DNA of 54,126 bases from Desulfamplus magnetovallimortis (lineage in GTDB: Bacteria > Desulfobacterota > Desulfobacteria > Desulfobacterales > Desulfobacteraceae): assembly GCF_900170035.1 (NCBI RefSeq), contig NZ_LT828548.1:1-54126 (forward strand). Reading direction: 5' to 3'. The notes beneath the pieces were generated by a model that saw only the letters and a program-made list of their open reading frames with translations, ran no database searches and was not told the origin of the DNA. A program made the position numbers and the translations under genes. How positions within the stretch are numbered: the stretch's first letter is position 1; every line of letters starts with the position of its first letter. Shown in pieces: positions 1 to 54,126 of this stretch.

Positions 1-1
1 T

Positions 2-112
2 ATAGACCAAAGTCGGAAGTCAGATTGGGATAGTGAACCCAAAAACTCATGGAGCAAACAAGGACACAAAAAAAATTGGTTTACGCCATCCAGTTCAAAA
101 ATAGATGAATAA
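2..112 (+). CDS. 3' end of an unidentified protein (partial at window edge)
   Basis: The frame starting at base 2 is open from the window edge to a TAA at 110-112 and gives about 36 hydrophilic residues rich in Ser, Lys, Asn and Trp. An AAGGA sequence overlaps the stop codon and lies just before the next start (ATG 119 or 125). That spacing is typical of an operon, so I read this as the tail of the preceding gene. No family can be recognised from this piece. If the next gene is a CDP-alcohol phosphatidyltransferase relative, a phosphatidylserine decarboxylase would be a natural upstream gene, but nothing in these residues shows that. Confidence 0.4.
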   Translation: MDQSRKSDWDSEPKNSWSKQGHKKNWFTPSSSKIDE

Positions 113-118
113 GGAAAA

Positions 119-474
119 ATGAAAATGAAACGATTATTTCCCCCCCCTTGAATATCTCAACATCCCCAATCTAGTGACATCCCTGTCTGTCATCATTGGC
201 CTTACGAGTTTTTTTCTTGCACTCAAGCAGCAGACTTTTCTGGCAGCGGCTCTGTTACTTCATTGTGCTTTTTGCAGCCAGTAAAATGTCGGAGATGCCT
301 GAAATCGCTGTGAATATCAGCTTTGGTATCTTTTTTTGCGTTACAGCTTTCATGCAGCTCTCATCGATACTCATCGGCAAGGATGGACGATTGACGAAAT
401 TCTTGTTTATAGTGACGCCATTGGCATCTATTATTTGTGTTATTAGGCTTATTATGTCTAAGGGGAATGTGTAA
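119..474 (+). pseudogene. Small multi-spanning membrane protein broken by two frameshifts; N-terminus resembles CDP-alcohol phosphatidyltransferases
   Basis: From ATG 119 or 125 (AAGGA upstream) the frame reads MKRLFPP and then hits a stop right after a run of eight C at 140-147. Removing one C opens a frame with LNIPNLVTSLSVIIGLTSFF and a second hydrophobic segment, ending at TAA 282-284. From about 262 the +1 frame continues with two more membrane-like segments to TAA 472-474. Joined, the frames give roughly 116 residues with four hydrophobic segments. The NIPN(L)-T-LS-GL start resembles PssA/PgsA-type enzymes, but their DGxxARxxxxxxxxGxxxD motif is absent, so the catalytic part is deleted or the likeness is superficial. 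A shorter reading from TTG 196 is open for 92 residues but starts inside the first hydrophobic segment. Confidence 0.4.
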
Positions 475-558
475 TTATGGTACTATTGCGGGAAAGCTGG
501 AATGTATGTTCGATACCTTGGTAGGCTTTTGGGATTTGTCTGGCATTTGACTTAATCA

Positions 559-732
559 CTCAAAATCGACATCTTATTGCTTTTTTAGAAGTTATTGCAG
601 TTGTCTGAACCAGGATAACCAGGATGGATAGGATGCTCAGGATAGATAATCCTGCCTTATCTTGTTAATCTTGGGAATCCTGATTCAGACAGTGTTGACA
701 AGCCTTACAAGATCATAGGTGTCGATTTTGAG
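559..732 (-). mobile_element. Family 1 MITE-like element, copy 1 (reverse orientation)
   Basis: A 174-bp element with inverted ends CTCAAAATCGACA and TGTCGATTTTGAG and an interior rich in alternating AGGAT/ATCCT words. It is flanked by perfect 6-bp direct repeats TAATCA (553-558 and 733-738), as expected of a transposed element. There is no coding capacity. The stretch from 739 to 812 repeats part of the interior (AATCAGGATAA, CCTTATCCTGTTAATCCC) and looks like an older fragment of the same family. Together with the family 4 repeat this accounts for the gap 475-894. Confidence 0.8.
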
Positions 733-812
733 TAATCAGGATAAAAGTGATAATCAGGATAAATAATACTGCCTTATCCTGTTAATCCCAAATACCCTGA
801 TTCATAAGAAGC

Positions 813-900
813 TTGAACTGAGCGCCCTTCGGGCGGGCTTTTCCATAACTAACTGCTTTTGCATGATAAAAATGGAAATTCCTATACTATTAAATTAAGA
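813..900 (+). repeat. Family 4 repeat, copy 1, with a terminator-like GC hairpin
   Basis: Two blocks are shared with the inverted copy at 11961-12044: GAACTnAGCGCCCT plus CGGGCGGGCTT, and ATGGAAATTCCTAT plus CTATTAAATTAA. The first block contains the hairpin CGCCC-TTC-GGGCG followed by GGCTTTT, which reads as an intrinsic terminator on the plus strand. The second block ends at the stop codon of the homocysteine methyltransferase gene on the minus strand. The sequence between the blocks differs in the two copies, so only the blocks are conserved. Confidence 0.55.
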
Positions 901-1884
901 ATGAATCATTTGCGATATTTTTCGTATAAAATCTGGAGTTGTACCACAGCACCCTCCAACTACATTTACACCTATATCTTTAAGTTTTTTAATATTTTCG
1001 CAGAAAAATTCTGGAGTTTCAGGATAGACAATTGACTCTCCAATGGTGGATGGTGCTCCTGCATTGGGTTGTATGATCATGGGAGCATCAATTCCATCCC
1101 TTATTACATGGGCAAGGTCAATCATGGTATCACTTGCAATGGAACAGTTTGCTCCCACAACCGATGCACCTGCGTCCAGCATTTTTTTCATGCTCTCAAC
1201 AGGTTTGTTGCCCATTATTGTAAAAAATCCGCTGGGTTTTTTCTGGAATGTCATGGTGGCAAAGATGGGCAGAGATGAGATCTTCCTAATGCCCTTGATG
1301 GCCGCAAGAACTTCATTTAAATCAAAAAAGGTCTCTGCAATAAAGCAATCTACGCCAGCAAATGAATCACTTTCTTCTGCGCTTTGTACTATGTACCTTG
1401 CCTGTCTTTCAAAATGCGCAACAGCCTCTTCAAAAGAGAGCACTCCTGCTGGTTGAAGCATTTCACCAAGGGGGCCTATGTCACCTGCCACATATTTTCT
1501 TGATGCACTGATGTTACCACCACCACTGCCATTACTACTACTAACACTAACACATTTGCTATTATTATGATTATACTCTAATGCTGCTTCACAGGCAATT
1601 TTAACAGCAGCACTGTTTATCTTTTTTACGGTTTCATCCTGTTCCAGCTCTTTTATTACACCCATTCTCATGAGTTTAAAGGCTGAAGCACCAAACGTAT
1701 TTATGGTGGCAACATCAGCACCTGCATCAAAATAGGCACTGTGAATCTTTTGAATTTCTTCAGGCTTTTCAATGTTCCATATTTCGGAGGCTTTGCCCCC
1801 TTTTAGTCCTGCCTGCATAAGCATGGAGCCCATTGCTCCGTCAAAAATCAATCCTTTTTCTTTTACCCTGTCCAGAATATTCAT
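895..1884 (-). CDS. Homocysteine S-methyltransferase family protein
   Basis: A 329-residue protein of the pfam02574 family, which uses a zinc-bound homocysteine thiolate as methyl acceptor. The start has the family GAMGSMLMQ motif (residues 16-24). The three zinc-ligand cysteines are visible: Cys247 in VGANCS and Cys312/Cys313 in GGCCGTT near the C-terminus. The length fits a stand-alone homocysteine-binding domain, as in betaine-homocysteine methyltransferase, MmuM or the split MetH N-domain; no B12 domain follows. The methyl donor cannot be told from sequence. A Ser/Gly/Asn-rich insert at about residues 112-126 is unusual and is encoded by simple ACC/ACT-like DNA. AAGGA lies 7 nt before the ATG. 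tilS lies just upstream on the same strand. Confidence 0.88.
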   Translation of the reverse strand: MNILDRVKEKGLIFDGAMGSMLMQAGLKGGKASEIWNIEKPEEIQKIHSAYFDAGADVATINTFGASAFKLMRMGVIKELEQDETVKKINSAAVKIACEAALEYNHNNSKCVSVSSSNGSGGGNISASRKYVAGDIGPLGEMLQPAGVLSFEEAVAHFERQARYIVQSAEESDSFAGVDCFIAETFFDLNEVLAAIKGIRKISSLPIFATMTFQKKPSGFFTIMGNKPVESMKKMLDAGASVVGANCSIASDTMIDLAHVIRDGIDAPMIIQPNAGAPSTIGESIVYPETPEFFCENIKKLKDIGVNVVGGCCGTTPDFIRKISQMIHS

Positions 1885-1898
1885 GGATAGTTCCTTTA

Positions 1899-1933
1899 TT
1901 TTTTTACCGTGGAAATGTGTACAAGTTTTTATC
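1899..1933 (+). repeat. Degenerate copy of the covarying-hairpin repeat
   Basis: TTTTTACCGTGGAAATG followed by GTACAAG matches the head of the elements at 3274, 11600 and 41228. Its hairpin is weakened (GGAAA against TTTTT with wobbles) and the GGGGGTGGC part is missing. It lies in the short gap between tilS and the homocysteine methyltransferase gene. Confidence 0.45.
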
Positions 1934-1934
1934 T

Positions 1935-3056
1935 TTATTGCCTTAATTTACATTTTTCCCTTCCAAGCTCCCTCAATGGTCGAGATTCCTGCCTGAAGCA
2001 TATTGCATCACGGGATCTGATCATACGGATTCTTCCCGGAAGATCAAGGAATTTACCCTGATTCCCTGAATAAATTAAGGATATAATATCTTCAATATGC
2101 CCCATACTTATAGTTTTTAAATTGCCTTTTACCTCTTCAATGGATCGTCTTGCAAGTCGCCTTGCAAGTGCTTTGGGAATTTTACTGAAAATTTTGCGTG
2201 GCAGGCAGACCTCTTTTTCATGCTCTTCATTATTGTCCATCCTTAAAGATTCTGACCCTGAAATTACATGTGCATCTGAGTTGCTTATTGTGAAAGATGC
2301 TGATTTGAAAATTTTCTCTGTCTCCATACTCATCCATGAATCCTCATCCATCAATATCTGGCTTAATCGGTTTAAGGAATCTTTTACAGATGGATTATAT
2401 TCCTGTTCAAGATGGGGAATAAGAGAGTGTCTTATTCTGTTTCTGAGGTAGCTTTTATCACTGTTTGAACTGTCGAGCACAAAAGGCTGGTTTTTTAAAT
2501 CAAGCCACTCCATTATCTCCTTTCTGGATATTTCAATCATTGGGCGAACAATGGTAATATAATCTCTGGACGCTCTTTTTATGCATGGTAAACAGGAGAT
2601 ATCTGTTTTGGAAGGCTGATTTAATGGGCGAGTGGGCGGTATTCCTGCAAGTCCCTTTGTACCACTTCCCCTTAGAAGATTCATCAATACAAGCTCAGCA
2701 TTGTCATCACTGTTGTGACCAAGTGCTATGCATTGATAACCGTGGGTTTTTGCAAGATCTTTGTAAAATGCATAACGAACATTTCTGGCAGTCTCTTCAA
2801 ATGATCTTTTTTCAGCTTTTGCCATTGCAGGAACATCTGTTATTGAAACATGGCAGGGGATATTATACCGGCGGGCAAGTTCACGTACAAAGGCTTCATC
2901 CCTGTCTGACTCTTCTCCCCTGAGCTTGTGGTTTATGTGGGCAATTCCCAGGGTGAGTTCATATAAATTCTGAAGTTCAAGCAGGAGAAGGAGCAGAGCC
3001 ACGGAGTCAGGCCCCCCTGAGAGAGCCACAAGTATATGATCGTTTTGGAAGAGCAT
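1935..3056 (-). CDS. tilS: tRNA(Ile)-lysidine synthase
   Basis: Ligates lysine to C34 of tRNA-Ile2 using ATP, so that the CAU anticodon reads AUA; cytoplasmic. The N-type ATP pyrophosphatase loop SGGPDS is at residues 13-18, followed by family segments AHINHKLRGEESDRDE, ALGHNSDDNAE and RPMIEISRKEI, then a C-terminal domain. Length is 373 residues. The first ATG comes unusually late: the same frame runs 27 codons further upstream, giving a family-like lead (about S-S-A-L-A-S-V-E-K-Y-G) before M1, but has no start codon until an ATG at 3130-3128 that is one base out of frame across a run of ten A (minus strand). The true start may therefore need slippage or a corrected base count. Confidence 0.92.
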   Translation of the reverse strand: MLFQNDHILVALSGGPDSVALLLLLLELQNLYELTLGIAHINHKLRGEESDRDEAFVRELARRYNIPCHVSITDVPAMAKAEKRSFEETARNVRYAFYKDLAKTHGYQCIALGHNSDDNAELVLMNLLRGSGTKGLAGIPPTRPLNQPSKTDISCLPCIKRASRDYITIVRPMIEISRKEIMEWLDLKNQPFVLDSSNSDKSYLRNRIRHSLIPHLEQEYNPSVKDSLNRLSQILMDEDSWMSMETEKIFKSASFTISNSDAHVISGSESLRMDNNEEHEKEVCLPRKIFSKIPKALARRLARRSIEEVKGNLKTISMGHIEDIISLIYSGNQGKFLDLPGRIRMIRSRDAICFRQESRPLRELGREKCKLRQ

Positions 3057-3273
3057 TCCATATTTTTCAACTGATGCTAAGGCGCTGCTGATAAAGCATG
3101 AAGACTTTCCTGAGCTGTTTTTTTTTTCATCCCTTAAAGCACTCTTTTATCTCTTGACCTGCTTCAGAAAAATGGTGAAGAGGTTAATTTTTTCGTTTTT
3201 ATTGAAATCATTGAAAAAACACTTTAACAATATTTAAAGCATCTTACAACTCCTGAGTTTTTAAATGTCACGT

Positions 3274-3345
3274 TTTTTTACCGTGGAAATAGATACAAAT
3301 TTCCATATTCGGGGGTGGCTGGATGGCAGCCATGACCGTTTAATT
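3274..3345 (+). repeat. Covarying-hairpin repeat, best copy
   Basis: Reads TTTTTTTACCG, then stem TGGAAAT (3284-3290), loop AGATACAA, stem ATTTCCA (3299-3305), ATTCGGGGGT, then a second hairpin GGCTG-gatgg-CAGCC (3317-3331) and ATGACC. Related copies at 11600 and 41228 keep the first stem with changed base pairs, which suggests a structured RNA or a palindromic mobile repeat. It lies upstream of the DUF362 gene, but the other copies are not similarly placed before genes. The rest of 3057-3384 holds the upstream open extension of tilS and AT-rich DNA. Confidence 0.6.
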
Positions 3346-3384
3346 CATGAGTTACGAGAATAAGTTCAATATAAGGAGGATACT

Positions 3385-4314
3385 ATGGATCGTCGAGATT
3401 TTCTGAAAAAAGCAATTGGCAGCGGGATTGCAGCAGGTTCAACCCTGGCATTTACAGATTTTTCAGAAGTTGGCAAACTTTGGGCAGCTTCAAAGGAGAG
3501 CAAGTCTGCCTGGGATCTTGTGGCCGTCAAAGGTGGAGAGCCGGATCTGATGTTTGACAGTGCCATTGCCTCCCTCGGGGGAATGCAGAATTTCGTGCCC
3601 AAGGGAAGCCGTGTCCTGGTTAAGCCAAATATCGGCTGGGATGTACCGCCGGAAAGGGCTGGTAACACCCATCCCAAGCTTGTGGGGCGCATTGTCGAGC
3701 ATTGCATTACCGCAGGAGCAAAGGAGGTCTCTGTGTTTGATCACACCTGCGACAACTGGCGGCAATGTTATAAAAACAGCGGCATTGAAAAGGCTGTTAA
3801 AGAAGCTGGCGGAAAAATTATCTCTGGTGACAGCGAGGGCTACTATCAGAAAATTTCAGTGCCCATGGGAAAACGGCTTACTGAAACCATGGTACATGAA
3901 GCTCTTTTAGAGGCAGATGTCTTTATAAATGTGCCGGTTCTCAAACAGCACAGCTCTTCCATGGTCACCATCGGCATGAAAAATCTCATGGGTGTTGTCT
4001 GGGACAGAAGGTACTGGCACAGGAACGATCTACACCAGTGTATTGCCGATTTTGCATCCTTTCGAAAACCTGACCTCACAGTGGTGGACGCATATAACGT
4101 CATGAAACGAAATGGCCCCAGAGGAGTATCTGTGAACGATGTGGTGGCAATGAAAGCCCAGGTTGTTTCAACAGATTTTCTTGCAGCGGATTCGGCTGCT
4201 GCAAAACTTTTTGGTTTGGAGCCTGCTGATATCCGCCATATCAAAATCGCTTCTGAAATGAAACTTGGGCAGATGAATCTGAAAGAGCTGTCAATAAACA
4301 GGATCAAACTTTGA
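3385..4314 (+). CDS. Tat-exported DUF362 domain protein
   Basis: A 309-residue protein beginning with a clear twin-arginine signal (DRRDFLKK, then a small-residue hydrophobic stretch to about residue 35), so it is exported folded to the periplasm. The body matches DUF362: LVKPNIGWDVPPERAGNT, VSVFDHTCDNW, INVPVLKQHS and GMKNLMGVVWDR. The biochemical role of DUF362 is not established; members often sit with ferredoxin-like proteins. A strong SD (AAGGAGG) precedes the ATG. Its stop overlaps the TTG start of the next gene (TTGA), so the two are translationally coupled and probably work together in a membrane or periplasmic redox complex. Confidence 0.85.
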   Translation: MDRRDFLKKAIGSGIAAGSTLAFTDFSEVGKLWAASKESKSAWDLVAVKGGEPDLMFDSAIASLGGMQNFVPKGSRVLVKPNIGWDVPPERAGNTHPKLVGRIVEHCITAGAKEVSVFDHTCDNWRQCYKNSGIEKAVKEAGGKIISGDSEGYYQKISVPMGKRLTETMVHEALLEADVFINVPVLKQHSSSMVTIGMKNLMGVVWDRRYWHRNDLHQCIADFASFRKPDLTVVDAYNVMKRNGPRGVSVNDVVAMKAQVVSTDFLAADSAAAKLFGLEPADIRHIKIASEMKLGQMNLKELSINRIKL

Positions 4315-6191
4315 ACAAATTTGACCTTAATATTGATAAAACTGTAATGAAACTTCGCTATCTGAAAACCCTGCGCATGGTCATTGCCGTTGTTTTCTTT
4401 ATGCTGACCGCTTTCATATTCCTGGATTTCAGGGCTATGGGGACAAGAGCCATTGCCGGTGAGGTGCTTTATCTTCAGTTTGTGCCATCAATGCTCAATT
4501 TTTTGAACCATGCTGCAATTGGAGCAGCAGGATTCATTTTGGTTCTAAGCTTCACACTTCTGTTCGGTCGCATATACTGCTCCACTGTCTGCCCATTGGG
4601 AACACTACAGGATATTATAAGCCGTATGACCCGAACAAGAATAACAGGCCAGGGAAAAAAACAAAAGCGCCAAAGATTCACTTTTACCAGGCCGCAAACC
4701 ATGCTCCGCTATGGAGTTTTTTCTCTGACAGCTCTATTTTTTATAGCGGGAAGCGGCCTTTTGCTCAACTTTCTTGACCCATTCAGCAATTTCGGCAGAA
4801 TTTTTACAAACATAGTGCGTCCACTTCTGCTTGCCGCAAATAACCTTATTGCCCATCTGGCAGAGTATTTAGGCAGCAACATTCTCTATCAGGTACAATG
4901 GCAAAGAGTTGCACCTGTATCCATGGGAATTTTGATAGCTGTGGCTATCTCATTGGCGGTACTTGCGCTTGTGGGATGGTTGAGTGCACGTCATGGACGC
5001 CTTTACTGTAACTCCATCTGTCCTGTTGGGACACTTTTGGGGCTTTTTGCAAAAATATCACTTTTACGGATTCAAATTGAAAGCAGCTCCTGCATTGATT
5101 GCAGACAGTGTCAGTGGGTCTGTAAGGCTGGCTGTATTGATCTTACAACAAAAAGTATTGACATAAGTCGCTGCGTGGCCTGCTACAACTGCCTTGCCGT
5201 CTGTCCATCCAATGCATTGCAGATAAAAAATCACTGGCAGCAGCATAACCGGCGAGAGCTTCAGCAGCGTAACCGGCGACAGCTTCAGCATCATAACCGG
5301 CAAGAGCTTCAGCAGCATAATCGACAAGAGCTTCAGCAGCATAATCGACAAGAGCTTCAGCAGCATAATCGGCAAGAGATTCCAAAACCCAGACGCAGGG
5401 AGTTCATTCTTGGCATGACCCTTGGATGTATTGGTGTGCCCACTGGACATATGGGCATGACTTCTGGACTTATGGCCATGACTTCTGGATTTATGAGTAT
5501 GCCTACTGGACTTATGGGTATGCCCACTGGATTTATGGAAATGACTGTCGGAAAAGTGTATGCCGAGTCAACCGGTCAGCTTCTCCAGAGCCGGCCAACA
5601 ACCATTCCGGAAAAAAGAACTAGCCCTGTCTCTCCTCCTGGTTCTGTCAGCATAGGCCATTTTACATCCACATGCACGGCATGTCACCTCTGTGTTTCCA
5701 TCTGTCCATCGGGTATATTGGTGCCATCATTTTTAACTTATGGTATATCAGGATTGACGCAACCCCACATGAATTTTCAATCCGGTCACTGCAACTATGA
5801 ATGTACTGCCTGCACAGAAGTGTGTCCCAGTGGGGCAATCCTGCCCATTTCAAAAGAAAAAAAGAAGCTTACACAGATAGGTGTGGCAAAATTCATCAAG
5901 GAGAACTGTGTGGTATATACCGATAATACCAATTGTGGCGCTTGCTCAGAGCATTGTCCCACAAAGGCAGTTCATATGGTACCATACCACAATGCAAAAG
6001 GGCGGAAACTCGTAATACCCAAGATTAATGAATCCATATGCGTGGGATGCGGAGGATGCGAACACGCATGCCCCACAAAACCATACAGAGCAATATATAT
6101 TGACGGAAATCCGGTGCACAGGGTTGCAGAAAAACCTGTTGAAAAGATATTGGAACAAAAGATGGATGGTAATGAGGATTTCCCATTCTAA
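4311..6191 (+). CDS. NapH-like membrane ferredoxin fused to a Tat-type, NapG-like ferredoxin domain
   Basis: 626 residues, TTG start coupled to the DUF362 gene. Residues 1-255 resemble NapH/PceC-type quinol-linked membrane proteins: several transmembrane helices and two CxxxCP motifs (CSTVCP at 90-95, CNSICP at 233-238). Two 4Fe-4S motifs follow (CIDCRQCQWVC from 261; CVACYNCLAVCP). Residues 310-357 are six copies of an 8-residue unit of type QQHNRQEL. Then comes RRREFILG (361-368), a twin-arginine-like motif, a hydrophobic stretch built of 7-residue repeats (375-409), and GKVYAES like a signal cleavage site. The C-terminus has four more ferredoxin cysteine sets (CTACHLCVSICP, CTACTEVCP, CGACSEHCP, CVGCGGCEHACP). 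NapH and NapG are usually separate; here they appear fused. Likely role: moving electrons between quinols and a periplasmic partner. Confidence 0.82.
   Translation: MNKFDLNIDKTVMKLRYLKTLRMVIAVVFFMLTAFIFLDFRAMGTRAIAGEVLYLQFVPSMLNFLNHAAIGAAGFILVLSFTLLFGRIYCSTVCPLGTLQDIISRMTRTRITGQGKKQKRQRFTFTRPQTMLRYGVFSLTALFFIAGSGLLLNFLDPFSNFGRIFTNIVRPLLLAANNLIAHLAEYLGSNILYQVQWQRVAPVSMGILIAVAISLAVLALVGWLSARHGRLYCNSICPVGTLLGLFAKISLLRIQIESSSCIDCRQCQWVCKAGCIDLTTKSIDISRCVACYNCLAVCPSNALQIKNHWQQHNRRELQQRNRRQLQHHNRQELQQHNRQELQQHNRQELQQHNRQEIPKPRRREFILGMTLGCIGVPTGHMGMTSGLMAMTSGFMSMPTGLMGMPTGFMEMTVGKVYAESTGQLLQSRPTTIPEKRTSPVSPPGSVSIGHFTSTCTACHLCVSICPSGILVPSFLTYGISGLTQPHMNFQSGHCNYECTACTEVCPSGAILPISKEKKKLTQIGVAKFIKENCVVYTDNTNCGACSEHCPTKAVHMVPYHNAKGRKLVIPKINESICVGCGGCEHACPTKPYRAIYIDGNPVHRVAEKPVEKILEQKMDGNEDFPF
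5238..5381 (+). repeat. 24-bp in-frame tandem repeat, six units
   Basis: Six consecutive 24-bp units encode QQHNRREL, QQRNRRQL, QHHNRQEL, QQHNRQEL, QQHNRQEL and QQHNRQEI. Units 4 and 5 are nearly identical at the DNA level while the first three have diverged, so expansion is recent at the 3' side. The unit length keeps frame, so copy-number change would only lengthen a polar, Gln/His/Arg-rich linker between the membrane part and the twin-arginine motif. Confidence 0.85.
5433..5537 (+). repeat. 21-bp in-frame tandem repeat in the presumed Tat h-region
   Basis: Five 21-bp units encode GVPTGHM, GMTSGLM, AMTSGFM, SMPTGLM and GMPTGFM, followed by a diverged EMTVGKV. It begins 22 nt after the twin-arginine codons and ends just before the VYA-type putative cleavage site. 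It therefore makes up most of the hydrophobic part of the signal-like segment. Confidence 0.8.
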
Positions 6192-6227
6192 GGGAGCTCA
6201 GAATAAATAGGGCATTCACCATAAATA

Positions 6228-6492
6228 CTCAAAGTCAACACCTATGATTTTGTAAGCCTTGTCAATACTGTCTGAATCAGGAATCCCAAGATTAACAAAG
6301 ATAAAGCAGGATTATATCTACTCAAAATCGACACCTATAACCTCTTGAGCCTTGTCAATATTGTCTGAATCAGGATGCCCAGGATGATAATGATTTACAG
6401 GATAAAAATCCTGAGCATCCTGTAAATCCTGGTTATCCTGATTCAGACAAATGCAAGAACTTCTGAAAAAGCAATAAGATGTAGATTTTGAG
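6228..6492 (+). mobile_element. Family 1 MITE-like element, compound copy with two left ends
   Basis: It starts CTCAAAGTCAACACC and ends GTAGATTTTGAG, with perfect 6-bp direct repeats TAAATA outside (6222-6227 and 6493-6498). Inside, at about 6321, a second full left end (CTCAAAATCGACACC) begins, but only one right end exists. The left half is therefore duplicated, by recombination between copies or by a partly deleted nested insertion. The element fills most of the 454-bp gap between the polyferredoxin and nfeD genes; a short ATCCTTCAGATGAAGGAT palindrome follows at about 6588-6602. Confidence 0.72.
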
Positions 6493-6645
6493 TAAATACT
6501 GATTCTTCATATGGATTCATTTTCCGTTTCCGGGTCGTGGAAAAAATGCTAAGATAAATCCTCCACAGTGGAAAGCTTCTGTTTTTTCATCCTTCAGATG
6601 AAGGATGCCAACAAATTAATTAATGAATACAAAAAAAGGAAATAA

Positions 6646-7098
6646 ATGGAAATATCATCTCCACTGGCCTGGTTTTTTGCAGGTATCGCCTTTATGGTTA
6701 TTGAAATGTTATTGCCGGGATTTGTTGTCATTTTTTTTGCTTTTGGCAGCTTTATTGCTTCCATTGCGGCATGGCTGCTTGATATCAGTATAACAATCCA
6801 GACATGGATTTTTATCATATCATCACTGTTGCTTCTTTTTTCCTTGAGAAAACTTGGCATAAAACTGTTGAAGGGCGATGTCCATAACAGCATGAATGAC
6901 AACTATGCAGACTCCAGAGTTGGCAAAAATGCAGTTGTCACAAAAAAAATCACTCCTTCTTTAACAGGGGAAATCAAGTTTGCAGGCAGTTTCTGGAGAG
7001 CATCTTCAGAAACTGAAATTAATGAAGGAGAAACTGTGGTAATTGTGAACAAGGCTTCGGAAGATGGCCTTACCTTTATGGTAAAGCCCCTCGAATAA
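6646..7098 (+). CDS. NfeD-like membrane protein
   Basis: 150 residues with hydrophobic helices in the first half (SSPLAWFFAGIAFMVIEMLLP; two more before residue 68) and a C-terminal OB-fold-like domain (residues about 85-150, VGKNAVVTKKITPSLTGEIKFAGSFWRA). This matches the short NfeD/YbbK type. Family knowledge: these proteins partner SPFH/stomatin proteins encoded next door and act in membrane microdomain organisation. AAAGGA lies 6 nt before the ATG. The stomatin gene follows on the same strand, separated by an inserted family 2 repeat. Confidence 0.85.
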   Translation: MEISSPLAWFFAGIAFMVIEMLLPGFVVIFFAFGSFIASIAAWLLDISITIQTWIFIISSLLLLFSLRKLGIKLLKGDVHNSMNDNYADSRVGKNAVVTKKITPSLTGEIKFAGSFWRASSETEINEGETVVIVNKASEDGLTFMVKPLE

Positions 7099-7100
7099 AC

Positions 7101-7206
7101 GGCAAGCTTCATTTCCCGTTTTACACTTTCCGGAGAGAAAATTTTGAGTTGCGGGAATCTCTTACAAAAAAGTGTAAAGTGCTTTTGGGTTCAAATGGAG
7201 GATGTC
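7101..7206 (+). mobile_element. Family 2 MITE-like element, copy A, between nfeD and stomatin
   Basis: 106 bp, eroded ends GGCAAGCTTCAT and ATGGAGGATGTC, inner inverted words TTTTACACTTT and AAAAGTGTAAA. Flanked by near-identical 8-bp direct repeats GAATAAAC (7093-7100, covering the nfeD stop codon) and TAATAAAC (7207-7214). It inserted directly behind the nfeD stop and widened the operon gap. Confidence 0.78.
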
Positions 7207-7238
7207 TAATAAACAACAGTTTTTTAAGGGAGAGTGCA

Positions 7239-8273
7239 ATGACAGGTTCATTTATGACAAATTCATTGGTTATTGGTGGCGTAATTGCCGTGATGGTGAT
7301 TTTTGTATTACTCAAAACTGCCATTGTTGTACCACAACGCTCGGAATTTATAATAGAAAGTCTTGGTAAATATACCAAAACCCTTGGAGCAGGGTTTCAT
7401 ATCCTCATTCCTTTTTTTGATAAAGTTGCATACAAGCGATCACTGAAAGAAGAGGTTCTTGATATTGCATCTCAGGAGTGTATTACCAAAGACAATGTCT
7501 CAGTGGCAGTGGATGGAGTATTATATATACAGGTCATTGACAGCAAGCTCTCTGCATATGGTATTGACAACTATAAAAAAGCTGCCTCTCAGCTTGCACA
7601 GACATCTCTTCGATCTGTAATTGGTCGCATAGTTCTTGATAAGACCTTTGAAGAGAGGGAGACATTAAACCAGCAGGTGGTGGCTGCCATTGATGAAGCA
7701 GCAGAAAACTGGGGTGTCAAGGTTCTCAGATATGAGATAAAAGATATAACACCGCCCCGAACTGTCATGGATGCAATGGAGAAGCAGATGCGTGCAGAGC
7801 GGGAAAAAAGAGCAGCAATTGCAACATCTGAAGGTGACAGACAGGCTCGTATCAACCGTGCTGAAGGTTTGAAACAGGAGGCCATTGAAGTATCTGAAGG
7901 AGAAAAACAGAAACGGATAAATGAAGCAGAAGGCCAGGCAAAGGAGATTGAACTTGTAGCTCATGCAACAGCAGAAGGTATTGAGAAAATTGCACAGGCA
8001 CTTACGTTTTCCGGAGGAGAAACAGCAGCAAATCTAAGAGTTGCTGAAAAGTATATTGCGGAATTTGGCAAGCTTGCAAAAAGCACCAACACAATGATCA
8101 TACCTTCCAATATGGGGGATATCGCAGGTATTGTGGCAACAGCCATGTCTGTTCTTGGCCATGAACAAAAGATAGGAAGGGAAACTGGACAGGGTAATGC
8201 CGCCGGTGGTTTTCACGGTCAGAGTGCCGTTGAGCCCAAGGATTGGCCACAGCCTGACCATCGGCGGGGATAG
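7239..8273 (+). CDS. Stomatin/SPFH-domain membrane protein (paraslipin, QmcA-like)
   Basis: 344 residues from ATG 7239, chosen because AAGGGAG lies 7 nt upstream; the longer open frame from 7149 only translates the inserted repeat. One N-terminal transmembrane helix (IGGVIAVMVIFVLLKTAIVV), then the SPFH domain (VPQRSEFIIESLGKY, GLHIL-like GFHILIPF, RVIDITPPRTVMDAM-like segment) and a long Ala/Glu/Lys-rich coiled coil (AEREKRAAIATSEGDRQA, two internally repeated AEG-Q motifs). SPFH proteins oligomerise on the membrane and scaffold lipid domains and proteases. Forms a functional pair with the upstream nfeD. Confidence 0.92.
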   Translation: MTGSFMTNSLVIGGVIAVMVIFVLLKTAIVVPQRSEFIIESLGKYTKTLGAGFHILIPFFDKVAYKRSLKEEVLDIASQECITKDNVSVAVDGVLYIQVIDSKLSAYGIDNYKKAASQLAQTSLRSVIGRIVLDKTFEERETLNQQVVAAIDEAAENWGVKVLRYEIKDITPPRTVMDAMEKQMRAEREKRAAIATSEGDRQARINRAEGLKQEAIEVSEGEKQKRINEAEGQAKEIELVAHATAEGIEKIAQALTFSGGETAANLRVAEKYIAEFGKLAKSTNTMIIPSNMGDIAGIVATAMSVLGHEQKIGRETGQGNAAGGFHGQSAVEPKDWPQPDHRRG

Positions 8274-8300
8274 CTGACAGATGATGAAGAGGGAATATCA

Positions 8301-8657
8301 GTGTTGAAATTTTATGACATAAACAAGCAATGGGAAGATGCACTGCATTTGACGGAAAAAGCTGTAAATCGACATCCCGAGGCTTATCGTGAATTGAAAA
8401 AACTGATACACAGAACAGTTTCATGCCCCCTTGATATAAGAGACTATTTTACAACCGCAGAAAAAATTGTGAACTTGCTAAGTTGCCTTGATCCATGTGG
8501 TCAAGGCAGCATATTCCACAGGTTTTCGGAGTCTCTTGCCCCATCAAATATCTGGCATGTAAAATGGATGAGGGTGGAATGCCTTGACCTGCTTGACCAT
8601 CTTGATGCATTTGACAGGTGGCGACGGGAAAAACGAAAACTTCGAATAGTAAAATAA
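8301..8657 (+). CDS. Hypothetical protein, 118 residues
   Basis: GTG start with AGAGGGA 7 nt upstream; it starts 27 nt after the stomatin stop, so it is probably in the nfeD-stomatin operon. The protein is soluble, with no signal or membrane segment and a predicted mostly helical composition (AYRELKKLIHRT, CLDLLDHLDAFDRWRREKRK). Three Cys and many charged residues. I do not recognise a family. Confidence 0.6.
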   Translation: MLKFYDINKQWEDALHLTEKAVNRHPEAYRELKKLIHRTVSCPLDIRDYFTTAEKIVNLLSCLDPCGQGSIFHRFSESLAPSNIWHVKWMRVECLDLLDHLDAFDRWRREKRKLRIVK

Positions 8658-8679
8658 ACTGCAAACAATTTTTGGGGAG

Positions 8680-10365
8680 TCATTTTTTCAGCACTTCTCT
8701 AATAAGAAGGGCAAGATTGTTTGTGATAACAGGTTTTTCCACATATTTTCTGATTCCCATGCTAAGAGCTGCCTCCTCGGAAATCCTGTCGCTGTATCCT
8801 GTGCATATAATAATGGGCATTTCCGGCCGGATTTTAAGTATTGCTGCTGCAAGCTTATTCCCCTCCATTCCCGGCATGGTCATGTCTGTGATTACCAGAT
8901 CAAATTTATCAGGATCACTTTTGAATGCATCAAGTGCATCACTACTGTCAATAAAAGAGACCACTGTATATCCATATTTTTTAAGAATTCTTCCTGTAAC
9001 ATCAAGTATGGTTTCTTCATCATCAACAAGCATTATTGTTTCAGTGCCGCACTCCTGAAGCGTCTCTTTTCTGTTGATGACAACTGAAGGGCTTTTTTTA
9101 TCCAGCACAGGAAAATATACCTGAAAACAACTTCCTTTGCCTGGCTCGCTATCAACTTTTATAAAACCGTTGTGTTCCTCTATTACAACAAGAGCAATGG
9201 CAAGTCCAAGGCCTGTTCCTTCTCCCTCTTCCTTTGTTGTGAAATAGGGGTCAAATATCTTCTCCACAATGCTCTTATCCATCCCTTTGCCTGTGTCCTG
9301 GACTTTGAGTTCCAGATATTTTCCAGGCTTTATGTCAAGGTCTTTAATGCAGTTTTCAAATGTACAGTCAATCTCTTTTAATGTCACATAAAGAATTCCT
9401 CCTTTTTCCTGCATTGCATGGTATGCATTGGTGCAGAAGTTCATGAGAAGCTGATGAATTTTTGTGGGATCTGCCATGATTCTGGCACTTGACTCAATTT
9501 TACTTTTGATCTCAATTGTTGCAGGAATAATGGGACGAAGCAGCTTTAAGGTCTCTTTTACGGCCAATGATAGCTTGAGTGGATGTTTTTCAGGATTTGA
9601 CATTCTGGTAAAAGTCAATATCTGATAAATAAGGTCGGTTGCCTTTTGGGCACTTTTTTGAATCTGCTCCACGTAGTAGAGAGATTTTTTATGGTTGTTT
9701 TCTTTAATACAGTTTTCTGTAAGTCTTGAATATCCAAAAATACCGGAGAGAATATTATTAAAATCGTGGGCAATGCCGCCTGCAAGGGTGCCTATGGCTT
9801 CCATTTTCTGGGCCTGAAAAAGTCTTGCCTGGACTTCTTTGTTCTCTTTCTCAATCCTTGCAAGTTCTGTAACATCCCTGAAGAGAATCAATAGATATCT
9901 GTTGGCATCTATCTCCACAAAAGATGTATTAATGTCACAATATATGATACTCCCTTTTGATGTTTTCATGGGAATATGGCGCAGAGCACTTCTATAGCTT
10001 TCTGAATTGGATATCAGTTTTTCCAGTAAATTGTCATTTTCATTTTCAGATTCTGTAAACAGGTCTGCTATCATGCAAGATGTCATCTCCTCTGAACTGT
10101 AGGCAAACATATGACAGGCAGTTCTGTTGCACAGATAAACAGCACCATTGTCAGGGGATACAAGGAGAATGCCGTCACTTGTGCTGTCAAAAATCAGGGA
10201 AAATTTTTTCTCATTCTCCTCAGCTTTCTCCTTTGCAAGTCGAAGGGCCTTTATCTGCTCCTGAAGCTGAGGAAAATAACTCTTTCGTAAAGAACCTTTT
10301 CCAAGGCCGACAATCATGCTTCTCAACTCTTTTTGACGAATCTCCTGGTCAGAGTAGTCTTTCAT
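8680..10365 (-). CDS. PAS-domain hybrid sensor histidine kinase with C-terminal receiver
   Basis: 561 residues, cytosolic (no membrane segment). Order: N-terminal coiled coil (1-55), PAS domain (about 55-175), HisKA with GTLAGGIAHDFNNILSG (phospho-His near 204), HATPase_c with N, G1 (DTGKGMD) and G2 (GEGTGLGLA) boxes, and a receiver domain (about 440-561; MLVDDEET, phospho-Asp in LVITDMTMPG). The 'GGIAHDFNN' box marks the NtrB-like HisKA subgroup. Its start overlaps the end of the broken alcohol dehydrogenase gene by 17 bp, so both were co-transcribed. No dedicated output regulator lies nearby. Confidence 0.9.
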   Translation of the reverse strand: MKDYSDQEIRQKELRSMIVGLGKGSLRKSYFPQLQEQIKALRLAKEKAEENEKKFSLIFDSTSDGILLVSPDNGAVYLCNRTACHMFAYSSEEMTSCMIADLFTESENENDNLLEKLISNSESYRSALRHIPMKTSKGSIIYCDINTSFVEIDANRYLLILFRDVTELARIEKENKEVQARLFQAQKMEAIGTLAGGIAHDFNNILSGIFGYSRLTENCIKENNHKKSLYYVEQIQKSAQKATDLIYQILTFTRMSNPEKHPLKLSLAVKETLKLLRPIIPATIEIKSKIESSARIMADPTKIHQLLMNFCTNAYHAMQEKGGILYVTLKEIDCTFENCIKDLDIKPGKYLELKVQDTGKGMDKSIVEKIFDPYFTTKEEGEGTGLGLAIALVVIEEHNGFIKVDSEPGKGSCFQVYFPVLDKKSPSVVINRKETLQECGTETIMLVDDEETILDVTGRILKKYGYTVVSFIDSSDALDAFKSDPDKFDLVITDMTMPGMEGNKLAAAILKIRPEMPIIICTGYSDRISEEAALSMGIRKYVEKPVITNNLALLIREVLKK

Positions 10366-11509
10366 ACAGCCTCTCTATATCATTTTGAGTCGGCATAACC
10401 GGATTGGTAAGAATACATGGATCTGCAAGGACAAAACGAGAAAGACCGGGGACATTATGACTCTTTATCCCCATACCGGAGAGTTTAGTGGTAATCCCGA
10501 GTTTTATCCTTAAATCCTTTAATCTATCCAACAGAAGTTGTTTTATATTGTCTGTTTTACAGGATATGTCAACCCCCATTGCTGCGGCAAGCTCATCATA
10601 TTTTTTTTGGGCATGCGGATAGTTGTAATCCACAGCTCCCTCCAGCAGGATGGCATTGCACACTCCATGTGCAAGATCAAATCCGCCACCGAGACTGTGA
10701 GCCATTGCATGGACAATGCCAAGGCTTGCATTTGAGAAGGCAAGTCCTGCAAGAAGGCTTGCAAGCATCATATTGTAACGGTATTTCATGTTAGTTGGTT
10801 CCAGAAACGCCCCTTAAAGGTTGTTGTTTATAAGGGAGACCGCTTTAAGTGCATTGAGATCAGTAACAGGTGATGCTGCATTGGAGACATATGCCTCAAA
10901 TGCATGAACAAGTGCATCCATACCTGTTTCTGCCGTAAGTTCAGGTGACATGGTAACTGTGGTTTCAGGGTCAATAAGTGCAAGATCCGGCACCATTGTT
11001 TTACTTATGATAGCTCTTTTTACACGACACTTTGAATCACTGATAATTGCAAACTGGGAAATATCTGCTGCAGTTCCGGCAGTTGTGGGAATACATACCA
11101 GAGGAGGACCTGGAACCGGAACCTTATCAACCCCCTCAAAATCCAGGATATGACCCTGATTTGAGGAGACAATTCCAATTCCCTTGGCACAATCCATGGG
11201 ACTTCCACCTCCTACAGCAACAATAAGATCGCATCTTTCATCCAAAAAGAGTTCTCTGCCTGCCATCACTTCATGGTCTCTGGGATTTGGAGAGACATTA
11301 TTAAAAACAACTGTTTTAATGCCACGTGATTTCAATGAGGCATTGACTTTATCTGCCCAGCCTGCAGAGAGCACACCATTATCTGTTACTATGAGGACTT
11401 TATTTATGCCAAAACTTTCAACATATTCACCTACAGTTTGCAGTGCCTTTCTCCCTATTATAAATTCAGGAACAACAAATTTTCTGAGTTCATCTATACT
11501 TGACTCCAT
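10349..11509 (-). pseudogene. Iron-containing alcohol dehydrogenase interrupted by one in-frame TAA
   Basis: A type III (Fe-dependent) NAD alcohol dehydrogenase. ATG 11509 is the start because AGGAGG lies 4 nt before it. Visible motifs: GGGSPMD (NAD phosphate loop), PTTAGTAADIS, and GMDALVHAFEAY with the first metal ligands. The frame stops at TAA 10816-10814, but the same frame continues without any shift: 8 codons later comes MKYRYNMMLASLLAG, then HAMAHSLGGGFDLAHGVCNA with the remaining metal ligands, ending at 10349. Read through, the protein is about 386 residues, the normal length. One C-to-T change (CAA to TAA) would explain the break. The truncated product would lack two iron ligands. 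A sequencing error is the main alternative to a young pseudogene. Confidence 0.88.
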
Positions 11510-11599
11510 GGCACCTCCTATTAACGCCATCACTTGTGCGAATTAACAGCATCAGTTGACAGAAAATTATCAGTTTCAAAAACAGCATCTTTGACTATT

Positions 11600-11668
11600 T
11601 TAGCGTGGAAATGGATACAATTTTCAATATTAAGGGGTGACTGGATGGCAGCCATGACCTTTTACTGA
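11600..11668 (+). repeat. Covarying-hairpin repeat, third copy
   Basis: TTTTAGCG, stem TGGAAAT (11606-11612), loop GGATACA, stem ATTTTCA (11620-11626) with one G.U pair, then AAGGGGTGACTGGATGGCAGCCATGACC. Compared with 3274, one stem position changed to a wobble pair and the second hairpin has one mismatch. It sits in the 850-bp gap between the alcohol dehydrogenase and the chemoreceptor. The stretch 11670-11960 of that gap shows no convincing gene. Confidence 0.55.
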
Positions 11669-11960
11669 ATATATCCTTTTTAAAATATCCGGCGAAAATT
11701 GTTGCGAAACTTTATCTGCTGCCCCCTCTTCGAAAACTCTCCTCCGGCCACCTCTTCATGACAGGATTTTAGTTCCGTAACAGCCTGTCGACATCTTATT
11801 ACTTTTTTTGTATTTGAGGATATTAGATATTGCATATTGTCAATTATTGATTTATATATAATATATATCATATCTTTTAATCTTTTCCATGAATTTTGGG
11901 AAGAACGCAAAATATCAATTCAATTACTATGTTTTATTAAACTCAAAAAAACACTCCCCT

Positions 11961-12044
11961 TGGTTAGTTAAGATTTTAATTTAATAGAATAGGAATTTCC
12001 ATTTTTGGGAACAAAGAAGCCCGCCCGCAGGGCGCTAAGTTCTT
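11961..12044 (-). repeat. Family 4 repeat, copy 2 (inverted)
   Basis: On the minus strand it reads AAGAACTTAGCGCCCTGCGG, GCGGGCTTCTTTG, then ATGGAAATTCCTATTC and TATTAAATTAA. These are the same two blocks as at 813-900. The GC hairpin followed by CTTCTTT is again terminator-like on the strand that carries the repeat. Confidence 0.5.
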
Positions 12045-12060
12045 GTTTTCCAGATAACAA

Positions 12061-12146
12061 AATTGGCAAGCACTGTAGGGGGCAACCCTGTCTGGCTGCC
12101 CTCTCCAGAGTTGAAATTTCAAAATTATTTTCTGGAAATCTATAGG
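12061..12146 (+). repeat. Family 5 repeat, copy 1
   Basis: AATTGGCAAGCACTGTAGGG, GGCAACCCTGTCTGGCTGCC, CTCTCCAGAGTTGA, AAAATTATTTTCTGGAAA. The copy at 44407-44492 matches over about 85 bp with small gaps. The GC-rich part can fold (GGCAACCC... GGGTTGCC-like pairing is imperfect). No reading frame. Confidence 0.5.
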
Positions 12147-12210
12147 TTTTATAGCTGCGATGCAGCCACCCCTCAAAAACAAAAAAGTATTATTTTTCGC
12201 ATAAAAATTT

Positions 12211-12316
12211 GCCATCTTTCATTTGCCAGGTTACATTTTTCTGAACACAATGCCAGTTTTTTTGGTAGTCTATTCCGGAAAGTGTAAAGTACTTTCTGCA
12301 TGATATGAAGGATGCC
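12211..12316 (+). mobile_element. Family 2 MITE-like element, copy B
   Basis: 106 bp, ends GCCATCTTTCAT and ATGAAGGATGCC with inner TTACATTTTT and AAAGTGTAAAG. Near-identical 8-bp direct repeats AAAAATTT (12203-12210) and AAAAATTC (12317-12324) flank it. It ends 47 nt before the chemoreceptor start, so any promoter of that gene lies within or beyond the element. Confidence 0.78.
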
Positions 12317-12363
12317 AAAAATTCCATATTTTTTTAATAGTAAATAACAATAAGGAGAATAAT

Positions 12364-14088
12364 ATGCTGAATAGAATTTCCATTAAAAGCCGTATATATG
12401 TAATGATCTTATGTACACTTATTCTTTTTATAACTATGATCATGTTTAGTATATATACAAACGGGCAAACAAGGGATCTGGCAATTGCAAAAACTTCCCA
12501 TATCATGCTTGAAGATCAGAAGGAGAGAGTAAAGCTTGCATCTTTTTCCATGGCAATGGCGCTTGGAACTCTCCTCAATGATATTGAAAGCGAAACAGAG
12601 AAAGGCGAACTTATAAGAAAAGAGGTAAAAAATATTATATATGAAAAAGATAAGTCTGGTTATTTTTTTGTCTATAAAAAAACAACAAATATAGCTTTTC
12701 CGGTTTCACCCCAGAATGTAGGCAAAGATCTTGGGCATATAACAGATAAAAATGGTGTTAAGGTTATTAAGGAGTTGTGGAAACAGGCCGAAAATGGGGG
12801 CGGATATGTCAATTACATATGGCCAAAACCAGGAAGTGGGGATACTCCTAAAATAAGTTATGCCATAATGATACCAGGAACACAATACTGGATTGGAACA
12901 GGCGTTTATCTTGACAACATTGATGAATATACAGGTTCAATGTCCAGGGAAATAACCAGCAACAGTAATCGGTTATTGCTTAAAATGTTTATAATTTGTC
13001 TGATTATTTTCATTGCCATTACAGCATTGTGCCTTTTCATTGTATTCGGGATATCAGGTTCACTAAAAAGTATTACAGAGAGTTTCAAGGACATTGCCAG
13101 TGGAGCAGGGGATCTTACAAAAAGAATTCCTATAAAATCAAAGGATGAACTGGGAGAGCTTAGTCACTGGTTTAACCTTTTTATTGAAAAACTTCAAGGG
13201 ATCATAAAGCAGCTTGCATTGGAATCACGCAATGTTGACAAAGCATCAGAAACCCTTATTTCCATTGCAGAAGAGATGGCAATGGGGGCGGAAAACACAT
13301 CTTCCAGGGCGGAAAATGTTGCCACAGCCGCAGAAGAGATGAGCAGCAATTTAAGCAGCGTGGCATCTGCCATGGAGCAATCTTCCAATAATACAAATAT
13401 TGTGGCATCTGCTTCTGAAGAGATGAATGCCACAATAAATGAGATTGCAGTTAATGCGGAAAATGCCAGTTCAACCGCGGAAAAAGCATCACAAAAAACC
13501 ATGACTGCCGGTGGTAACATGGAAATGCTTGAAAAGGCAGCCGCTTCAATTGGCAAAATAACAGAGACAATAACTGAAATATCGGAGCAGACCAATCTGT
13601 TGGCTCTGAATGCAACCATTGAAGCCGCAAGAGCTGGAGAGGCAGGCAAGGGGTTTGCGGTGGTTGCCAATGAAATAAAGGCGCTGGCACAACAGACTGC
13701 AAGTGCAACACTTAATATAAAGGAACAGATTGACAGTGTTCAGAATGCCTCAACTGCCACCAGAAAATCCATAAACGAAGTTGTTGATGTCATAAACACG
13801 GTCAAAGAGCTTGTCTCAACCATTGCCGCAGCAATAACGCAGCAGACCGCAGCAACACAGGAGATATCCATAAATATTGAGCAGCTCTCCTTAGGAATAC
13901 AGGAAGTGAATGAAAATGTCAGTCAAAGCTCACAGGTATCCAATACCATTTCACATGACATTGCTGAAGTCAGCATGGCATCAGAAGAGCTCAACAACAA
14001 CAGCAGCCAGATAAGAATCAACTCAGTTGAACTCAAGGAGATGTCAGAGCAGTTAAACCAGATTGTAAAGAGATTTATCATTGAATAG
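12364..14088 (+). CDS. Methyl-accepting chemotaxis protein with periplasmic single-Cache domain
   Basis: 574 residues. Transmembrane helix 1 at about 11-30; periplasmic sCache_2-like domain at about 40-195 ([37 protein letters not shown]); helix 2 at about 209-231; HAMP; then the signalling coiled coil with the hairpin tip [20 protein letters not shown] and [17 protein letters not shown]. It senses a small ligand outside the inner membrane and controls CheA. No CheW-binding or C-terminal methyl-transferase pentapeptide (NWETF type) is visible. SD AAGGAG 7 nt before ATG. No che genes lie in the window. Confidence 0.94.
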
Positions 14089-14101
14089 CATGAATATAAT
14101 A

Positions 14102-14275
14102 CTCAAAGTCCACACCTATGTTTTTGTAAGCCTTGTCAACACTGTCTGAATCAGGATTCCCAAGATTAACAGGATAAGGCAGGATTATCTATCCTGAGCA
14201 TCCTATCCATCCTGGTTATCCTGGTTCAGACAACTGCAATAACTTCTGAAAAAGCAATAAGATGTTGATTTTGAG
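14102..14275 (+). mobile_element. Family 1 MITE-like element, copy 3
   Basis: 174 bp, ends CTCAAAGTCCACACC and GATGTTGATTTTGAG. It lies between the convergent chemoreceptor and GDH genes and ends 3 nt before the GDH stop codon. Flanking hexamers (ATAATA and TATTTA) do not match, so the target duplication has decayed or one flank was rearranged. Confidence 0.72.
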
Positions 14276-14278
14276 TAT

Positions 14279-17200
14279 TTACCCAACAACTTCAGCAACA
14301 GCAGAAGAAAAATTGTTAGACACTTTTTCCATGAATCCTTCCCACTCCATTCCATATTTGTAAAAAGCCATTGATGAGAGCTTTTTGGTGATTATGGCAT
14401 CCCTGTATGCCACTATCTCTTCTGAATTAAGGGTTTTCATGATGGCATCTTTTCCAAGTTTTGTAATCAGAATGTTAGGGATATAGTTCTCCATAATCTT
14501 CCATACAAGGGCGTCATCCATAAGAATATCCGTCAGATTCTCCTCACAGATTGACTGGAGTGCAAAAATCTGTTCGCTTGTCTTTTCCGAAAGTTCAAAC
14601 AAAGGTATGGAGGTGACTTCATGTATTTTTATCAGCATTCCTGTTTCAAGGGACGAATATTTGTCAACAAGAAGCATGATATCCCTTGTCAATGCCCATT
14701 TTGTCGGAACATCTTTTAGCAGTTTTTCCTCATAATCCTCACCAAGCAGAAATGCAGTCAGAACCTCGGCAATGGAGCTGCTGAATACACCACCTTTGTT
14801 GGCAGATGAGTCTTTTATCTGCTTTATGTTTGTAGATGTTGCAATATGGCGCCTTGATGCATCATCAAAAAAGACATTGGCACCTTCAACAATGAATTTT
14901 AATTCCTGAAAATTTTGCAAAAATGCATGTACATTGGAATGGTTTATGGTGTCCTTGAATCCACCACATGGAATAAAAGCTTCAATATTGGCCTTGCTTA
15001 CAAACTTGCGGCTTGAAGGATCTGTGAGGAAATTACGATGGAACATTGCTCCGTTTTCAACAAAGGTGCCATCTGGCAGGGTTATCTCCTTTGCACTTAA
15101 AGGAACCATGAATCCATCAGAGCCAAGTTTATCAACAGGAAATGCAAGGGAGTTTGCCCTTGGGGATGTGTGACGCATGAAGGCGATTTTCATAAGCTCT
15201 TTTTTGTCAAGTCCGTCAGGATCAAACAGAATTGAGCCTCCGTCAATAATAAGGCAGATTTTTCCTTTGTAGCACTGAATTTCATTTGCTCCAAGATCTC
15301 CATCAGGCCCGCCTGTCATCATGAGATTAAGGCTCTCTTCCTTTGAGTTGTAATGGGTAATCATGGTTCTGAATGAGCTCATGACGCAAGTTGTGGTCAT
15401 GCCGCTTTTTTCAATGTTTTTTCCTGTTTTTTCAAATATTTTCTCCATGTCAGTGGTGACAACCACTGATTTTCCGTTTATCTGGAGATCTGTCCCTTCA
15501 TCTCCTCTGTCAAAAAGGCCAAAAACATCGCCATTTTCAAACATGCCATATGTATCGTGGGGAATACCAAAGCTTTTGCCAGTTGTAATTGTTCTCCAGT
15601 ATTTATAACCTCTTTCCCTTGCATGCCAGGATATGGAATCCATAAGAGGGGCAGTTCCTTCATCAGGGCCAAAAAATATCTTTTCAGGCAGGCCATAGTA
15701 GTCGATGATACTCTCATGGCCAAGCATAAGATCCATGATACCTTCTGTGTAGTCGTAAAGGGCTTCAAGGCTGTATGTTCCTGCATAATCGGCATGGGGA
15801 ACCACAACTCCCTTGGAGCCGCTTTCACAGATATCTTTGTGTTTCAGTCTTTGTGCCTTTGGGCCAAGGGCATAATTGAGAAGTACTGCATTGTCAAGCT
15901 CTGCGGCATGGTTGGATGGGGTTACCCTGATCAGTCTCAAACCGCCCCTTGATATATCTCCTGCCCTCATGTGTGTTCCGCAGGCGTAATGGCCGTTCAC
16001 ATAAAAGATACCGTAAACAGACTGGCTAAATACAAGGGGATCAAGTATGGAGTTGTCAAAACGGAAAGCATATGATCTTTTTTCAGGCTTGTAAAAATTT
16101 GTCTTCAGTGTGCATGAGACAAAACGATACATGAATTTGAAGATGTCATATTTGAGCTTGTTTTCCATGAAACGGCCGGAGATGAGTTTGTTAAATGCCT
16201 TTCCTTTTTCCTCAAGCTGTTCCGCATCCATTCTGTTGGTTACAGAGGGGTTGAATCTGTTATCAAAAATTTCAAACAGATATTTTATAAGATCAGGATG
16301 TTTTTTTGCAGTATCCATTATGATCTCTGCAACATAGGTTGATTTGTTTGAGGTGTGAACCCTTGCTGCAAAGGCATCCTTGTAATCATCATTGGAGAGA
16401 CTCTCCATTATTTCTCTGTCTGTTACGTTTTCACTTTCCTTGTATATAAACATATGTACAAAATCAACTGCATTTCCGGCAAAAAGCATCTCCTTGAAAG
16501 TGAGCGCTCCTTGTACATACAGCTCTGTGATATCACTTACACGGAATGAGAGATAGTCACAAAGATCATTTACAAGAAGAGCCTCCTTTTTGATGGAGAG
16601 CTCCCCTGCAGCATAGAGTGAGCATATTGACGAGGGCACTGATGATTTTGCAGAGTATGGCTCCCAGTATGCTCTGTTAAGAATCAGGCCGTGATCCTCA
16701 AAAAGCTTTCTGAACACCGGCAACTGGGGAGTTGGAAAGTCGCTGTTAAACAGAAGACGGGTTTCGCCTGTGGCAGGCAGGTTAAAGGATTCAATCAGAG
16801 GTATAACCGATTTTTCGCAGGATTTCAGAAAGTTTTCATATCTTCGTCTTGTGGGCTCAGGTGTTGCTTTGTAATCTCCTGCAAGGTTAAAGAGAAATCT
16901 TGATTTTTCAAAAGCCTGCTTTGTATAATCCTGAACAGTCTCCGGTCTTATTATGTATGTGTAATAGTTGCTTTTAGGACTGTAATAATATTCTCTGCGG
17001 TGGCCTGAAATAAGGTTTGCCAGAATGGCTTCCATCTTGTCTTTTGTCTCTTCGGTTGCTATGCGAACCCTCTGGACATCATTTTGGTGTTCCAGATTGA
17101 AATCAATGTCAGCCACAAGTCCGTAGAGAGTTACCTTGCCATTTTTAAAACGCATGCTGGTGGCAATGGAGGAGAGAATGTGTTTAAGGGAATCCTTTTT

Positions 17201-17410
17201 AATGTTTTCAAAAAAATAGTTTGGAAGCCCAAGATCATCTAAAAGGATACCGGCGGCCATGTTGATGCAGCTTGCCGTTATAAGCCCCTCCGAGGCAAGA
17301 TCAATAACTGCCTCGTACAGGATTCTGGTATCAAGATTAAGGTTATGGGCCTTGTTTATGATATGGCCTGATTGCGATATTTCAGGATAATTGTCACTGG
17401 GGATTTCCAT
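14279..17410 (-). CDS. Large NAD-dependent glutamate dehydrogenase (about 115 kDa class)
   Basis: 1043 residues; oxidative deamination of glutamate to 2-oxoglutarate with NAD. The size matches the 115-kDa fungal-type (GDH2) class, not the 180-kDa or small hexameric class. The N-terminal 450 residues are a regulatory region with little recognisable motif. The catalytic half has GGLRLIRVTPSNHAAELDN (glutamate-binding region), KGVVVPHADYAGTYSLEAL, GPDEGTAPLMDSISWHA, TTGKSFGIPHDTYG and VEGANVFF. ATG with AGGAG 5 nt upstream. It stands alone between repeat-filled gaps, convergent with the chemoreceptor gene. Confidence 0.9.
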   Translation of the reverse strand: MEIPSDNYPEISQSGHIINKAHNLNLDTRILYEAVIDLASEGLITASCINMAAGILLDDLGLPNYFFENIKKDSLKHILSSIATSMRFKNGKVTLYGLVADIDFNLEHQNDVQRVRIATEETKDKMEAILANLISGHRREYYYSPKSNYYTYIIRPETVQDYTKQAFEKSRFLFNLAGDYKATPEPTRRRYENFLKSCEKSVIPLIESFNLPATGETRLLFNSDFPTPQLPVFRKLFEDHGLILNRAYWEPYSAKSSVPSSICSLYAAGELSIKKEALLVNDLCDYLSFRVSDITELYVQGALTFKEMLFAGNAVDFVHMFIYKESENVTDREIMESLSNDDYKDAFAARVHTSNKSTYVAEIIMDTAKKHPDLIKYLFEIFDNRFNPSVTNRMDAEQLEEKGKAFNKLISGRFMENKLKYDIFKFMYRFVSCTLKTNFYKPEKRSYAFRFDNSILDPLVFSQSVYGIFYVNGHYACGTHMRAGDISRGGLRLIRVTPSNHAAELDNAVLLNYALGPKAQRLKHKDICESGSKGVVVPHADYAGTYSLEALYDYTEGIMDLMLGHESIIDYYGLPEKIFFGPDEGTAPLMDSISWHARERGYKYWRTITTGKSFGIPHDTYGMFENGDVFGLFDRGDEGTDLQINGKSVVVTTDMEKIFEKTGKNIEKSGMTTTCVMSSFRTMITHYNSKEESLNLMMTGGPDGDLGANEIQCYKGKICLIIDGGSILFDPDGLDKKELMKIAFMRHTSPRANSLAFPVDKLGSDGFMVPLSAKEITLPDGTFVENGAMFHRNFLTDPSSRKFVSKANIEAFIPCGGFKDTINHSNVHAFLQNFQELKFIVEGANVFFDDASRRHIATSTNIKQIKDSSANKGGVFSSSIAEVLTAFLLGEDYEEKLLKDVPTKWALTRDIMLLVDKYSSLETGMLIKIHEVTSIPLFELSEKTSEQIFALQSICEENLTDILMDDALVWKIMENYIPNILITKLGKDAIMKTLNSEEIVAYRDAIITKKLSSMAFYKYGMEWEGFMEKVSNNFSSAVAEVVG

Positions 17411-17443
17411 ATATGCTCCTAAATAATTGAGAAATATAATATA

Positions 17444-17616
17444 CTCAAAATCGACACCTACAACCTCTTGAGCCTTGTCAATACTGTCTGAATCAGGATT
17501 CCCAAGATTAACAGGATAAGGCAGGATTATCTATCCTGAAAATCTTTTTTATCCTGGTTATCTTGATTCAGACAAATTCAGTAACTAGAAAAAAGCAATA
17601 AGATGTCGAATTTGAG
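17444..17616 (+). mobile_element. Family 1 MITE-like element, copy 4
   Basis: 173 bp, ends CTCAAAATCGACACC and GATGTCGAATTTGAG. Flanking hexamers AATATA (17438-17443) and AGTATA (17617-17622) match at 5 of 6 bases. It begins 34 nt upstream of the GDH start on the opposite side of the divergent GDH/RSH promoter region. The rest of the gap (17617-17814) is AT-rich with no further structure that I see. Confidence 0.78.
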
Positions 17617-17814
17617 AGTATAACTCTGCCTAAATACTGAAGTTGGGTATAAGGGATAAACTCTTTTTTTTCAACTGTTTATTTCTATCTGCAATGTTAA
17701 TTTTATCAGCAGGGGGTTTTATACTTTACACTTGATTTTTTAATGTTAATCATTCATGTATGACTTAATAAAAGGTCAATAATTTAAAAACATTGGGAAT
17801 TCTCCTTTGAAGGA

Positions 17815-20091
17815 ATGATAGTTGTGGAAGAACATATAAGAGATAACGATTTTTTTGTCAAAGATATGCAGCAACATGCAGATGATGAAAACAAATCTGC
17901 CAAAGATAATCAACAACTGTTGCTTAAAGAGATTGGAGAACAGCTTCCCCTGGAAAATTACAGCCATCTGATTGAAATGTGTTGCCGGAAAAGCAGTGAT
18001 GGCAGTGATAATTTAATATTCAGGGCATTGAAGTTTGCCTATGAACACCATGCAGGTCAGGTCAGAAAATCAGGGGAACCATATATCAATCATCCCATTG
18101 CAGTGGCTGAAATTATTGCAGGTGATATGGGGCTAAAAGACCCTGAACTTATTGCCGCCACACTTCTGCATGACATTGTTGAAGATGTAATTTCTCTTAC
18201 TCCTGGCAGCATTGAAAAGCGTTTTGGAAAAAATGTTGCCAATTTTGTGGATGGTTGTACCAAGCTTAAAATGATGAGCCTTGATCAGAGTATTAATAAG
18301 GATATGACCTATCAGAAGCTTATCAGCATGGCAAGCCGAAATCCTGAGATACTGCTTATTAAAATTGCAGACAGAATCCACAACATGCAGACTATAGGTT
18401 TTTTGAAAGAGCACAAAAGGCAGAGAATTGCCCAGGAAACCATAGAAGTGTATGCCCCACTTGCTGAAAAATTGGGGCTTTTTTCTATCAAACGTAGATT
18501 GTTTGAACTTGCATTGCGTCACAGATTTCCCAAAAAAAGCAAACGCCTCCTTAGCATATTGAAGAATTTTGAAGCATCCGGTGAAATTGCAGAGATAAGG
18601 GCACAGATATACAGGGCTTGTCAGATATTACCATTTGATGTCAGTGTAACAGGTCGGCTTAAGAACCTTTATGCATTCTACTCTTCAAGAAAAAAGACCC
18701 TTGATATTCATACTGCTGAAAACCTTGTTGATTTTACAGTTATAATTGAAAGCTCTGATAAGCTGCACTGTTATAGTACTCTGGGAGTAATCAACACAAT
18801 TTTTTCTCCTGTACCTAAAAGTATCCGTGACTACATTGCCAACCCCAAAATAAATGGGTACAGAAGCCTTCATGTAAGAATTACATACAAGGATAAGCGT
18901 TATCTTATCAAGATCCGAACCTCTGAGATGGAGAGGGTTGCAAGGAGAGGATTGCTTCTTCATTGGGATGACAGGGATCAGATCCATGAATACCGTAAGG
19001 TTCTAATGGAAATTCTCAAAAGTATTGCAGAGTATGAAGGCTCACCTGTAACAAGAAAAGACATGATCGGTCAGTTGATTGAGGATGACAAGGTATTTGT
19101 CTATACCCCCCAGGGAGATATTCATTACCTGCCGGAAGGCAGCATTGTTCTTGATTTTGCCTACAAGGTACATACAACCCTTGGAGATCGCTGTCGATAT
19201 GCCATGGTTAACAAGCAGAAGGTAACTCCGGCATTTATTCTCGATGATGGGGATGAGGTGGAGATATTTACCTCTAACCGTTCAAGCGAAATAACAGCGG
19301 ATATTGAGGGAAAATGCAGGACTCCCAAGGCAAGGAGTGCTGTTAATAAAAAATTGCAGAAAAAAAGAGATCTCTATTCCCGAAACATTGGCAGGGATAT
19401 CATGACACAGGCAATGGATCGTTATGGTCTGGATGATCAGCTTTTTAAAAGCAGTGCGCTTTCAGATTTTTTGACATACAAGGGAATTGAGAACCTGGAG
19501 CAGTTCTTTACAAGTATTGGTCAGTTCCGGCTTATGCCTGGCGAGGTTCTGTGGGAAATTGCAGAGATACACCCCAGGATGAAAAAAAGCAGATCAACCT
19601 CTTCAGGGGGGGAAACAAAAAGATTTCTTCTATCCCTTTCTGAAATTGAGAGAGATGTCCATAAATTCTCACAATGCTGTAACCCTCTGCCGGGAATGGG
19701 GTTGTGTGTGGGGCTGTTAAGCATCAATGGAGTTTCACTTCATCGTTCCCACTGTGAAAAGTACAAGGAGAGAAGGGGCTTTTCTGAAGATAAAATTGTA
19801 GATGTTACATGGGACTTAAAAACTTCATGGAAGCGTGATCTTATATTCCATATTTTGATTAAAAAGATCTCTTTACGTCTTGTTATGGAACTTCTATCCA
19901 AAATATCACATGCCGGACATATCCACAGCATTAAGGAGTCCAAAATGAGAAAAGATATTTCGGTAAAGGTAAGTTTTCACAGTTTTGAGCAGTCCCGAAC
20001 TTTTTTTTCATGCTTTGAAAATGCAAATTATACGGTGGAGATTGTTGAGTATGGGAAAACTCTTTTTAATAATTCCTTCCTAAACTTTTAG
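17815..20091 (+). CDS. RelA/SpoT homologue with intact (p)ppGpp hydrolase and apparently inactive synthetase
   Basis: 758 residues. The HD hydrolase domain keeps the key motifs: HHAGQVRKSGEPYINHP, LLHDIVEDV and IKIADRIHNMQT. The synthetase domain keeps its scaffold (DYIANPKINGYRSLH) but loses catalytic residues: the segment normally D-[IL]-x-A-x-R reads NLVDFT, and the normal E-V-Q-I-R-T reads LIKIRT. TGS (DKVFVYTPQGDIHYLPEGS), a zinc-finger/helical region (CCNPLPGMGLCVG) and a C-terminal ACT domain follow. I infer a monofunctional hydrolase, like a SpoT without synthesis; a separate synthetase would be needed elsewhere. AAGGA abuts ATG 17815; GTG at 17824 has better spacing and may be the true start. 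Confidence 0.9.
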   Translation: MIVVEEHIRDNDFFVKDMQQHADDENKSAKDNQQLLLKEIGEQLPLENYSHLIEMCCRKSSDGSDNLIFRALKFAYEHHAGQVRKSGEPYINHPIAVAEIIAGDMGLKDPELIAATLLHDIVEDVISLTPGSIEKRFGKNVANFVDGCTKLKMMSLDQSINKDMTYQKLISMASRNPEILLIKIADRIHNMQTIGFLKEHKRQRIAQETIEVYAPLAEKLGLFSIKRRLFELALRHRFPKKSKRLLSILKNFEASGEIAEIRAQIYRACQILPFDVSVTGRLKNLYAFYSSRKKTLDIHTAENLVDFTVIIESSDKLHCYSTLGVINTIFSPVPKSIRDYIANPKINGYRSLHVRITYKDKRYLIKIRTSEMERVARRGLLLHWDDRDQIHEYRKVLMEILKSIAEYEGSPVTRKDMIGQLIEDDKVFVYTPQGDIHYLPEGSIVLDFAYKVHTTLGDRCRYAMVNKQKVTPAFILDDGDEVEIFTSNRSSEITADIEGKCRTPKARSAVNKKLQKKRDLYSRNIGRDIMTQAMDRYGLDDQLFKSSALSDFLTYKGIENLEQFFTSIGQFRLMPGEVLWEIAEIHPRMKKSRSTSSGGETKRFLLSLSEIERDVHKFSQCCNPLPGMGLCVGLLSINGVSLHRSHCEKYKERRGFSEDKIVDVTWDLKTSWKRDLIFHILIKKISLRLVMELLSKISHAGHIHSIKESKMRKDISVKVSFHSFEQSRTFFSCFENANYTVEIVEYGKTLFNNSFLNF

Positions 20092-20108
20092 GATACGGAG
20101 GCAAAATT

Positions 20109-20300
20109 ATGGGTAATCCCGTTATGGAAGAAAAGATTGATGGCTTAACTGTCGATGAAAAGATTGAATTTTTGCATGAACTCATTCTTGGCAATCAGGA
20201 AAAGATCGTATCGGATGATTTAAAACATTATATTACTGATGTTTTCGTGACGAAATGTAGGGACAACCTTCTTAGATTGCCCCTGAAGTTTGTATGGTAA
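20109..20300 (+). CDS. Small acidic protein of 63 residues
   Basis: ATG with GGAGG 7 nt upstream, 17 nt after the RSH stop, so very likely in the same transcript. It is soluble and helical (VDEKIEFLHELILGNQEKIV), with no Cys-motif or membrane segment. I do not recognise a family. Its position suggests a link with the RSH protein, but this is inference from context only. Confidence 0.6.
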   Translation: MGNPVMEEKIDGLTVDEKIEFLHELILGNQEKIVSDDLKHYITDVFVTKCRDNLLRLPLKFVW

Positions 20301-20317
20301 AATATTTTTATGCCAGA

Positions 20318-22075
20318 CTATACATGTGAAGCCCATGCCAGATCAAACGCCTGATCATTTTCATTGAGGTTTGTGATGATAAGTGATGGAGTAATCCATG
20401 CCTGGTCATCAAACTCGTTTTTGTCGGCAATCTTGATTGTGGGGTAGGCTGTCTGACGTGCAATTTTTTTCACTGTCAGAAAACGTGTTCCATTTTCGCC
20501 TGATGGAATCTTGGTAAACGCAAGATGCAGTACATTGTTTCTCTGGGCGGCTTTCTGGTAATTTTCAAAATCTTCCATGTTGTACTGCTTTCCTGGCAGA
20601 ATTTCCATTCTGGCCACACCCCTTGTATCCATATCAAGGGAGACATAGTAACGGTGTTCGTCAAAATCTATCTCATATCCATCATACAGAGTATATACAT
20701 TGCCAAGAATGGTTATAAGTTTTTCAAAATTTTCGATTTTTCTTGCATATCTTTCGCCTTCCTCATTTTTACCCACATGGTGATAATCTGCCATAAAAAG
20801 GCAGTGTTCCGGCAGTAGTAAAAGTGCGTCCCTGTTAAACGCTTTCAATATGTATCTTGACATGATTTCACGTATCTTGGGAGCTTTGGTGGGCCTTCCT
20901 GAAACCAGAAAATATATTCCGTCAAGACTTTTTTCCCTTCTCCACTCATTGAGAAGAGAGTACTGTTTTCCAAAAAGAAGCTCCAGGAACTTGCCGAACT
21001 CTTTTTCAAGAAAACGGTCGCTGTCCCACCATTTCTCTTCATCATCTTCATGGCGGCTCTCTTTAAAGGTATCGGAAAAATACTCCCCTGCCTTTTTTTC
21101 GGAAAAGGACTCCTTTCTTTTAAGGGTTGTGGTGATGCCAAGGTCAGCATCTGCATAGGAACGCATAAGAAGGATGCTTGCATCGGTTGTCAGGCCTCCT
21201 ATGTCCACATGACATACCACAAAATTGAGGGCTTTTTTCCGGTCGCCTTCACGTCGTTTCTGGGAAAACAAGGTTTCAACCTCTTTTAGATCCGGAATTC
21301 TGTCTTTTTCGCTTGAAAGATCCCAGAAAGGCATCTGTTTAATCAGATTGAGAAAATATAGTTCACATGCCCCGCTTTCATCTGCTGAAATGTTTATAAA
21401 TGTCTTTTTCAGGCTTCTTAAGTTTGATGGAAGCATCTGTTTCCATTTTTTGTGTGTCAGAAGTTCCATACAGACAGAGTATATGTTTTCCCTGTAGCCG
21501 GCTCTTAAATTTTCGATGAAAAGATCCGGAACAGTGACTCTGATTTCGGTGATTACAGGAATTGCAGGGCCATTCCAGGGGCGACCCTCCCTTGGTTCTG
21601 TTATATATTTGAAGCTCTCTTCCAGTACCTTTTTAATGTAAAGACGAAATTGGGGGACATTTCCTTTGTAGGCTGCAAATTTGCCTGCAAATACAGCTTT
21701 GGCGCTTTTTACGATCTGGCTGCTTGCAACAGTTACATCCTCAAAATTTTCGATAAAGGCAAAATCCCTCTCATCACCGGATGGGGGATTTATAAACGCT
21801 GATGGAAAGCCTCCGCCTGCAATATCACCATCTCTGTAATGTACAACATATTTCCAGGTGTCTGTTATCTTTTCCCTTCCGTAGCAGCATGGCCAGCAAA
21901 GAACAGATGTTCTATATGAACCGAAATCAACAAAAAGAATGTACTCTTCACGATTATTGAGATCCCTTGGAGTTCTGCCCGCAATGGTCTCATAATAGAG
22001 GCGGTTGTCATCTTCAAGTTCCAGATGAAACTCGTTCTCTTCCTTTTTTTTGCGTTTGAAAAAATCAAAAATCAT
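20318..22075 (-). CDS. Hsp70/actin-like ATPase, SrfB-type
   Basis: 585 residues, cytosolic. The pattern of an Hsp70/actin-fold ATPase can be read: phosphate-1 loop YILFVDFGSYRTS (about 45-57), substrate-side GGGFPSAF, ITEIRVTVPDLF like the Hsp70 'vPa.f' strand, SADESGACELYFL at the place of 'EPtAAal', phosphate-2 VCHVDIGGLTTDASIL (about 287-302) and the adenosine motif FLVSGRPTKAPKIREI. The best match I can suggest is the SrfB family (shorter than the roughly 1000-residue enterobacterial protein). Its ATG overlaps the stop of the GTPase gene (ATGA), so the two are coupled. Third gene of a three-gene operon. Function unknown; inference: an ATP-driven partner of the GTPase. Confidence 0.7.
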   Translation of the reverse strand: MIFDFFKRKKKEENEFHLELEDDNRLYYETIAGRTPRDLNNREEYILFVDFGSYRTSVLCWPCCYGREKITDTWKYVVHYRDGDIAGGGFPSAFINPPSGDERDFAFIENFEDVTVASSQIVKSAKAVFAGKFAAYKGNVPQFRLYIKKVLEESFKYITEPREGRPWNGPAIPVITEIRVTVPDLFIENLRAGYRENIYSVCMELLTHKKWKQMLPSNLRSLKKTFINISADESGACELYFLNLIKQMPFWDLSSEKDRIPDLKEVETLFSQKRREGDRKKALNFVVCHVDIGGLTTDASILLMRSYADADLGITTTLKRKESFSEKKAGEYFSDTFKESRHEDDEEKWWDSDRFLEKEFGKFLELLFGKQYSLLNEWRREKSLDGIYFLVSGRPTKAPKIREIMSRYILKAFNRDALLLLPEHCLFMADYHHVGKNEEGERYARKIENFEKLITILGNVYTLYDGYEIDFDEHRYYVSLDMDTRGVARMEILPGKQYNMEDFENYQKAAQRNNVLHLAFTKIPSGENGTRFLTVKKIARQTAYPTIKIADKNEFDDQAWITPSLIITNLNENDQAFDLAWASHV

Positions 22076-23718
22076 AACGGATCTCCTTGAAACTCATAAC
22101 TGCTTTCGTTGAAGGTTTCTGTGGAGTTCACAGGTGTTGCGCTATAAAAATTGTGGCCTCCTTGGGATTCAGAAAATGGATTGTTTTCATGATTTTTATC
22201 TCTCCCTGAATCATTTATGTCTCCATTTTCAGATGGTTTCATTGATATTCCAAAGATGTCAACATCCCCGCGTATCAATGCGTTGGGAACGTAAAGTGCT
22301 GCTATATTCATTATTATATAGACAAGATCCTCTTCACGGGTGCTTATAAAGTTTTTTCCCTCGTGATCAAGGCGGTTTACAATATTTTTCCACATCACAT
22401 CTGCCATTGCCCTGCATCTGTCATCTTCATCAAAAAACTGGATAAGGTATTGATAAATGATTCCTGCCCAGAATCTTTGATGGTTATCCACAATTCCGTC
22501 TGTCTGGATGGAGATTTCGTTTTTAAAAAAGGTACGGATATCCCTGTAACGACCATTTATAATGGCCAGGCGAATCTTTTCCCTGACCTCTTTGACCTCG
22601 TCATAGCTCTCAATTTCATTTAGGCACTCATTGGCGGCTGTGAGGCACGATTCTGCTTCAACCATCCAGGGTTTCAGGAAAATGTTGTCAAGGGCATCCT
22701 GTATGTTGGAGTTCTGGCAGATCTCCTCGAGCAGTTTGCGAGACCAAGTGATACCGCCGTCAAGTTCAATGTTATATCGGATCTCATGGACATCTTTGTA
22801 ACGGCTTAAGTGTCTTATCCAGGAAGTGACATGGGGGCCTGGTTCACTGAAGGTTACAGGATAGGTTCGGTTGTATGGATTGATAAGCTGAATTGTGGTG
22901 TCAAAAGACTTATGACTTTTAAAATCAGCAGCAATATCTTTTTCAACATGTGTATTTCCGCAATAGCCCGATATGGCACTTCCACCCTGAAGGGAGAGTA
23001 CAAGCGGAAGTTTATTGCCGGAGTAGCTTGTTTTAAGAATCTCTCCATATTTTTTAAGAATTATATCCATTGGATGACCTGGCGGAATTGCCACCTTGTG
23101 CTGGAAACATGCCACAAGAATGCCAGGATATCTTGCAAGATTATGTATCAGGTTTCTCTGGAAGGTCTGGTGAAGTGTACGCTGTGCCTCCTGTGCATCT
23201 GCTCCCTCCTTGATACCTGGATATTCTATTATAGGCAGTGTCATCGGGGTCTCATCTTCCGGCAGCAGCACCTGTATCAGGTAATCATCCGGAACCGCTC
23301 CCATGGAGAGATCGTAAAGCCTTGCAAAATCATCTGCGGAAAGATCATTGTGCAGAATTTCTCCGGAGCTTATGGCAATTTGCCTTATTGTCAGACGTGC
23401 CACATTTGATGATGGTTCCACAAGGCATGGAACTGCTGTATTTTCTGATGTGTTGTGTACTTTTACGGCAAAAAGTTTTCTCAGATCATCATTGTCAAAA
23501 AGATCTAAAAGATAGCTTGTCTTGAATGACTTGTCAGTTCCTGTAATATGTACATAGACTGGCGAATCAACAGCCGGAACAGATGCAAGGCACTGTCTGC
23601 ACTGCTTGATGATAGGAGTTGTATTTACTGCATGGTCAGACGAGACATTAATAAGCCTGTTAACGATTTGTTCAATATTGTCTTTTAACCTAAGAATACG
23701 GTTTTCTTTCAGGTTCAT
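22072..23718 (-). CDS. Dynamin-like / SrfC-type GTPase
   Basis: 548 residues, no membrane segment. A P-loop is visible at YVHITGTDKSFKTSYLLDLF (about 57-76, G-x4-F-K-T), a candidate switch Thr in ENTAVPCLVEPS, and a G3-like IIEYPGIKEG (DxPG of dynamin-type GTPases with E for D). A long helical C-terminal region follows (about 330-490), then a polar, disordered tail rich in Asn/Ser/Glu. This arrangement fits dynamin-superfamily or SrfC-type proteins. It overlaps the ATPase gene by 4 bp and lies 170 bp after the membrane protein gene. The G4 motif is not obvious, so nucleotide specificity is uncertain. Confidence 0.6.
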   Translation of the reverse strand: MNLKENRILRLKDNIEQIVNRLINVSSDHAVNTTPIIKQCRQCLASVPAVDSPVYVHITGTDKSFKTSYLLDLFDNDDLRKLFAVKVHNTSENTAVPCLVEPSSNVARLTIRQIAISSGEILHNDLSADDFARLYDLSMGAVPDDYLIQVLLPEDETPMTLPIIEYPGIKEGADAQEAQRTLHQTFQRNLIHNLARYPGILVACFQHKVAIPPGHPMDIILKKYGEILKTSYSGNKLPLVLSLQGGSAISGYCGNTHVEKDIAADFKSHKSFDTTIQLINPYNRTYPVTFSEPGPHVTSWIRHLSRYKDVHEIRYNIELDGGITWSRKLLEEICQNSNIQDALDNIFLKPWMVEAESCLTAANECLNEIESYDEVKEVREKIRLAIINGRYRDIRTFFKNEISIQTDGIVDNHQRFWAGIIYQYLIQFFDEDDRCRAMADVMWKNIVNRLDHEGKNFISTREEDLVYIIMNIAALYVPNALIRGDVDIFGISMKPSENGDINDSGRDKNHENNPFSESQGGHNFYSATPVNSTETFNESSYEFQGDPL

Positions 23719-23835
23719 TTTTGGGGTATTACTCCTGACATTATTATCCCCAAAGCAGCCTGAACTTTGGGGAGATTTTTGTAAAACAGCGATGTTGATT
23801 TATAACGGCCATGGCAGACCCTTGTGCCACAACGA

Positions 23836-23885
23836 AGTATGAAGGTCTTTTTAAAACAGCCTTTTATTGAGACTTTCTAATAAAA
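23836..23885 (+). repeat. Family 3 hairpin repeat (GAAAGTC...GACTTTC)
   Basis: GAAGGTCTTTTTAAAACAGC then TTTTATTGAGACTTTCTAAT: inverted GAAgGTC/GACTTTC around a T-rich centre. It lies between the membrane-protein and GTPase genes of the cassette, ending at the stop codon of the upstream gene. It could act as a partial terminator or processing hairpin within the operon. Confidence 0.45.
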
Positions 23886-23888
23886 TAA

Positions 23889-25766
23889 TCAGTGGATTTC
23901 AACAATCTGATATCCACCATCCCCTGATTCCACAATTTTAAGTACCCTTTTGCCAATGGCAAACTCCATCCCCTTGATGTCATGGCGGTAGCTGAATGTT
24001 ATGCTGTCACTGTAAACCATAAAGGCAAAAGGAGTGAAAAGATTGATATCAGCTTTTTCAAATCTGACTGATTCACCAGAGGCCAGGGTGGCACGGAATC
24101 TGTCTGCTTCTCTGAAAATATTGACAATGCTACTTTTTCCAGGACTTATGTTGATGGCCTGGGTGGATGTACTGTCATCCCTTGAGAGCTGGACAAGAGA
24201 TGTGTTGAGCTGTATGGGGTCACGCTTCAGAGTTACACTGTTGTTCTTTTCAAAGGATGTTCTGGTTATTACATTAGAGAGGACAAGGGCTGTAAGAGGA
24301 TCATAGCACTGGATTCCATATTTACCCTTTGAATCTTCCATGAGAAGTTCCCTGTGCACTGCAACCGGAAAATCTCCTTTAAAAGGTTCCAGTTCAAGCT
24401 CATCAATTTTGCGGTCAATTACTTCCAGCTTAAATGTCTGTCCGATTTTTTCAGTAAAATAACCAATTGCATCACGGGTGAGATTCAAGGTTTTTTTGTT
24501 ATATTCATCAATCAGGTACCACTGAAATGTTTCATTGTCGCTTTTCTCCATTGCCATAAGTCTGCGGCTGACATCAGTTGGTATCAGTGTGGATTCTCCA
24601 CGCCTGAAGAAAGCTGCAAAATTGACCTTTCCGCTGCTGTTGCGCCTGACAAGCATGTACCAGTCAATGTCTTCAACAGGTTCATCCACCTTGAGAGGGG
24701 TAAATGTATAAACATCAGAAAGGAAATTTTTAAGACGAACGTTTATGTTTTCATTTTTTAGCATATCGGAAAAATTCTGGTTGTCCCTGATACGCTGATA
24801 ATCGTTATAAGAGACCATATTGTCTGTTAGAAACTGGTTTACAGCAGGAGGATCAACATTGAGATCCCCTACTTTAAAATAGAAAATGTTGCTTGAAAAA
24901 CCAGACTCTTCACATGAGTATATTCTGGAGAGCCTTCCAAACTCTGTATCTTCAAGTTTTGATCTGTAGCTGCTAATGGCTGCTTTGACCTGTTCGTTGT
25001 AGTTGAAATATACAAACAGTACAAGTCGTGTACCTCTGTAATTCTCACTGCTGTTGCTGTCTTTGTAAAAATCTTTGTTAATACAAGCAAGAGTATCACT
25101 TACATATTCAGGTTTTAGCAACTCCTTTGCAATAAGCTGGCGATCAACAACATCTGATGATAGCCATTCATAAACTTCAGGAAACATGGTATGGTAAAAC
25201 TTCATCTCTTCAGACTCTCTGCCGGGAAGCAGCTTACCCATGTTAAGGGATTTACCACTTATAAAATGCTTGTAGCCGTAATAGCCCATGCTCCCTATCA
25301 ATCCTGCAATGAGCAGAATTACAAGGAGTTTTAGCAGAATGCTCAACCCAGGTCCGCTTTTTTGAAGTTCTGTAAGAAGGTGTATTGCCCGTGATTGCCC
25401 TGTGGCGGCATTTCGATAGACAATATTGGCACCAAATGCAACTAAAGGTTTTTTCTTTTCTATTGATCTAAAAAATACCCATGATGACCCGATATTGTCA
25501 CCGCGTGTTATTCTGAGCTTGAGGTATTCAATGAACTCTTTTTTTTCACTTCCTGACAGTTTTGACATGGGTACAGGAAGCATTCCCGGCTCCAGTTGAA
25601 TTCTGCCATCCACATTAATTATTCTGACATCCAGATTGGTTGTGACGCTCTGATATCTTCTTACATCCTGAAACAGGCTGCATTCATCCGGTATAACAGC
25701 TTCAAAAACAAGAGGGTATTCCTGAATTTTGTTTACCGGCAATTCAAATATCTCAAAACGATTCAT
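23889..25766 (-). CDS. Single-span membrane protein, first gene of the SrfB/SrfC-like cassette
   Basis: 625 residues from ATG 25766 (AGGAG 7 nt upstream; the open frame extends two codons further to a TTG). Cytoplasmic N-terminal region of about 145 residues, one transmembrane helix (LLKLLVILLIAGLIGSMGYY, about 145-166) and a large C-terminal region of about 455 residues that would be extracytoplasmic if the N-terminus is inside. No signal peptide. I do not recognise a family. By position it may be the counterpart of SrfA-like genes in srfABC operons, but this is inference only. Confidence 0.65.
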   Translation of the reverse strand: MNRFEIFELPVNKIQEYPLVFEAVIPDECSLFQDVRRYQSVTTNLDVRIINVDGRIQLEPGMLPVPMSKLSGSEKKEFIEYLKLRITRGDNIGSSWVFFRSIEKKKPLVAFGANIVYRNAATGQSRAIHLLTELQKSGPGLSILLKLLVILLIAGLIGSMGYYGYKHFISGKSLNMGKLLPGRESEEMKFYHTMFPEVYEWLSSDVVDRQLIAKELLKPEYVSDTLACINKDFYKDSNSSENYRGTRLVLFVYFNYNEQVKAAISSYRSKLEDTEFGRLSRIYSCEESGFSSNIFYFKVGDLNVDPPAVNQFLTDNMVSYNDYQRIRDNQNFSDMLKNENINVRLKNFLSDVYTFTPLKVDEPVEDIDWYMLVRRNSSGKVNFAAFFRRGESTLIPTDVSRRLMAMEKSDNETFQWYLIDEYNKKTLNLTRDAIGYFTEKIGQTFKLEVIDRKIDELELEPFKGDFPVAVHRELLMEDSKGKYGIQCYDPLTALVLSNVITRTSFEKNNSVTLKRDPIQLNTSLVQLSRDDSTSTQAINISPGKSSIVNIFREADRFRATLASGESVRFEKADINLFTPFAFMVYSDSITFSYRHDIKGMEFAIGKRVLKIVESGDGGYQIVEIH

Positions 25767-26014
25767 GTACAACTCCTGTATGGCTTTTGCCTGCCTTATT
25801 TTTTAAAAGGATTTAAAGGCATTTGCTTATGGTTGTGCCTACAACATAAAATCCATTATTCTACCTGTTATTAGAATGTTTTGCAATAAATATTAAAAAT
25901 CAAATCACGTCGTTATCCACACTTTTTTACAGGAGGCAATCCAAATTTATTTTTATTTTTTGTAAAAAAAAATTGATAAGATCTGTTTTTACATTAAAAA
26001 AAACAAACTATTGC

Positions 26015-26157
26015 GGCATCTTTCATTTATCGGTTTACACTTTTTTTGAACCATGATTTTCATGATTAAGGGATTATCCTGATTTTTCATCATGTGTTAA
26101 TCCTTAAATTGTGATTCAAAATATTTCGAAAAGTGTAATATGGTATGATATTTGCTT
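26015..26157 (+). mobile_element. Family 2 MITE-like element, copy C, expanded and eroded
   Basis: Left end GGCATCTTTCATTTATCGGT and inner TTTACACTTTTT are well kept. The centre carries extra ATCCTG/TTAATCC words like the inside of family 1, and the right side (GAAAAGTGTAAT, ATGATATTTGC) is eroded. It covers most of the 25773-26240 gap ahead of the FAD oxidoreductase gene; the rest of that gap is AT-rich without visible genes. Confidence 0.55.
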
Positions 26158-26240
26158 TTTTAGAGTTGCGGTAAGGTGAAATTATTTTTTTGATATTAAA
26201 ACAGTTGATTTAGTAACTTATCAGGCTAAGGAGTGTCATT

Positions 26241-27446
26241 GTGGGAAATATTTGTGTAGCTAAAAAATTTGGCAATATTACAGCAGATGCCGTTGTTGTG
26301 GGTGGAGGAATTGTTGGAACTTCAACTGCCTTTTGGCTTTCAAAGGCAGGCATGAAAGTTGTTTTGCTGGAGATGCGTGATGCTCTTTCATCCTTGACCA
26401 CAGCCGCAAGTGTGGAGTGTTTTCGTACCCAGTTCACTGAAAAATCAATGGCCGATCTTGCTCTTGAAAGTGTAGGCATGTTTGAAAATTTCGGTGAAGT
26501 TACCGGAATTCCGGATATTGATATTGGCATTACCCAGAGAGGATATCTATTTGTAACTGATAGTGCAGATATGATTCCTGATCTTGAAAAGGCAGTTGCC
26601 CGTTACCATGAGCTTGGGGTTAAGGACGCAGAGTTTCTTTCTGGTCAGGATCTTCATGGGCGGTTTCCTTTTCTTTCACCAGAATCCCTTGCAGCAACAT
26701 ACAATCAAAAGGATGGATGGCTTTCAACACATGAGGCAACCTATGGTTTTGCAAAGGGGAGTGCAAATGCAGATTTCTACACAAAAACAAAGGTGACAGA
26801 TATCGTTGTTGATGCACAAGGTGTTTCCCTTGTTGAAACGGATATGGGCAATATTCATACAAGGCTTGTGGTCAACTGTGCAGGACCCTTTGCAGGAAAT
26901 ATAGGCAGGATGGCAGGTCTTGAGATGCCATTAAGAACTGTTAGACGCCAGAAGTGCTATATCAAGGTTGATCCGGCACTTCTTCCGGAAAAAGCTCCGT
27001 TTATGGTGGATCTATTGAACCATTCATACTGGCGACCTGAAGCCGGTGGTCTTTTGTGTGCCTGGGTTGATCCTGATGAGCCTGATAGCGAACCCCGTGA
27101 AGATCTGCCAACGGATTGGGATTTTGCAGCAGAATCTATTCACAGGGTATCAAGACTCAATCCCTTTTTTGAAACAGTTGCAGATAAAATTGTGGCATCT
27201 GATATTGATGTTTCTGCAGGCATGTATGTTTACACTCCGGATGACAAGCCTGTTATCGGCCCTTCCGGTGAAGTTGAAGGTCTGCATCTAAATTGTGGTT
27301 ACTGGTGTGGTGTGATGATGTCTCCAGGAGCTGGAAAACGGGTGGCAGATATTGCTACAGGCAAAATGGATAACAGTGATAATCCTCTTCGCTATTCCCG
27401 TTTTGCAGAAGGAGTGGTTGAAAAGGGTGCTACATTTCTGAAATAA
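26241..27446 (+). CDS. FAD-dependent amino-acid oxidase/dehydrogenase (DAO family, sarcosine oxidase beta-like)
   Basis: 401 residues from a GTG with AAGGAG 7 nt upstream. The Rossmann FAD loop is AVVVGGGIVGTSTAFWLSKA (residues about 16-35) followed by VVLLE. The C-terminal part has the DAO signature TPDDKPVIGPSGEVEGL and NCGYWCGVMMSPGAGKRVAD. It resembles sarcosine-oxidase beta and glycine/D-amino-acid dehydrogenase subunits; the substrate is not deducible. No alpha/gamma/delta subunits or T-protein are adjacent, so it is probably a single-subunit enzyme. A 9-bp-stem hairpin lies downstream. Confidence 0.85.
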   Translation: MGNICVAKKFGNITADAVVVGGGIVGTSTAFWLSKAGMKVVLLEMRDALSSLTTAASVECFRTQFTEKSMADLALESVGMFENFGEVTGIPDIDIGITQRGYLFVTDSADMIPDLEKAVARYHELGVKDAEFLSGQDLHGRFPFLSPESLAATYNQKDGWLSTHEATYGFAKGSANADFYTKTKVTDIVVDAQGVSLVETDMGNIHTRLVVNCAGPFAGNIGRMAGLEMPLRTVRRQKCYIKVDPALLPEKAPFMVDLLNHSYWRPEAGGLLCAWVDPDEPDSEPREDLPTDWDFAAESIHRVSRLNPFFETVADKIVASDIDVSAGMYVYTPDDKPVIGPSGEVEGLHLNCGYWCGVMMSPGAGKRVADIATGKMDNSDNPLRYSRFAEGVVEKGATFLK

Positions 27447-27579
27447 GAACTATAGCTTTAAAGAAAAATATTATCTTTTTTGGTAATAAAATTGATACAG
27501 ATAACAGATATTTAGGCTTTCCCATTATCGATTTAATTATCTGGAATACTATATTTGTCTGTAGTGCCCCAGATCAGTG

Positions 27580-27615
27580 GATGACTCTCTGGAAATACTT
27601 TTCGGCAGAGTCATC
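27580..27615 (+). terminator. Probable terminator hairpin after the FAD oxidoreductase gene
   Basis: GATGACTCT (27580-27588) and AGAGTCATC (27607-27615) form a perfect 9-bp stem with an 18-nt loop, followed by ATTTTATC. It lies between convergent genes (FAD oxidoreductase and lysR) and could serve both strands. Confidence 0.55.
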
Positions 27616-27666
27616 ATTTTATCAAATCAAGGGATTTGGGATACCACCCTCTCTTTGATATGTTCA

Positions 27667-28563
27667 TCAGTTTTTTATGAAATCTATAAACAGCTTCACA
27701 AGAGGTGATAATGTTCGTTTTCTGTGTGTTGTAAGATAGAAATGTCGCTTGAGGTTCACACCCTTTATTGAAAAACTTTTTAGCTTTCCAGCTTCAAGAT
27801 ACTCCTGAACAGCAATTTGTGAAACAATGGAGATACCGGCATTTTTTAATATTCCCTGGATAACGGATGCATTACTGCCAAGACGACTCCTTATTACAAG
27901 CTGATCAATATTGAAGCCTGCATCAGCCATTGCCTTTGAGATGGAATCCCATGTTCCTGAGCCTTTTTCCCTTCCGATAAAAGGCTCTTTTAAAAGCATC
28001 TCAATCTCAATTTCTCTGTTTTCATTATTTGCCCATGGGTGGGATGCCGGAACCACAAGTTTCATTTCATCATCAATTAGTTTTTCCTGCTTTAAATAGA
28101 TATTATCAACCTTTGCACCCACAATTCCTGCTTCAACCTCTCCTTCAAGAATGGCATTTTTTATCTCCGAGGTATCTCCTGTTATGACGCACAGTGATAT
28201 ATCCGGATAATCGCGGCTGAATGCCCCTATGAAGTCAGGAATAATGTATGTTGCAGGAATACTGCTGCCCCCAAATGTAAGCTCTCCACGGGCATGTCCT
28301 AAAAAGGCACTCATGGCAGACTCGGTTTCATCTTTAAGCTGGAGAAGTTTTCTGGAGTAAGAGTAAAGAATCTCTCCTGCCTTTGTGGGCAGCGCTTCGC
28401 GTCCCATTCTGTCAACCAGACGGCATCCAAAGTGCTCCTCAAGTTCCTTTATATGGCTGCTCACCGTGGGCTGTGAGAGGAAAATTGCATCTCCTGCCCT
28501 TGAAAAACTCTTTTGATCAACAACATTGACAAATACCTTTAGTTGCCATAAATCCATTGCCAT
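27667..28563 (-). CDS. LysR-family regulator of the selenium-metabolism-associated type
   Basis: 298 residues. N-terminal winged helix-turn-helix MDLWQLKVFVNVVDQKSFSR with LSQPTVSSHIKELEEHFGCR, then an effector domain (GGSSIPATYIIPDFIG, EGEVEAGIVGAKV, VVPASHPWA). These segments match the LysR subgroup often found near selenium-metabolism genes in anaerobes; that link is family knowledge and no sel gene lies in this window. GGAGG lies 4 nt before the ATG. It is the last gene of the ntrY-ntrX-rsmD-coaD run, 51 nt after coaD. Confidence 0.82.
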   Translation of the reverse strand: MAMDLWQLKVFVNVVDQKSFSRAGDAIFLSQPTVSSHIKELEEHFGCRLVDRMGREALPTKAGEILYSYSRKLLQLKDETESAMSAFLGHARGELTFGGSSIPATYIIPDFIGAFSRDYPDISLCVITGDTSEIKNAILEGEVEAGIVGAKVDNIYLKQEKLIDDEMKLVVPASHPWANNENREIEIEMLLKEPFIGREKGSGTWDSISKAMADAGFNIDQLVIRSRLGSNASVIQGILKNAGISIVSQIAVQEYLEAGKLKSFSIKGVNLKRHFYLTTHRKRTLSPLVKLFIDFIKN

Positions 28564-28614
28564 CTGGCCTCCAATGAATACAAAAATGCTGAAATCGGAC
28601 TTCTTACGAGGGTA

Positions 28615-29115
28615 TCAACCATTAAGAAGCGGAAATTTTTCCTTCATCTTACACTTTACAGGGTGTGGAACCATTCCTGTAATATCTCCTCCAAAAGTGG
28701 CAACTTCCTTTATTATGGAAGAGCTTGTAAATATCCATCTTAGACCTGTCATAAGAAAGATGGTCTGGACATCTCTACTCAGTTTGCGGTTCATCAAGGT
28801 CATCTGGAACTCATTTTCAAAATCGGAAATAGCTCTCATACCCCTTACTATGGCTGTGGCGTTTTTTTGCCTGGCATAATCCACAAGAAGTCCTTCAAAT
28901 GAATCGACAAGGATAGAGTTGTTATTGGGAAAGGTTTGTCTTATCAGATCAAGGCGCTCATCTACTGAAAAAAGGGCTTTTTTGGTGGGATTATATAGAA
29001 CCGCCACAATTACCTTGTCAAAGATTTTCATGGCCCGCTCAATGACATCCACATGACCATTGGTTAAAGGATCAAATGACCCGGGATAGATTGCAATTCT
29101 TTCATTGTTTTCCAT
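28615..29115 (-). CDS. coaD: Pantetheine-phosphate adenylyltransferase (phosphopantetheine adenylyltransferase)
   Basis: Fourth step of coenzyme A synthesis: 4'-phosphopantetheine plus ATP gives dephospho-CoA. 166 residues, normal length. IAIYPGSFDPLTNGHVDVIE carries the T/HxGH-type nucleotidyl-transferase motif, with VDERLDLIR, ATAIVRGMRAISDFENEFQM and the C-terminal ISSS-like TSSSIIKEVA. Directly after rsmD (13 nt), the common rsmD-coaD pair. Confidence 0.96.
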   Translation of the reverse strand: MENNERIAIYPGSFDPLTNGHVDVIERAMKIFDKVIVAVLYNPTKKALFSVDERLDLIRQTFPNNNSILVDSFEGLLVDYARQKNATAIVRGMRAISDFENEFQMTLMNRKLSRDVQTIFLMTGLRWIFTSSSIIKEVATFGGDITGMVPHPVKCKMKEKFPLLNG

Positions 29116-29128
29116 AATGATTTTTCCT

Positions 29129-29695
29129 TCAGATACCTGACTGTTCCACAGGCGTTAAAAAAGAGACAACTGTTTTTCCATATTTTCTCTGGTCATAAAG
29201 CTTAACCCTTTCAAGCTCCCCTGGAATCGGTTCTCCTGGTGCATGTTCAATAATGATAACAGCGTCTGAAGCAAGGGTGTCAAGCAGGGTATTATTGTCA
29301 AGGGTGGCGGAGACAAAGCCCTTGTTATAGGGGGGATCCATGAAAAGCAGATTAAACTTTTCTGAAGTCAACTGGTATGGCAAGGAGGCTTTTGACAGAT
29401 CACATGTTATAATTGTGGATTGGCTTGTCATTTTGCATAGCTCAGTATTTTGTCTGATAATGCGGCAAGATTGTCTTGAAACATCTGCAAAAATTGCTGA
29501 TCGTGCTCCCCGGCTTAAGCTCTCAATTCCCAAAGCTCCGGTTCCGGCAAAAAGATCCAGAACAGAAGCCCCTTTAACCATCTCTCCAAGGATATTAAAA
29601 ACAGATTCCCTGACCCTGTCTGATGTGGGCCTTATGGAGTTGTTTCCCGGGGATATAAGTTTTCTGCCCCGACATGTTCCGCTTATAATTCTCAT
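29129..29695 (-). CDS. rsmD: 16S rRNA (guanine(966)-N(2))-methyltransferase
   Basis: 188 residues. Starts MRIISGTCRGRKL with the substrate-side RPTSDRVRESVFNIL, SAM-binding VLDLFAGTGALGIESLSRGA, and the N6/N2-methylase catalytic motif FMDPPYNKG. It methylates G966 of 16S rRNA in the assembling small subunit. Upstream is ntrX (120-nt gap), downstream coaD. Confidence 0.95.
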   Translation of the reverse strand: MRIISGTCRGRKLISPGNNSIRPTSDRVRESVFNILGEMVKGASVLDLFAGTGALGIESLSRGARSAIFADVSRQSCRIIRQNTELCKMTSQSTIITCDLSKASLPYQLTSEKFNLLFMDPPYNKGFVSATLDNNTLLDTLASDAVIIIEHAPGEPIPGELERVKLYDQRKYGKTVVSFLTPVEQSGI

Positions 29696-29814
29696 CTTTT
29701 GTGTTGCTTTTATAGTTTAATGGTTTGTAATTTTATCGAGAAAATGACTATCATTTTTATATTTGGGGATGATTGATGCGTAATCAGTCATGTCCGTTTA
29801 GGAGTCCATCATGT

Positions 29815-31188
29815 TTACCCGTTGTTGTCATTGTTGCCTATGAGAGCAGATATGTAAAATGGTGCGACTCCGGTGATCTTTGCAGCAGCTTCAATATCTC
29901 CGTCTGCATGATGAACTTTCTGTTTGAGAAACTCCTTTTCAAAGGCTTTCCTTGCATCTTCAAGTTTTTCAATTGCAAATAACGCCCGTCTTTCAGGAAG
30001 CTCTCTTTGTCTGGGCTCATCAGCAATTTTGTTATAGGGTTCCGGTATATCCTTGCAGCTTATGGTCTCTTCAGTTACCATGATACATAACCTTTCCACA
30101 AGGTTTTTAAGCTCCCTGACATTACCTGGCCAGTCATGTTTTTTTAGAAGTTCAAGTGCATCATGGGTTATTTCCTTTTCATTTTCCTTATTCTCCTTTG
30201 CACATGCTGCAAGAAAAATTTTTACAAGAATGGGAATATCCTCAAGACGATCCCTTAAGGGCGGCACTTCAACAGGTATTACATTTAGCCTGTAATAGAG
30301 GTCTTCTCTGAATCTCCCATGTTTGATTTCATGGACAAGGTTTTTGTTGGTTGCTGTAATGAGTCGGACATCAACATGTATGGTACGTCCACCACCCACC
30401 CGTTGAAAAGTGCTTGATTCAATTGTCCTTAAAATTTTTGCCTGGGTTTTGAGGTTCATGTCTCCGATTTCGTCAAGAAAGAGCGTTCCACCTGATGCAA
30501 GCTCGAATTTGCCCCTGTTTTTTGCATGTGCTTCAGGAAATGCTCCCCGTTCATGGCCAAAAAGTTCACTGTCAATGTGTTCTTCAGGAATGGCAGCACA
30601 GTTTACAATAATAAAAGGCTCTTCCGGTCTTTTGCTGAGTTGATGAAGTGTCCTGGCCACAAGCTCCTTTCCGGTTCCGTTTTCTCCTGTGATCAGAACC
30701 GGTGCATCAGATGGTGCAGCATTCATGATTTTAAGGTTGAGCGCCTGAACCGCAGAACTCTGGCCGTTGATGGAGTGTTTCTCAATGGCTTTTTTTCTCA
30801 GATAACGGTTCTCTTCTTCAAGTTTCCGGAAATTCAGGGCATTGTTGATGGTTACAATAACCCTGTCAATGGACAGGGGTTTTTCCAGAAAATCGAACGC
30901 TCCGGATCGGGTGGCATCAACAGCCGCTTCAATGGTTCCATGACCTGTTATCATCACCACCGGAAGATTGGGAAAGTTGTTCTTGATCTCCTTGAGGGTC
31001 TCAATACCATCAATGCCGGGCATCCAGATATCAAGAAGAATTATATCCGGCGAGTGCTGTTCAACCATTTTAAGGGCTTCATATCCATTAAATGCATGAA
31101 ACACCTCAAATCCTTCATCTGATAAAATGCCCTCAAGGGACTCTATTATGGATTCGTTATCATCAACTATCAATATTGCCGGAAACAT
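29815..31188 (-). CDS. ntrX: Sigma-54-dependent response regulator, NtrX-type
   Basis: 458 residues from ATG 31188 (AGAGG 6 nt upstream); the longer open frame is not needed. Receiver domain [17 protein letters not shown] with phospho-Asp in [15 protein letters not shown]+ domain with Walker [11 protein letters not shown], the sigma-54 contact loop written [13 protein letters not shown] (canonical GAFTGA is GAFPEA here) and Walker [11 protein letters not shown]; a short Fis-like HTH ([20 protein letters not shown]). It partners the NtrY-like kinase encoded just upstream. The changed GAFTGA loop is noteworthy, since mutations there usually affect sigma-54 remodelling. Confidence 0.88.
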
Positions 31189-31221
31189 ATGAACCTCTTT
31201 GTATTGGTTTGGCAAGTTTTT

Positions 31222-31310
31222 TATTATTAGAAAGTCTCCATAACTGCTTGTTTTTAAAATGACTTTCAATTCTCAGATTATGGTGGGTATCTGCCATGTG
31301 CGTTAATAAT
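31222..31310 (+). repeat. Family 3 repeat in the ntrY-ntrX gap
   Basis: TTATTAGAAAGTCTCCATAA, CTGCTTGTTTTTAAAATGAC, TTTCAATTCTCAGATTATGG, TGGGTATCTGCCATGTGCGT. It follows the same order as the 80-bp units at 34621-34780 (GAAAGTCTC..GACTTTCA, then a GGCGGTnATCnGCC-like part). It separates ntrY from ntrX and could affect their expression ratio. Confidence 0.5.
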
Positions 31311-31369
31311 GAATCTGTTGTAGTGATGTGCCTCTTTTTAGAACAGCCCGCAGTTGAGTGGTACCGCTT

Positions 31370-33604
31370 TCAGCTTTCCACAGGTAGTTCTATGATAAAT
31401 TTTGCGCCTGCCGGTTTATTGTCCTGCACCCGTATCATCCCTTTGTGACCGGTTATGATGGAGTTTACAATGGCAAGTCCCAGTCCCATACCGGATTTTT
31501 TTGTGGAAAAATAGGGTTCAAAAAGTTTTGTCTTTTCAGAATCGGGAATTCCTTTGCCATTATCAGCAACTTCAATGCGGATAAGCTGGTGTAAGGTATC
31601 GTATGAGATATCAATTGTGATGATCCCCTTTTTGTTTACAGCAGCCACAGCATTGTCAAGAAGGTTTATGAAAGCCTGCTTCATCTGTTGGCGGTCAAGC
31701 TGCATTTCAGGAAGATCAGCAGGCCTTTGTGAGAAACGGATATCAACTGATTCAAGGCCATCCTGGTAAAGGGCGATGCTCTCCTTTGCAATTTTTTCTA
31801 TTCTGCATGGCAGAAGGCGCGTATCCGGAAATTTTGCAAATGTTGAAAATTCGTTTACAAGATTTCTAATAAGATCAACATGTTCCACAATTGTCTGGGT
31901 ACATTGGTCAAAGACCTCTTCTTGAACTATTCCTGAATATTTACGCTTCAGCCTTTGGGCAGACAGCTTTATGGGAGTCAGCGGATTTTTAACCTCATGG
32001 GCAATCCGTCTTGCAACCTCCCTCCATGCAACCATTCTCTGGGCCTTTTCAATCTCAGTCATGTCATCAAAGACCATTACTGTTCCCACATTCTCTCCTC
32101 TGTCGTTTTTAAGGGCATTGAAGTGGGTTGAAAAATATCTTGGAGTACCTCCAATGGATACAGTCAGTGGAAATTCCACACTGGTAAGTTTTGCAGGAAG
32201 CTCCTTTGATATCTTTTCTGCAAGTTTCAGGTGTTCTCCCTTGAGAACCTTTAAGTAGTGGTTCCCCAGAATTTCAGAAGCACTTATATAAAGAAGGGTT
32301 TCAGCAGCTTTGTTGATGGTTGTGATAACCCCTGATTTATCCACGGAAATGACACCTGCCGAGATATTTTTAAGGACAATCTCCATATATTGGCGGCTCT
32401 CTTCTATTGCCCTGTTCTGCTGCTGCATCAACTCCCTTGATCTTGCAAGTTTTGCCCGTCCGGTTGCAAGTTCCCGTGTCATTGAGTTAAAAGATTCAAT
32501 TAATGTTGCGAGTTCATCATCAGCCTTGAAATCAATGGTGTAGCTTAAATCACCCTGGGTTACCCTCTGGGTACCCTCGGCAAACATCATGATGGGGATG
32601 GTTATGGATTTTGCAAGATAAAAACCAAACCATACAGCACAGAAAACCACTAAAAGCGCCACAATGGATAGAGCAATATAGTTTGATACTTCAACCGGCC
32701 TTTTAAGAAGAGTCAACTGCTGGTACTCCTCAACCCCCCTGGATATGGATGCAAGGGCTGTGGAAAGTTCCGGTGATATCATGGTTGTCATAACCAGAAA
32801 CCCCAGTGCATTGTCGGTTTTGGATGCAAAGGGAACAGATATAATGGTTCTTATCAATTCTCCGGTGGAACTCTCTTCGGTTATACTGCGAAAAGATTTT
32901 TCAAAGGGAATCTGCATAAGTTCGTCGCTTGTCAATGTACCGAAATTCTGTTTGTCAAGTTCAGAAGATATGGAGAGGGCAAAGCGCCTTGCATCCGTGG
33001 TATAAAATTCAACAGCATGGAGACCATATAAGTCCTGAAAACCTGAAAGATAGTCTGTCAAGGCAATGCTTTTGCTGTTATGCTCAATGGAGTCTTCAAT
33101 GTACAGGTTTTTCATTGATGCAATGTGTTCTGCTGCCTGTTTTCCAAAAAACAGATTTTTCTCTTCCATATGACGGTAGAGCTGGCGTCCCACTGACAAA
33201 GAGTTATCAAGGGTCTGCTCCACCGGCGCATTGAACCAGAAAGCAAGGCTTGCAGAGATAAAATGGATGGAGAAGAAAAATAGAACGCTTGTGGGTACAA
33301 GGGAGAGGGTTATAAAAGCTGCCACAAGCTTTGTCTTGAAGCGTGTACCAAGGATGTTGTTCTTTTTTTCGTAATAGAGTTTGGCAAGGTTTCTGAAGAC
33401 AAGAAGAATAAGTGCAAGAAGCAAAAGCAGATTGGTATTGATGAGAATGAACATCAAAACTGCATTGGAGATGGGGATGGCATTCCCAAGATCTGTTACT
33501 CTCATCTCGGCAATGGTCAAAAGAACCACAGCAACAAGGATGGCAACAATCAGGAAAATTTCCTTTTTGCGCTTTTTTTTCTCCAGTATCTGGTCAGAAA
33601 TCAT
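31370..33604 (-). CDS. ntrY: NtrY-type membrane sensor histidine kinase
   Basis: 744 residues from ATG 33604 (MISDQILEKKKRKK); the open frame goes 39 codons further, but that part translates a family 2 half-repeat. Several N-terminal transmembrane helices (IFLIVAILVAVVLLTIAEM; LLLLLALILLVF; LVAAFITLSLVPTSVLFFF), a periplasmic sensor region, another helix (about 320-345), HAMP, PAS, HisKA with AHEVKNPLTPIKLSAQRLK and HATPase_c (DNGKGIPDSEK, GMGLGLAIV). This order and the EVKNPLTPIKLSAQR box are typical of NtrY. No SD is evident before the start. It pairs with the downstream ntrX. Confidence 0.9.
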   Translation of the reverse strand: MISDQILEKKKRKKEIFLIVAILVAVVLLTIAEMRVTDLGNAIPISNAVLMFILINTNLLLLLALILLVFRNLAKLYYEKKNNILGTRFKTKLVAAFITLSLVPTSVLFFFSIHFISASLAFWFNAPVEQTLDNSLSVGRQLYRHMEEKNLFFGKQAAEHIASMKNLYIEDSIEHNSKSIALTDYLSGFQDLYGLHAVEFYTTDARRFALSISSELDKQNFGTLTSDELMQIPFEKSFRSITEESSTGELIRTIISVPFASKTDNALGFLVMTTMISPELSTALASISRGVEEYQQLTLLKRPVEVSNYIALSIVALLVVFCAVWFGFYLAKSITIPIMMFAEGTQRVTQGDLSYTIDFKADDELATLIESFNSMTRELATGRAKLARSRELMQQQNRAIEESRQYMEIVLKNISAGVISVDKSGVITTINKAAETLLYISASEILGNHYLKVLKGEHLKLAEKISKELPAKLTSVEFPLTVSIGGTPRYFSTHFNALKNDRGENVGTVMVFDDMTEIEKAQRMVAWREVARRIAHEVKNPLTPIKLSAQRLKRKYSGIVQEEVFDQCTQTIVEHVDLIRNLVNEFSTFAKFPDTRLLPCRIEKIAKESIALYQDGLESVDIRFSQRPADLPEMQLDRQQMKQAFINLLDNAVAAVNKKGIITIDISYDTLHQLIRIEVADNGKGIPDSEKTKLFEPYFSTKKSGMGLGLAIVNSIITGHKGMIRVQDNKPAGAKFIIELPVES

Positions 33605-33633
33605 AAGTGTAAACCGGTAAATGAAGTATGTCG
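33605..33633 (-). repeat. Left half of a family 2 element abutting the ntrY start
   Basis: On the minus strand GACATACTTCATTTACCGG TTTACACTT runs directly into the ntrY ATG. It matches the first 30 bp of the element at 35750. The right half is absent. Either a truncated insertion created the present leader of ntrY, or recombination removed the rest. Confidence 0.6.
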
Positions 33634-33653
33634 GGAAATATAATGAGTCAACA

Positions 33654-34325
33654 TTAGTAGATGATATTGACTTTATGCCAGTCTGTCTTGAAATTCCATA
33701 AAGAGATGAATAGCGAAACATATTGAAGATAGCGGGATTCTGTATTTCTGTTCATCTCTGCCTTGATTCTGATCTGATACTGTTCTCCTTTTTCCAGTCT
33801 TTCCAGAGGTAGAATGGCAAGGTTATATATATCACACATCATTGCTGTTGCCTGCTCCATGGAATCGGTGATAAATGGCCTGCTACTCTCCCATGGTCGG
33901 TTCAGGGTAAACTCCTGCTTCAGTGCATTATATTTCAGGGTGTTGAAAATCTCTTTCTCCACAACCTTCTGATCAAGCCAGGCATCGTTTTTTCGGTATA
34001 TGGATATGAAAAACGAGAAAGAAGCAGGAACACCCTTTAGAAGAGCCTCCTTTATTGTTTCTGTAAAGGCATCATCAACTGTGAAGTACAACACAAGATC
34101 GTCTCTTGTGTTGGCAACAAAGATATTTTTAAGTGTCACATGTCTTGCTGCAAGGGTTATGGATGGAATTAAAATTTCTGCAAGGATAAACAACAGGAAA
34201 AAAAAAAGGAAAAACCTCTTATTACATCTTAAATTTATTCTGGTTGGGTTTGTTTTGTCCATTGGGGAGTGTCTGGTGTTAATGATTTTGGAGGGCAAGA
34301 TTTTGAAGTTTAGATGTTCAGCCAT
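33654..34325 (-). CDS. DUF4390 domain protein with N-terminal signal or anchor
   Basis: 223 residues. After a basic N-terminus comes one hydrophobic segment (RFFLFFFLLFILAEILIPSI) ending in ITLAA-R, a plausible signal cleavage site. The rest matches DUF4390 (VANTRDDLVLYFTVDDAF, SFFISIYRKND). DUF4390 genes often precede ntrY, as here, so a role with the NtrY sensor at the periplasmic face is reasonable but unproven. Start at 34325 has GGAAAG 8 nt upstream; ATG 34262 is an alternative with a better-shaped signal peptide. Confidence 0.78.
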   Translation of the reverse strand: MAEHLNFKILPSKIINTRHSPMDKTNPTRINLRCNKRFFLFFFLLFILAEILIPSITLAARHVTLKNIFVANTRDDLVLYFTVDDAFTETIKEALLKGVPASFSFFISIYRKNDAWLDQKVVEKEIFNTLKYNALKQEFTLNRPWESSRPFITDSMEQATAMMCDIYNLAILPLERLEKGEQYQIRIKAEMNRNTESRYLQYVSLFISLWNFKTDWHKVNIIY

Positions 34326-34436
34326 ACTATAACTTTCCGAAAAAGTATTGTTTTATTATTTGGAAGCTCTCTGTAATATACTGATTTTAAAAGACTTTCG
34401 TGCTTTAATTTTGGTATTATCCGCTATGTGGTTATA

Positions 34437-34620
34437 CTCAAAATCGACATCTTATTGCTTTTTCAGAAGTTCTTGCATTTGTCTGAATCAGGATAACCAG
34501 GATAACCAGGATGGATAGGATGTTCAGGATAGATAATCCTGCTTTATCTTTGTTAATCTCGGGAATCCTGATACAGACACTGTTGACAAGGCTTACAAGA
34601 TCATAGGTGTCGAATTTGAG
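34437..34620 (-). mobile_element. Family 1 MITE-like element, copy 5 (reverse orientation)
   Basis: 184 bp, ends CTCAAAATCGACATC and GTCGAATTTGAG. Hexamers GTTATA (34431-34436) and TTTATA (34621-34626) match at 5 of 6 bases. The right flank is the first bases of a family 3 unit, so family 1 inserted at or into that repeat (target likely GTTATATGAAAG). Confidence 0.78.
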
Positions 34621-34820
34621 TTTATATGAAAGTCTCGGTAACATCCTGTTTTTAAAACGACTTTCATCTCTTCGATTGTGGCGGTCATCAGCCATGTTGG
34701 TTTATATGAAAGTCTCCGCAAGTGGCTGTTTTTATAAAGACTTTCAACCTTTCGATTGTGGCGGTAATCCGCCATGTACGTTATAAGAAAGTCCCCAGTA
34801 TTTTATGGTTTTTAAGGACT
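34621..34820 (+). repeat. Family 3 tandem array: two and a half 80-bp units
   Basis: Units at 34621-34700 and 34701-34780 share an exact 80-bp period: TTTATATGAAAGTCTC, about 12 variable bases, CTGTTTTTA, GACTTTCA, CTTTCGATTGTGGCGG, TnATCnGCCATGT. A third, partial unit (TTATAAGAAAGTCCCC, GGTTTTTAAGGACTT) runs into the 3' end of lpxC and supplies its last codons. Each unit holds the inverted pair GAAAGTC/GACTTTC and a GGCGGTnATCCGCC hairpin. Confidence 0.7.
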
Positions 34821-35690
34821 TGTTATTTCAACCGGCCTTGTTTCCCAAGCATCTTTCTGTTCAAGAAAGGTTTTTATGAATTTGTGATTGAGATCATGGC
34901 CTGACTTGTATGTCTGAATATGCCCCAGTATCGGCATACCAAGAAGTGCAAAATCTCCGAGGCAGTCAAGTAATTTATGCCTGACAAATTCATCAGGATA
35001 TCTTAAACCGGATTCGTTAAGAACTCTGTCATTATCAATTACCACAGCATTGTCAAGGCTTCCTCCCCTGCCAAGGTTGAACATTTGCAGATATTTAAGA
35101 TCCTGTATGAATCCAAAGGTTCTTGCATGGGAGATATCTTCATGAAAATTATCCTTTGAAAGATCAAACACAAGTTTTTGTGTTCCGATAACAGGATTTG
35201 TAAAGGATATTGAACATGTGATTCTGAATGTTGGATATGGCTCTACGGTTACGTATTTATCGTTATCTCTGATGGTAATGGGTTTAGTTGCAACGAAAAA
35301 CCATCTTGGCTTCTCCTGCTTTCTGCATCCGGCCTCCTTAAGCATTGCTGTAAAGTCCCTGGCGCTTCCATCCATTATCGGCATTTCATAACCGTCTATT
35401 TCCACAAGCGCATTGTCTATGGCAATGCCTGTAAATGCTGCCATTAGATGTTCAATGGTGGAGACAATGGCACCCTGACTGCCCAGCACCGTGGCAAGGC
35501 TTGTATCAACAACCATTTTAAAAAGAGCCGGAATATCAGGTGTGCCGGGAAGGTCAGTACGCCTGAAACGGATACCATGATTTTCAGGTGCAGGTTTTAT
35601 GGTAATAGATGTTTTTTTTCCCGAATGCACACCTATACCGGAGCATGAAACAGGCTTTTGCAATGTCTGTTGAGGATGGTATGCTAACAC
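34812..35690 (-). CDS. lpxC: UDP-3-O-acyl-N-acetylglucosamine deacetylase
   Basis: First committed step of lipid A synthesis, Zn-dependent. 292 residues from GTG 35690, chosen because family proteins begin about 10 residues before the TL.K.....G.G.HSG motif (TLQKPVSCSGIGVHSGKK); the open frame continues 35 codons upstream, but its first 19 residues translate a family 2 element. Zinc ligands are visible: His in TIEHLMAA, then HKLLDCLGD (His and Asp), and GHDLNHKF contains the catalytic His. It shows the organism makes an LPS-type outer membrane. GGGAG lies 12 nt before the GTG. Confidence 0.93.
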   Translation of the reverse strand: MLAYHPQQTLQKPVSCSGIGVHSGKKTSITIKPAPENHGIRFRRTDLPGTPDIPALFKMVVDTSLATVLGSQGAIVSTIEHLMAAFTGIAIDNALVEIDGYEMPIMDGSARDFTAMLKEAGCRKQEKPRWFFVATKPITIRDNDKYVTVEPYPTFRITCSISFTNPVIGTQKLVFDLSKDNFHEDISHARTFGFIQDLKYLQMFNLGRGGSLDNAVVIDNDRVLNESGLRYPDEFVRHKLLDCLGDFALLGMPILGHIQTYKSGHDLNHKFIKTFLEQKDAWETRPVEITSP

Positions 35691-35749
35691 TTTTTTAAAT
35701 ACGCTCCCATAATTGATGGTCTTGTAAGAAGTCAAAAATGGTCTTTTTG

Positions 35750-35854
35750 GGCATCCTTCATTTACCGGTTTACACTTTCTGGGATACATGCCCATTTATC
35801 GGGAATTTCCATCAAAAAAGTGTAAACTACTTTTGGGATGATATGAAGGATGCC
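35750..35854 (+). mobile_element. Family 2 MITE-like element, copy D (best preserved)
   Basis: 105 bp, perfect terminal inverted repeats GGCATCCTTCAT and ATGAAGGATGCC, inner inverted GTTTACACTTT and AAAAGTGTAAAC. Perfect 8-bp direct repeats TCTTTTTG flank it (35742-35749 and 35855-35862). It lies 60 bp upstream of the lpxC start, so it displaced or replaced the original promoter region. Confidence 0.88.
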
Positions 35855-35885
35855 TCTTTTTGTTATCAACAAAAAACTTAATTTG

Positions 35886-35939
35886 TTGCAATTTGAAAAA
35901 ATATAAAATTTGTTTCAATTTGAAAAACTATAAAATCTG
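35886..35939 (+). repeat. 27-bp tandem duplication
   Basis: Two adjacent 27-bp units, TTGCAATTTGAAAAAATA.. and TTTCAATTTGAAAAACTA.., with 4 differences. AT-rich, non-coding, in the divergent lpxC/comM gap. Confidence 0.6.
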
Positions 35940-36122
35940 ACTTTTTACGACACAATCATAATTTTTTGTAAGTCATAAATTGTTCAATAGATAATTTTTA
36001 TCTTTTTTTTCATGACTTTGACTGTTTTTTATATATGATTTCAGAAATGAAAGCAAAATAATTGAGAATTTTATTCAGTTCTACTATGATGTTTTCATTG
36101 TAGTTGTTCCTACAGGGCAAAG

Positions 36123-36210
36123 CTATTGTATAACGTACATGGCGGATGACGTGGTTTTGGTAGTGGCGGCTGTAGGGGTCGCCTATTGTATAATGTACAT
36201 GGCGGATGAC
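36123..36210 (+). repeat. Pair of 28-bp direct repeats in front of comM, related to family 3
   Basis: CTATTGTATAACGTACATGG followed by CGGATGAC at 36123-36150 recurs with one change at 36183-36210, start-to-start 60 bp. The second copy continues into CGCCATAATCGAAGAAATGA, which is the reverse complement of the family 3 tail (GGCGGTnATCnGCC hairpin). The repeat ends about 45 nt before the probable comM start. Confidence 0.6.
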
Positions 36211-36253
36211 CGCCATAATCGAAGAAATGAAAAATAATAGGGGTGGATATAGA

Positions 36254-37843
36254 GTGCTTTCAAGGGTTAACAGCAGTGCAGTTGCAGGTATTTCAGGTTA
36301 TAAGGTAGAGGTTGAAGTTGATATTTCATTTGGCCTGCCGGTATTCAACATGGTGGGATTGCCTGAAATAGCAGTTCGGGAGAGTCGTGAGCGTGTCAAG
36401 ACAGCTATCAAAAACTCCGGCTATGCTTTTCCCATGGACAGAATTACAGTCAATCTTGCCCCGGCAGATGTCAAAAAAGAGGGAACAGCTTTTGATCTGC
36501 CTGTGGCAATGGCTATTCTTGCAGCATCAAAAATTGTATCAGGAGAGCATTTCAAGGATTATTTTATTCTGGGAGAACTATCCTTGGATGGCAGGATAAA
36601 ATCGGTTTCAGGAGTGCTTCCATCTGTTCTGTGTGCACGTGAACATGGTGCAAGGGGCGTTATCGTTCCCTTTGAAAGCAGGCTTGAAGCTTCAATGGTA
36701 AAAGGGATTGAGGTGTTGCCTGTTAAATATCTCGGTGAAGTTGTTGAGTTTTTTACAGGTATTCGCAGGATTGAGCCTTTTGCAAGTGATGTCAATGCAA
36801 TTCTGGCATCAGGAGGGGTTTCTGTTGATGGCAGTAAGACAAATCTTTCAGATAATGGGGAAAAAGGCACTGAAGAAGAGCCTTGTGATGTTGGTTCTGC
36901 TCTTGACTATTGTGACGTTGCAGGACAGAGCCATGCTAAAAGAGCACTTGAGATAGCTGCAGCAGGTGGTCATAATATCTGCATGGCAGGGCCTCCTGGT
37001 TCAGGCAAGACAATGCTTGCCCGTCGCATTATTACAATTTTACCTCCTCTTTCATTTAATGAGGCACTGGAAACAACACAGGTCTATTCTGTGGCAGGTC
37101 TTTTAAAGGAAGATATGCCACTTGTCACAAAAAGACCCTTTCGGTCTCCCCATCATACCATTTCATCTCCGGGTCTTGTTGGCGGAGGCCTCAGACCTGA
37201 ACCCGGAGAGGTAAGTCTTGCCCATAACGGTCTCTTGTTCCTGGATGAGCTTCCGGAATTCAAGCGTAATGTCCTTGAAGTACTTCGCCAGCCCCTTGAA
37301 GATGGTGTGATAAGAATTTCAAGGGCAGGTGCAAAGGTTAAGTATCCTTCTGTTTTCATGCTGGTTGCCGCCATGAATCCCTGCCCCTGCGGTTATTTTG
37401 GAGACAGCGTGAGGGATTGTACCTGTACTGAATCCCAGATTCAGCGCTATCGTGCAAGGATTTCAGGGCCTCTTATGGATCGTATTGATATCCATATTCA
37501 AGTACCTGCTGTTTCATATGGCGAGCTTACAGGCAATAGTTGTGCTGAAACATCTTCGCAGATCCGCAAAAGGGTCATGGCTGCAAGAGATATTCAGATC
37601 CACCGTTTCAAAGGCAAATCTGTTTTCTGCAACTCCGGAATGGGTTCAAGGGATATAAAGATATTTTGTGAAATGGAAACAGCTGCCTCCTCTATACTTG
37701 AGATGGCAGTTGATAGGTTGGGGCTGTCGGCAAGGGCATACAGTCGAGTGTTGAAGGTGGCAAGAACAATTGCTGATCTTGATGGCTCTGATGAGATTCT
37801 CAGACAGCATGTTGCAGAGGCGGTACAATACCGGGAATTGTGA
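36254..37843 (+). CDS. comM: YifB/ComM family Mg-chelatase-like AAA+ ATPase
   Basis: 530 residues from GTG 36254, chosen since the family begins L-x-R-V-x-S-x-A-x-x-G (here LSRVNSSAVAGISGYKVEVE) and AGGGG lies 9 nt upstream; the frame is open to ATG 36206. N-terminal Lon-like domain (FNMVGLPEIAVRESRERVKT), AAA+ core with Walker A AGPPGSGKTMLARR and Walker B LLFLDELPEF, SPHHTISSPGLVGGG, a CPCGYFGD zinc-type motif and a C-terminal lid. ComM helicases promote branch migration during integration of incoming DNA. The gene is single, bounded by repeats. Confidence 0.92.
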   Translation: MLSRVNSSAVAGISGYKVEVEVDISFGLPVFNMVGLPEIAVRESRERVKTAIKNSGYAFPMDRITVNLAPADVKKEGTAFDLPVAMAILAASKIVSGEHFKDYFILGELSLDGRIKSVSGVLPSVLCAREHGARGVIVPFESRLEASMVKGIEVLPVKYLGEVVEFFTGIRRIEPFASDVNAILASGGVSVDGSKTNLSDNGEKGTEEEPCDVGSALDYCDVAGQSHAKRALEIAAAGGHNICMAGPPGSGKTMLARRIITILPPLSFNEALETTQVYSVAGLLKEDMPLVTKRPFRSPHHTISSPGLVGGGLRPEPGEVSLAHNGLLFLDELPEFKRNVLEVLRQPLEDGVIRISRAGAKVKYPSVFMLVAAMNPCPCGYFGDSVRDCTCTESQIQRYRARISGPLMDRIDIHIQVPAVSYGELTGNSCAETSSQIRKRVMAARDIQIHRFKGKSVFCNSGMGSRDIKIFCEMETAASSILEMAVDRLGLSARAYSRVLKVARTIADLDGSDEILRQHVAEAVQYREL

Positions 37844-37934
37844 AAAGTGTAATACGAGCTTGGTTCTGACGGATATTTTTAGCTTTGACAATGCAATAGG
37901 TTGGAAGGTGGGCTTATAATGCAGCCAAAAGGAT

Positions 37935-38318
37935 TCAGGCAATGTTGAGAAGATCAAGAATCTTCTGGTGAAGTACTCCGAATTTATAGGGTTTGACCAC
38001 GTAATCATCAGCACCCATGGCTTTGCCGTTAACTACATCCTTGACTTGTGCCTTGGCTGTAAGAAATATAACAGGGATATTTTTTGTGCGATCGTCTTTT
38101 TTTAATCTTTTAATAACTTCATATCCATCCATTTTGGGCATCATGATATCCAGAAGAACAAGGTCAAGAGGTTTCACTGGGCTGAATGCATAATCAAGTG
38201 CTGCCTGACCGCTGTCGGCTGTTACCACATCAAAACCCTCTTTTTTCAGGCTGAATCTCAGAATATTTCTGATCTGCCGCATGTCATCAACGATGAGAAT
38301 CGTCCTGTTTTTTTTCAT
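37935..38318 (-). CDS. Single-domain response regulator
   Basis: 127 residues, receiver domain only. Acidic pocket LIVDDMRQIRNILRF, phospho-Asp in LVLLDIMMPKMDG, Thr/Lys switch residues in PVIFLTAK and VVKPY. No output domain. Downstream of the HDOD and histidine kinase genes on the same strand (93 nt after the kinase), so it is the likely phosphate acceptor of that kinase. Confidence 0.92.
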   Translation of the reverse strand: MKKNRTILIVDDMRQIRNILRFSLKKEGFDVVTADSGQAALDYAFSPVKPLDLVLLDIMMPKMDGYEVIKRLKKDDRTKNIPVIFLTAKAQVKDVVNGKAMGADDYVVKPYKFGVLHQKILDLLNIA

Positions 38319-38411
38319 TTACTTATTCACTCCGGTCTGTGGTTTTTGAAGATTTATGGGGGAGTTTTTAATTTTTTCGGTTATGCTTTTTTTATGGTAA
38401 GGAGGGTTTGT

Positions 38412-40040
38412 TTATGTCTCGTTTTCATCATCAACGGCATTGCATGGAAAACCAATGCTGAAAACAGAACCCTTGCCAGATTCACTTTTTACAGTAATAT
38501 CTCCGCCATGTGACTCCATGATATGTTTTACAATGGGAAGTCCAAGGCCGGTCCCTGCAATTTCATATTTATCAGAATTATCAACTCTGAAGAATTTGTC
38601 AAATATATGGTGAAGATTTTCCTGATCTATGCCTATCCCCTGGTCTGAAACATGACACCAGAGCTTTCCTTTTTCCGGAACAACATTAATTTCTATTGTA
38701 CCTCCTTCCGGAGAAAACTTAATGGCATTATTAAGAAGATTTATAATTACCTGGGTAACCTTGTCCCTGTCCGCATATATTACAGGCAGATTTGAAGGGA
38801 TCTTTGTTATGATCTTGTGGCGGCTGTCCCGTTTTCCCATGGTGGCGGTAACTGAATATATAACATCCGAAAGTAAAACAGAAGTGAGAGTCAGTTCAAA
38901 CTTTCCTGATTCAATTCTGGATATGTCAAGAAGATCATTGACAAGAAGCGTTAGGCGATCTGTCTCTTCATTGATCACCGAGAGAAAATCCCTCTGTGTT
39001 TCATGGTCATCAGGTTCAACCTGATCAAGAATTGCCTCTACATAGGATTTGATTATGCTCAGGGGGGTTCTCAGCTCATGGGAAACATTGGAGACAAATT
39101 CATTTTTAAGCTCGTCAAGCTGTGTCAGGCGCTGAATCTCCTTTGATGCCATCATGTCACGAAAAATAAAGATAATGCCTGTTGTCTCATCTTTTTCATC
39201 TGTTATAAGCGACGCTGTGATGCCAAGCCTTATTGCAAAATCCCTGAAGGGGTTGTGTTCAAACTTCTTTTCAAGGACAAACCCGTCTTCCAGCAGTCTT
39301 GATTTAAGATTATTAATGATAGTTACAAGTTCCCTGCTCAGAACTGTCCTGTAGTTTTTTCCTGTAAGATCAGCACTCTGTATGGCAAGCATTGCTGTGG
39401 CATTTTTGTTGACAAGCGTTATATTATCAGACATGTCAATGGTGATGATGCCGCTGTTTATACTCTCCACAATATTTGCAATATGTTTTTTTGACCTGTC
39501 AAGTCTTGAGTACAGGTTCTGGTTTTCAATGGCAATTGCTGTCTGGTCTGCAATAAAAGAGAGTATTGTCTGGTTGGTTTTATTAAAAATGCTGTCTCCT
39601 GCATCAGAGATAATGAGAAGAAAGCCTATTTGTTCCTGGGTGCCCTGAAGCGGCAGAATACTATGCCGTTCATGCTCCGGACTTCCGGTTTCAGAAGGAG
39701 GAATTGATATCCACCTTTTTTCCTTGAAGACCCATTTTATGATCTCTTTGTCAGGTCGATTGATGTTTTTTTCTTCAAAAAATACGTTTTCACCTTGTCT
39801 CGCCTTAAGAAGTGTGTATTCCCTTGAGTTTCTGTTGTAAATAAAGAGTGCTGCATATTTGTAATTAATTATCTCTTTTACAATATCAAGAAATTTGCTT
39901 ATGATCTCTTCAAAATCAAATCCTGAAACAATGCCTTTGCTTATATCCTGGAGAATAGTCAGAAGATCAATCTGTTCCGTAAGCCCATAGATGGTATCAC
40001 GCAGGAACTGAATATCAGTCTGAAGAGGTTTTATGCTCAT
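38412..40040 (-). CDS. GAF-PAS soluble sensor histidine kinase
   Basis: 542 residues, no membrane helices. GAF domain about 25-180 (FDFEEIISKFLDIVKEIINY; QTILSFIADQTAIAIENQNL), PAS about 185-300 (SINSGIITIDMSDNITLVN), HisKA about 310-380 with FVSNVSHELRTPLSIIKSY, HATPase_c with N box NLLNNAIKFSPEGG, DQGIGID and GTGLGLPIVKHI. A PhoR/WalK-like core. Starts 28 nt after the HDOD gene and is followed by the receiver gene: an HDOD-kinase-receiver operon. Confidence 0.92.
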   Translation of the reverse strand: MSIKPLQTDIQFLRDTIYGLTEQIDLLTILQDISKGIVSGFDFEEIISKFLDIVKEIINYKYAALFIYNRNSREYTLLKARQGENVFFEEKNINRPDKEIIKWVFKEKRWISIPPSETGSPEHERHSILPLQGTQEQIGFLLIISDAGDSIFNKTNQTILSFIADQTAIAIENQNLYSRLDRSKKHIANIVESINSGIITIDMSDNITLVNKNATAMLAIQSADLTGKNYRTVLSRELVTIINNLKSRLLEDGFVLEKKFEHNPFRDFAIRLGITASLITDEKDETTGIIFIFRDMMASKEIQRLTQLDELKNEFVSNVSHELRTPLSIIKSYVEAILDQVEPDDHETQRDFLSVINEETDRLTLLVNDLLDISRIESGKFELTLTSVLLSDVIYSVTATMGKRDSRHKIITKIPSNLPVIYADRDKVTQVIINLLNNAIKFSPEGGTIEINVVPEKGKLWCHVSDQGIGIDQENLHHIFDKFFRVDNSDKYEIAGTGLGLPIVKHIMESHGGDITVKSESGKGSVFSIGFPCNAVDDENET

Positions 40041-40067
40041 ATGATTATAATCTCCATGGGTTTGGGG

Positions 40068-40919
40068 CTATACTTCCAGAAATTCCGTTGCTTTTTCGTA
40101 CTCGTCTTCAATTTTAAAAAATATTTTTTTCAGGATTTGAGTATTGAGATTCATCATTTTCCATGACTCCTGGCATACGACAGGAACCTGAGTATCTCCT
40201 CCGTTGCCAAGGTTTATGGTGCGACAGAGGATATCTGCAAGGTGTACAATGGAAGATATCCTGAGAGAATTATAATCCTTTGCAGGGTTGTGGTGATAGC
40301 GGATTACCTTGATAAGAGCAGGTGGAAGATTCCATTTGTCAGCAATAAGACTTCCAACTGCGGTGTGTGTGAATCCGAAAAGCTCCTGTTCCGCATCAAT
40401 GATAAGCATATCTTTTTCAAGGGCCAGGGCAATTGCCTGGTTATACTCTTCATGGATATATGTGTTCATTACAATTTTGCCAAGATCGTGAAGAAGCCCC
40501 CATATAAAAGCCTCTTCAGAATTCTTTATACCTTCTTTTTTTGCAAGGAGTTTAGAGGTGATGCCACAGGCAAGGGAGTGTTTCCAGAACGCTTTCAGGT
40601 CAAAAAGTGAATCCTTTTTGCCGGAATTCAGGGTAGAGTTGAGGGATGTGGATAGGACAATATTTCTGATATTTGTGAAGCCAAGGATAATAATTGCCTG
40701 ATTGATGGTGGTTATTTTTCTTGGAAATCCATAGAACGCAGAATTGGCGGTCTTCAGCACCCTTGATGTGAGAGCCTGATCCTGTGATATTGCGTCTGCA
40801 ACCTGAAGGGCTGACACCGTGGGGTTCTGGGTGAGCTGAATTACATTGCTGGCAACAACCGGAAGTGTGGCAAGATCCCTTATTTTCAGCAGTTTTTTCT
40901 TTAGATGTTCACGATTCAT
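40068..40919 (-). CDS. HDOD domain signalling protein
   Basis: 283 residues. The HDOD domain spans about 15-210: DLATLPVVASNVIQLTQNP, DAISQDQALTSRVLKTANSA, FYGFPRKITTINQAIIILGF, and FIWGLLHDLGKIV, WNLPPALIKVIRYHHNP. HDOD proteins are signalling or regulatory proteins related to HD phosphohydrolases; an HD pair is present here (LLHDLGK), so catalysis cannot be excluded. First large gene of the operon with the GAF-PAS kinase and receiver. Its start codon lies inside the end of a small upstream ORF (11-nt overlap). Confidence 0.88.
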   Translation of the reverse strand: MNREHLKKKLLKIRDLATLPVVASNVIQLTQNPTVSALQVADAISQDQALTSRVLKTANSAFYGFPRKITTINQAIIILGFTNIRNIVLSTSLNSTLNSGKKDSLFDLKAFWKHSLACGITSKLLAKKEGIKNSEEAFIWGLLHDLGKIVMNTYIHEEYNQAIALALEKDMLIIDAEQELFGFTHTAVGSLIADKWNLPPALIKVIRYHHNPAKDYNSLRISSIVHLADILCRTINLGNGGDTQVPVVCQESWKMMNLNTQILKKIFFKIEDEYEKATEFLEV

Positions 40920-41082
40920 TGGCCTCTTTTTCAGCTATATACTGCTTTGCCGCCTTTAGAATTTTCTCCATCATCGGGTTCTCTTTATGTACTTTAAATT
41001 TTGCATTGAGTTCAGCCATCTTTATCTGAAAAGGCGAAAGCTGGGTGGTTTGCTTTTTTTTATCTGTACCGGTTTTCTGCAA
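40909..41082 (-). CDS. Small basic ORF upstream of and overlapping the HDOD gene
   Basis: An open frame runs from TTG 41082 (57 residues) or ATG 41019 (36 residues: MAELNAKFKVHKENPMMEKI, then a helical tail) to TGA 40909, overlapping the HDOD ATG by 11 nt. That overlap fits translational coupling. The sequence is Lys/Gln-rich and helical, unlike the surrounding repeat DNA. SD is weak for either start. No family recognised; it could also be a leader of the operon. Confidence 0.4.
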   Translation of the reverse strand: MQKTGTDKKKQTTQLSPFQIKMAELNAKFKVHKENPMMEKILKAAKQYIAEKEANES

Positions 41083-41121
41083 AGTATAGTTTCCAAGGTT
41101 TTTGGGTTTTATAGTTTTTTA

Positions 41122-41227
41122 GGCATCCTTCGTTTGCCGCTTTACACTTTTAAGAGAAGGCTTCCCTTTATTCGGATGTGTTTTTCCGAAAAGTGTAAAG
41201 TACTTTGAGGGGTGTATGAAAGATGCC
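41122..41227 (+). mobile_element. Family 2 MITE-like element, copy E
   Basis: 106 bp, ends GGCATCCTTCGT and ATGAAAGATGCC, inner CTTTACACTTTT and AAAAGTGTAAAG. Perfect 8-bp direct repeats GTTTTTTA flank it (41114-41121 and 41228-41235). The right-hand duplicate is the first part of the covarying-hairpin repeat, so family 2 inserted exactly at the edge of that older repeat. Confidence 0.88.
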
Positions 41228-41312
41228 GTTTTTTACCGTGAAAATGGATACGAATTTTCATATTCGGGGGTGGCGGTAAAGACAAGGCATGCTTTGTCTT
41301 TACTGTCATGAG
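41228..41312 (+). repeat. Covarying-hairpin repeat, fourth copy, with a different second hairpin
   Basis: TTTTTTACCG, stem TGAAAAT (41239-41245), loop GGATACGA, stem ATTTTCA (41254-41260), TATTCGGGGGTGGCG, then a perfect 10-bp hairpin GTAAAGACAA-ggcatgct-TTGTCTTTAC (41276-41303) and GTCATGAG. Compared with 3274, the first stem has a compensated G-C to A-T change while the second hairpin is an unrelated sequence. The second hairpin resembles one at about 53289-53315. Confidence 0.6.
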
Positions 41313-41315
41313 TGT

Positions 41316-41888
41316 TTACCTGAATTTAACTTTATAATATATTTCTGCAAGGGGAATTTCGCAAGCTATTGATTCGATTTTAATACTCTGCTCAATGCTT
41401 GTGTAAGATGTATAAATCCAGTTTTTATTGTTGATCTTTTTAAATTTTGTAATATCGCAAGAGTATTGAGAAACAAGAATATACTCCTCAAGGGAGGGAA
41501 TGAGCTGGTAGTGAGTGAATTTTAATCCTCTGTCATATGCCTCTGTTGAGTCAGACAGAATTTCAATAATAACCACTGGATTTAGAAGCGAATCAAGTTC
41601 ATCTTCAAGTAGTTCCATTTTATCACAGGCCACAACAACATCTGGATAAGTATATTTTTCAATTCCTTCAATCTTTATCCTTTTGTCCCCTGCAAATACC
41701 ATACAGGAAGTCTCCTTGAGAAGATTTCCCAACTCTCTGACAATATTGGAACTTATAACTGTATGGTTATGTCTTGCCCCTACCATTGCAAAGATTTCGC
41801 CATCAAAATATTCATGCCTTATTTCTGAATCTTTTTCAAACAGGAGATATTCTTCTGGTGTAACTCTTTTTTTCTGCTGAGGTATCAA
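41316..41888 (-). CDS. Uma2-family (DUF820) PD-(D/E)XK nuclease-like protein
   Basis: 190 residues from TTG 41888 with AGGGGAA 8 nt upstream. Family pattern: T-P-E-E-Y-L-x-F-E (VTPEEYLLFEKDSE), HEYFDGEIFAMVGA, HN-H-x-x-I-S, YPDVVVACDKMELLE and NPVVIIEILSDSTEAYDRG, giving the putative D...E-x-L catalytic acids, and KF-x-x-Y-x-x-I-P-S-L-E-E-Y. Uma2 genes are usually multicopy in their hosts and the role is unknown; they are not shown to be restriction enzymes. Monocistronic here. Confidence 0.88.
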   Translation of the reverse strand: MIPQQKKRVTPEEYLLFEKDSEIRHEYFDGEIFAMVGARHNHTVISSNIVRELGNLLKETSCMVFAGDKRIKIEGIEKYTYPDVVVACDKMELLEDELDSLLNPVVIIEILSDSTEAYDRGLKFTHYQLIPSLEEYILVSQYSCDITKFKKINNKNWIYTSYTSIEQSIKIESIACEIPLAEIYYKVKFR

Positions 41889-42014
41889 TTCATAATTCCC
41901 CTTGTTCTTTTAAGGTTTGATTGTCGGGTAGAAAATGCCTTGAACCTTTGAAAAGCCTTAAAAGTCACCCGACAGTTTAAATTTTAAGAAGCACTCTTGC
42001 CTGAAAAAAACTTA

Positions 42015-43145
42015 TCAACATTTCCCAAATGAACAGGAGGGGAACCTGCATGGAGAGCAGTCAAGACAAAGCCCGCCATGGGAAAGGGCAGCAAGATCCC
42101 TTGCTCCGGGTTTTTCACCTGCAAGCAGGCGAGGCAATATAAGATCAAATATGGTTATTCTATGGAACAGGCCACAGGCAGGCAGACCCATTACCGGTAT
42201 ATTGCCTTTGTATCCAAGAAGAAACATTGCCCCGGGAAGAACTGCCGATGAATAGTGGAGTTCATCAAAGCCCGCTCTCTTTATTCCAACCCTGGTTACA
42301 TCGTCGGGGTCAACGGACATGCCGCCGGTTGTAATGATCATCTCTGTATCTTTATCCAGGTACTCTTGCACCTTTGAGGCAATCATTTCAGGGTTGTCGG
42401 GCAGGATGATTTTTTCTTCAAGGGATGCACCGTACTGAACAAGTTTTGCTTTTACAATACCTTCAAAACGATCCTGAATTAAGCCTTCATATACCTCATT
42501 GCCTGTTATTACAAGGCGAACCTTCATTGGATTGAAAACTTTCACCGAGAGCAGTGGATAATTGGAAGAGTCCTTTGCAACCATTATTGCCCTGTCAAGC
42601 TCACTGCGATTGATTACAAGGGGAATTGCCCTTGTTGCACCCACATTCTGACCGGCTTTTACAGGTGTATTATTGTGGATTGTGGCAGCCATTACATCCG
42701 GAACCATGTTGAAATCAACAAGAGCATCCACATTGATTTTTAAAAGTCCAGGATATGATGCTTTAAGCTGAAGCTTGCCTTCGCTTGGATTGCCGCTGAA
42801 GGTTATACCAGGCCCTGCAAGGGCTGATGCAAGTTCCATTACAGCGTCATCTTCATGTATCTGATCTTTTTCAAGATCCATAACATAGAGATTGTTTTTT
42901 CCAAGACGCATCAGGTGACATATATCTTCATGCCTGACCAGATCCCCTCTTTTGAAGGCAGGCCCCTTGAACTCTCCCGGGCGGATTTCTGTTATGTCGT
43001 GGGCAACTCTTGTACCTACAGCCTGGCTTACAGGTATTGTTTTTAAGCCTGAAAAGTGGCTTGAGCTTTTTGCAGAAGAGCAATCTGTGGGACACTGATC
43101 TTCTGTTCCGGTTGTTTTATCCATATCATGAACGCACATTGACAT
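42015..43145 (-). CDS. Molybdopterin-binding protein, MoeA/MogA-like
   Basis: 376 residues from ATG 43145 (AAGGAG 3 nt upstream) or ATG 43139 (9 nt); the open frame reaches 43184. The MoCF/MPT-binding domain is in the C-terminal half: KVRLVITGNEVYEG, DRFEGIVKAKL, EMIITTGGMSVDPDDVTRVG, and GNIPVMGLPACGLFHRITIFDLILPRLLAG. The N-terminal 150 residues (PVSQAVGTRVAHDITEIRPG; FKGPAFKRGDLV) are like the SAF-type part of such proteins in sulfate reducers. The tail has a Cys-rich end (CLDCSPCRFPSCSFGKC) that could bind metal. It overlaps the FmdE-family gene by 20 nt. Likely job: insertion or handling of molybdenum/tungsten cofactor. Confidence 0.82.
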   Translation of the reverse strand: MSMCVHDMDKTTGTEDQCPTDCSSAKSSSHFSGLKTIPVSQAVGTRVAHDITEIRPGEFKGPAFKRGDLVRHEDICHLMRLGKNNLYVMDLEKDQIHEDDAVMELASALAGPGITFSGNPSEGKLQLKASYPGLLKINVDALVDFNMVPDVMAATIHNNTPVKAGQNVGATRAIPLVINRSELDRAIMVAKDSSNYPLLSVKVFNPMKVRLVITGNEVYEGLIQDRFEGIVKAKLVQYGASLEEKIILPDNPEMIASKVQEYLDKDTEMIITTGGMSVDPDDVTRVGIKRAGFDELHYSSAVLPGAMFLLGYKGNIPVMGLPACGLFHRITIFDLILPRLLAGEKPGARDLAALSHGGLCLDCSPCRFPSCSFGKC

Positions 43146-43737
43146 TTTCTCCTTCTGTAATAGTATAATAGCTTCCAAAGGCACATGGTCTGCAAAGAAT
43201 CTGGTTCTTTTTTAAAACTTCCCGTTTGTCTCTCACAACTGTTCCGCACTTTGCACATAGTGCCTTGAATCTGGTTGGACCAGGATAATCAGATGCAGGG
43301 ATATCAACAGTGACTTTCTGTATGGTAAAAAGCTCTTTGTCCGACATTCTTTTGTATCCTTCAAGCTGTCGGAGTTTTTTTTCCCTGATTTCAGGTGCAT
43401 ATTTGTCAGCAAGCTCACGTGATTCTTCTGTGGATTCAATTCTGAAGGCTTGCATGGTTTCAAGATTTACAAATGTTGCAGCCATGATTCCGTTATCCAC
43501 AAATTTAAGTGATCGCCTGCCAAGTTTTACGCCTGTGACATAGGCAATGGCATCTGTTGCGCATCGGTCAATTTCAACATATACAATTATTTTTTTGATC
43601 TGGGGCATGTTGGAAGGTTCATCCAGACCTATGAGATTGCAACCAAGCATTGCCATTCTGACACCGATTACCTGGCCTGCACAAAGATGGCCGTGGTGAG
43701 CTGCTGAACCATTCAGAAGGGTTTCAAAATCCTGCAT
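43126..43737 (-). CDS. FmdE-family protein with C-terminal zinc ribbon
   Basis: 203 residues. Family signature HHGHLCAGQVIGVRMAMLG, EIDRCATDAIAYVTGVKLGR and LKFVDNGIMAATFVNLET; C-terminal CAKCGTVVRDKREV..CRPCA zinc ribbon (about 172-195). FmdE was named for its link to formylmethanofuran dehydrogenase, but bacterial members are scattered and thought to concern molybdenum/tungsten enzymes. First gene of a two-gene operon with the molybdopterin-binding protein; divergent from a ModE-like regulator across a 335-bp gap. Confidence 0.86.
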   Translation of the reverse strand: MQDFETLLNGSAAHHGHLCAGQVIGVRMAMLGCNLIGLDEPSNMPQIKKIIVYVEIDRCATDAIAYVTGVKLGRRSLKFVDNGIMAATFVNLETMQAFRIESTEESRELADKYAPEIREKKLRQLEGYKRMSDKELFTIQKVTVDIPASDYPGPTRFKALCAKCGTVVRDKREVLKKNQILCRPCAFGSYYTITEGENVNVRS

Positions 43738-43784
43738 TTTTTCTGCTCGCTTTTCAAAAAGTTAATTTATTTGGATGTACAATC

Positions 43785-43920
43785 ACAATCGACATTTTGT
43801 TATATTTGTCTGAATCAGAATACCCTGGATGAAAAGGATGTTCATATTAAATAGCCCTGCCTTATCTCTGATTCAGATATTATTGACAAGGCTCAAAAGA
43901 TCATATGTGTCGTTTTTGAG
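43785..43920 (-). mobile_element. Family 1 MITE-like element, degenerate copy
   Basis: CACAATCGACATTTTGTTAT, GTCTGAATCAGAATACCC, CTGCCTTATC, TGATTCAGATATTATTGACA, AGGCTCAAAAGATCATATGT, GTCGTTTTTGAG: the family 1 order with losses, about 136 bp. Hexamer duplicates are not visible. It fills the fmdE side of the fmdE/ModE intergenic region. Confidence 0.6.
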
Positions 43921-43947
43921 GATACAGCAGATCTGTGTTACTATAGT

Positions 43948-43969
43948 CTTATGTTAAAATTAACATAAG
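43948..43969. promoter_or_regulatory. 22-bp palindrome, candidate operator of the ModE-like regulator
   Basis: CTTATGTTAA-AA-TTAACATAAG: two perfect 10-bp arms around a 2-bp centre, 104 nt before the ModE-like start and 211 nt before fmdE on the other strand. ModE proteins are dimers that bind AT-rich palindromes in front of molybdate and molybdoenzyme genes. The assignment is inference from position and symmetry. Confidence 0.55.
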
Positions 43970-44072
43970 GCAGATGAAAAGAAAAGAGAGAATGGTTAAA
44001 TTTTATGGTTAAAGCAAACTAAACACTTATGTCTATTTTTTTAACGCTTATGACTCAAGGGAGAATTGTGAA

Positions 44073-44396
44073 ATGAAACTGAGATCAGCCCAGTGGATTG
44101 TTGATGATGAGGGTAAGACCATTATGGGAAATGGCAGGCTGAGAATTTTTGAAAATATTGAGGTTACCGGCTCAATTAACAAGGCTGCAAAAAAAATGAA
44201 AATGTCCTACAAGGCGGTTTGGAGTAAAATCAAGGCCACGGAAACGCACTATGGAAAGCAACTTGTCATTGCAGATAAAAAAGATGGTTCCCATTTAACA
44301 GAAGATGCAAGGGAGCTTCTCGAAAAATTCAGGACGCTTAAAGAGCGCTGCCGTACTCAGGATGATATGGTTTTTGATGAAATTTTTTCTGATTAA
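44073..44396 (+). CDS. ModE-like winged-helix regulator (DNA-binding domain only)
   Basis: 107 residues. Matches the N-terminal DNA-binding domain of ModE: GNGRLRIFENIEVTGSINKA, AAKKMKMSYKAVWSKIKATE (GSI..AAK..gMSYk.aW). The C-terminal tandem Mo-binding (MOP) domains of full ModE are absent, so metal sensing must be indirect or by a partner. GGGAG 8 nt before ATG. Divergent from the FmdE/molybdopterin genes. Confidence 0.85.
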   Translation: MKLRSAQWIVDDEGKTIMGNGRLRIFENIEVTGSINKAAKKMKMSYKAVWSKIKATETHYGKQLVIADKKDGSHLTEDARELLEKFRTLKERCRTQDDMVFDEIFSD

Positions 44397-44406
44397 GGGT
44401 TAATAA

Positions 44407-44492
44407 ATTGGCAATACCACTGTAGGGCTGCCCTGTGTGGCTTCCCTCTCAAAAGTTGATATGCCAAAATCATTTTCTGAAAGTATATATCT
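44407..44492 (+). repeat. Family 5 repeat, copy 2
   Basis: AATTGGCAATACCACTGTAG, GGCTGCCCTGTGTGGCTTCC, CTCTCAAAAGTTGATATG, CAAAATCATTTTCTGAAAGT; same order as at 12061-12146. It begins right behind the ModE-like gene. The remainder of the gap to 44662 shows nothing I can name. Confidence 0.5.
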
Positions 44493-44662
44493 CCACAATA
44501 AATTCATAAATCCCATTGAAAGGTGTTATAAAAAAATAAACCATGCTATGAATTCATTTTTAACTTCTGTTAAATTTTGGTATTATTACCGGCAACACTC
44601 AAGTTAAATCCACAAGGACGTTTACCTTATTGCTTCAGAATCTATAGGAATTTTTTTATATT

Positions 44663-45694
44663 ATGCGAATTTACCCTGACACCTTAACATGTATCCTTAA
44701 AAAAAGTGAACTAAATGTCAATCAGATCAGTAAAATAACTGGAATATCAAATACTTACATAACAAAACTTGTCAGAAGCAAAGTCAATCATCCAGGCAAG
44801 GATAAGATTGCATCTCTTCTTCTGGCACTTAATTACAGCATAACTGATATAAATGCTATACTTGCAGAGTATGATTACATGCCCCTCAATGAGTTTGATA
44901 TCCCTTCCATCCTTGAAAATAACAGGCGCAGAAAATTTGAAGGTCGAATCATGCCCCATTTCGACCATATATATTTTGAGCTTGTCATGGCTGCCCTTGA
45001 GGGCATTGGTGGTACAAAAATTGTTCTTAAACATCGTCCAAGCGGTATTTTTATCCCCATTCCTCTATATCTTAAAAAGGAATTTCCAATAGAAGAAGAT
45101 CATGAAGCTGCAAGGTTTTTCATGGCATTTACAAAGGAAATTGTGTTGGAGAGAAAAAAACTTTTTCTTGAAAACTGCAAAAAAGGCGCTAAATATGAAA
45201 CATACATCTGCCGCCATTGTATGGAGGAGAGTCTTGCAAAAAATATTGGGAGCAGTGCCATGAAAAGCTCGCCTGAAAAAGTTGAACTGTTTGCACAATA
45301 TTTTGCAAATGCAGTTTCTGTAACTCTTAAGTATCCAGAGCAGCATTACCATCAGGTTGTCAGAAGATGTGGTTATTTTGAGTTTATGATGCAGGATGCA
45401 GAAGGGGAAAACTGCAAGATAAGTTTTACCGGCAGACGTCACCATTTTTATCACAAGGAGTGGGAACAGTTAAGCTTGCAAAGTTTTCTGTCAGATGCCC
45501 CCGGAATTTTGAGCGTTTTTCATAGCGAGGTGGATAGATGCCGGGAGGCTGTCGAGATTAAATCATCTCCATCTGCAATGGCACAGGGATTTCATGATGC
45601 AGTCAGGGAGCAGTTTGATAAACATCAGGTGGTTGACCTTTTTGACAGAGCCCTTGAATCATTGATGAAGGATTCCGGCCTAATATTTTTTTAG
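44663..45694 (+). CDS. XRE-type (Cro/CI helix-turn-helix) regulator with a long unknown C-terminal domain
   Basis: 343 residues. HTH at about 5-60 (LTCILKKSELNVNQISKITG, ISNTYITKLVRSKVNHPGKD). The remaining 280 residues have no family I recognise: ARFFMAFTKEIVLERKKLFL, a CRHCMEESL Cys pair, and a long helical end. The last stop codon (TAG 45692-45694) is completed by the first base of an inserted family 2 element, so the C-terminus may have been reshaped by the insertion. SD weak (AGGA, 12 nt). Confidence 0.75.
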   Translation: MRIYPDTLTCILKKSELNVNQISKITGISNTYITKLVRSKVNHPGKDKIASLLLALNYSITDINAILAEYDYMPLNEFDIPSILENNRRRKFEGRIMPHFDHIYFELVMAALEGIGGTKIVLKHRPSGIFIPIPLYLKKEFPIEEDHEAARFFMAFTKEIVLERKKLFLENCKKGAKYETYICRHCMEESLAKNIGSSAMKSSPEKVELFAQYFANAVSVTLKYPEQHYHQVVRRCGYFEFMMQDAEGENCKISFTGRRHHFYHKEWEQLSLQSFLSDAPGILSVFHSEVDRCREAVEIKSSPSAMAQGFHDAVREQFDKHQVVDLFDRALESLMKDSGLIFF

Positions 45695-45979
45695 GCATGC
45701 TTCATTTGTCAGGTTACACTTTTCGGAGAGAACTCTCTGAGTTTCGGGAATATTTACCAAAAAGAGTAAAGTACTTTTGGGTTCATACTCAAAATCGACA
45801 CCTATGATCTTGTAAGCCTTGTCAACACTGTCTGAATCAGGATTCCCAGGATTAACAAAGATAAGGAAGGATTATCTATCCTGAGCATCCTATCCATCCT
45901 AGTTATCCTGGTTCAGACAACTGCAATAACTTATGAAAAAGCAATAAGATGTCGATTTTGAGTTCATATGAAGGATACC
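45694..45979 (+). mobile_element. Family 2 MITE-like element, copy F, split by a family 1 insertion
   Basis: Left part GGCATGCTTCATTTGTCAGG, TTACACTTTTCGG ... AAAGAGTAAAGTACTTTTGG ends at TTCATA 45787; right part resumes TTCATATGAAGGATACC at 45963-45979. Without the insert and one copy of TTCATA the element is 105 bp, the family length. Flanking octamers do not match, so its own target duplication has decayed. Confidence 0.85.
45788..45962 (+). mobile_element. Family 1 MITE-like element, copy 6, nested in family 2
   Basis: 175 bp with perfect ends CTCAAAATCGACACC and GATGTCGATTTTGAG. The host element supplies the target: TTCATA occurs once in intact family 2 copies (e.g. TGATATGAAGG region) and twice here, at 45782-45787 and 45963-45968. 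This gives direct evidence that family 1 moves with a 6-bp duplication and that this insertion is younger than copy F. Confidence 0.88.
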
Positions 45980-46013
45980 AGTATTTTTTGGGGAAAATGG
46001 AGAATACCAAAAG

Positions 46014-46622
46014 TTATTCATCTTGTTCACAGAATACTTCCGGATAGTATTGTGACATGCAATCAGGGCAGATACCGTGGCTGAATCTTGCTGTTGTGTG
46101 TTTGTGTATATAGGCTTCTACCTGTTGCCAGTATCCTGCGTCATCCCTGATTTTTTTGCAGCCGGCACAGATTGGCACTATTCCGCTTAGGGTTTTTATC
46201 TCTTTGAGTGCGCTATCAAGTTCACGTATTTTTGTCATTAGAGCGGATTGCATTTCAACCATTCTCTGACCCACAGCAACTCTTGCCCTTAATTCACGGA
46301 CGTTAAATGGTTTGCTCAGGTAATCATTGGCTCCGGCATCAAGCCCAAGAACAATGTCTTCCTTCTCGTCCTTGCTTGTAAGCATTATAAGGTAAGGAGC
46401 AGAAGGGGACTTAAGGGCTCTTACACGGCGTATCACCTCTACACCATCAATATTTGGCATCATCCAGTCAAGAATCCCCATTTCCGGAGGATCGAAAGAC
46501 TGAAATTTTTCAAGAGCCTCTTTTCCATCTGCGGCCTCAATAACTTCGTAACCGTTTTTTCTCAAAATAAGGGCAAGCATGTTACGGGAAGTCAAATCAT
46601 CTTCTGCAATCAAAATACGCAA
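46014..46622 (-). CDS. Response regulator with C-terminal zinc-ribbon-like domain
   Basis: About 202-205 residues. Receiver domain (RILIAEDDLTSRNMLALILR; phospho-Asp in MGILDWMMPNIDG; LTSKDE; YLSKPF), a coiled-coil link (about 120-145), then CAGCKKIRDDAGYWQQVEAY and HGICPDCMSQYYPE, a CxxC...CxxC module seen at the end of many receiver proteins in this phylum. No DNA-binding domain. AAGGAG abuts TTG 46631, so TTG 46622 (spacing 11) is the likelier start. Single gene. Confidence 0.85.
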   Translation of the reverse strand: MRILIAEDDLTSRNMLALILRKNGYEVIEAADGKEALEKFQSFDPPEMGILDWMMPNIDGVEVIRRVRALKSPSAPYLIMLTSKDEKEDIVLGLDAGANDYLSKPFNVRELRARVAVGQRMVEMQSALMTKIRELDSALKEIKTLSGIVPICAGCKKIRDDAGYWQQVEAYIHKHTTARFSHGICPDCMSQYYPEVFCEQDE

Positions 46623-46631
46623 AGGAAACAA

Positions 46632-47032
46632 TCTCCTTAAAAATCCGGCATCTTTAAAAAATGAGTTTCATTTTTATAATATTTGGAAAAACTTGCATCC
46701 GTTCTGTTTATGGTTTATTTAAAGGCTGTGATGTGTTGTCATAGCTAAAAATTAGGCGTGAGAAGCCTTTAAGGAATGAGTCTTAAATAATTTGTCCATT
46801 TCAAAACAGGCGACCACTTTAAGTCGTTTTTTTGAGATTTATAATTGGACACCTTATTTCGTGTTCATTCCTAAGTTGCTTATCAAACTATAAAAATCGA
46901 AAAACAGCAACCATAAAATTAACTGATCTTGATCATTGAATGCTCCAAACTTGTAGGGGCAATTCAATTTTGAAATTGTAAATCGGTAAATAAAACATGT
47001 CTAACTTATTAATGCAATGCTGGAGAGAATGA
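46632..47032. other. 401-bp intergenic region without recognised genes
   Basis: Divergent promoter region of the zinc-ribbon response regulator and the V4R gene. It contains imperfect inverted words TTGTCCATTT and AATTGGACA about 55 bp apart and AT-rich DNA. I see no family 1-5 repeat and no RNA gene in it. Confidence 0.4.
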
Positions 47033-47557
47033 ATGTTTAAAGAAGAGCGGGAAGAAAATGAATTCAACTGGGAGATGATCGGAAATATTGATATGGGACG
47101 TCCAAATCTTGGAAGTACTATGGATGTCAGTGTGTATCGTTTGATGCAGTTTACATTACGGGATGTTATTATAAAAAATTATGATACAAAAACTGCTGAT
47201 AAAATTTTTTTTGAGGCAGGTCACGTGGCAGGGCGGGAATTATGTAAAAATTTGATAGACAAAGAGAATGACTTTGGTGCATTTGTTGCTCAGGTGCAAG
47301 AACTCTTATCCCACCTGAAAATAGGTATTTTAAGAATAGAGGAATCTGATCTTGAGAAGATGCATTTTACCCTTACTGTGGCAGAAGACTTAGACTGTTC
47401 CGGATTACCGGTATGTGATGAAAATATCTGTACTTATGATGAAGGTTTCTTAAGTGGCCTTTTTGGTGAATACAGCGGCAGAAATTTCGACGTGAAGGAG
47501 GTTGACTGCTGGTGCTCCGGTGATCGAGTGTGCCGGTTTGATGTTAAGCAACTTTAG
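47033..47557 (+). CDS. V4R domain protein (small-ligand sensing domain)
   Basis: 174 residues, soluble. C-terminal signature of V4R: SGLFGEYSGRNFDVKEVDCW, CSGDRVCRFDV, with conserved Cys residues (CxCxxxxxxC) and the preceding AGHVAGRELC. V4R domains bind small hydrocarbons or Fe-S-linked ligands in regulators and occur next to signalling proteins. GGAGAG 7 nt before ATG. The gene lies 145 nt ahead of a large hybrid kinase, so it may feed a signal to it (inference). Confidence 0.82.
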   Translation: MFKEEREENEFNWEMIGNIDMGRPNLGSTMDVSVYRLMQFTLRDVIIKNYDTKTADKIFFEAGHVAGRELCKNLIDKENDFGAFVAQVQELLSHLKIGILRIEESDLEKMHFTLTVAEDLDCSGLPVCDENICTYDEGFLSGLFGEYSGRNFDVKEVDCWCSGDRVCRFDVKQL

Positions 47558-47653
47558 TGAATTGGGGATTTGCCTCTGTTCTGTTTCTCAAAGCCTGAAT
47601 GGCTGATCTGGTTTTAAGCAACGCACTTGGCGGATATTCGCTACAATAGAATG

Positions 47654-47698
47654 AATGAAAGTTTTTATATATCAGTATGATATGGAGACTTTCTAATA
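47654..47698 (+). repeat. Family 3 short hairpin in front of the hybrid kinase gene
   Basis: ATGAAAGTTTTTATATATCA, GTATGATATGGAGACTTTC: inverted GAAAGT/GACTTTC around an AT-rich centre. A nearly identical hairpin is at 53921-53971, about 60 nt before the SiaB-like gene. Its position a few bases before an ATG suggests a regulatory or leader role in these two cases. Confidence 0.5.
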
Positions 47699-47702
47699 GA
47701 AA

Positions 47703-50651
47703 ATGCAGGTCTCAGGCAATAGTGTTGCTTGTTTGTTAATTCTTACGAAAGTTCCTTATATGCTATCAGTAAATGAAAAAGATATTGATAAAATCACTGA
47801 GGTTTTCTATCTGCTGTTAAAAGGCAAGACCCCCTCTCCCATTGAGCTACCCCAGGATTACCCTGAAAATGAAATGCATCAGGCGGTTGATTATATCAAC
47901 CGTTTTATCAGTGAGTATAACCATGCAACGGAGATCGCCTATGCACTTTCACGGGGTGAACTTATCATAGAAAAAAACAGAAGGGGAAAGCTTCTTATCC
48001 ACCAGTCCCTTAAAAGCCTTCAGGCCAGCCTGAAAACTTTAACCTGGACAACCCAACAGATTGCCAAAGGTGATTTCAGCCAACGGGTTAATTTTATGGG
48101 AGATTTTTCTGATGCCTTTAACCAGATGACAGATCAATTGAAAAATTCGTTTCTGGAGCAGGAAAAAGGAAACAGAATCCTGCAAGAAAAGGTTGAGGAG
48201 TTGGGAAAAGCAAGGCGTGCCATGATGGAGATCATGAATGACCTTGAAGAGGCAAAACAAAAAGCCGAGGCCGCCACAAAAGCCAAAGGTGATTTTCTGG
48301 CAAATATGAGTCATGAGATCAGAACCCCCATGAATGCAGTCATAGGATTGTCACACCTTGTTCTGAAAACGGATTTAGACCCCAGGCAAAAGGATTACAT
48401 CGAAAAGATCTTGCTCTCTGCCAGAAATTTGCTGGGCATTATCAATGATATTCTTGATTTTTCAAAAATTGAGGCCGGAAAACTGGATATTGAGAGCATT
48501 CCTTTTAATATGAATGATGTCATTACCAATCTCTCCAACACAGTTATCTTAAAAGCCCATGAAAAAAATCTGGAATTTGTATTTGCAGTGTCACCGGAAA
48601 TCCCCATGAACCTTGTGGGTGATCCCTTGAGGTTGGGTCAGATCATTCTTAATCTGTGCAACAACGCCATAAAATTCACCGATAAGGGGAGTATTATTTT
48701 CAGGATTGAGATGGTAAAACCTCATCTATGCAAAATTGAACATGTTAATAGCGACTCTGACACCATAGAGCAGCCTATCCAACAATCTGCCCCTTTAGAG
48801 AACAAATCCATTACATTGAAATTTTCAGTTACGGACAGTGGTATTGGCCTCTCAGATGAGCAACAAGCAAAACTCTTTAAATCTTTTCAGCAGGCAGACT
48901 CATCCACTACCCGAAAGTTTGGCGGTACAGGTCTTGGGTTGGCTATTAGTAAAAAACTGACGGAAATGATGGGTGGAGAGATTGGTGTCACAAGCCGCTT
49001 GAATCAGGGCTCCACCTTTTATTTTACAGCAAGGTTTGGTTTACAGGATAATTCGCCTGAGGAAAATAGTATTTTGCCCGAGAAACTTAGGAATATTCGG
49101 GTATTAATAGTAGATGATAATCAGGTGGTTCGGGAGATTTTCAAGCGTTATCTTGTTAAATTCGGCTTTCAGACTAACTCTGTTTCATCAGGTGACGCAG
49201 CTCTTGCAGAGATTAAAAAGTCATTTAAACAAGGTAATTGTATGTATGACCTTATTCTGATGGACTGGCAGATGCCCGGGCTGGATGGCATTGCAACTGC
49301 AAGACAAATACGGAATGAGTTCAAGGACGCCTCTCCCAAAATCATAATGGCTACGTCACATGGCAGGGAAGATATCATTCAGAAGTCAAAAGATATCCGT
49401 CTGGATGGATTTTTAATAAAACCTGTTACCCAATCTTTACTGTTTGATTCCATTATGTCTGCGTTTGGTTATGAAGTTGAACAGAGGGCACTATCAGAAG
49501 GTGATATTGTAAAAGTGCCCGAAGGATTTGATGCCATACGGGGTGCACAAATTTTGCTTGTGGAGGATAATGAAATAAATCAGCAGGTTGCCACTGAGAT
49601 ATTGCAGGATGAAGGTTTTTTCATTACCATTGCCAATAATGGTAAAGAAGCAGTTAAAATGATTACAGAATCCAAAGATCTCTTTGATGTGACCTTGATG
49701 GATCTCCAGATGCCTGTCATGAGTGGCTATGAAGCCACCAGGATAGTACGTTCCCTTAATTATAACATCCCCATTATAGCCATGACAGCCGATGCCATGA
49801 GCGGTGTCCAGGAAAAGGTACTGGAAGAAGGCATGAACGATTATGTAACCAAACCTGTTGTCCCATTTGAACTCTTTAAGGCACTTGTGTCGTGGATAAA
49901 GCCAGGTAAGCGGGAGCTACCGAGGGAATATCTTGCAAAAAGAGAGAATGAGAAGAGAGATGTCATGGGAGCTGTTTTGTCATCAGATTCAAATATAAAT
50001 GATGGCAATTCTTCTTCTAACATATTCCCTTCTGCCTGGGAATTACCCTTTACTGAGCTTCCAGGAATTGACATTGACATGGGGTTATCCCGTACCAATA
50101 AGAATAAAAAGCTTTATCAGGATATCATTGTAAAATTTTATGATACCCATCAACATTTTATCAAGGAGTTAAAAGAGCATTTAGACAATTCCGACGATAA
50201 TACAGCCCAAAGGATGGCTCACACTCTCAAGGGAGTTGCAGGTAATATTGGAGCGGTTGAGCTGCAAAAAAAAGCCGCATTGCTGGAGGCTGCAATAGCC
50301 AACCAGAAACAAGACACATTCTCGGTTATGATCAAAGATGTTGAAGAAAATCTCAATCAGATACTCACAGAGCTCTCCCCTTATGTGAATAAAATAAAAA
50401 AAATAGATCAAAAGGAAAATGCAAGCATAGAAACTGGCACACCGGAGTTGCTTAAAGAAAAATTAATTGAACTCCAACCCCATTTGAAGAAAAGCAGGGC
50501 AAAACCATGCAAGGCAATAATGGAAAGTATAAATGAAATGGCATGGTCTGATGAATTTGAACCATCAATCAATAATATTTCTAAAAGTCTCAAGAGATAT
50601 AAGTTTGCTGATGCTGAAGCTATTCTTTCGGATTTGATGAATCTTTTGTAA
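47703..50651 (+). CDS. Hybrid histidine kinase: HisKA-HATPase-REC-REC-Hpt
   Basis: 982 residues (M-L-S-V at 47760 is an alternative start; no good SD for either). No clear transmembrane segment. Order: N-terminal region with HAMP-like linker ([20 protein letters not shown]) and coiled coil, HisKA ([20 protein letters not shown], about 198-217), HATPase_c ([22 protein letters not shown]), receiver 1 ([27 protein letters not shown]), receiver 2 ([26 protein letters not shown]) and Hpt ([20 protein letters not shown]). This is a complete BarA/ArcB-type phosphorelay in one chain. Input may come from the V4R protein upstream. Output regulator not in the window. Confidence 0.92.
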
Positions 50652-50666
50652 ATTTGATGAGCCTGT

Positions 50667-50744
50667 AAAAAGTCGGACTTTGAAATTCTTTCACCCATAA
50701 CTAACTGAAATGATTAATAGCCATTTTAGCGTTGCGGACTTTTT
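50667..50744. terminator. Inverted repeat between convergent genes, possible bidirectional terminator
   Basis: AAAAAGTC (50667-50674) and GACTTTTT (50737-50744) pair over 8 bp, with flanking partial pairing, between the convergent kinase and MBL genes. The 62-nt loop makes it weak as an intrinsic terminator. Confidence 0.35.
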
Positions 50745-50759
50745 GCGAGACTATATTTT

Positions 50760-53183
50760 TTAAAAAATTGATGGTATTTTGTAGATTCTTTTGTTATAGG
50801 CCTCAAGCATTTTCCAGCGTACAATTGGAATATCCTTAAGATATTGCTGCTCAATGATATAGAGCAGTGTCGTTTCTATAGCCTGTGCTGTGTAACGACT
50901 GTTATGTCCAAACAGTACAGAATCTTCTCCAAAGTAATCTCCGTTATTCAGACGTATTATTTTTATATCTTTGAGGAACAGGTGAGCAGAGCCTTTGGCT
51001 ACCATCATTAAACAACCATTTTCAGGAATAATTTCAGCATCTTTTTCCACTTGCTTTTGCCTCATTGACCTTGCAACAATGTTCTGAAGAGGAAATGAGA
51101 CTATTTCTCCTAAAAGGGATGTGCCCTGAAAAAATTTGATTTTTTCATAAATCTGTTTCAGATCTTCGTATAATTGGTTTTGTCTGACAAATTCAAGGTA
51201 GATAGCTGCCGGAATTTGGAGAGTTTTTAAACAGCTCACTGCACGATATGTCCCGGAGTAAGGCTCTCCGGCTAATCCTGCCATCATTCCGATAAAAGAG
51301 CCGGCTGCGAGCTTGTTTTTTAACTTCTTTAAGGGATCAAAGTATTCAGCCAGCCCCTCCACAATAAGATATACCTGATCAGACGGAGTGCCGTTGTGTA
51401 TAAAAATATCACCGGCATCTATTGCAACCATAGGGCAGTTTACAAGCATCTCCATGGAATGGGAGGGAACTGATGGAAAGTAGCTTTTAAGGTAGTCATT
51501 CAGGTACTGCATGAAATAATCCTTGCGCCCCTCAATCAAAATACTCTGCATGCCGAAATAGGCACTGGAACCAATAATTTTTTCTTCATCAGTCAACTCT
51601 CTTTCCATATGGCTTAATACTATTTTTTGAGATCTGTCATCTTTGAAATCTACGGCTTTTCCGTGAATCAAGCCACCGGCAACGTCGAGTTTTTTCAAAT
51701 CCACCGGCAAAAGATAACGTTCCTTGACAGATTGGGCAAAAGATGGAGAAAGCCCGTTTTTTGAAGGATTTTCGGTTACCATGCCATCCAGTGCATCAAA
51801 CGAGATGGTATCTGCGAAGTGGCCATAAATTTTGTGCCCCAAATTGCCCATGGCCCGGAAAAAAAAGATATTGGTTTCAATGGGATGGGGCGACAATACA
51901 GGTCTGATCTCAAGACCTCCAACATTGTTCCATTGATCAGGTTCCAGATCGATAATGTCAAAAAAATCTTCAAAATGGGACTCTTCAATTGACATTAAGA
52001 TGGCCATCTTTTTCATTACAGATGTACGTACCAATTGTGTTGCAAAGTATTTTAAACGATGCCCGGAGCGAATCAAGGTGGTCAAACCGCTGAAATGATC
52101 ATCATGCCCGTGAGTATGAAAAATACCCTCTATTTCGTCAATACTGATGCCAAGAGAAATAAGGGACGCCATGATATTTGGTCCAGCATCAATAAGAAAT
52201 ATTCTGCCTTGATGGATCAGGATACTGGACATGCAAGGACGGTTTACATCCCAGCCATCGCCTTCACCCGTATGAATGACGCTGAAATAGTTTTTCTGGT
52301 AGGTATGAATTCCCAACTGATATGGACATTCATACTCTTCGTTCTCTTCAAGATTCAAATTTATGGTAACAGTTTTGCCCCGCCAGGTGATTAGAAAATT
52401 GTTGAGTCCGGTTCGTTCAATGAAAACCTCATTACGGATTTCAACGGGTTTTTCCTTGAGTATTCTGGTTTCAATAAACGCATCCGTTGTTTTGATCTGC
52501 CCAAATGCAAATTTCATTTTAAGGCGCATTAACTCATCAGCCATCTCGGAAGAAATACCGGCGGCCATGATCTCTTCTCTGTTAATCAAGCCGTAATTGC
52601 CTCTAAAAATGTAGCCGCTTTGGGCCATGATTTGATCCTCGGAGCCAATCAACAGAGGGCGGATTCCCAGATTATTGGGATGTCCCGGTAAAATCATCCC
52701 CTGCCTGTAGAGCATCTGAAGAACCGGAAATTCAGCTAAATTGGCAAGATGGCCATTCTGGATGGAAACATCGGAAAGCAGGATTACATTCGGTCCGCTT
52801 TCAAAGGATACTCCCTGGCTTTCACGCTTTACAATCAACCCTTTTTTAATTAGATGTTTGACACTGTCCGCAGGGCACCCGCATTGAATATATACATTAG
52901 CTTCGGGGATGGAAACCCAGTAGAGACCTGCACTTACCTTGATTTTTTCTATTCTGAGAAGGCGTTTAAATTCCTTGTTGAGCTTTTCCTGGGAAATGTC
53001 ACTCATTTTGGTCATTCTTGAGGCACTCTTAAGCAGGCTGCGATAGTTTTTATGGAGCTTCTTGTAGTTCTCAAAAAGGGTTTTGTACTCAAGGGGTTCC
53101 CCGTCCAGTGCGGCTCTGTTTTTTTCCAGAATTTCATATTCACTTGCAAACAATTTTTTGTATTTGTCATCACTGTTTTTCAT
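50760..53183 (-). CDS. Metallo-beta-lactamase-fold protein fused to two cyclic-nucleotide-binding domains
   Basis: 807 residues from ATG 53183 (GGGGTGA 8 nt upstream; a TTG 10 codons earlier is less likely). N-terminal coiled coil (about 1-75). MBL domain about 290-530 with the HxHxDH motif IFHTHGHDDHFSG, a later LSPHPIETN and IYGHFADTISFD; it lies in the phosphodiesterase-like MBL group by look. Then two cNMP-binding-like domains: about 600-690 (AIDAGDIFIHNGTPSDQVYL; AGEPYSGTYRAV) and about 710-790 (GDYFGEDSVLFGHNSRYTAQ, a good phosphate-binding cassette). Plausibly a nucleotide-regulated metallohydrolase; the substrate is unknown. Single gene, convergent with the hybrid kinase. Confidence 0.82.
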   Translation of the reverse strand: MKNSDDKYKKLFASEYEILEKNRAALDGEPLEYKTLFENYKKLHKNYRSLLKSASRMTKMSDISQEKLNKEFKRLLRIEKIKVSAGLYWVSIPEANVYIQCGCPADSVKHLIKKGLIVKRESQGVSFESGPNVILLSDVSIQNGHLANLAEFPVLQMLYRQGMILPGHPNNLGIRPLLIGSEDQIMAQSGYIFRGNYGLINREEIMAAGISSEMADELMRLKMKFAFGQIKTTDAFIETRILKEKPVEIRNEVFIERTGLNNFLITWRGKTVTINLNLEENEEYECPYQLGIHTYQKNYFSVIHTGEGDGWDVNRPCMSSILIHQGRIFLIDAGPNIMASLISLGISIDEIEGIFHTHGHDDHFSGLTTLIRSGHRLKYFATQLVRTSVMKKMAILMSIEESHFEDFFDIIDLEPDQWNNVGGLEIRPVLSPHPIETNIFFFRAMGNLGHKIYGHFADTISFDALDGMVTENPSKNGLSPSFAQSVKERYLLPVDLKKLDVAGGLIHGKAVDFKDDRSQKIVLSHMERELTDEEKIIGSSAYFGMQSILIEGRKDYFMQYLNDYLKSYFPSVPSHSMEMLVNCPMVAIDAGDIFIHNGTPSDQVYLIVEGLAEYFDPLKKLKNKLAAGSFIGMMAGLAGEPYSGTYRAVSCLKTLQIPAAIYLEFVRQNQLYEDLKQIYEKIKFFQGTSLLGEIVSFPLQNIVARSMRQKQVEKDAEIIPENGCLMMVAKGSAHLFLKDIKIIRLNNGDYFGEDSVLFGHNSRYTAQAIETTLLYIIEQQYLKDIPIVRWKMLEAYNKRIYKIPSIF

Positions 53184-54029
53184 TTTAAAAATCACCCCAC
53201 TTTCATTTTTCAAATTTGTTCATTTTTTGACCATCTTGCGGATTATTGAAAAGTTTTATAGTGAACTGTCAGCACTTTATTTTAGAGTTATCTGCAACGT
53301 AGAGACAAGGAATGCCTTTTCTACAGGACAATCAAACCTTGCCCCATTATTTTAGAGGTGGTATAGAGCACAGTTAATTACGGAATACAATCAATTACAA
53401 AAAATCTGACCTTTGATGGTCTTGCAAAAGTCCACAACACCAACATAGCTGTTAATACTTTCACTGATTTATTAGTAAGAAAACTTGGAACTCAGTCTTT
53501 TTACAGGTTTATCATCTTTGGTGCTTCGTTTTCTATCTTGCTGATGCAGATAACAAGCGAACACAATCAAAGTCAATCAAAAAAAATCAACAATATTCTG
53601 TTGATCAGTTATAATATTTTATATATTAAATTACTTATACGATTTTGGGGATAAAATCAGCACTTTTTTGTGCTGTTCTGGCCATTGGTTTATCTGTCAC
53701 AATCGGAGGGACGAAATCGCTAATCAAATTAATTTTTTAATCAACTCTAAAGTCGTAATTTTTTTAAACCAGCCACCATATATTACGTTTTCTGTTTCCT
53801 TAAAACGTAAATAGCGTATTACAGCCACACTTTAAAGAATGAAAGTCGTTTTAAAAACAGTCCATTACAGAGTTATTCTAATAAACCCTCATGATTGAGA
53901 GGATATCACAACGATGCATGAAAGTCTTTATATAACAATACTTTATGGAGACTTTCAAATAAATAAATACTATGGGTGTCGGTCACTGAAAAACTTGTGA
54001 CCGATGAGCTAAACAGAAGGGAGAATCCT
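53184..54029. other. 846-bp gene-poor region with relics and repeats
   Basis: At 53289-53315 lies a hairpin (GTAGAGACAAGG...CCTTTTCTAC) like the one at 41276. From 53367 to about 53660 one plus-strand frame is open for nearly 100 codons (segment FYRFIIFGASFSILLMQITS) but has no start codon or SD, so I read it as a relic. At 53836-53890 and 53921-53971 are two family 3 hairpins (GAAAGTC...GACTTTC). No RNA gene seen. Confidence 0.45.
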
Positions 54030-54126
54030 ATGCCAGCAGGGGACTTGTATAAACTGAATAAATATTTACAGACAAATGATATTACCTTTTGCTATAGAGG
54101 CTATCTTACGGAATCAATGCTACTTA
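54030..54126 (+). CDS. Start of a possible SiaB-family protein kinase (partial at window edge)
   Basis: ATG 54030 with GAAGGGAGA 6 nt upstream opens a frame to the window end (32 residues). Segment LYKLNKYLQTNDITFCYRGY followed by LTESMLL resembles the start of SiaB-type kinases, whose first strand reads about I-x-F-x-Y-x-G-x-[IL]. SiaB phosphorylates the SiaC anti-sigma-antagonist-like partner in c-di-GMP control. The piece is too short for certainty. Confidence 0.4.
   Translation, partial: MPAGDLYKLNKYLQTNDITFCYRGYLTESMLL

Follow-up and report, generated by a model that had tools for sequence, protein, structure and literature searches.

The described systems closest to the locus reported here are the SrfABC gene sets, which group the genes for a protein containing a single hydrophobic segment, an ATPase carrying a GRP[ST] motif (SrfB; PF07520), and a P-loop GTPase-like protein (SrfC; PF10139). 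SrfABC proteins have been labeled "virulence factor" and "toxin", and one paper describes their function as still unclear (PMC3608642; PMC6950479). In host-associated Deltaproteobacteria, SrfB and SrfC genes are reported to lie next to ppkA and tagQ (PMC3608642). Here we describe a three-gene cassette of Desulfamplus magnetovallimortis that looks like a compact, diverged counterpart or analogue of SrfABC, at a distance.

The window, the whole stretch of 54,126 nucleotides that was analyzed, corresponds to contig 9 in a genome of 6.68 Mb. It contains three minus-strand genes, designated A, C, and B, which were confirmed as open reading frames together with the 4-bp ATGA overlap of the last two that had been described in the sequence-only reading (Table 1); A and C are separated by a gap of 170 bp. 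This gap holds a perfect 8-bp inverted repeat on the minus strand (CCCCAAAG / CTTTGGGG) with a 9-nt loop and without a T run, possibly a site of RNA processing or attenuation. The cassette is bordered by a RelA/SpoT-type gene and an oxidoreductase gene.

Table 1. Features of the cassette and its borders, in window positions
Feature	Position	Strand	Description
Gene A	23889-25766	minus	625-aa single-span membrane protein; ATG at 25766
Gene C	22072-23718	minus	548-aa dynamin-like protein (predicted fold); non-canonical G1 (GTDKSFKT) and G3 (EYPG); [NT]KxD not found
Gene B	20318-22075	minus	585-aa Hsp70/actin-type ATPase, SrfB-like; phosphate-1 DFGSYRT, phosphate-2 DIGGLTTD, adenosine SGRPT
ATGA	22075-22072	minus	4-bp overlap of C stop with B start
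Inverted repeat	23748-23772	minus	in the A-C gap
RelA/SpoT-type protein	17815-20091	plus	HD, RelA_SpoT, and TGS domains; convergent with the end of B
FAD-dependent oxidoreductase	26241-27446	plus	DAO family; divergent, upstream of A

The trio is more than a chance set of reading frames, because the frames are conserved as open in five genera (identity to the window's proteins of 69-89% for B, 53-72% for C, and 42-65% for A) and, wherever dS is unsaturated (four pairs), dN is far smaller than dS (0.005-0.134 versus 0.12-1.21). Selection on the trio is purifying, and in all five pairs compared B is the slowest of the three to evolve and A the quickest.

The assignment of protein B to the Hsp70/actin fold class is well supported by its motifs, and kinship with SrfB is likely although not proven, because the motifs are in register, SrfB gives the best score, and GRP[ST] is common to both. 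DFGSYRT, VDIGGLTTD, and SGRPT, in which the phosphate-1, phosphate-2, and adenosine motifs of this fold had already been recognized, are kept throughout the 17 B proteins aligned, and the two phosphate motifs lie in order and in register with those of SrfB, Hsp70, MreB, and an FtsA-like protein. B departs from the DnaK, MreB, and FtsA members of the superfamily in that it has no family-level match and that its adenosine motif is GRP[ST] (17/17 B and 10/10 SrfB proteins, against 0/14 Hsp70 and 0/14 MreB), the form GG[AGST][ASTG] being absent from all 17. Full B scored 43.8 with SrfB, versus 32.7 with Hsp70, 27.7 with MreB, and 27.5 with an FtsA-like protein of the window's own genome, in a comparison whose profiles differ in depth and whose FtsA-like profile is a single sequence; among these four, SrfB alone matched the adenosine region in register. 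Compared with ten SrfB proteins, the B profile gave an E value of 2.3e-4 and a probability of 44. Region by region, phosphate-2 scored 38.6 with SrfB (best of 60 column shuffles, 15.3) and the adenosine region 21.3 (best of 60, 20.4); phosphate-1 is in register, but its score is weak and three of 60 shuffles reach it. The TVP region of B found no match in SrfB (29 of 60 shuffles reach its score). The Pfam SrfB model, the sole actin-clan family (as we take it to be) listed by Pfam for B, gave the window's protein 11.3 bits against a cut-off of 27.1, with a best E value of 0.081 across the 17 members.

Some B proteins of the Desulfamplus group (L059:8983-10824, L062:7767-9620) carry a low-complexity insert of approximately 29-33 residues immediately before phosphate-2. 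Hsp70-family proteins are themselves numerous in one genome of the same order (G075; C25 and other contigs), which has 22 matches, several of them consecutive on one contig, compared with 2-10 in the other 20 genomes compared.

For protein C, structure prediction supports a dynamin-superfamily fold. The low-confidence model comprises N-terminal helices, a G-like domain, and a 51-residue C-terminal helix, and its best structural matches are to the dynamin superfamily (mitofusin, Foldseek E 1.2e-5), in which mitofusin and bacterial dynamin-like proteins likewise have helices flanking a G domain; the Pfam dynamin families, however, gave no match. The protein had been read as a dynamin-like P-loop GTPase. 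The likeness to dynamins holds for the predicted fold, and GTDKSFKT and EYPG are present as described, but the P-loop is not an ordinary one: phenylalanine replaces the second glycine of GxxxxGK[ST] in 18/18 aligned C proteins, all of which have GxxxxFK[ST] and EYPG and none of which has [NT]KxD. To our knowledge, it is unusual for a protein of dynamin fold to keep a non-canonical P-loop invariant and to be coupled with an actin-like ATPase.

C might handle no GTP at all and serve as a pure scaffold, so that the cassette would consist of a membrane clamp of dynamin shape and an actin-like ATPase, a minority possibility in our estimate and one compatible with the main reading set out below. The altered motifs of C point in this direction when set beside SrfC, which has GxxxxGK[ST] and DFPG in 7/7 proteins and TKxD at the aligned position in 6/7. 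Against it, G60, K66, T67, and the residues of EYPG are invariant among aligned C proteins, and such invariance is unexpected in an unused site.

Protein A has a single hydrophobic segment (residues 140-158), as do all 18 aligned A proteins, and neither family searches (no accepted match), sequence comparison, nor a structure search revealed a relative of it, in agreement with its first description as a single-span membrane protein of no known family; its model has a pLDDT of 67 and a pTM of 0.35. Charges flanking the segment favor an inside N-terminus in 13 of the 18 proteins, are tied in four (the window's own included), and oppose it in one. The N-terminal 135 or so residues are probably cytoplasmic and the C-terminal 455 or so periplasmic.

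The trio is a conserved gene set of sulfate-reducing bacteria. Nineteen loci from a scan of genome contigs are assigned by name to Desulfamplus, Desulfocicer vacuolatum, Desulfobacula, Desulfobacterium, and Desulfobacter, plus two broader labels; NCBI places the named genera in the Desulfobacteraceae, except Desulfobacterium (Desulfobacteriaceae). A spread across Desulfobacterota, over which the sequence-only reading had proposed to look for the trio, found no support among the genomes of the class: B occurs in 32 of 389 of them and 5 of 148 genera, with every match under the family label of the window (f1), and in the sets searched it was seen only in this one family of Desulfobacterales. The predicted co-occurrence of the three genes in other genomes was borne out. 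Among 116 relatives, B and C are found in an identical set of 30 genomes, and A in 27 of these and in one further genome that is 52% complete (G006); weak C matches in G011, G025, and G034 (E 0.05-0.09), a C fragment in G035 (26 positions, E 6.6e-8), and a weak A match in G087 (E 0.001) are omitted from these counts. The three genomes with B but no A (G002, G008, G009) are draft assemblies, 63-85% complete; the contig terminates within C in G002 and G008, and a different gene lies upstream of C in G009. In G035, a lone 25-residue stretch of C (L149:8657-8731; 72% identical), around which 18 kb of sequence yielded no convincing sign of either A or B, may be the relic of a lost cassette.

Gene order is A-C-B wherever the assemblies allow it to be read. 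Four genomes (G003, G004, G005, G007) have A on a different contig from C-B; retention of all three genes therefore does not depend on linkage. Unlinked copies of A cluster with linked copies from the same genus in a tree that included those of G003, G004, and G007, which indicates that A was moved and not lost. Gene trees agree in their main groups, and the trio has been inherited vertically in several genera.

An all-against-all comparison of flanking proteins from the window and 29 loci (identity of at least 35%, E 1e-20) identified only two gene families common to the flanks across genera, one at 59-67% identity (L042 versus L059 and L061) and the other at 36%. The flanks therefore mostly differ between genera, and the cassette travels independently of its neighboring genes. 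The clearest exception is the first of these families (L042:9334-10101, L059:12784-13656, L061:12459-13256), found in genera g14 and g1. Flanking genes that were checked appear metabolic or regulatory (two flanks in one family search of five proteins and nine in another).

How near the trio stands to SrfABC can be judged against true Srf loci. SrfB scored above the Pfam cut-off in 17 of 395 genomes of the phylum; SrfC lies downstream of SrfB in seven of nine Srf loci inspected, and in seven of nine the gene upstream of srfB encodes a protein with a hydrophobic segment (7/7), labeled SrfA here by its position, no Pfam family having named it. True SrfB was found in none of the 116 relatives, in a search that had no positive control genome among them; we read this, with caution, as a real absence from their assemblies, because the same model exceeded its cut-off elsewhere in the phylum. 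By membership the trio is not SrfABC, because B and C miss the Pfam SrfB and SrfC models (none of the 18 C members gave a match to PF10139 at E values up to 10) and the gene order is A-C-B instead of A-B-C. The proteins also differ in length (B, 585 aa, versus 1023-1184 for SrfB; C, 548 aa, versus 876-970 for SrfC), and C differs from SrfC in its G1 and G3 motifs. The proposal of a diverged SrfABC relative thus stands in part: it holds best for B and weakly for C, which has in common with SrfC one short motif after the G domain (DGG...R..L..IC; reached by 0 of 60 shuffles). For A no such link was seen, a profile comparison giving no sequence likeness to the SrfA-position protein, in which there is likewise one hydrophobic segment.

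These gaps could also mean that the trio and SrfABC have no relationship: in this lineage, a membrane anchor would have been joined independently by a dynamin-like protein and an actin-like ATPase, and GRP[ST] would have arisen by convergence. C and A without a convincing profile match to their Srf counterparts, B under the Pfam cut-off, and the different gene order would all fit such an origin. We nevertheless regard it as unlikely, since SrfB, ahead of Hsp70, MreB, and the FtsA-like protein, is the nearest match of B and has the same variant of the adenosine motif, the motif common to C and SrfC was matched by no shuffle, and both systems are made up of the same three protein types.

Presence of the cassette is patchy inside some genera (e.g., g14), and protection of membranes under phage attack is within the capacity of bacterial dynamins, as might be expected if the dynamin-like protein sealed or disrupted a membrane in defense against phages or in some other conflict. 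Such a role is very improbable: PADLOC gave no match, B was not found in phage and plasmid records, viral contigs yielded neither B nor C, and the cassette is near-universal and vertically inherited in several genera, with a slowly evolving B and, where checked, metabolic or regulatory neighbors. Hardly credible, and disfavored here, is an accessory or effector operon of type VI secretion, the role put forward for SrfBC in host-associated Deltaproteobacteria, since cassette presence does not track VipB/TssC (13 of 30 cassette genomes versus 30 of the 86 without it; p 0.51 by Fisher's test, each genome counted singly even if related to another) and no type VI neighbor appeared among the flanking genes checked. 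The export or defense role first suggested for the cassette drew no support from PADLOC, from the phage, plasmid, and viral searches, or from co-occurrence with type VI secretion, and a link to mobile elements likewise found none.

Our preferred reading, to which we give a probability of roughly 0.55, is that the three proteins make up an NTPase assembly at the inner membrane and that the cassette, inherited vertically, is a diverged and compact counterpart of SrfABC. A would anchor the assembly, with its short N-terminal domain in the cytoplasm and its long C-terminal region in the periplasm. C would lie at or near the cytoplasmic face, where its altered P-loop could reflect unusual nucleotide binding or a non-hydrolyzing scaffold. 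The nucleotide cycle of B would most likely assemble, disassemble, or switch the C-A complex, and through this B-driven complex the cell would act on its envelope from inside. We infer the physical complex, the topology of A, the choice of NTP, and the role at the envelope, the likeliest function being envelope work from the cytoplasmic side. A more speculative extension, which we think rather improbable, makes the cassette and SrfABC two branches of one undescribed class of envelope machine, with a periplasm-reaching one-span anchor, a dynamin-like clamp, and an actin/Hsp70-like driving ATPase; in the branch described here, the clamp would have lost its GTP chemistry and the ATPase would do all the work.

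If the cassette is indeed a diverged, vertically inherited counterpart of SrfABC in environmental sulfate reducers, it would argue for a cell-intrinsic job of such trios, and the sulfate reducers, as non-pathogens, may offer a harmless setting in which a machine of the SrfABC kind can be studied.
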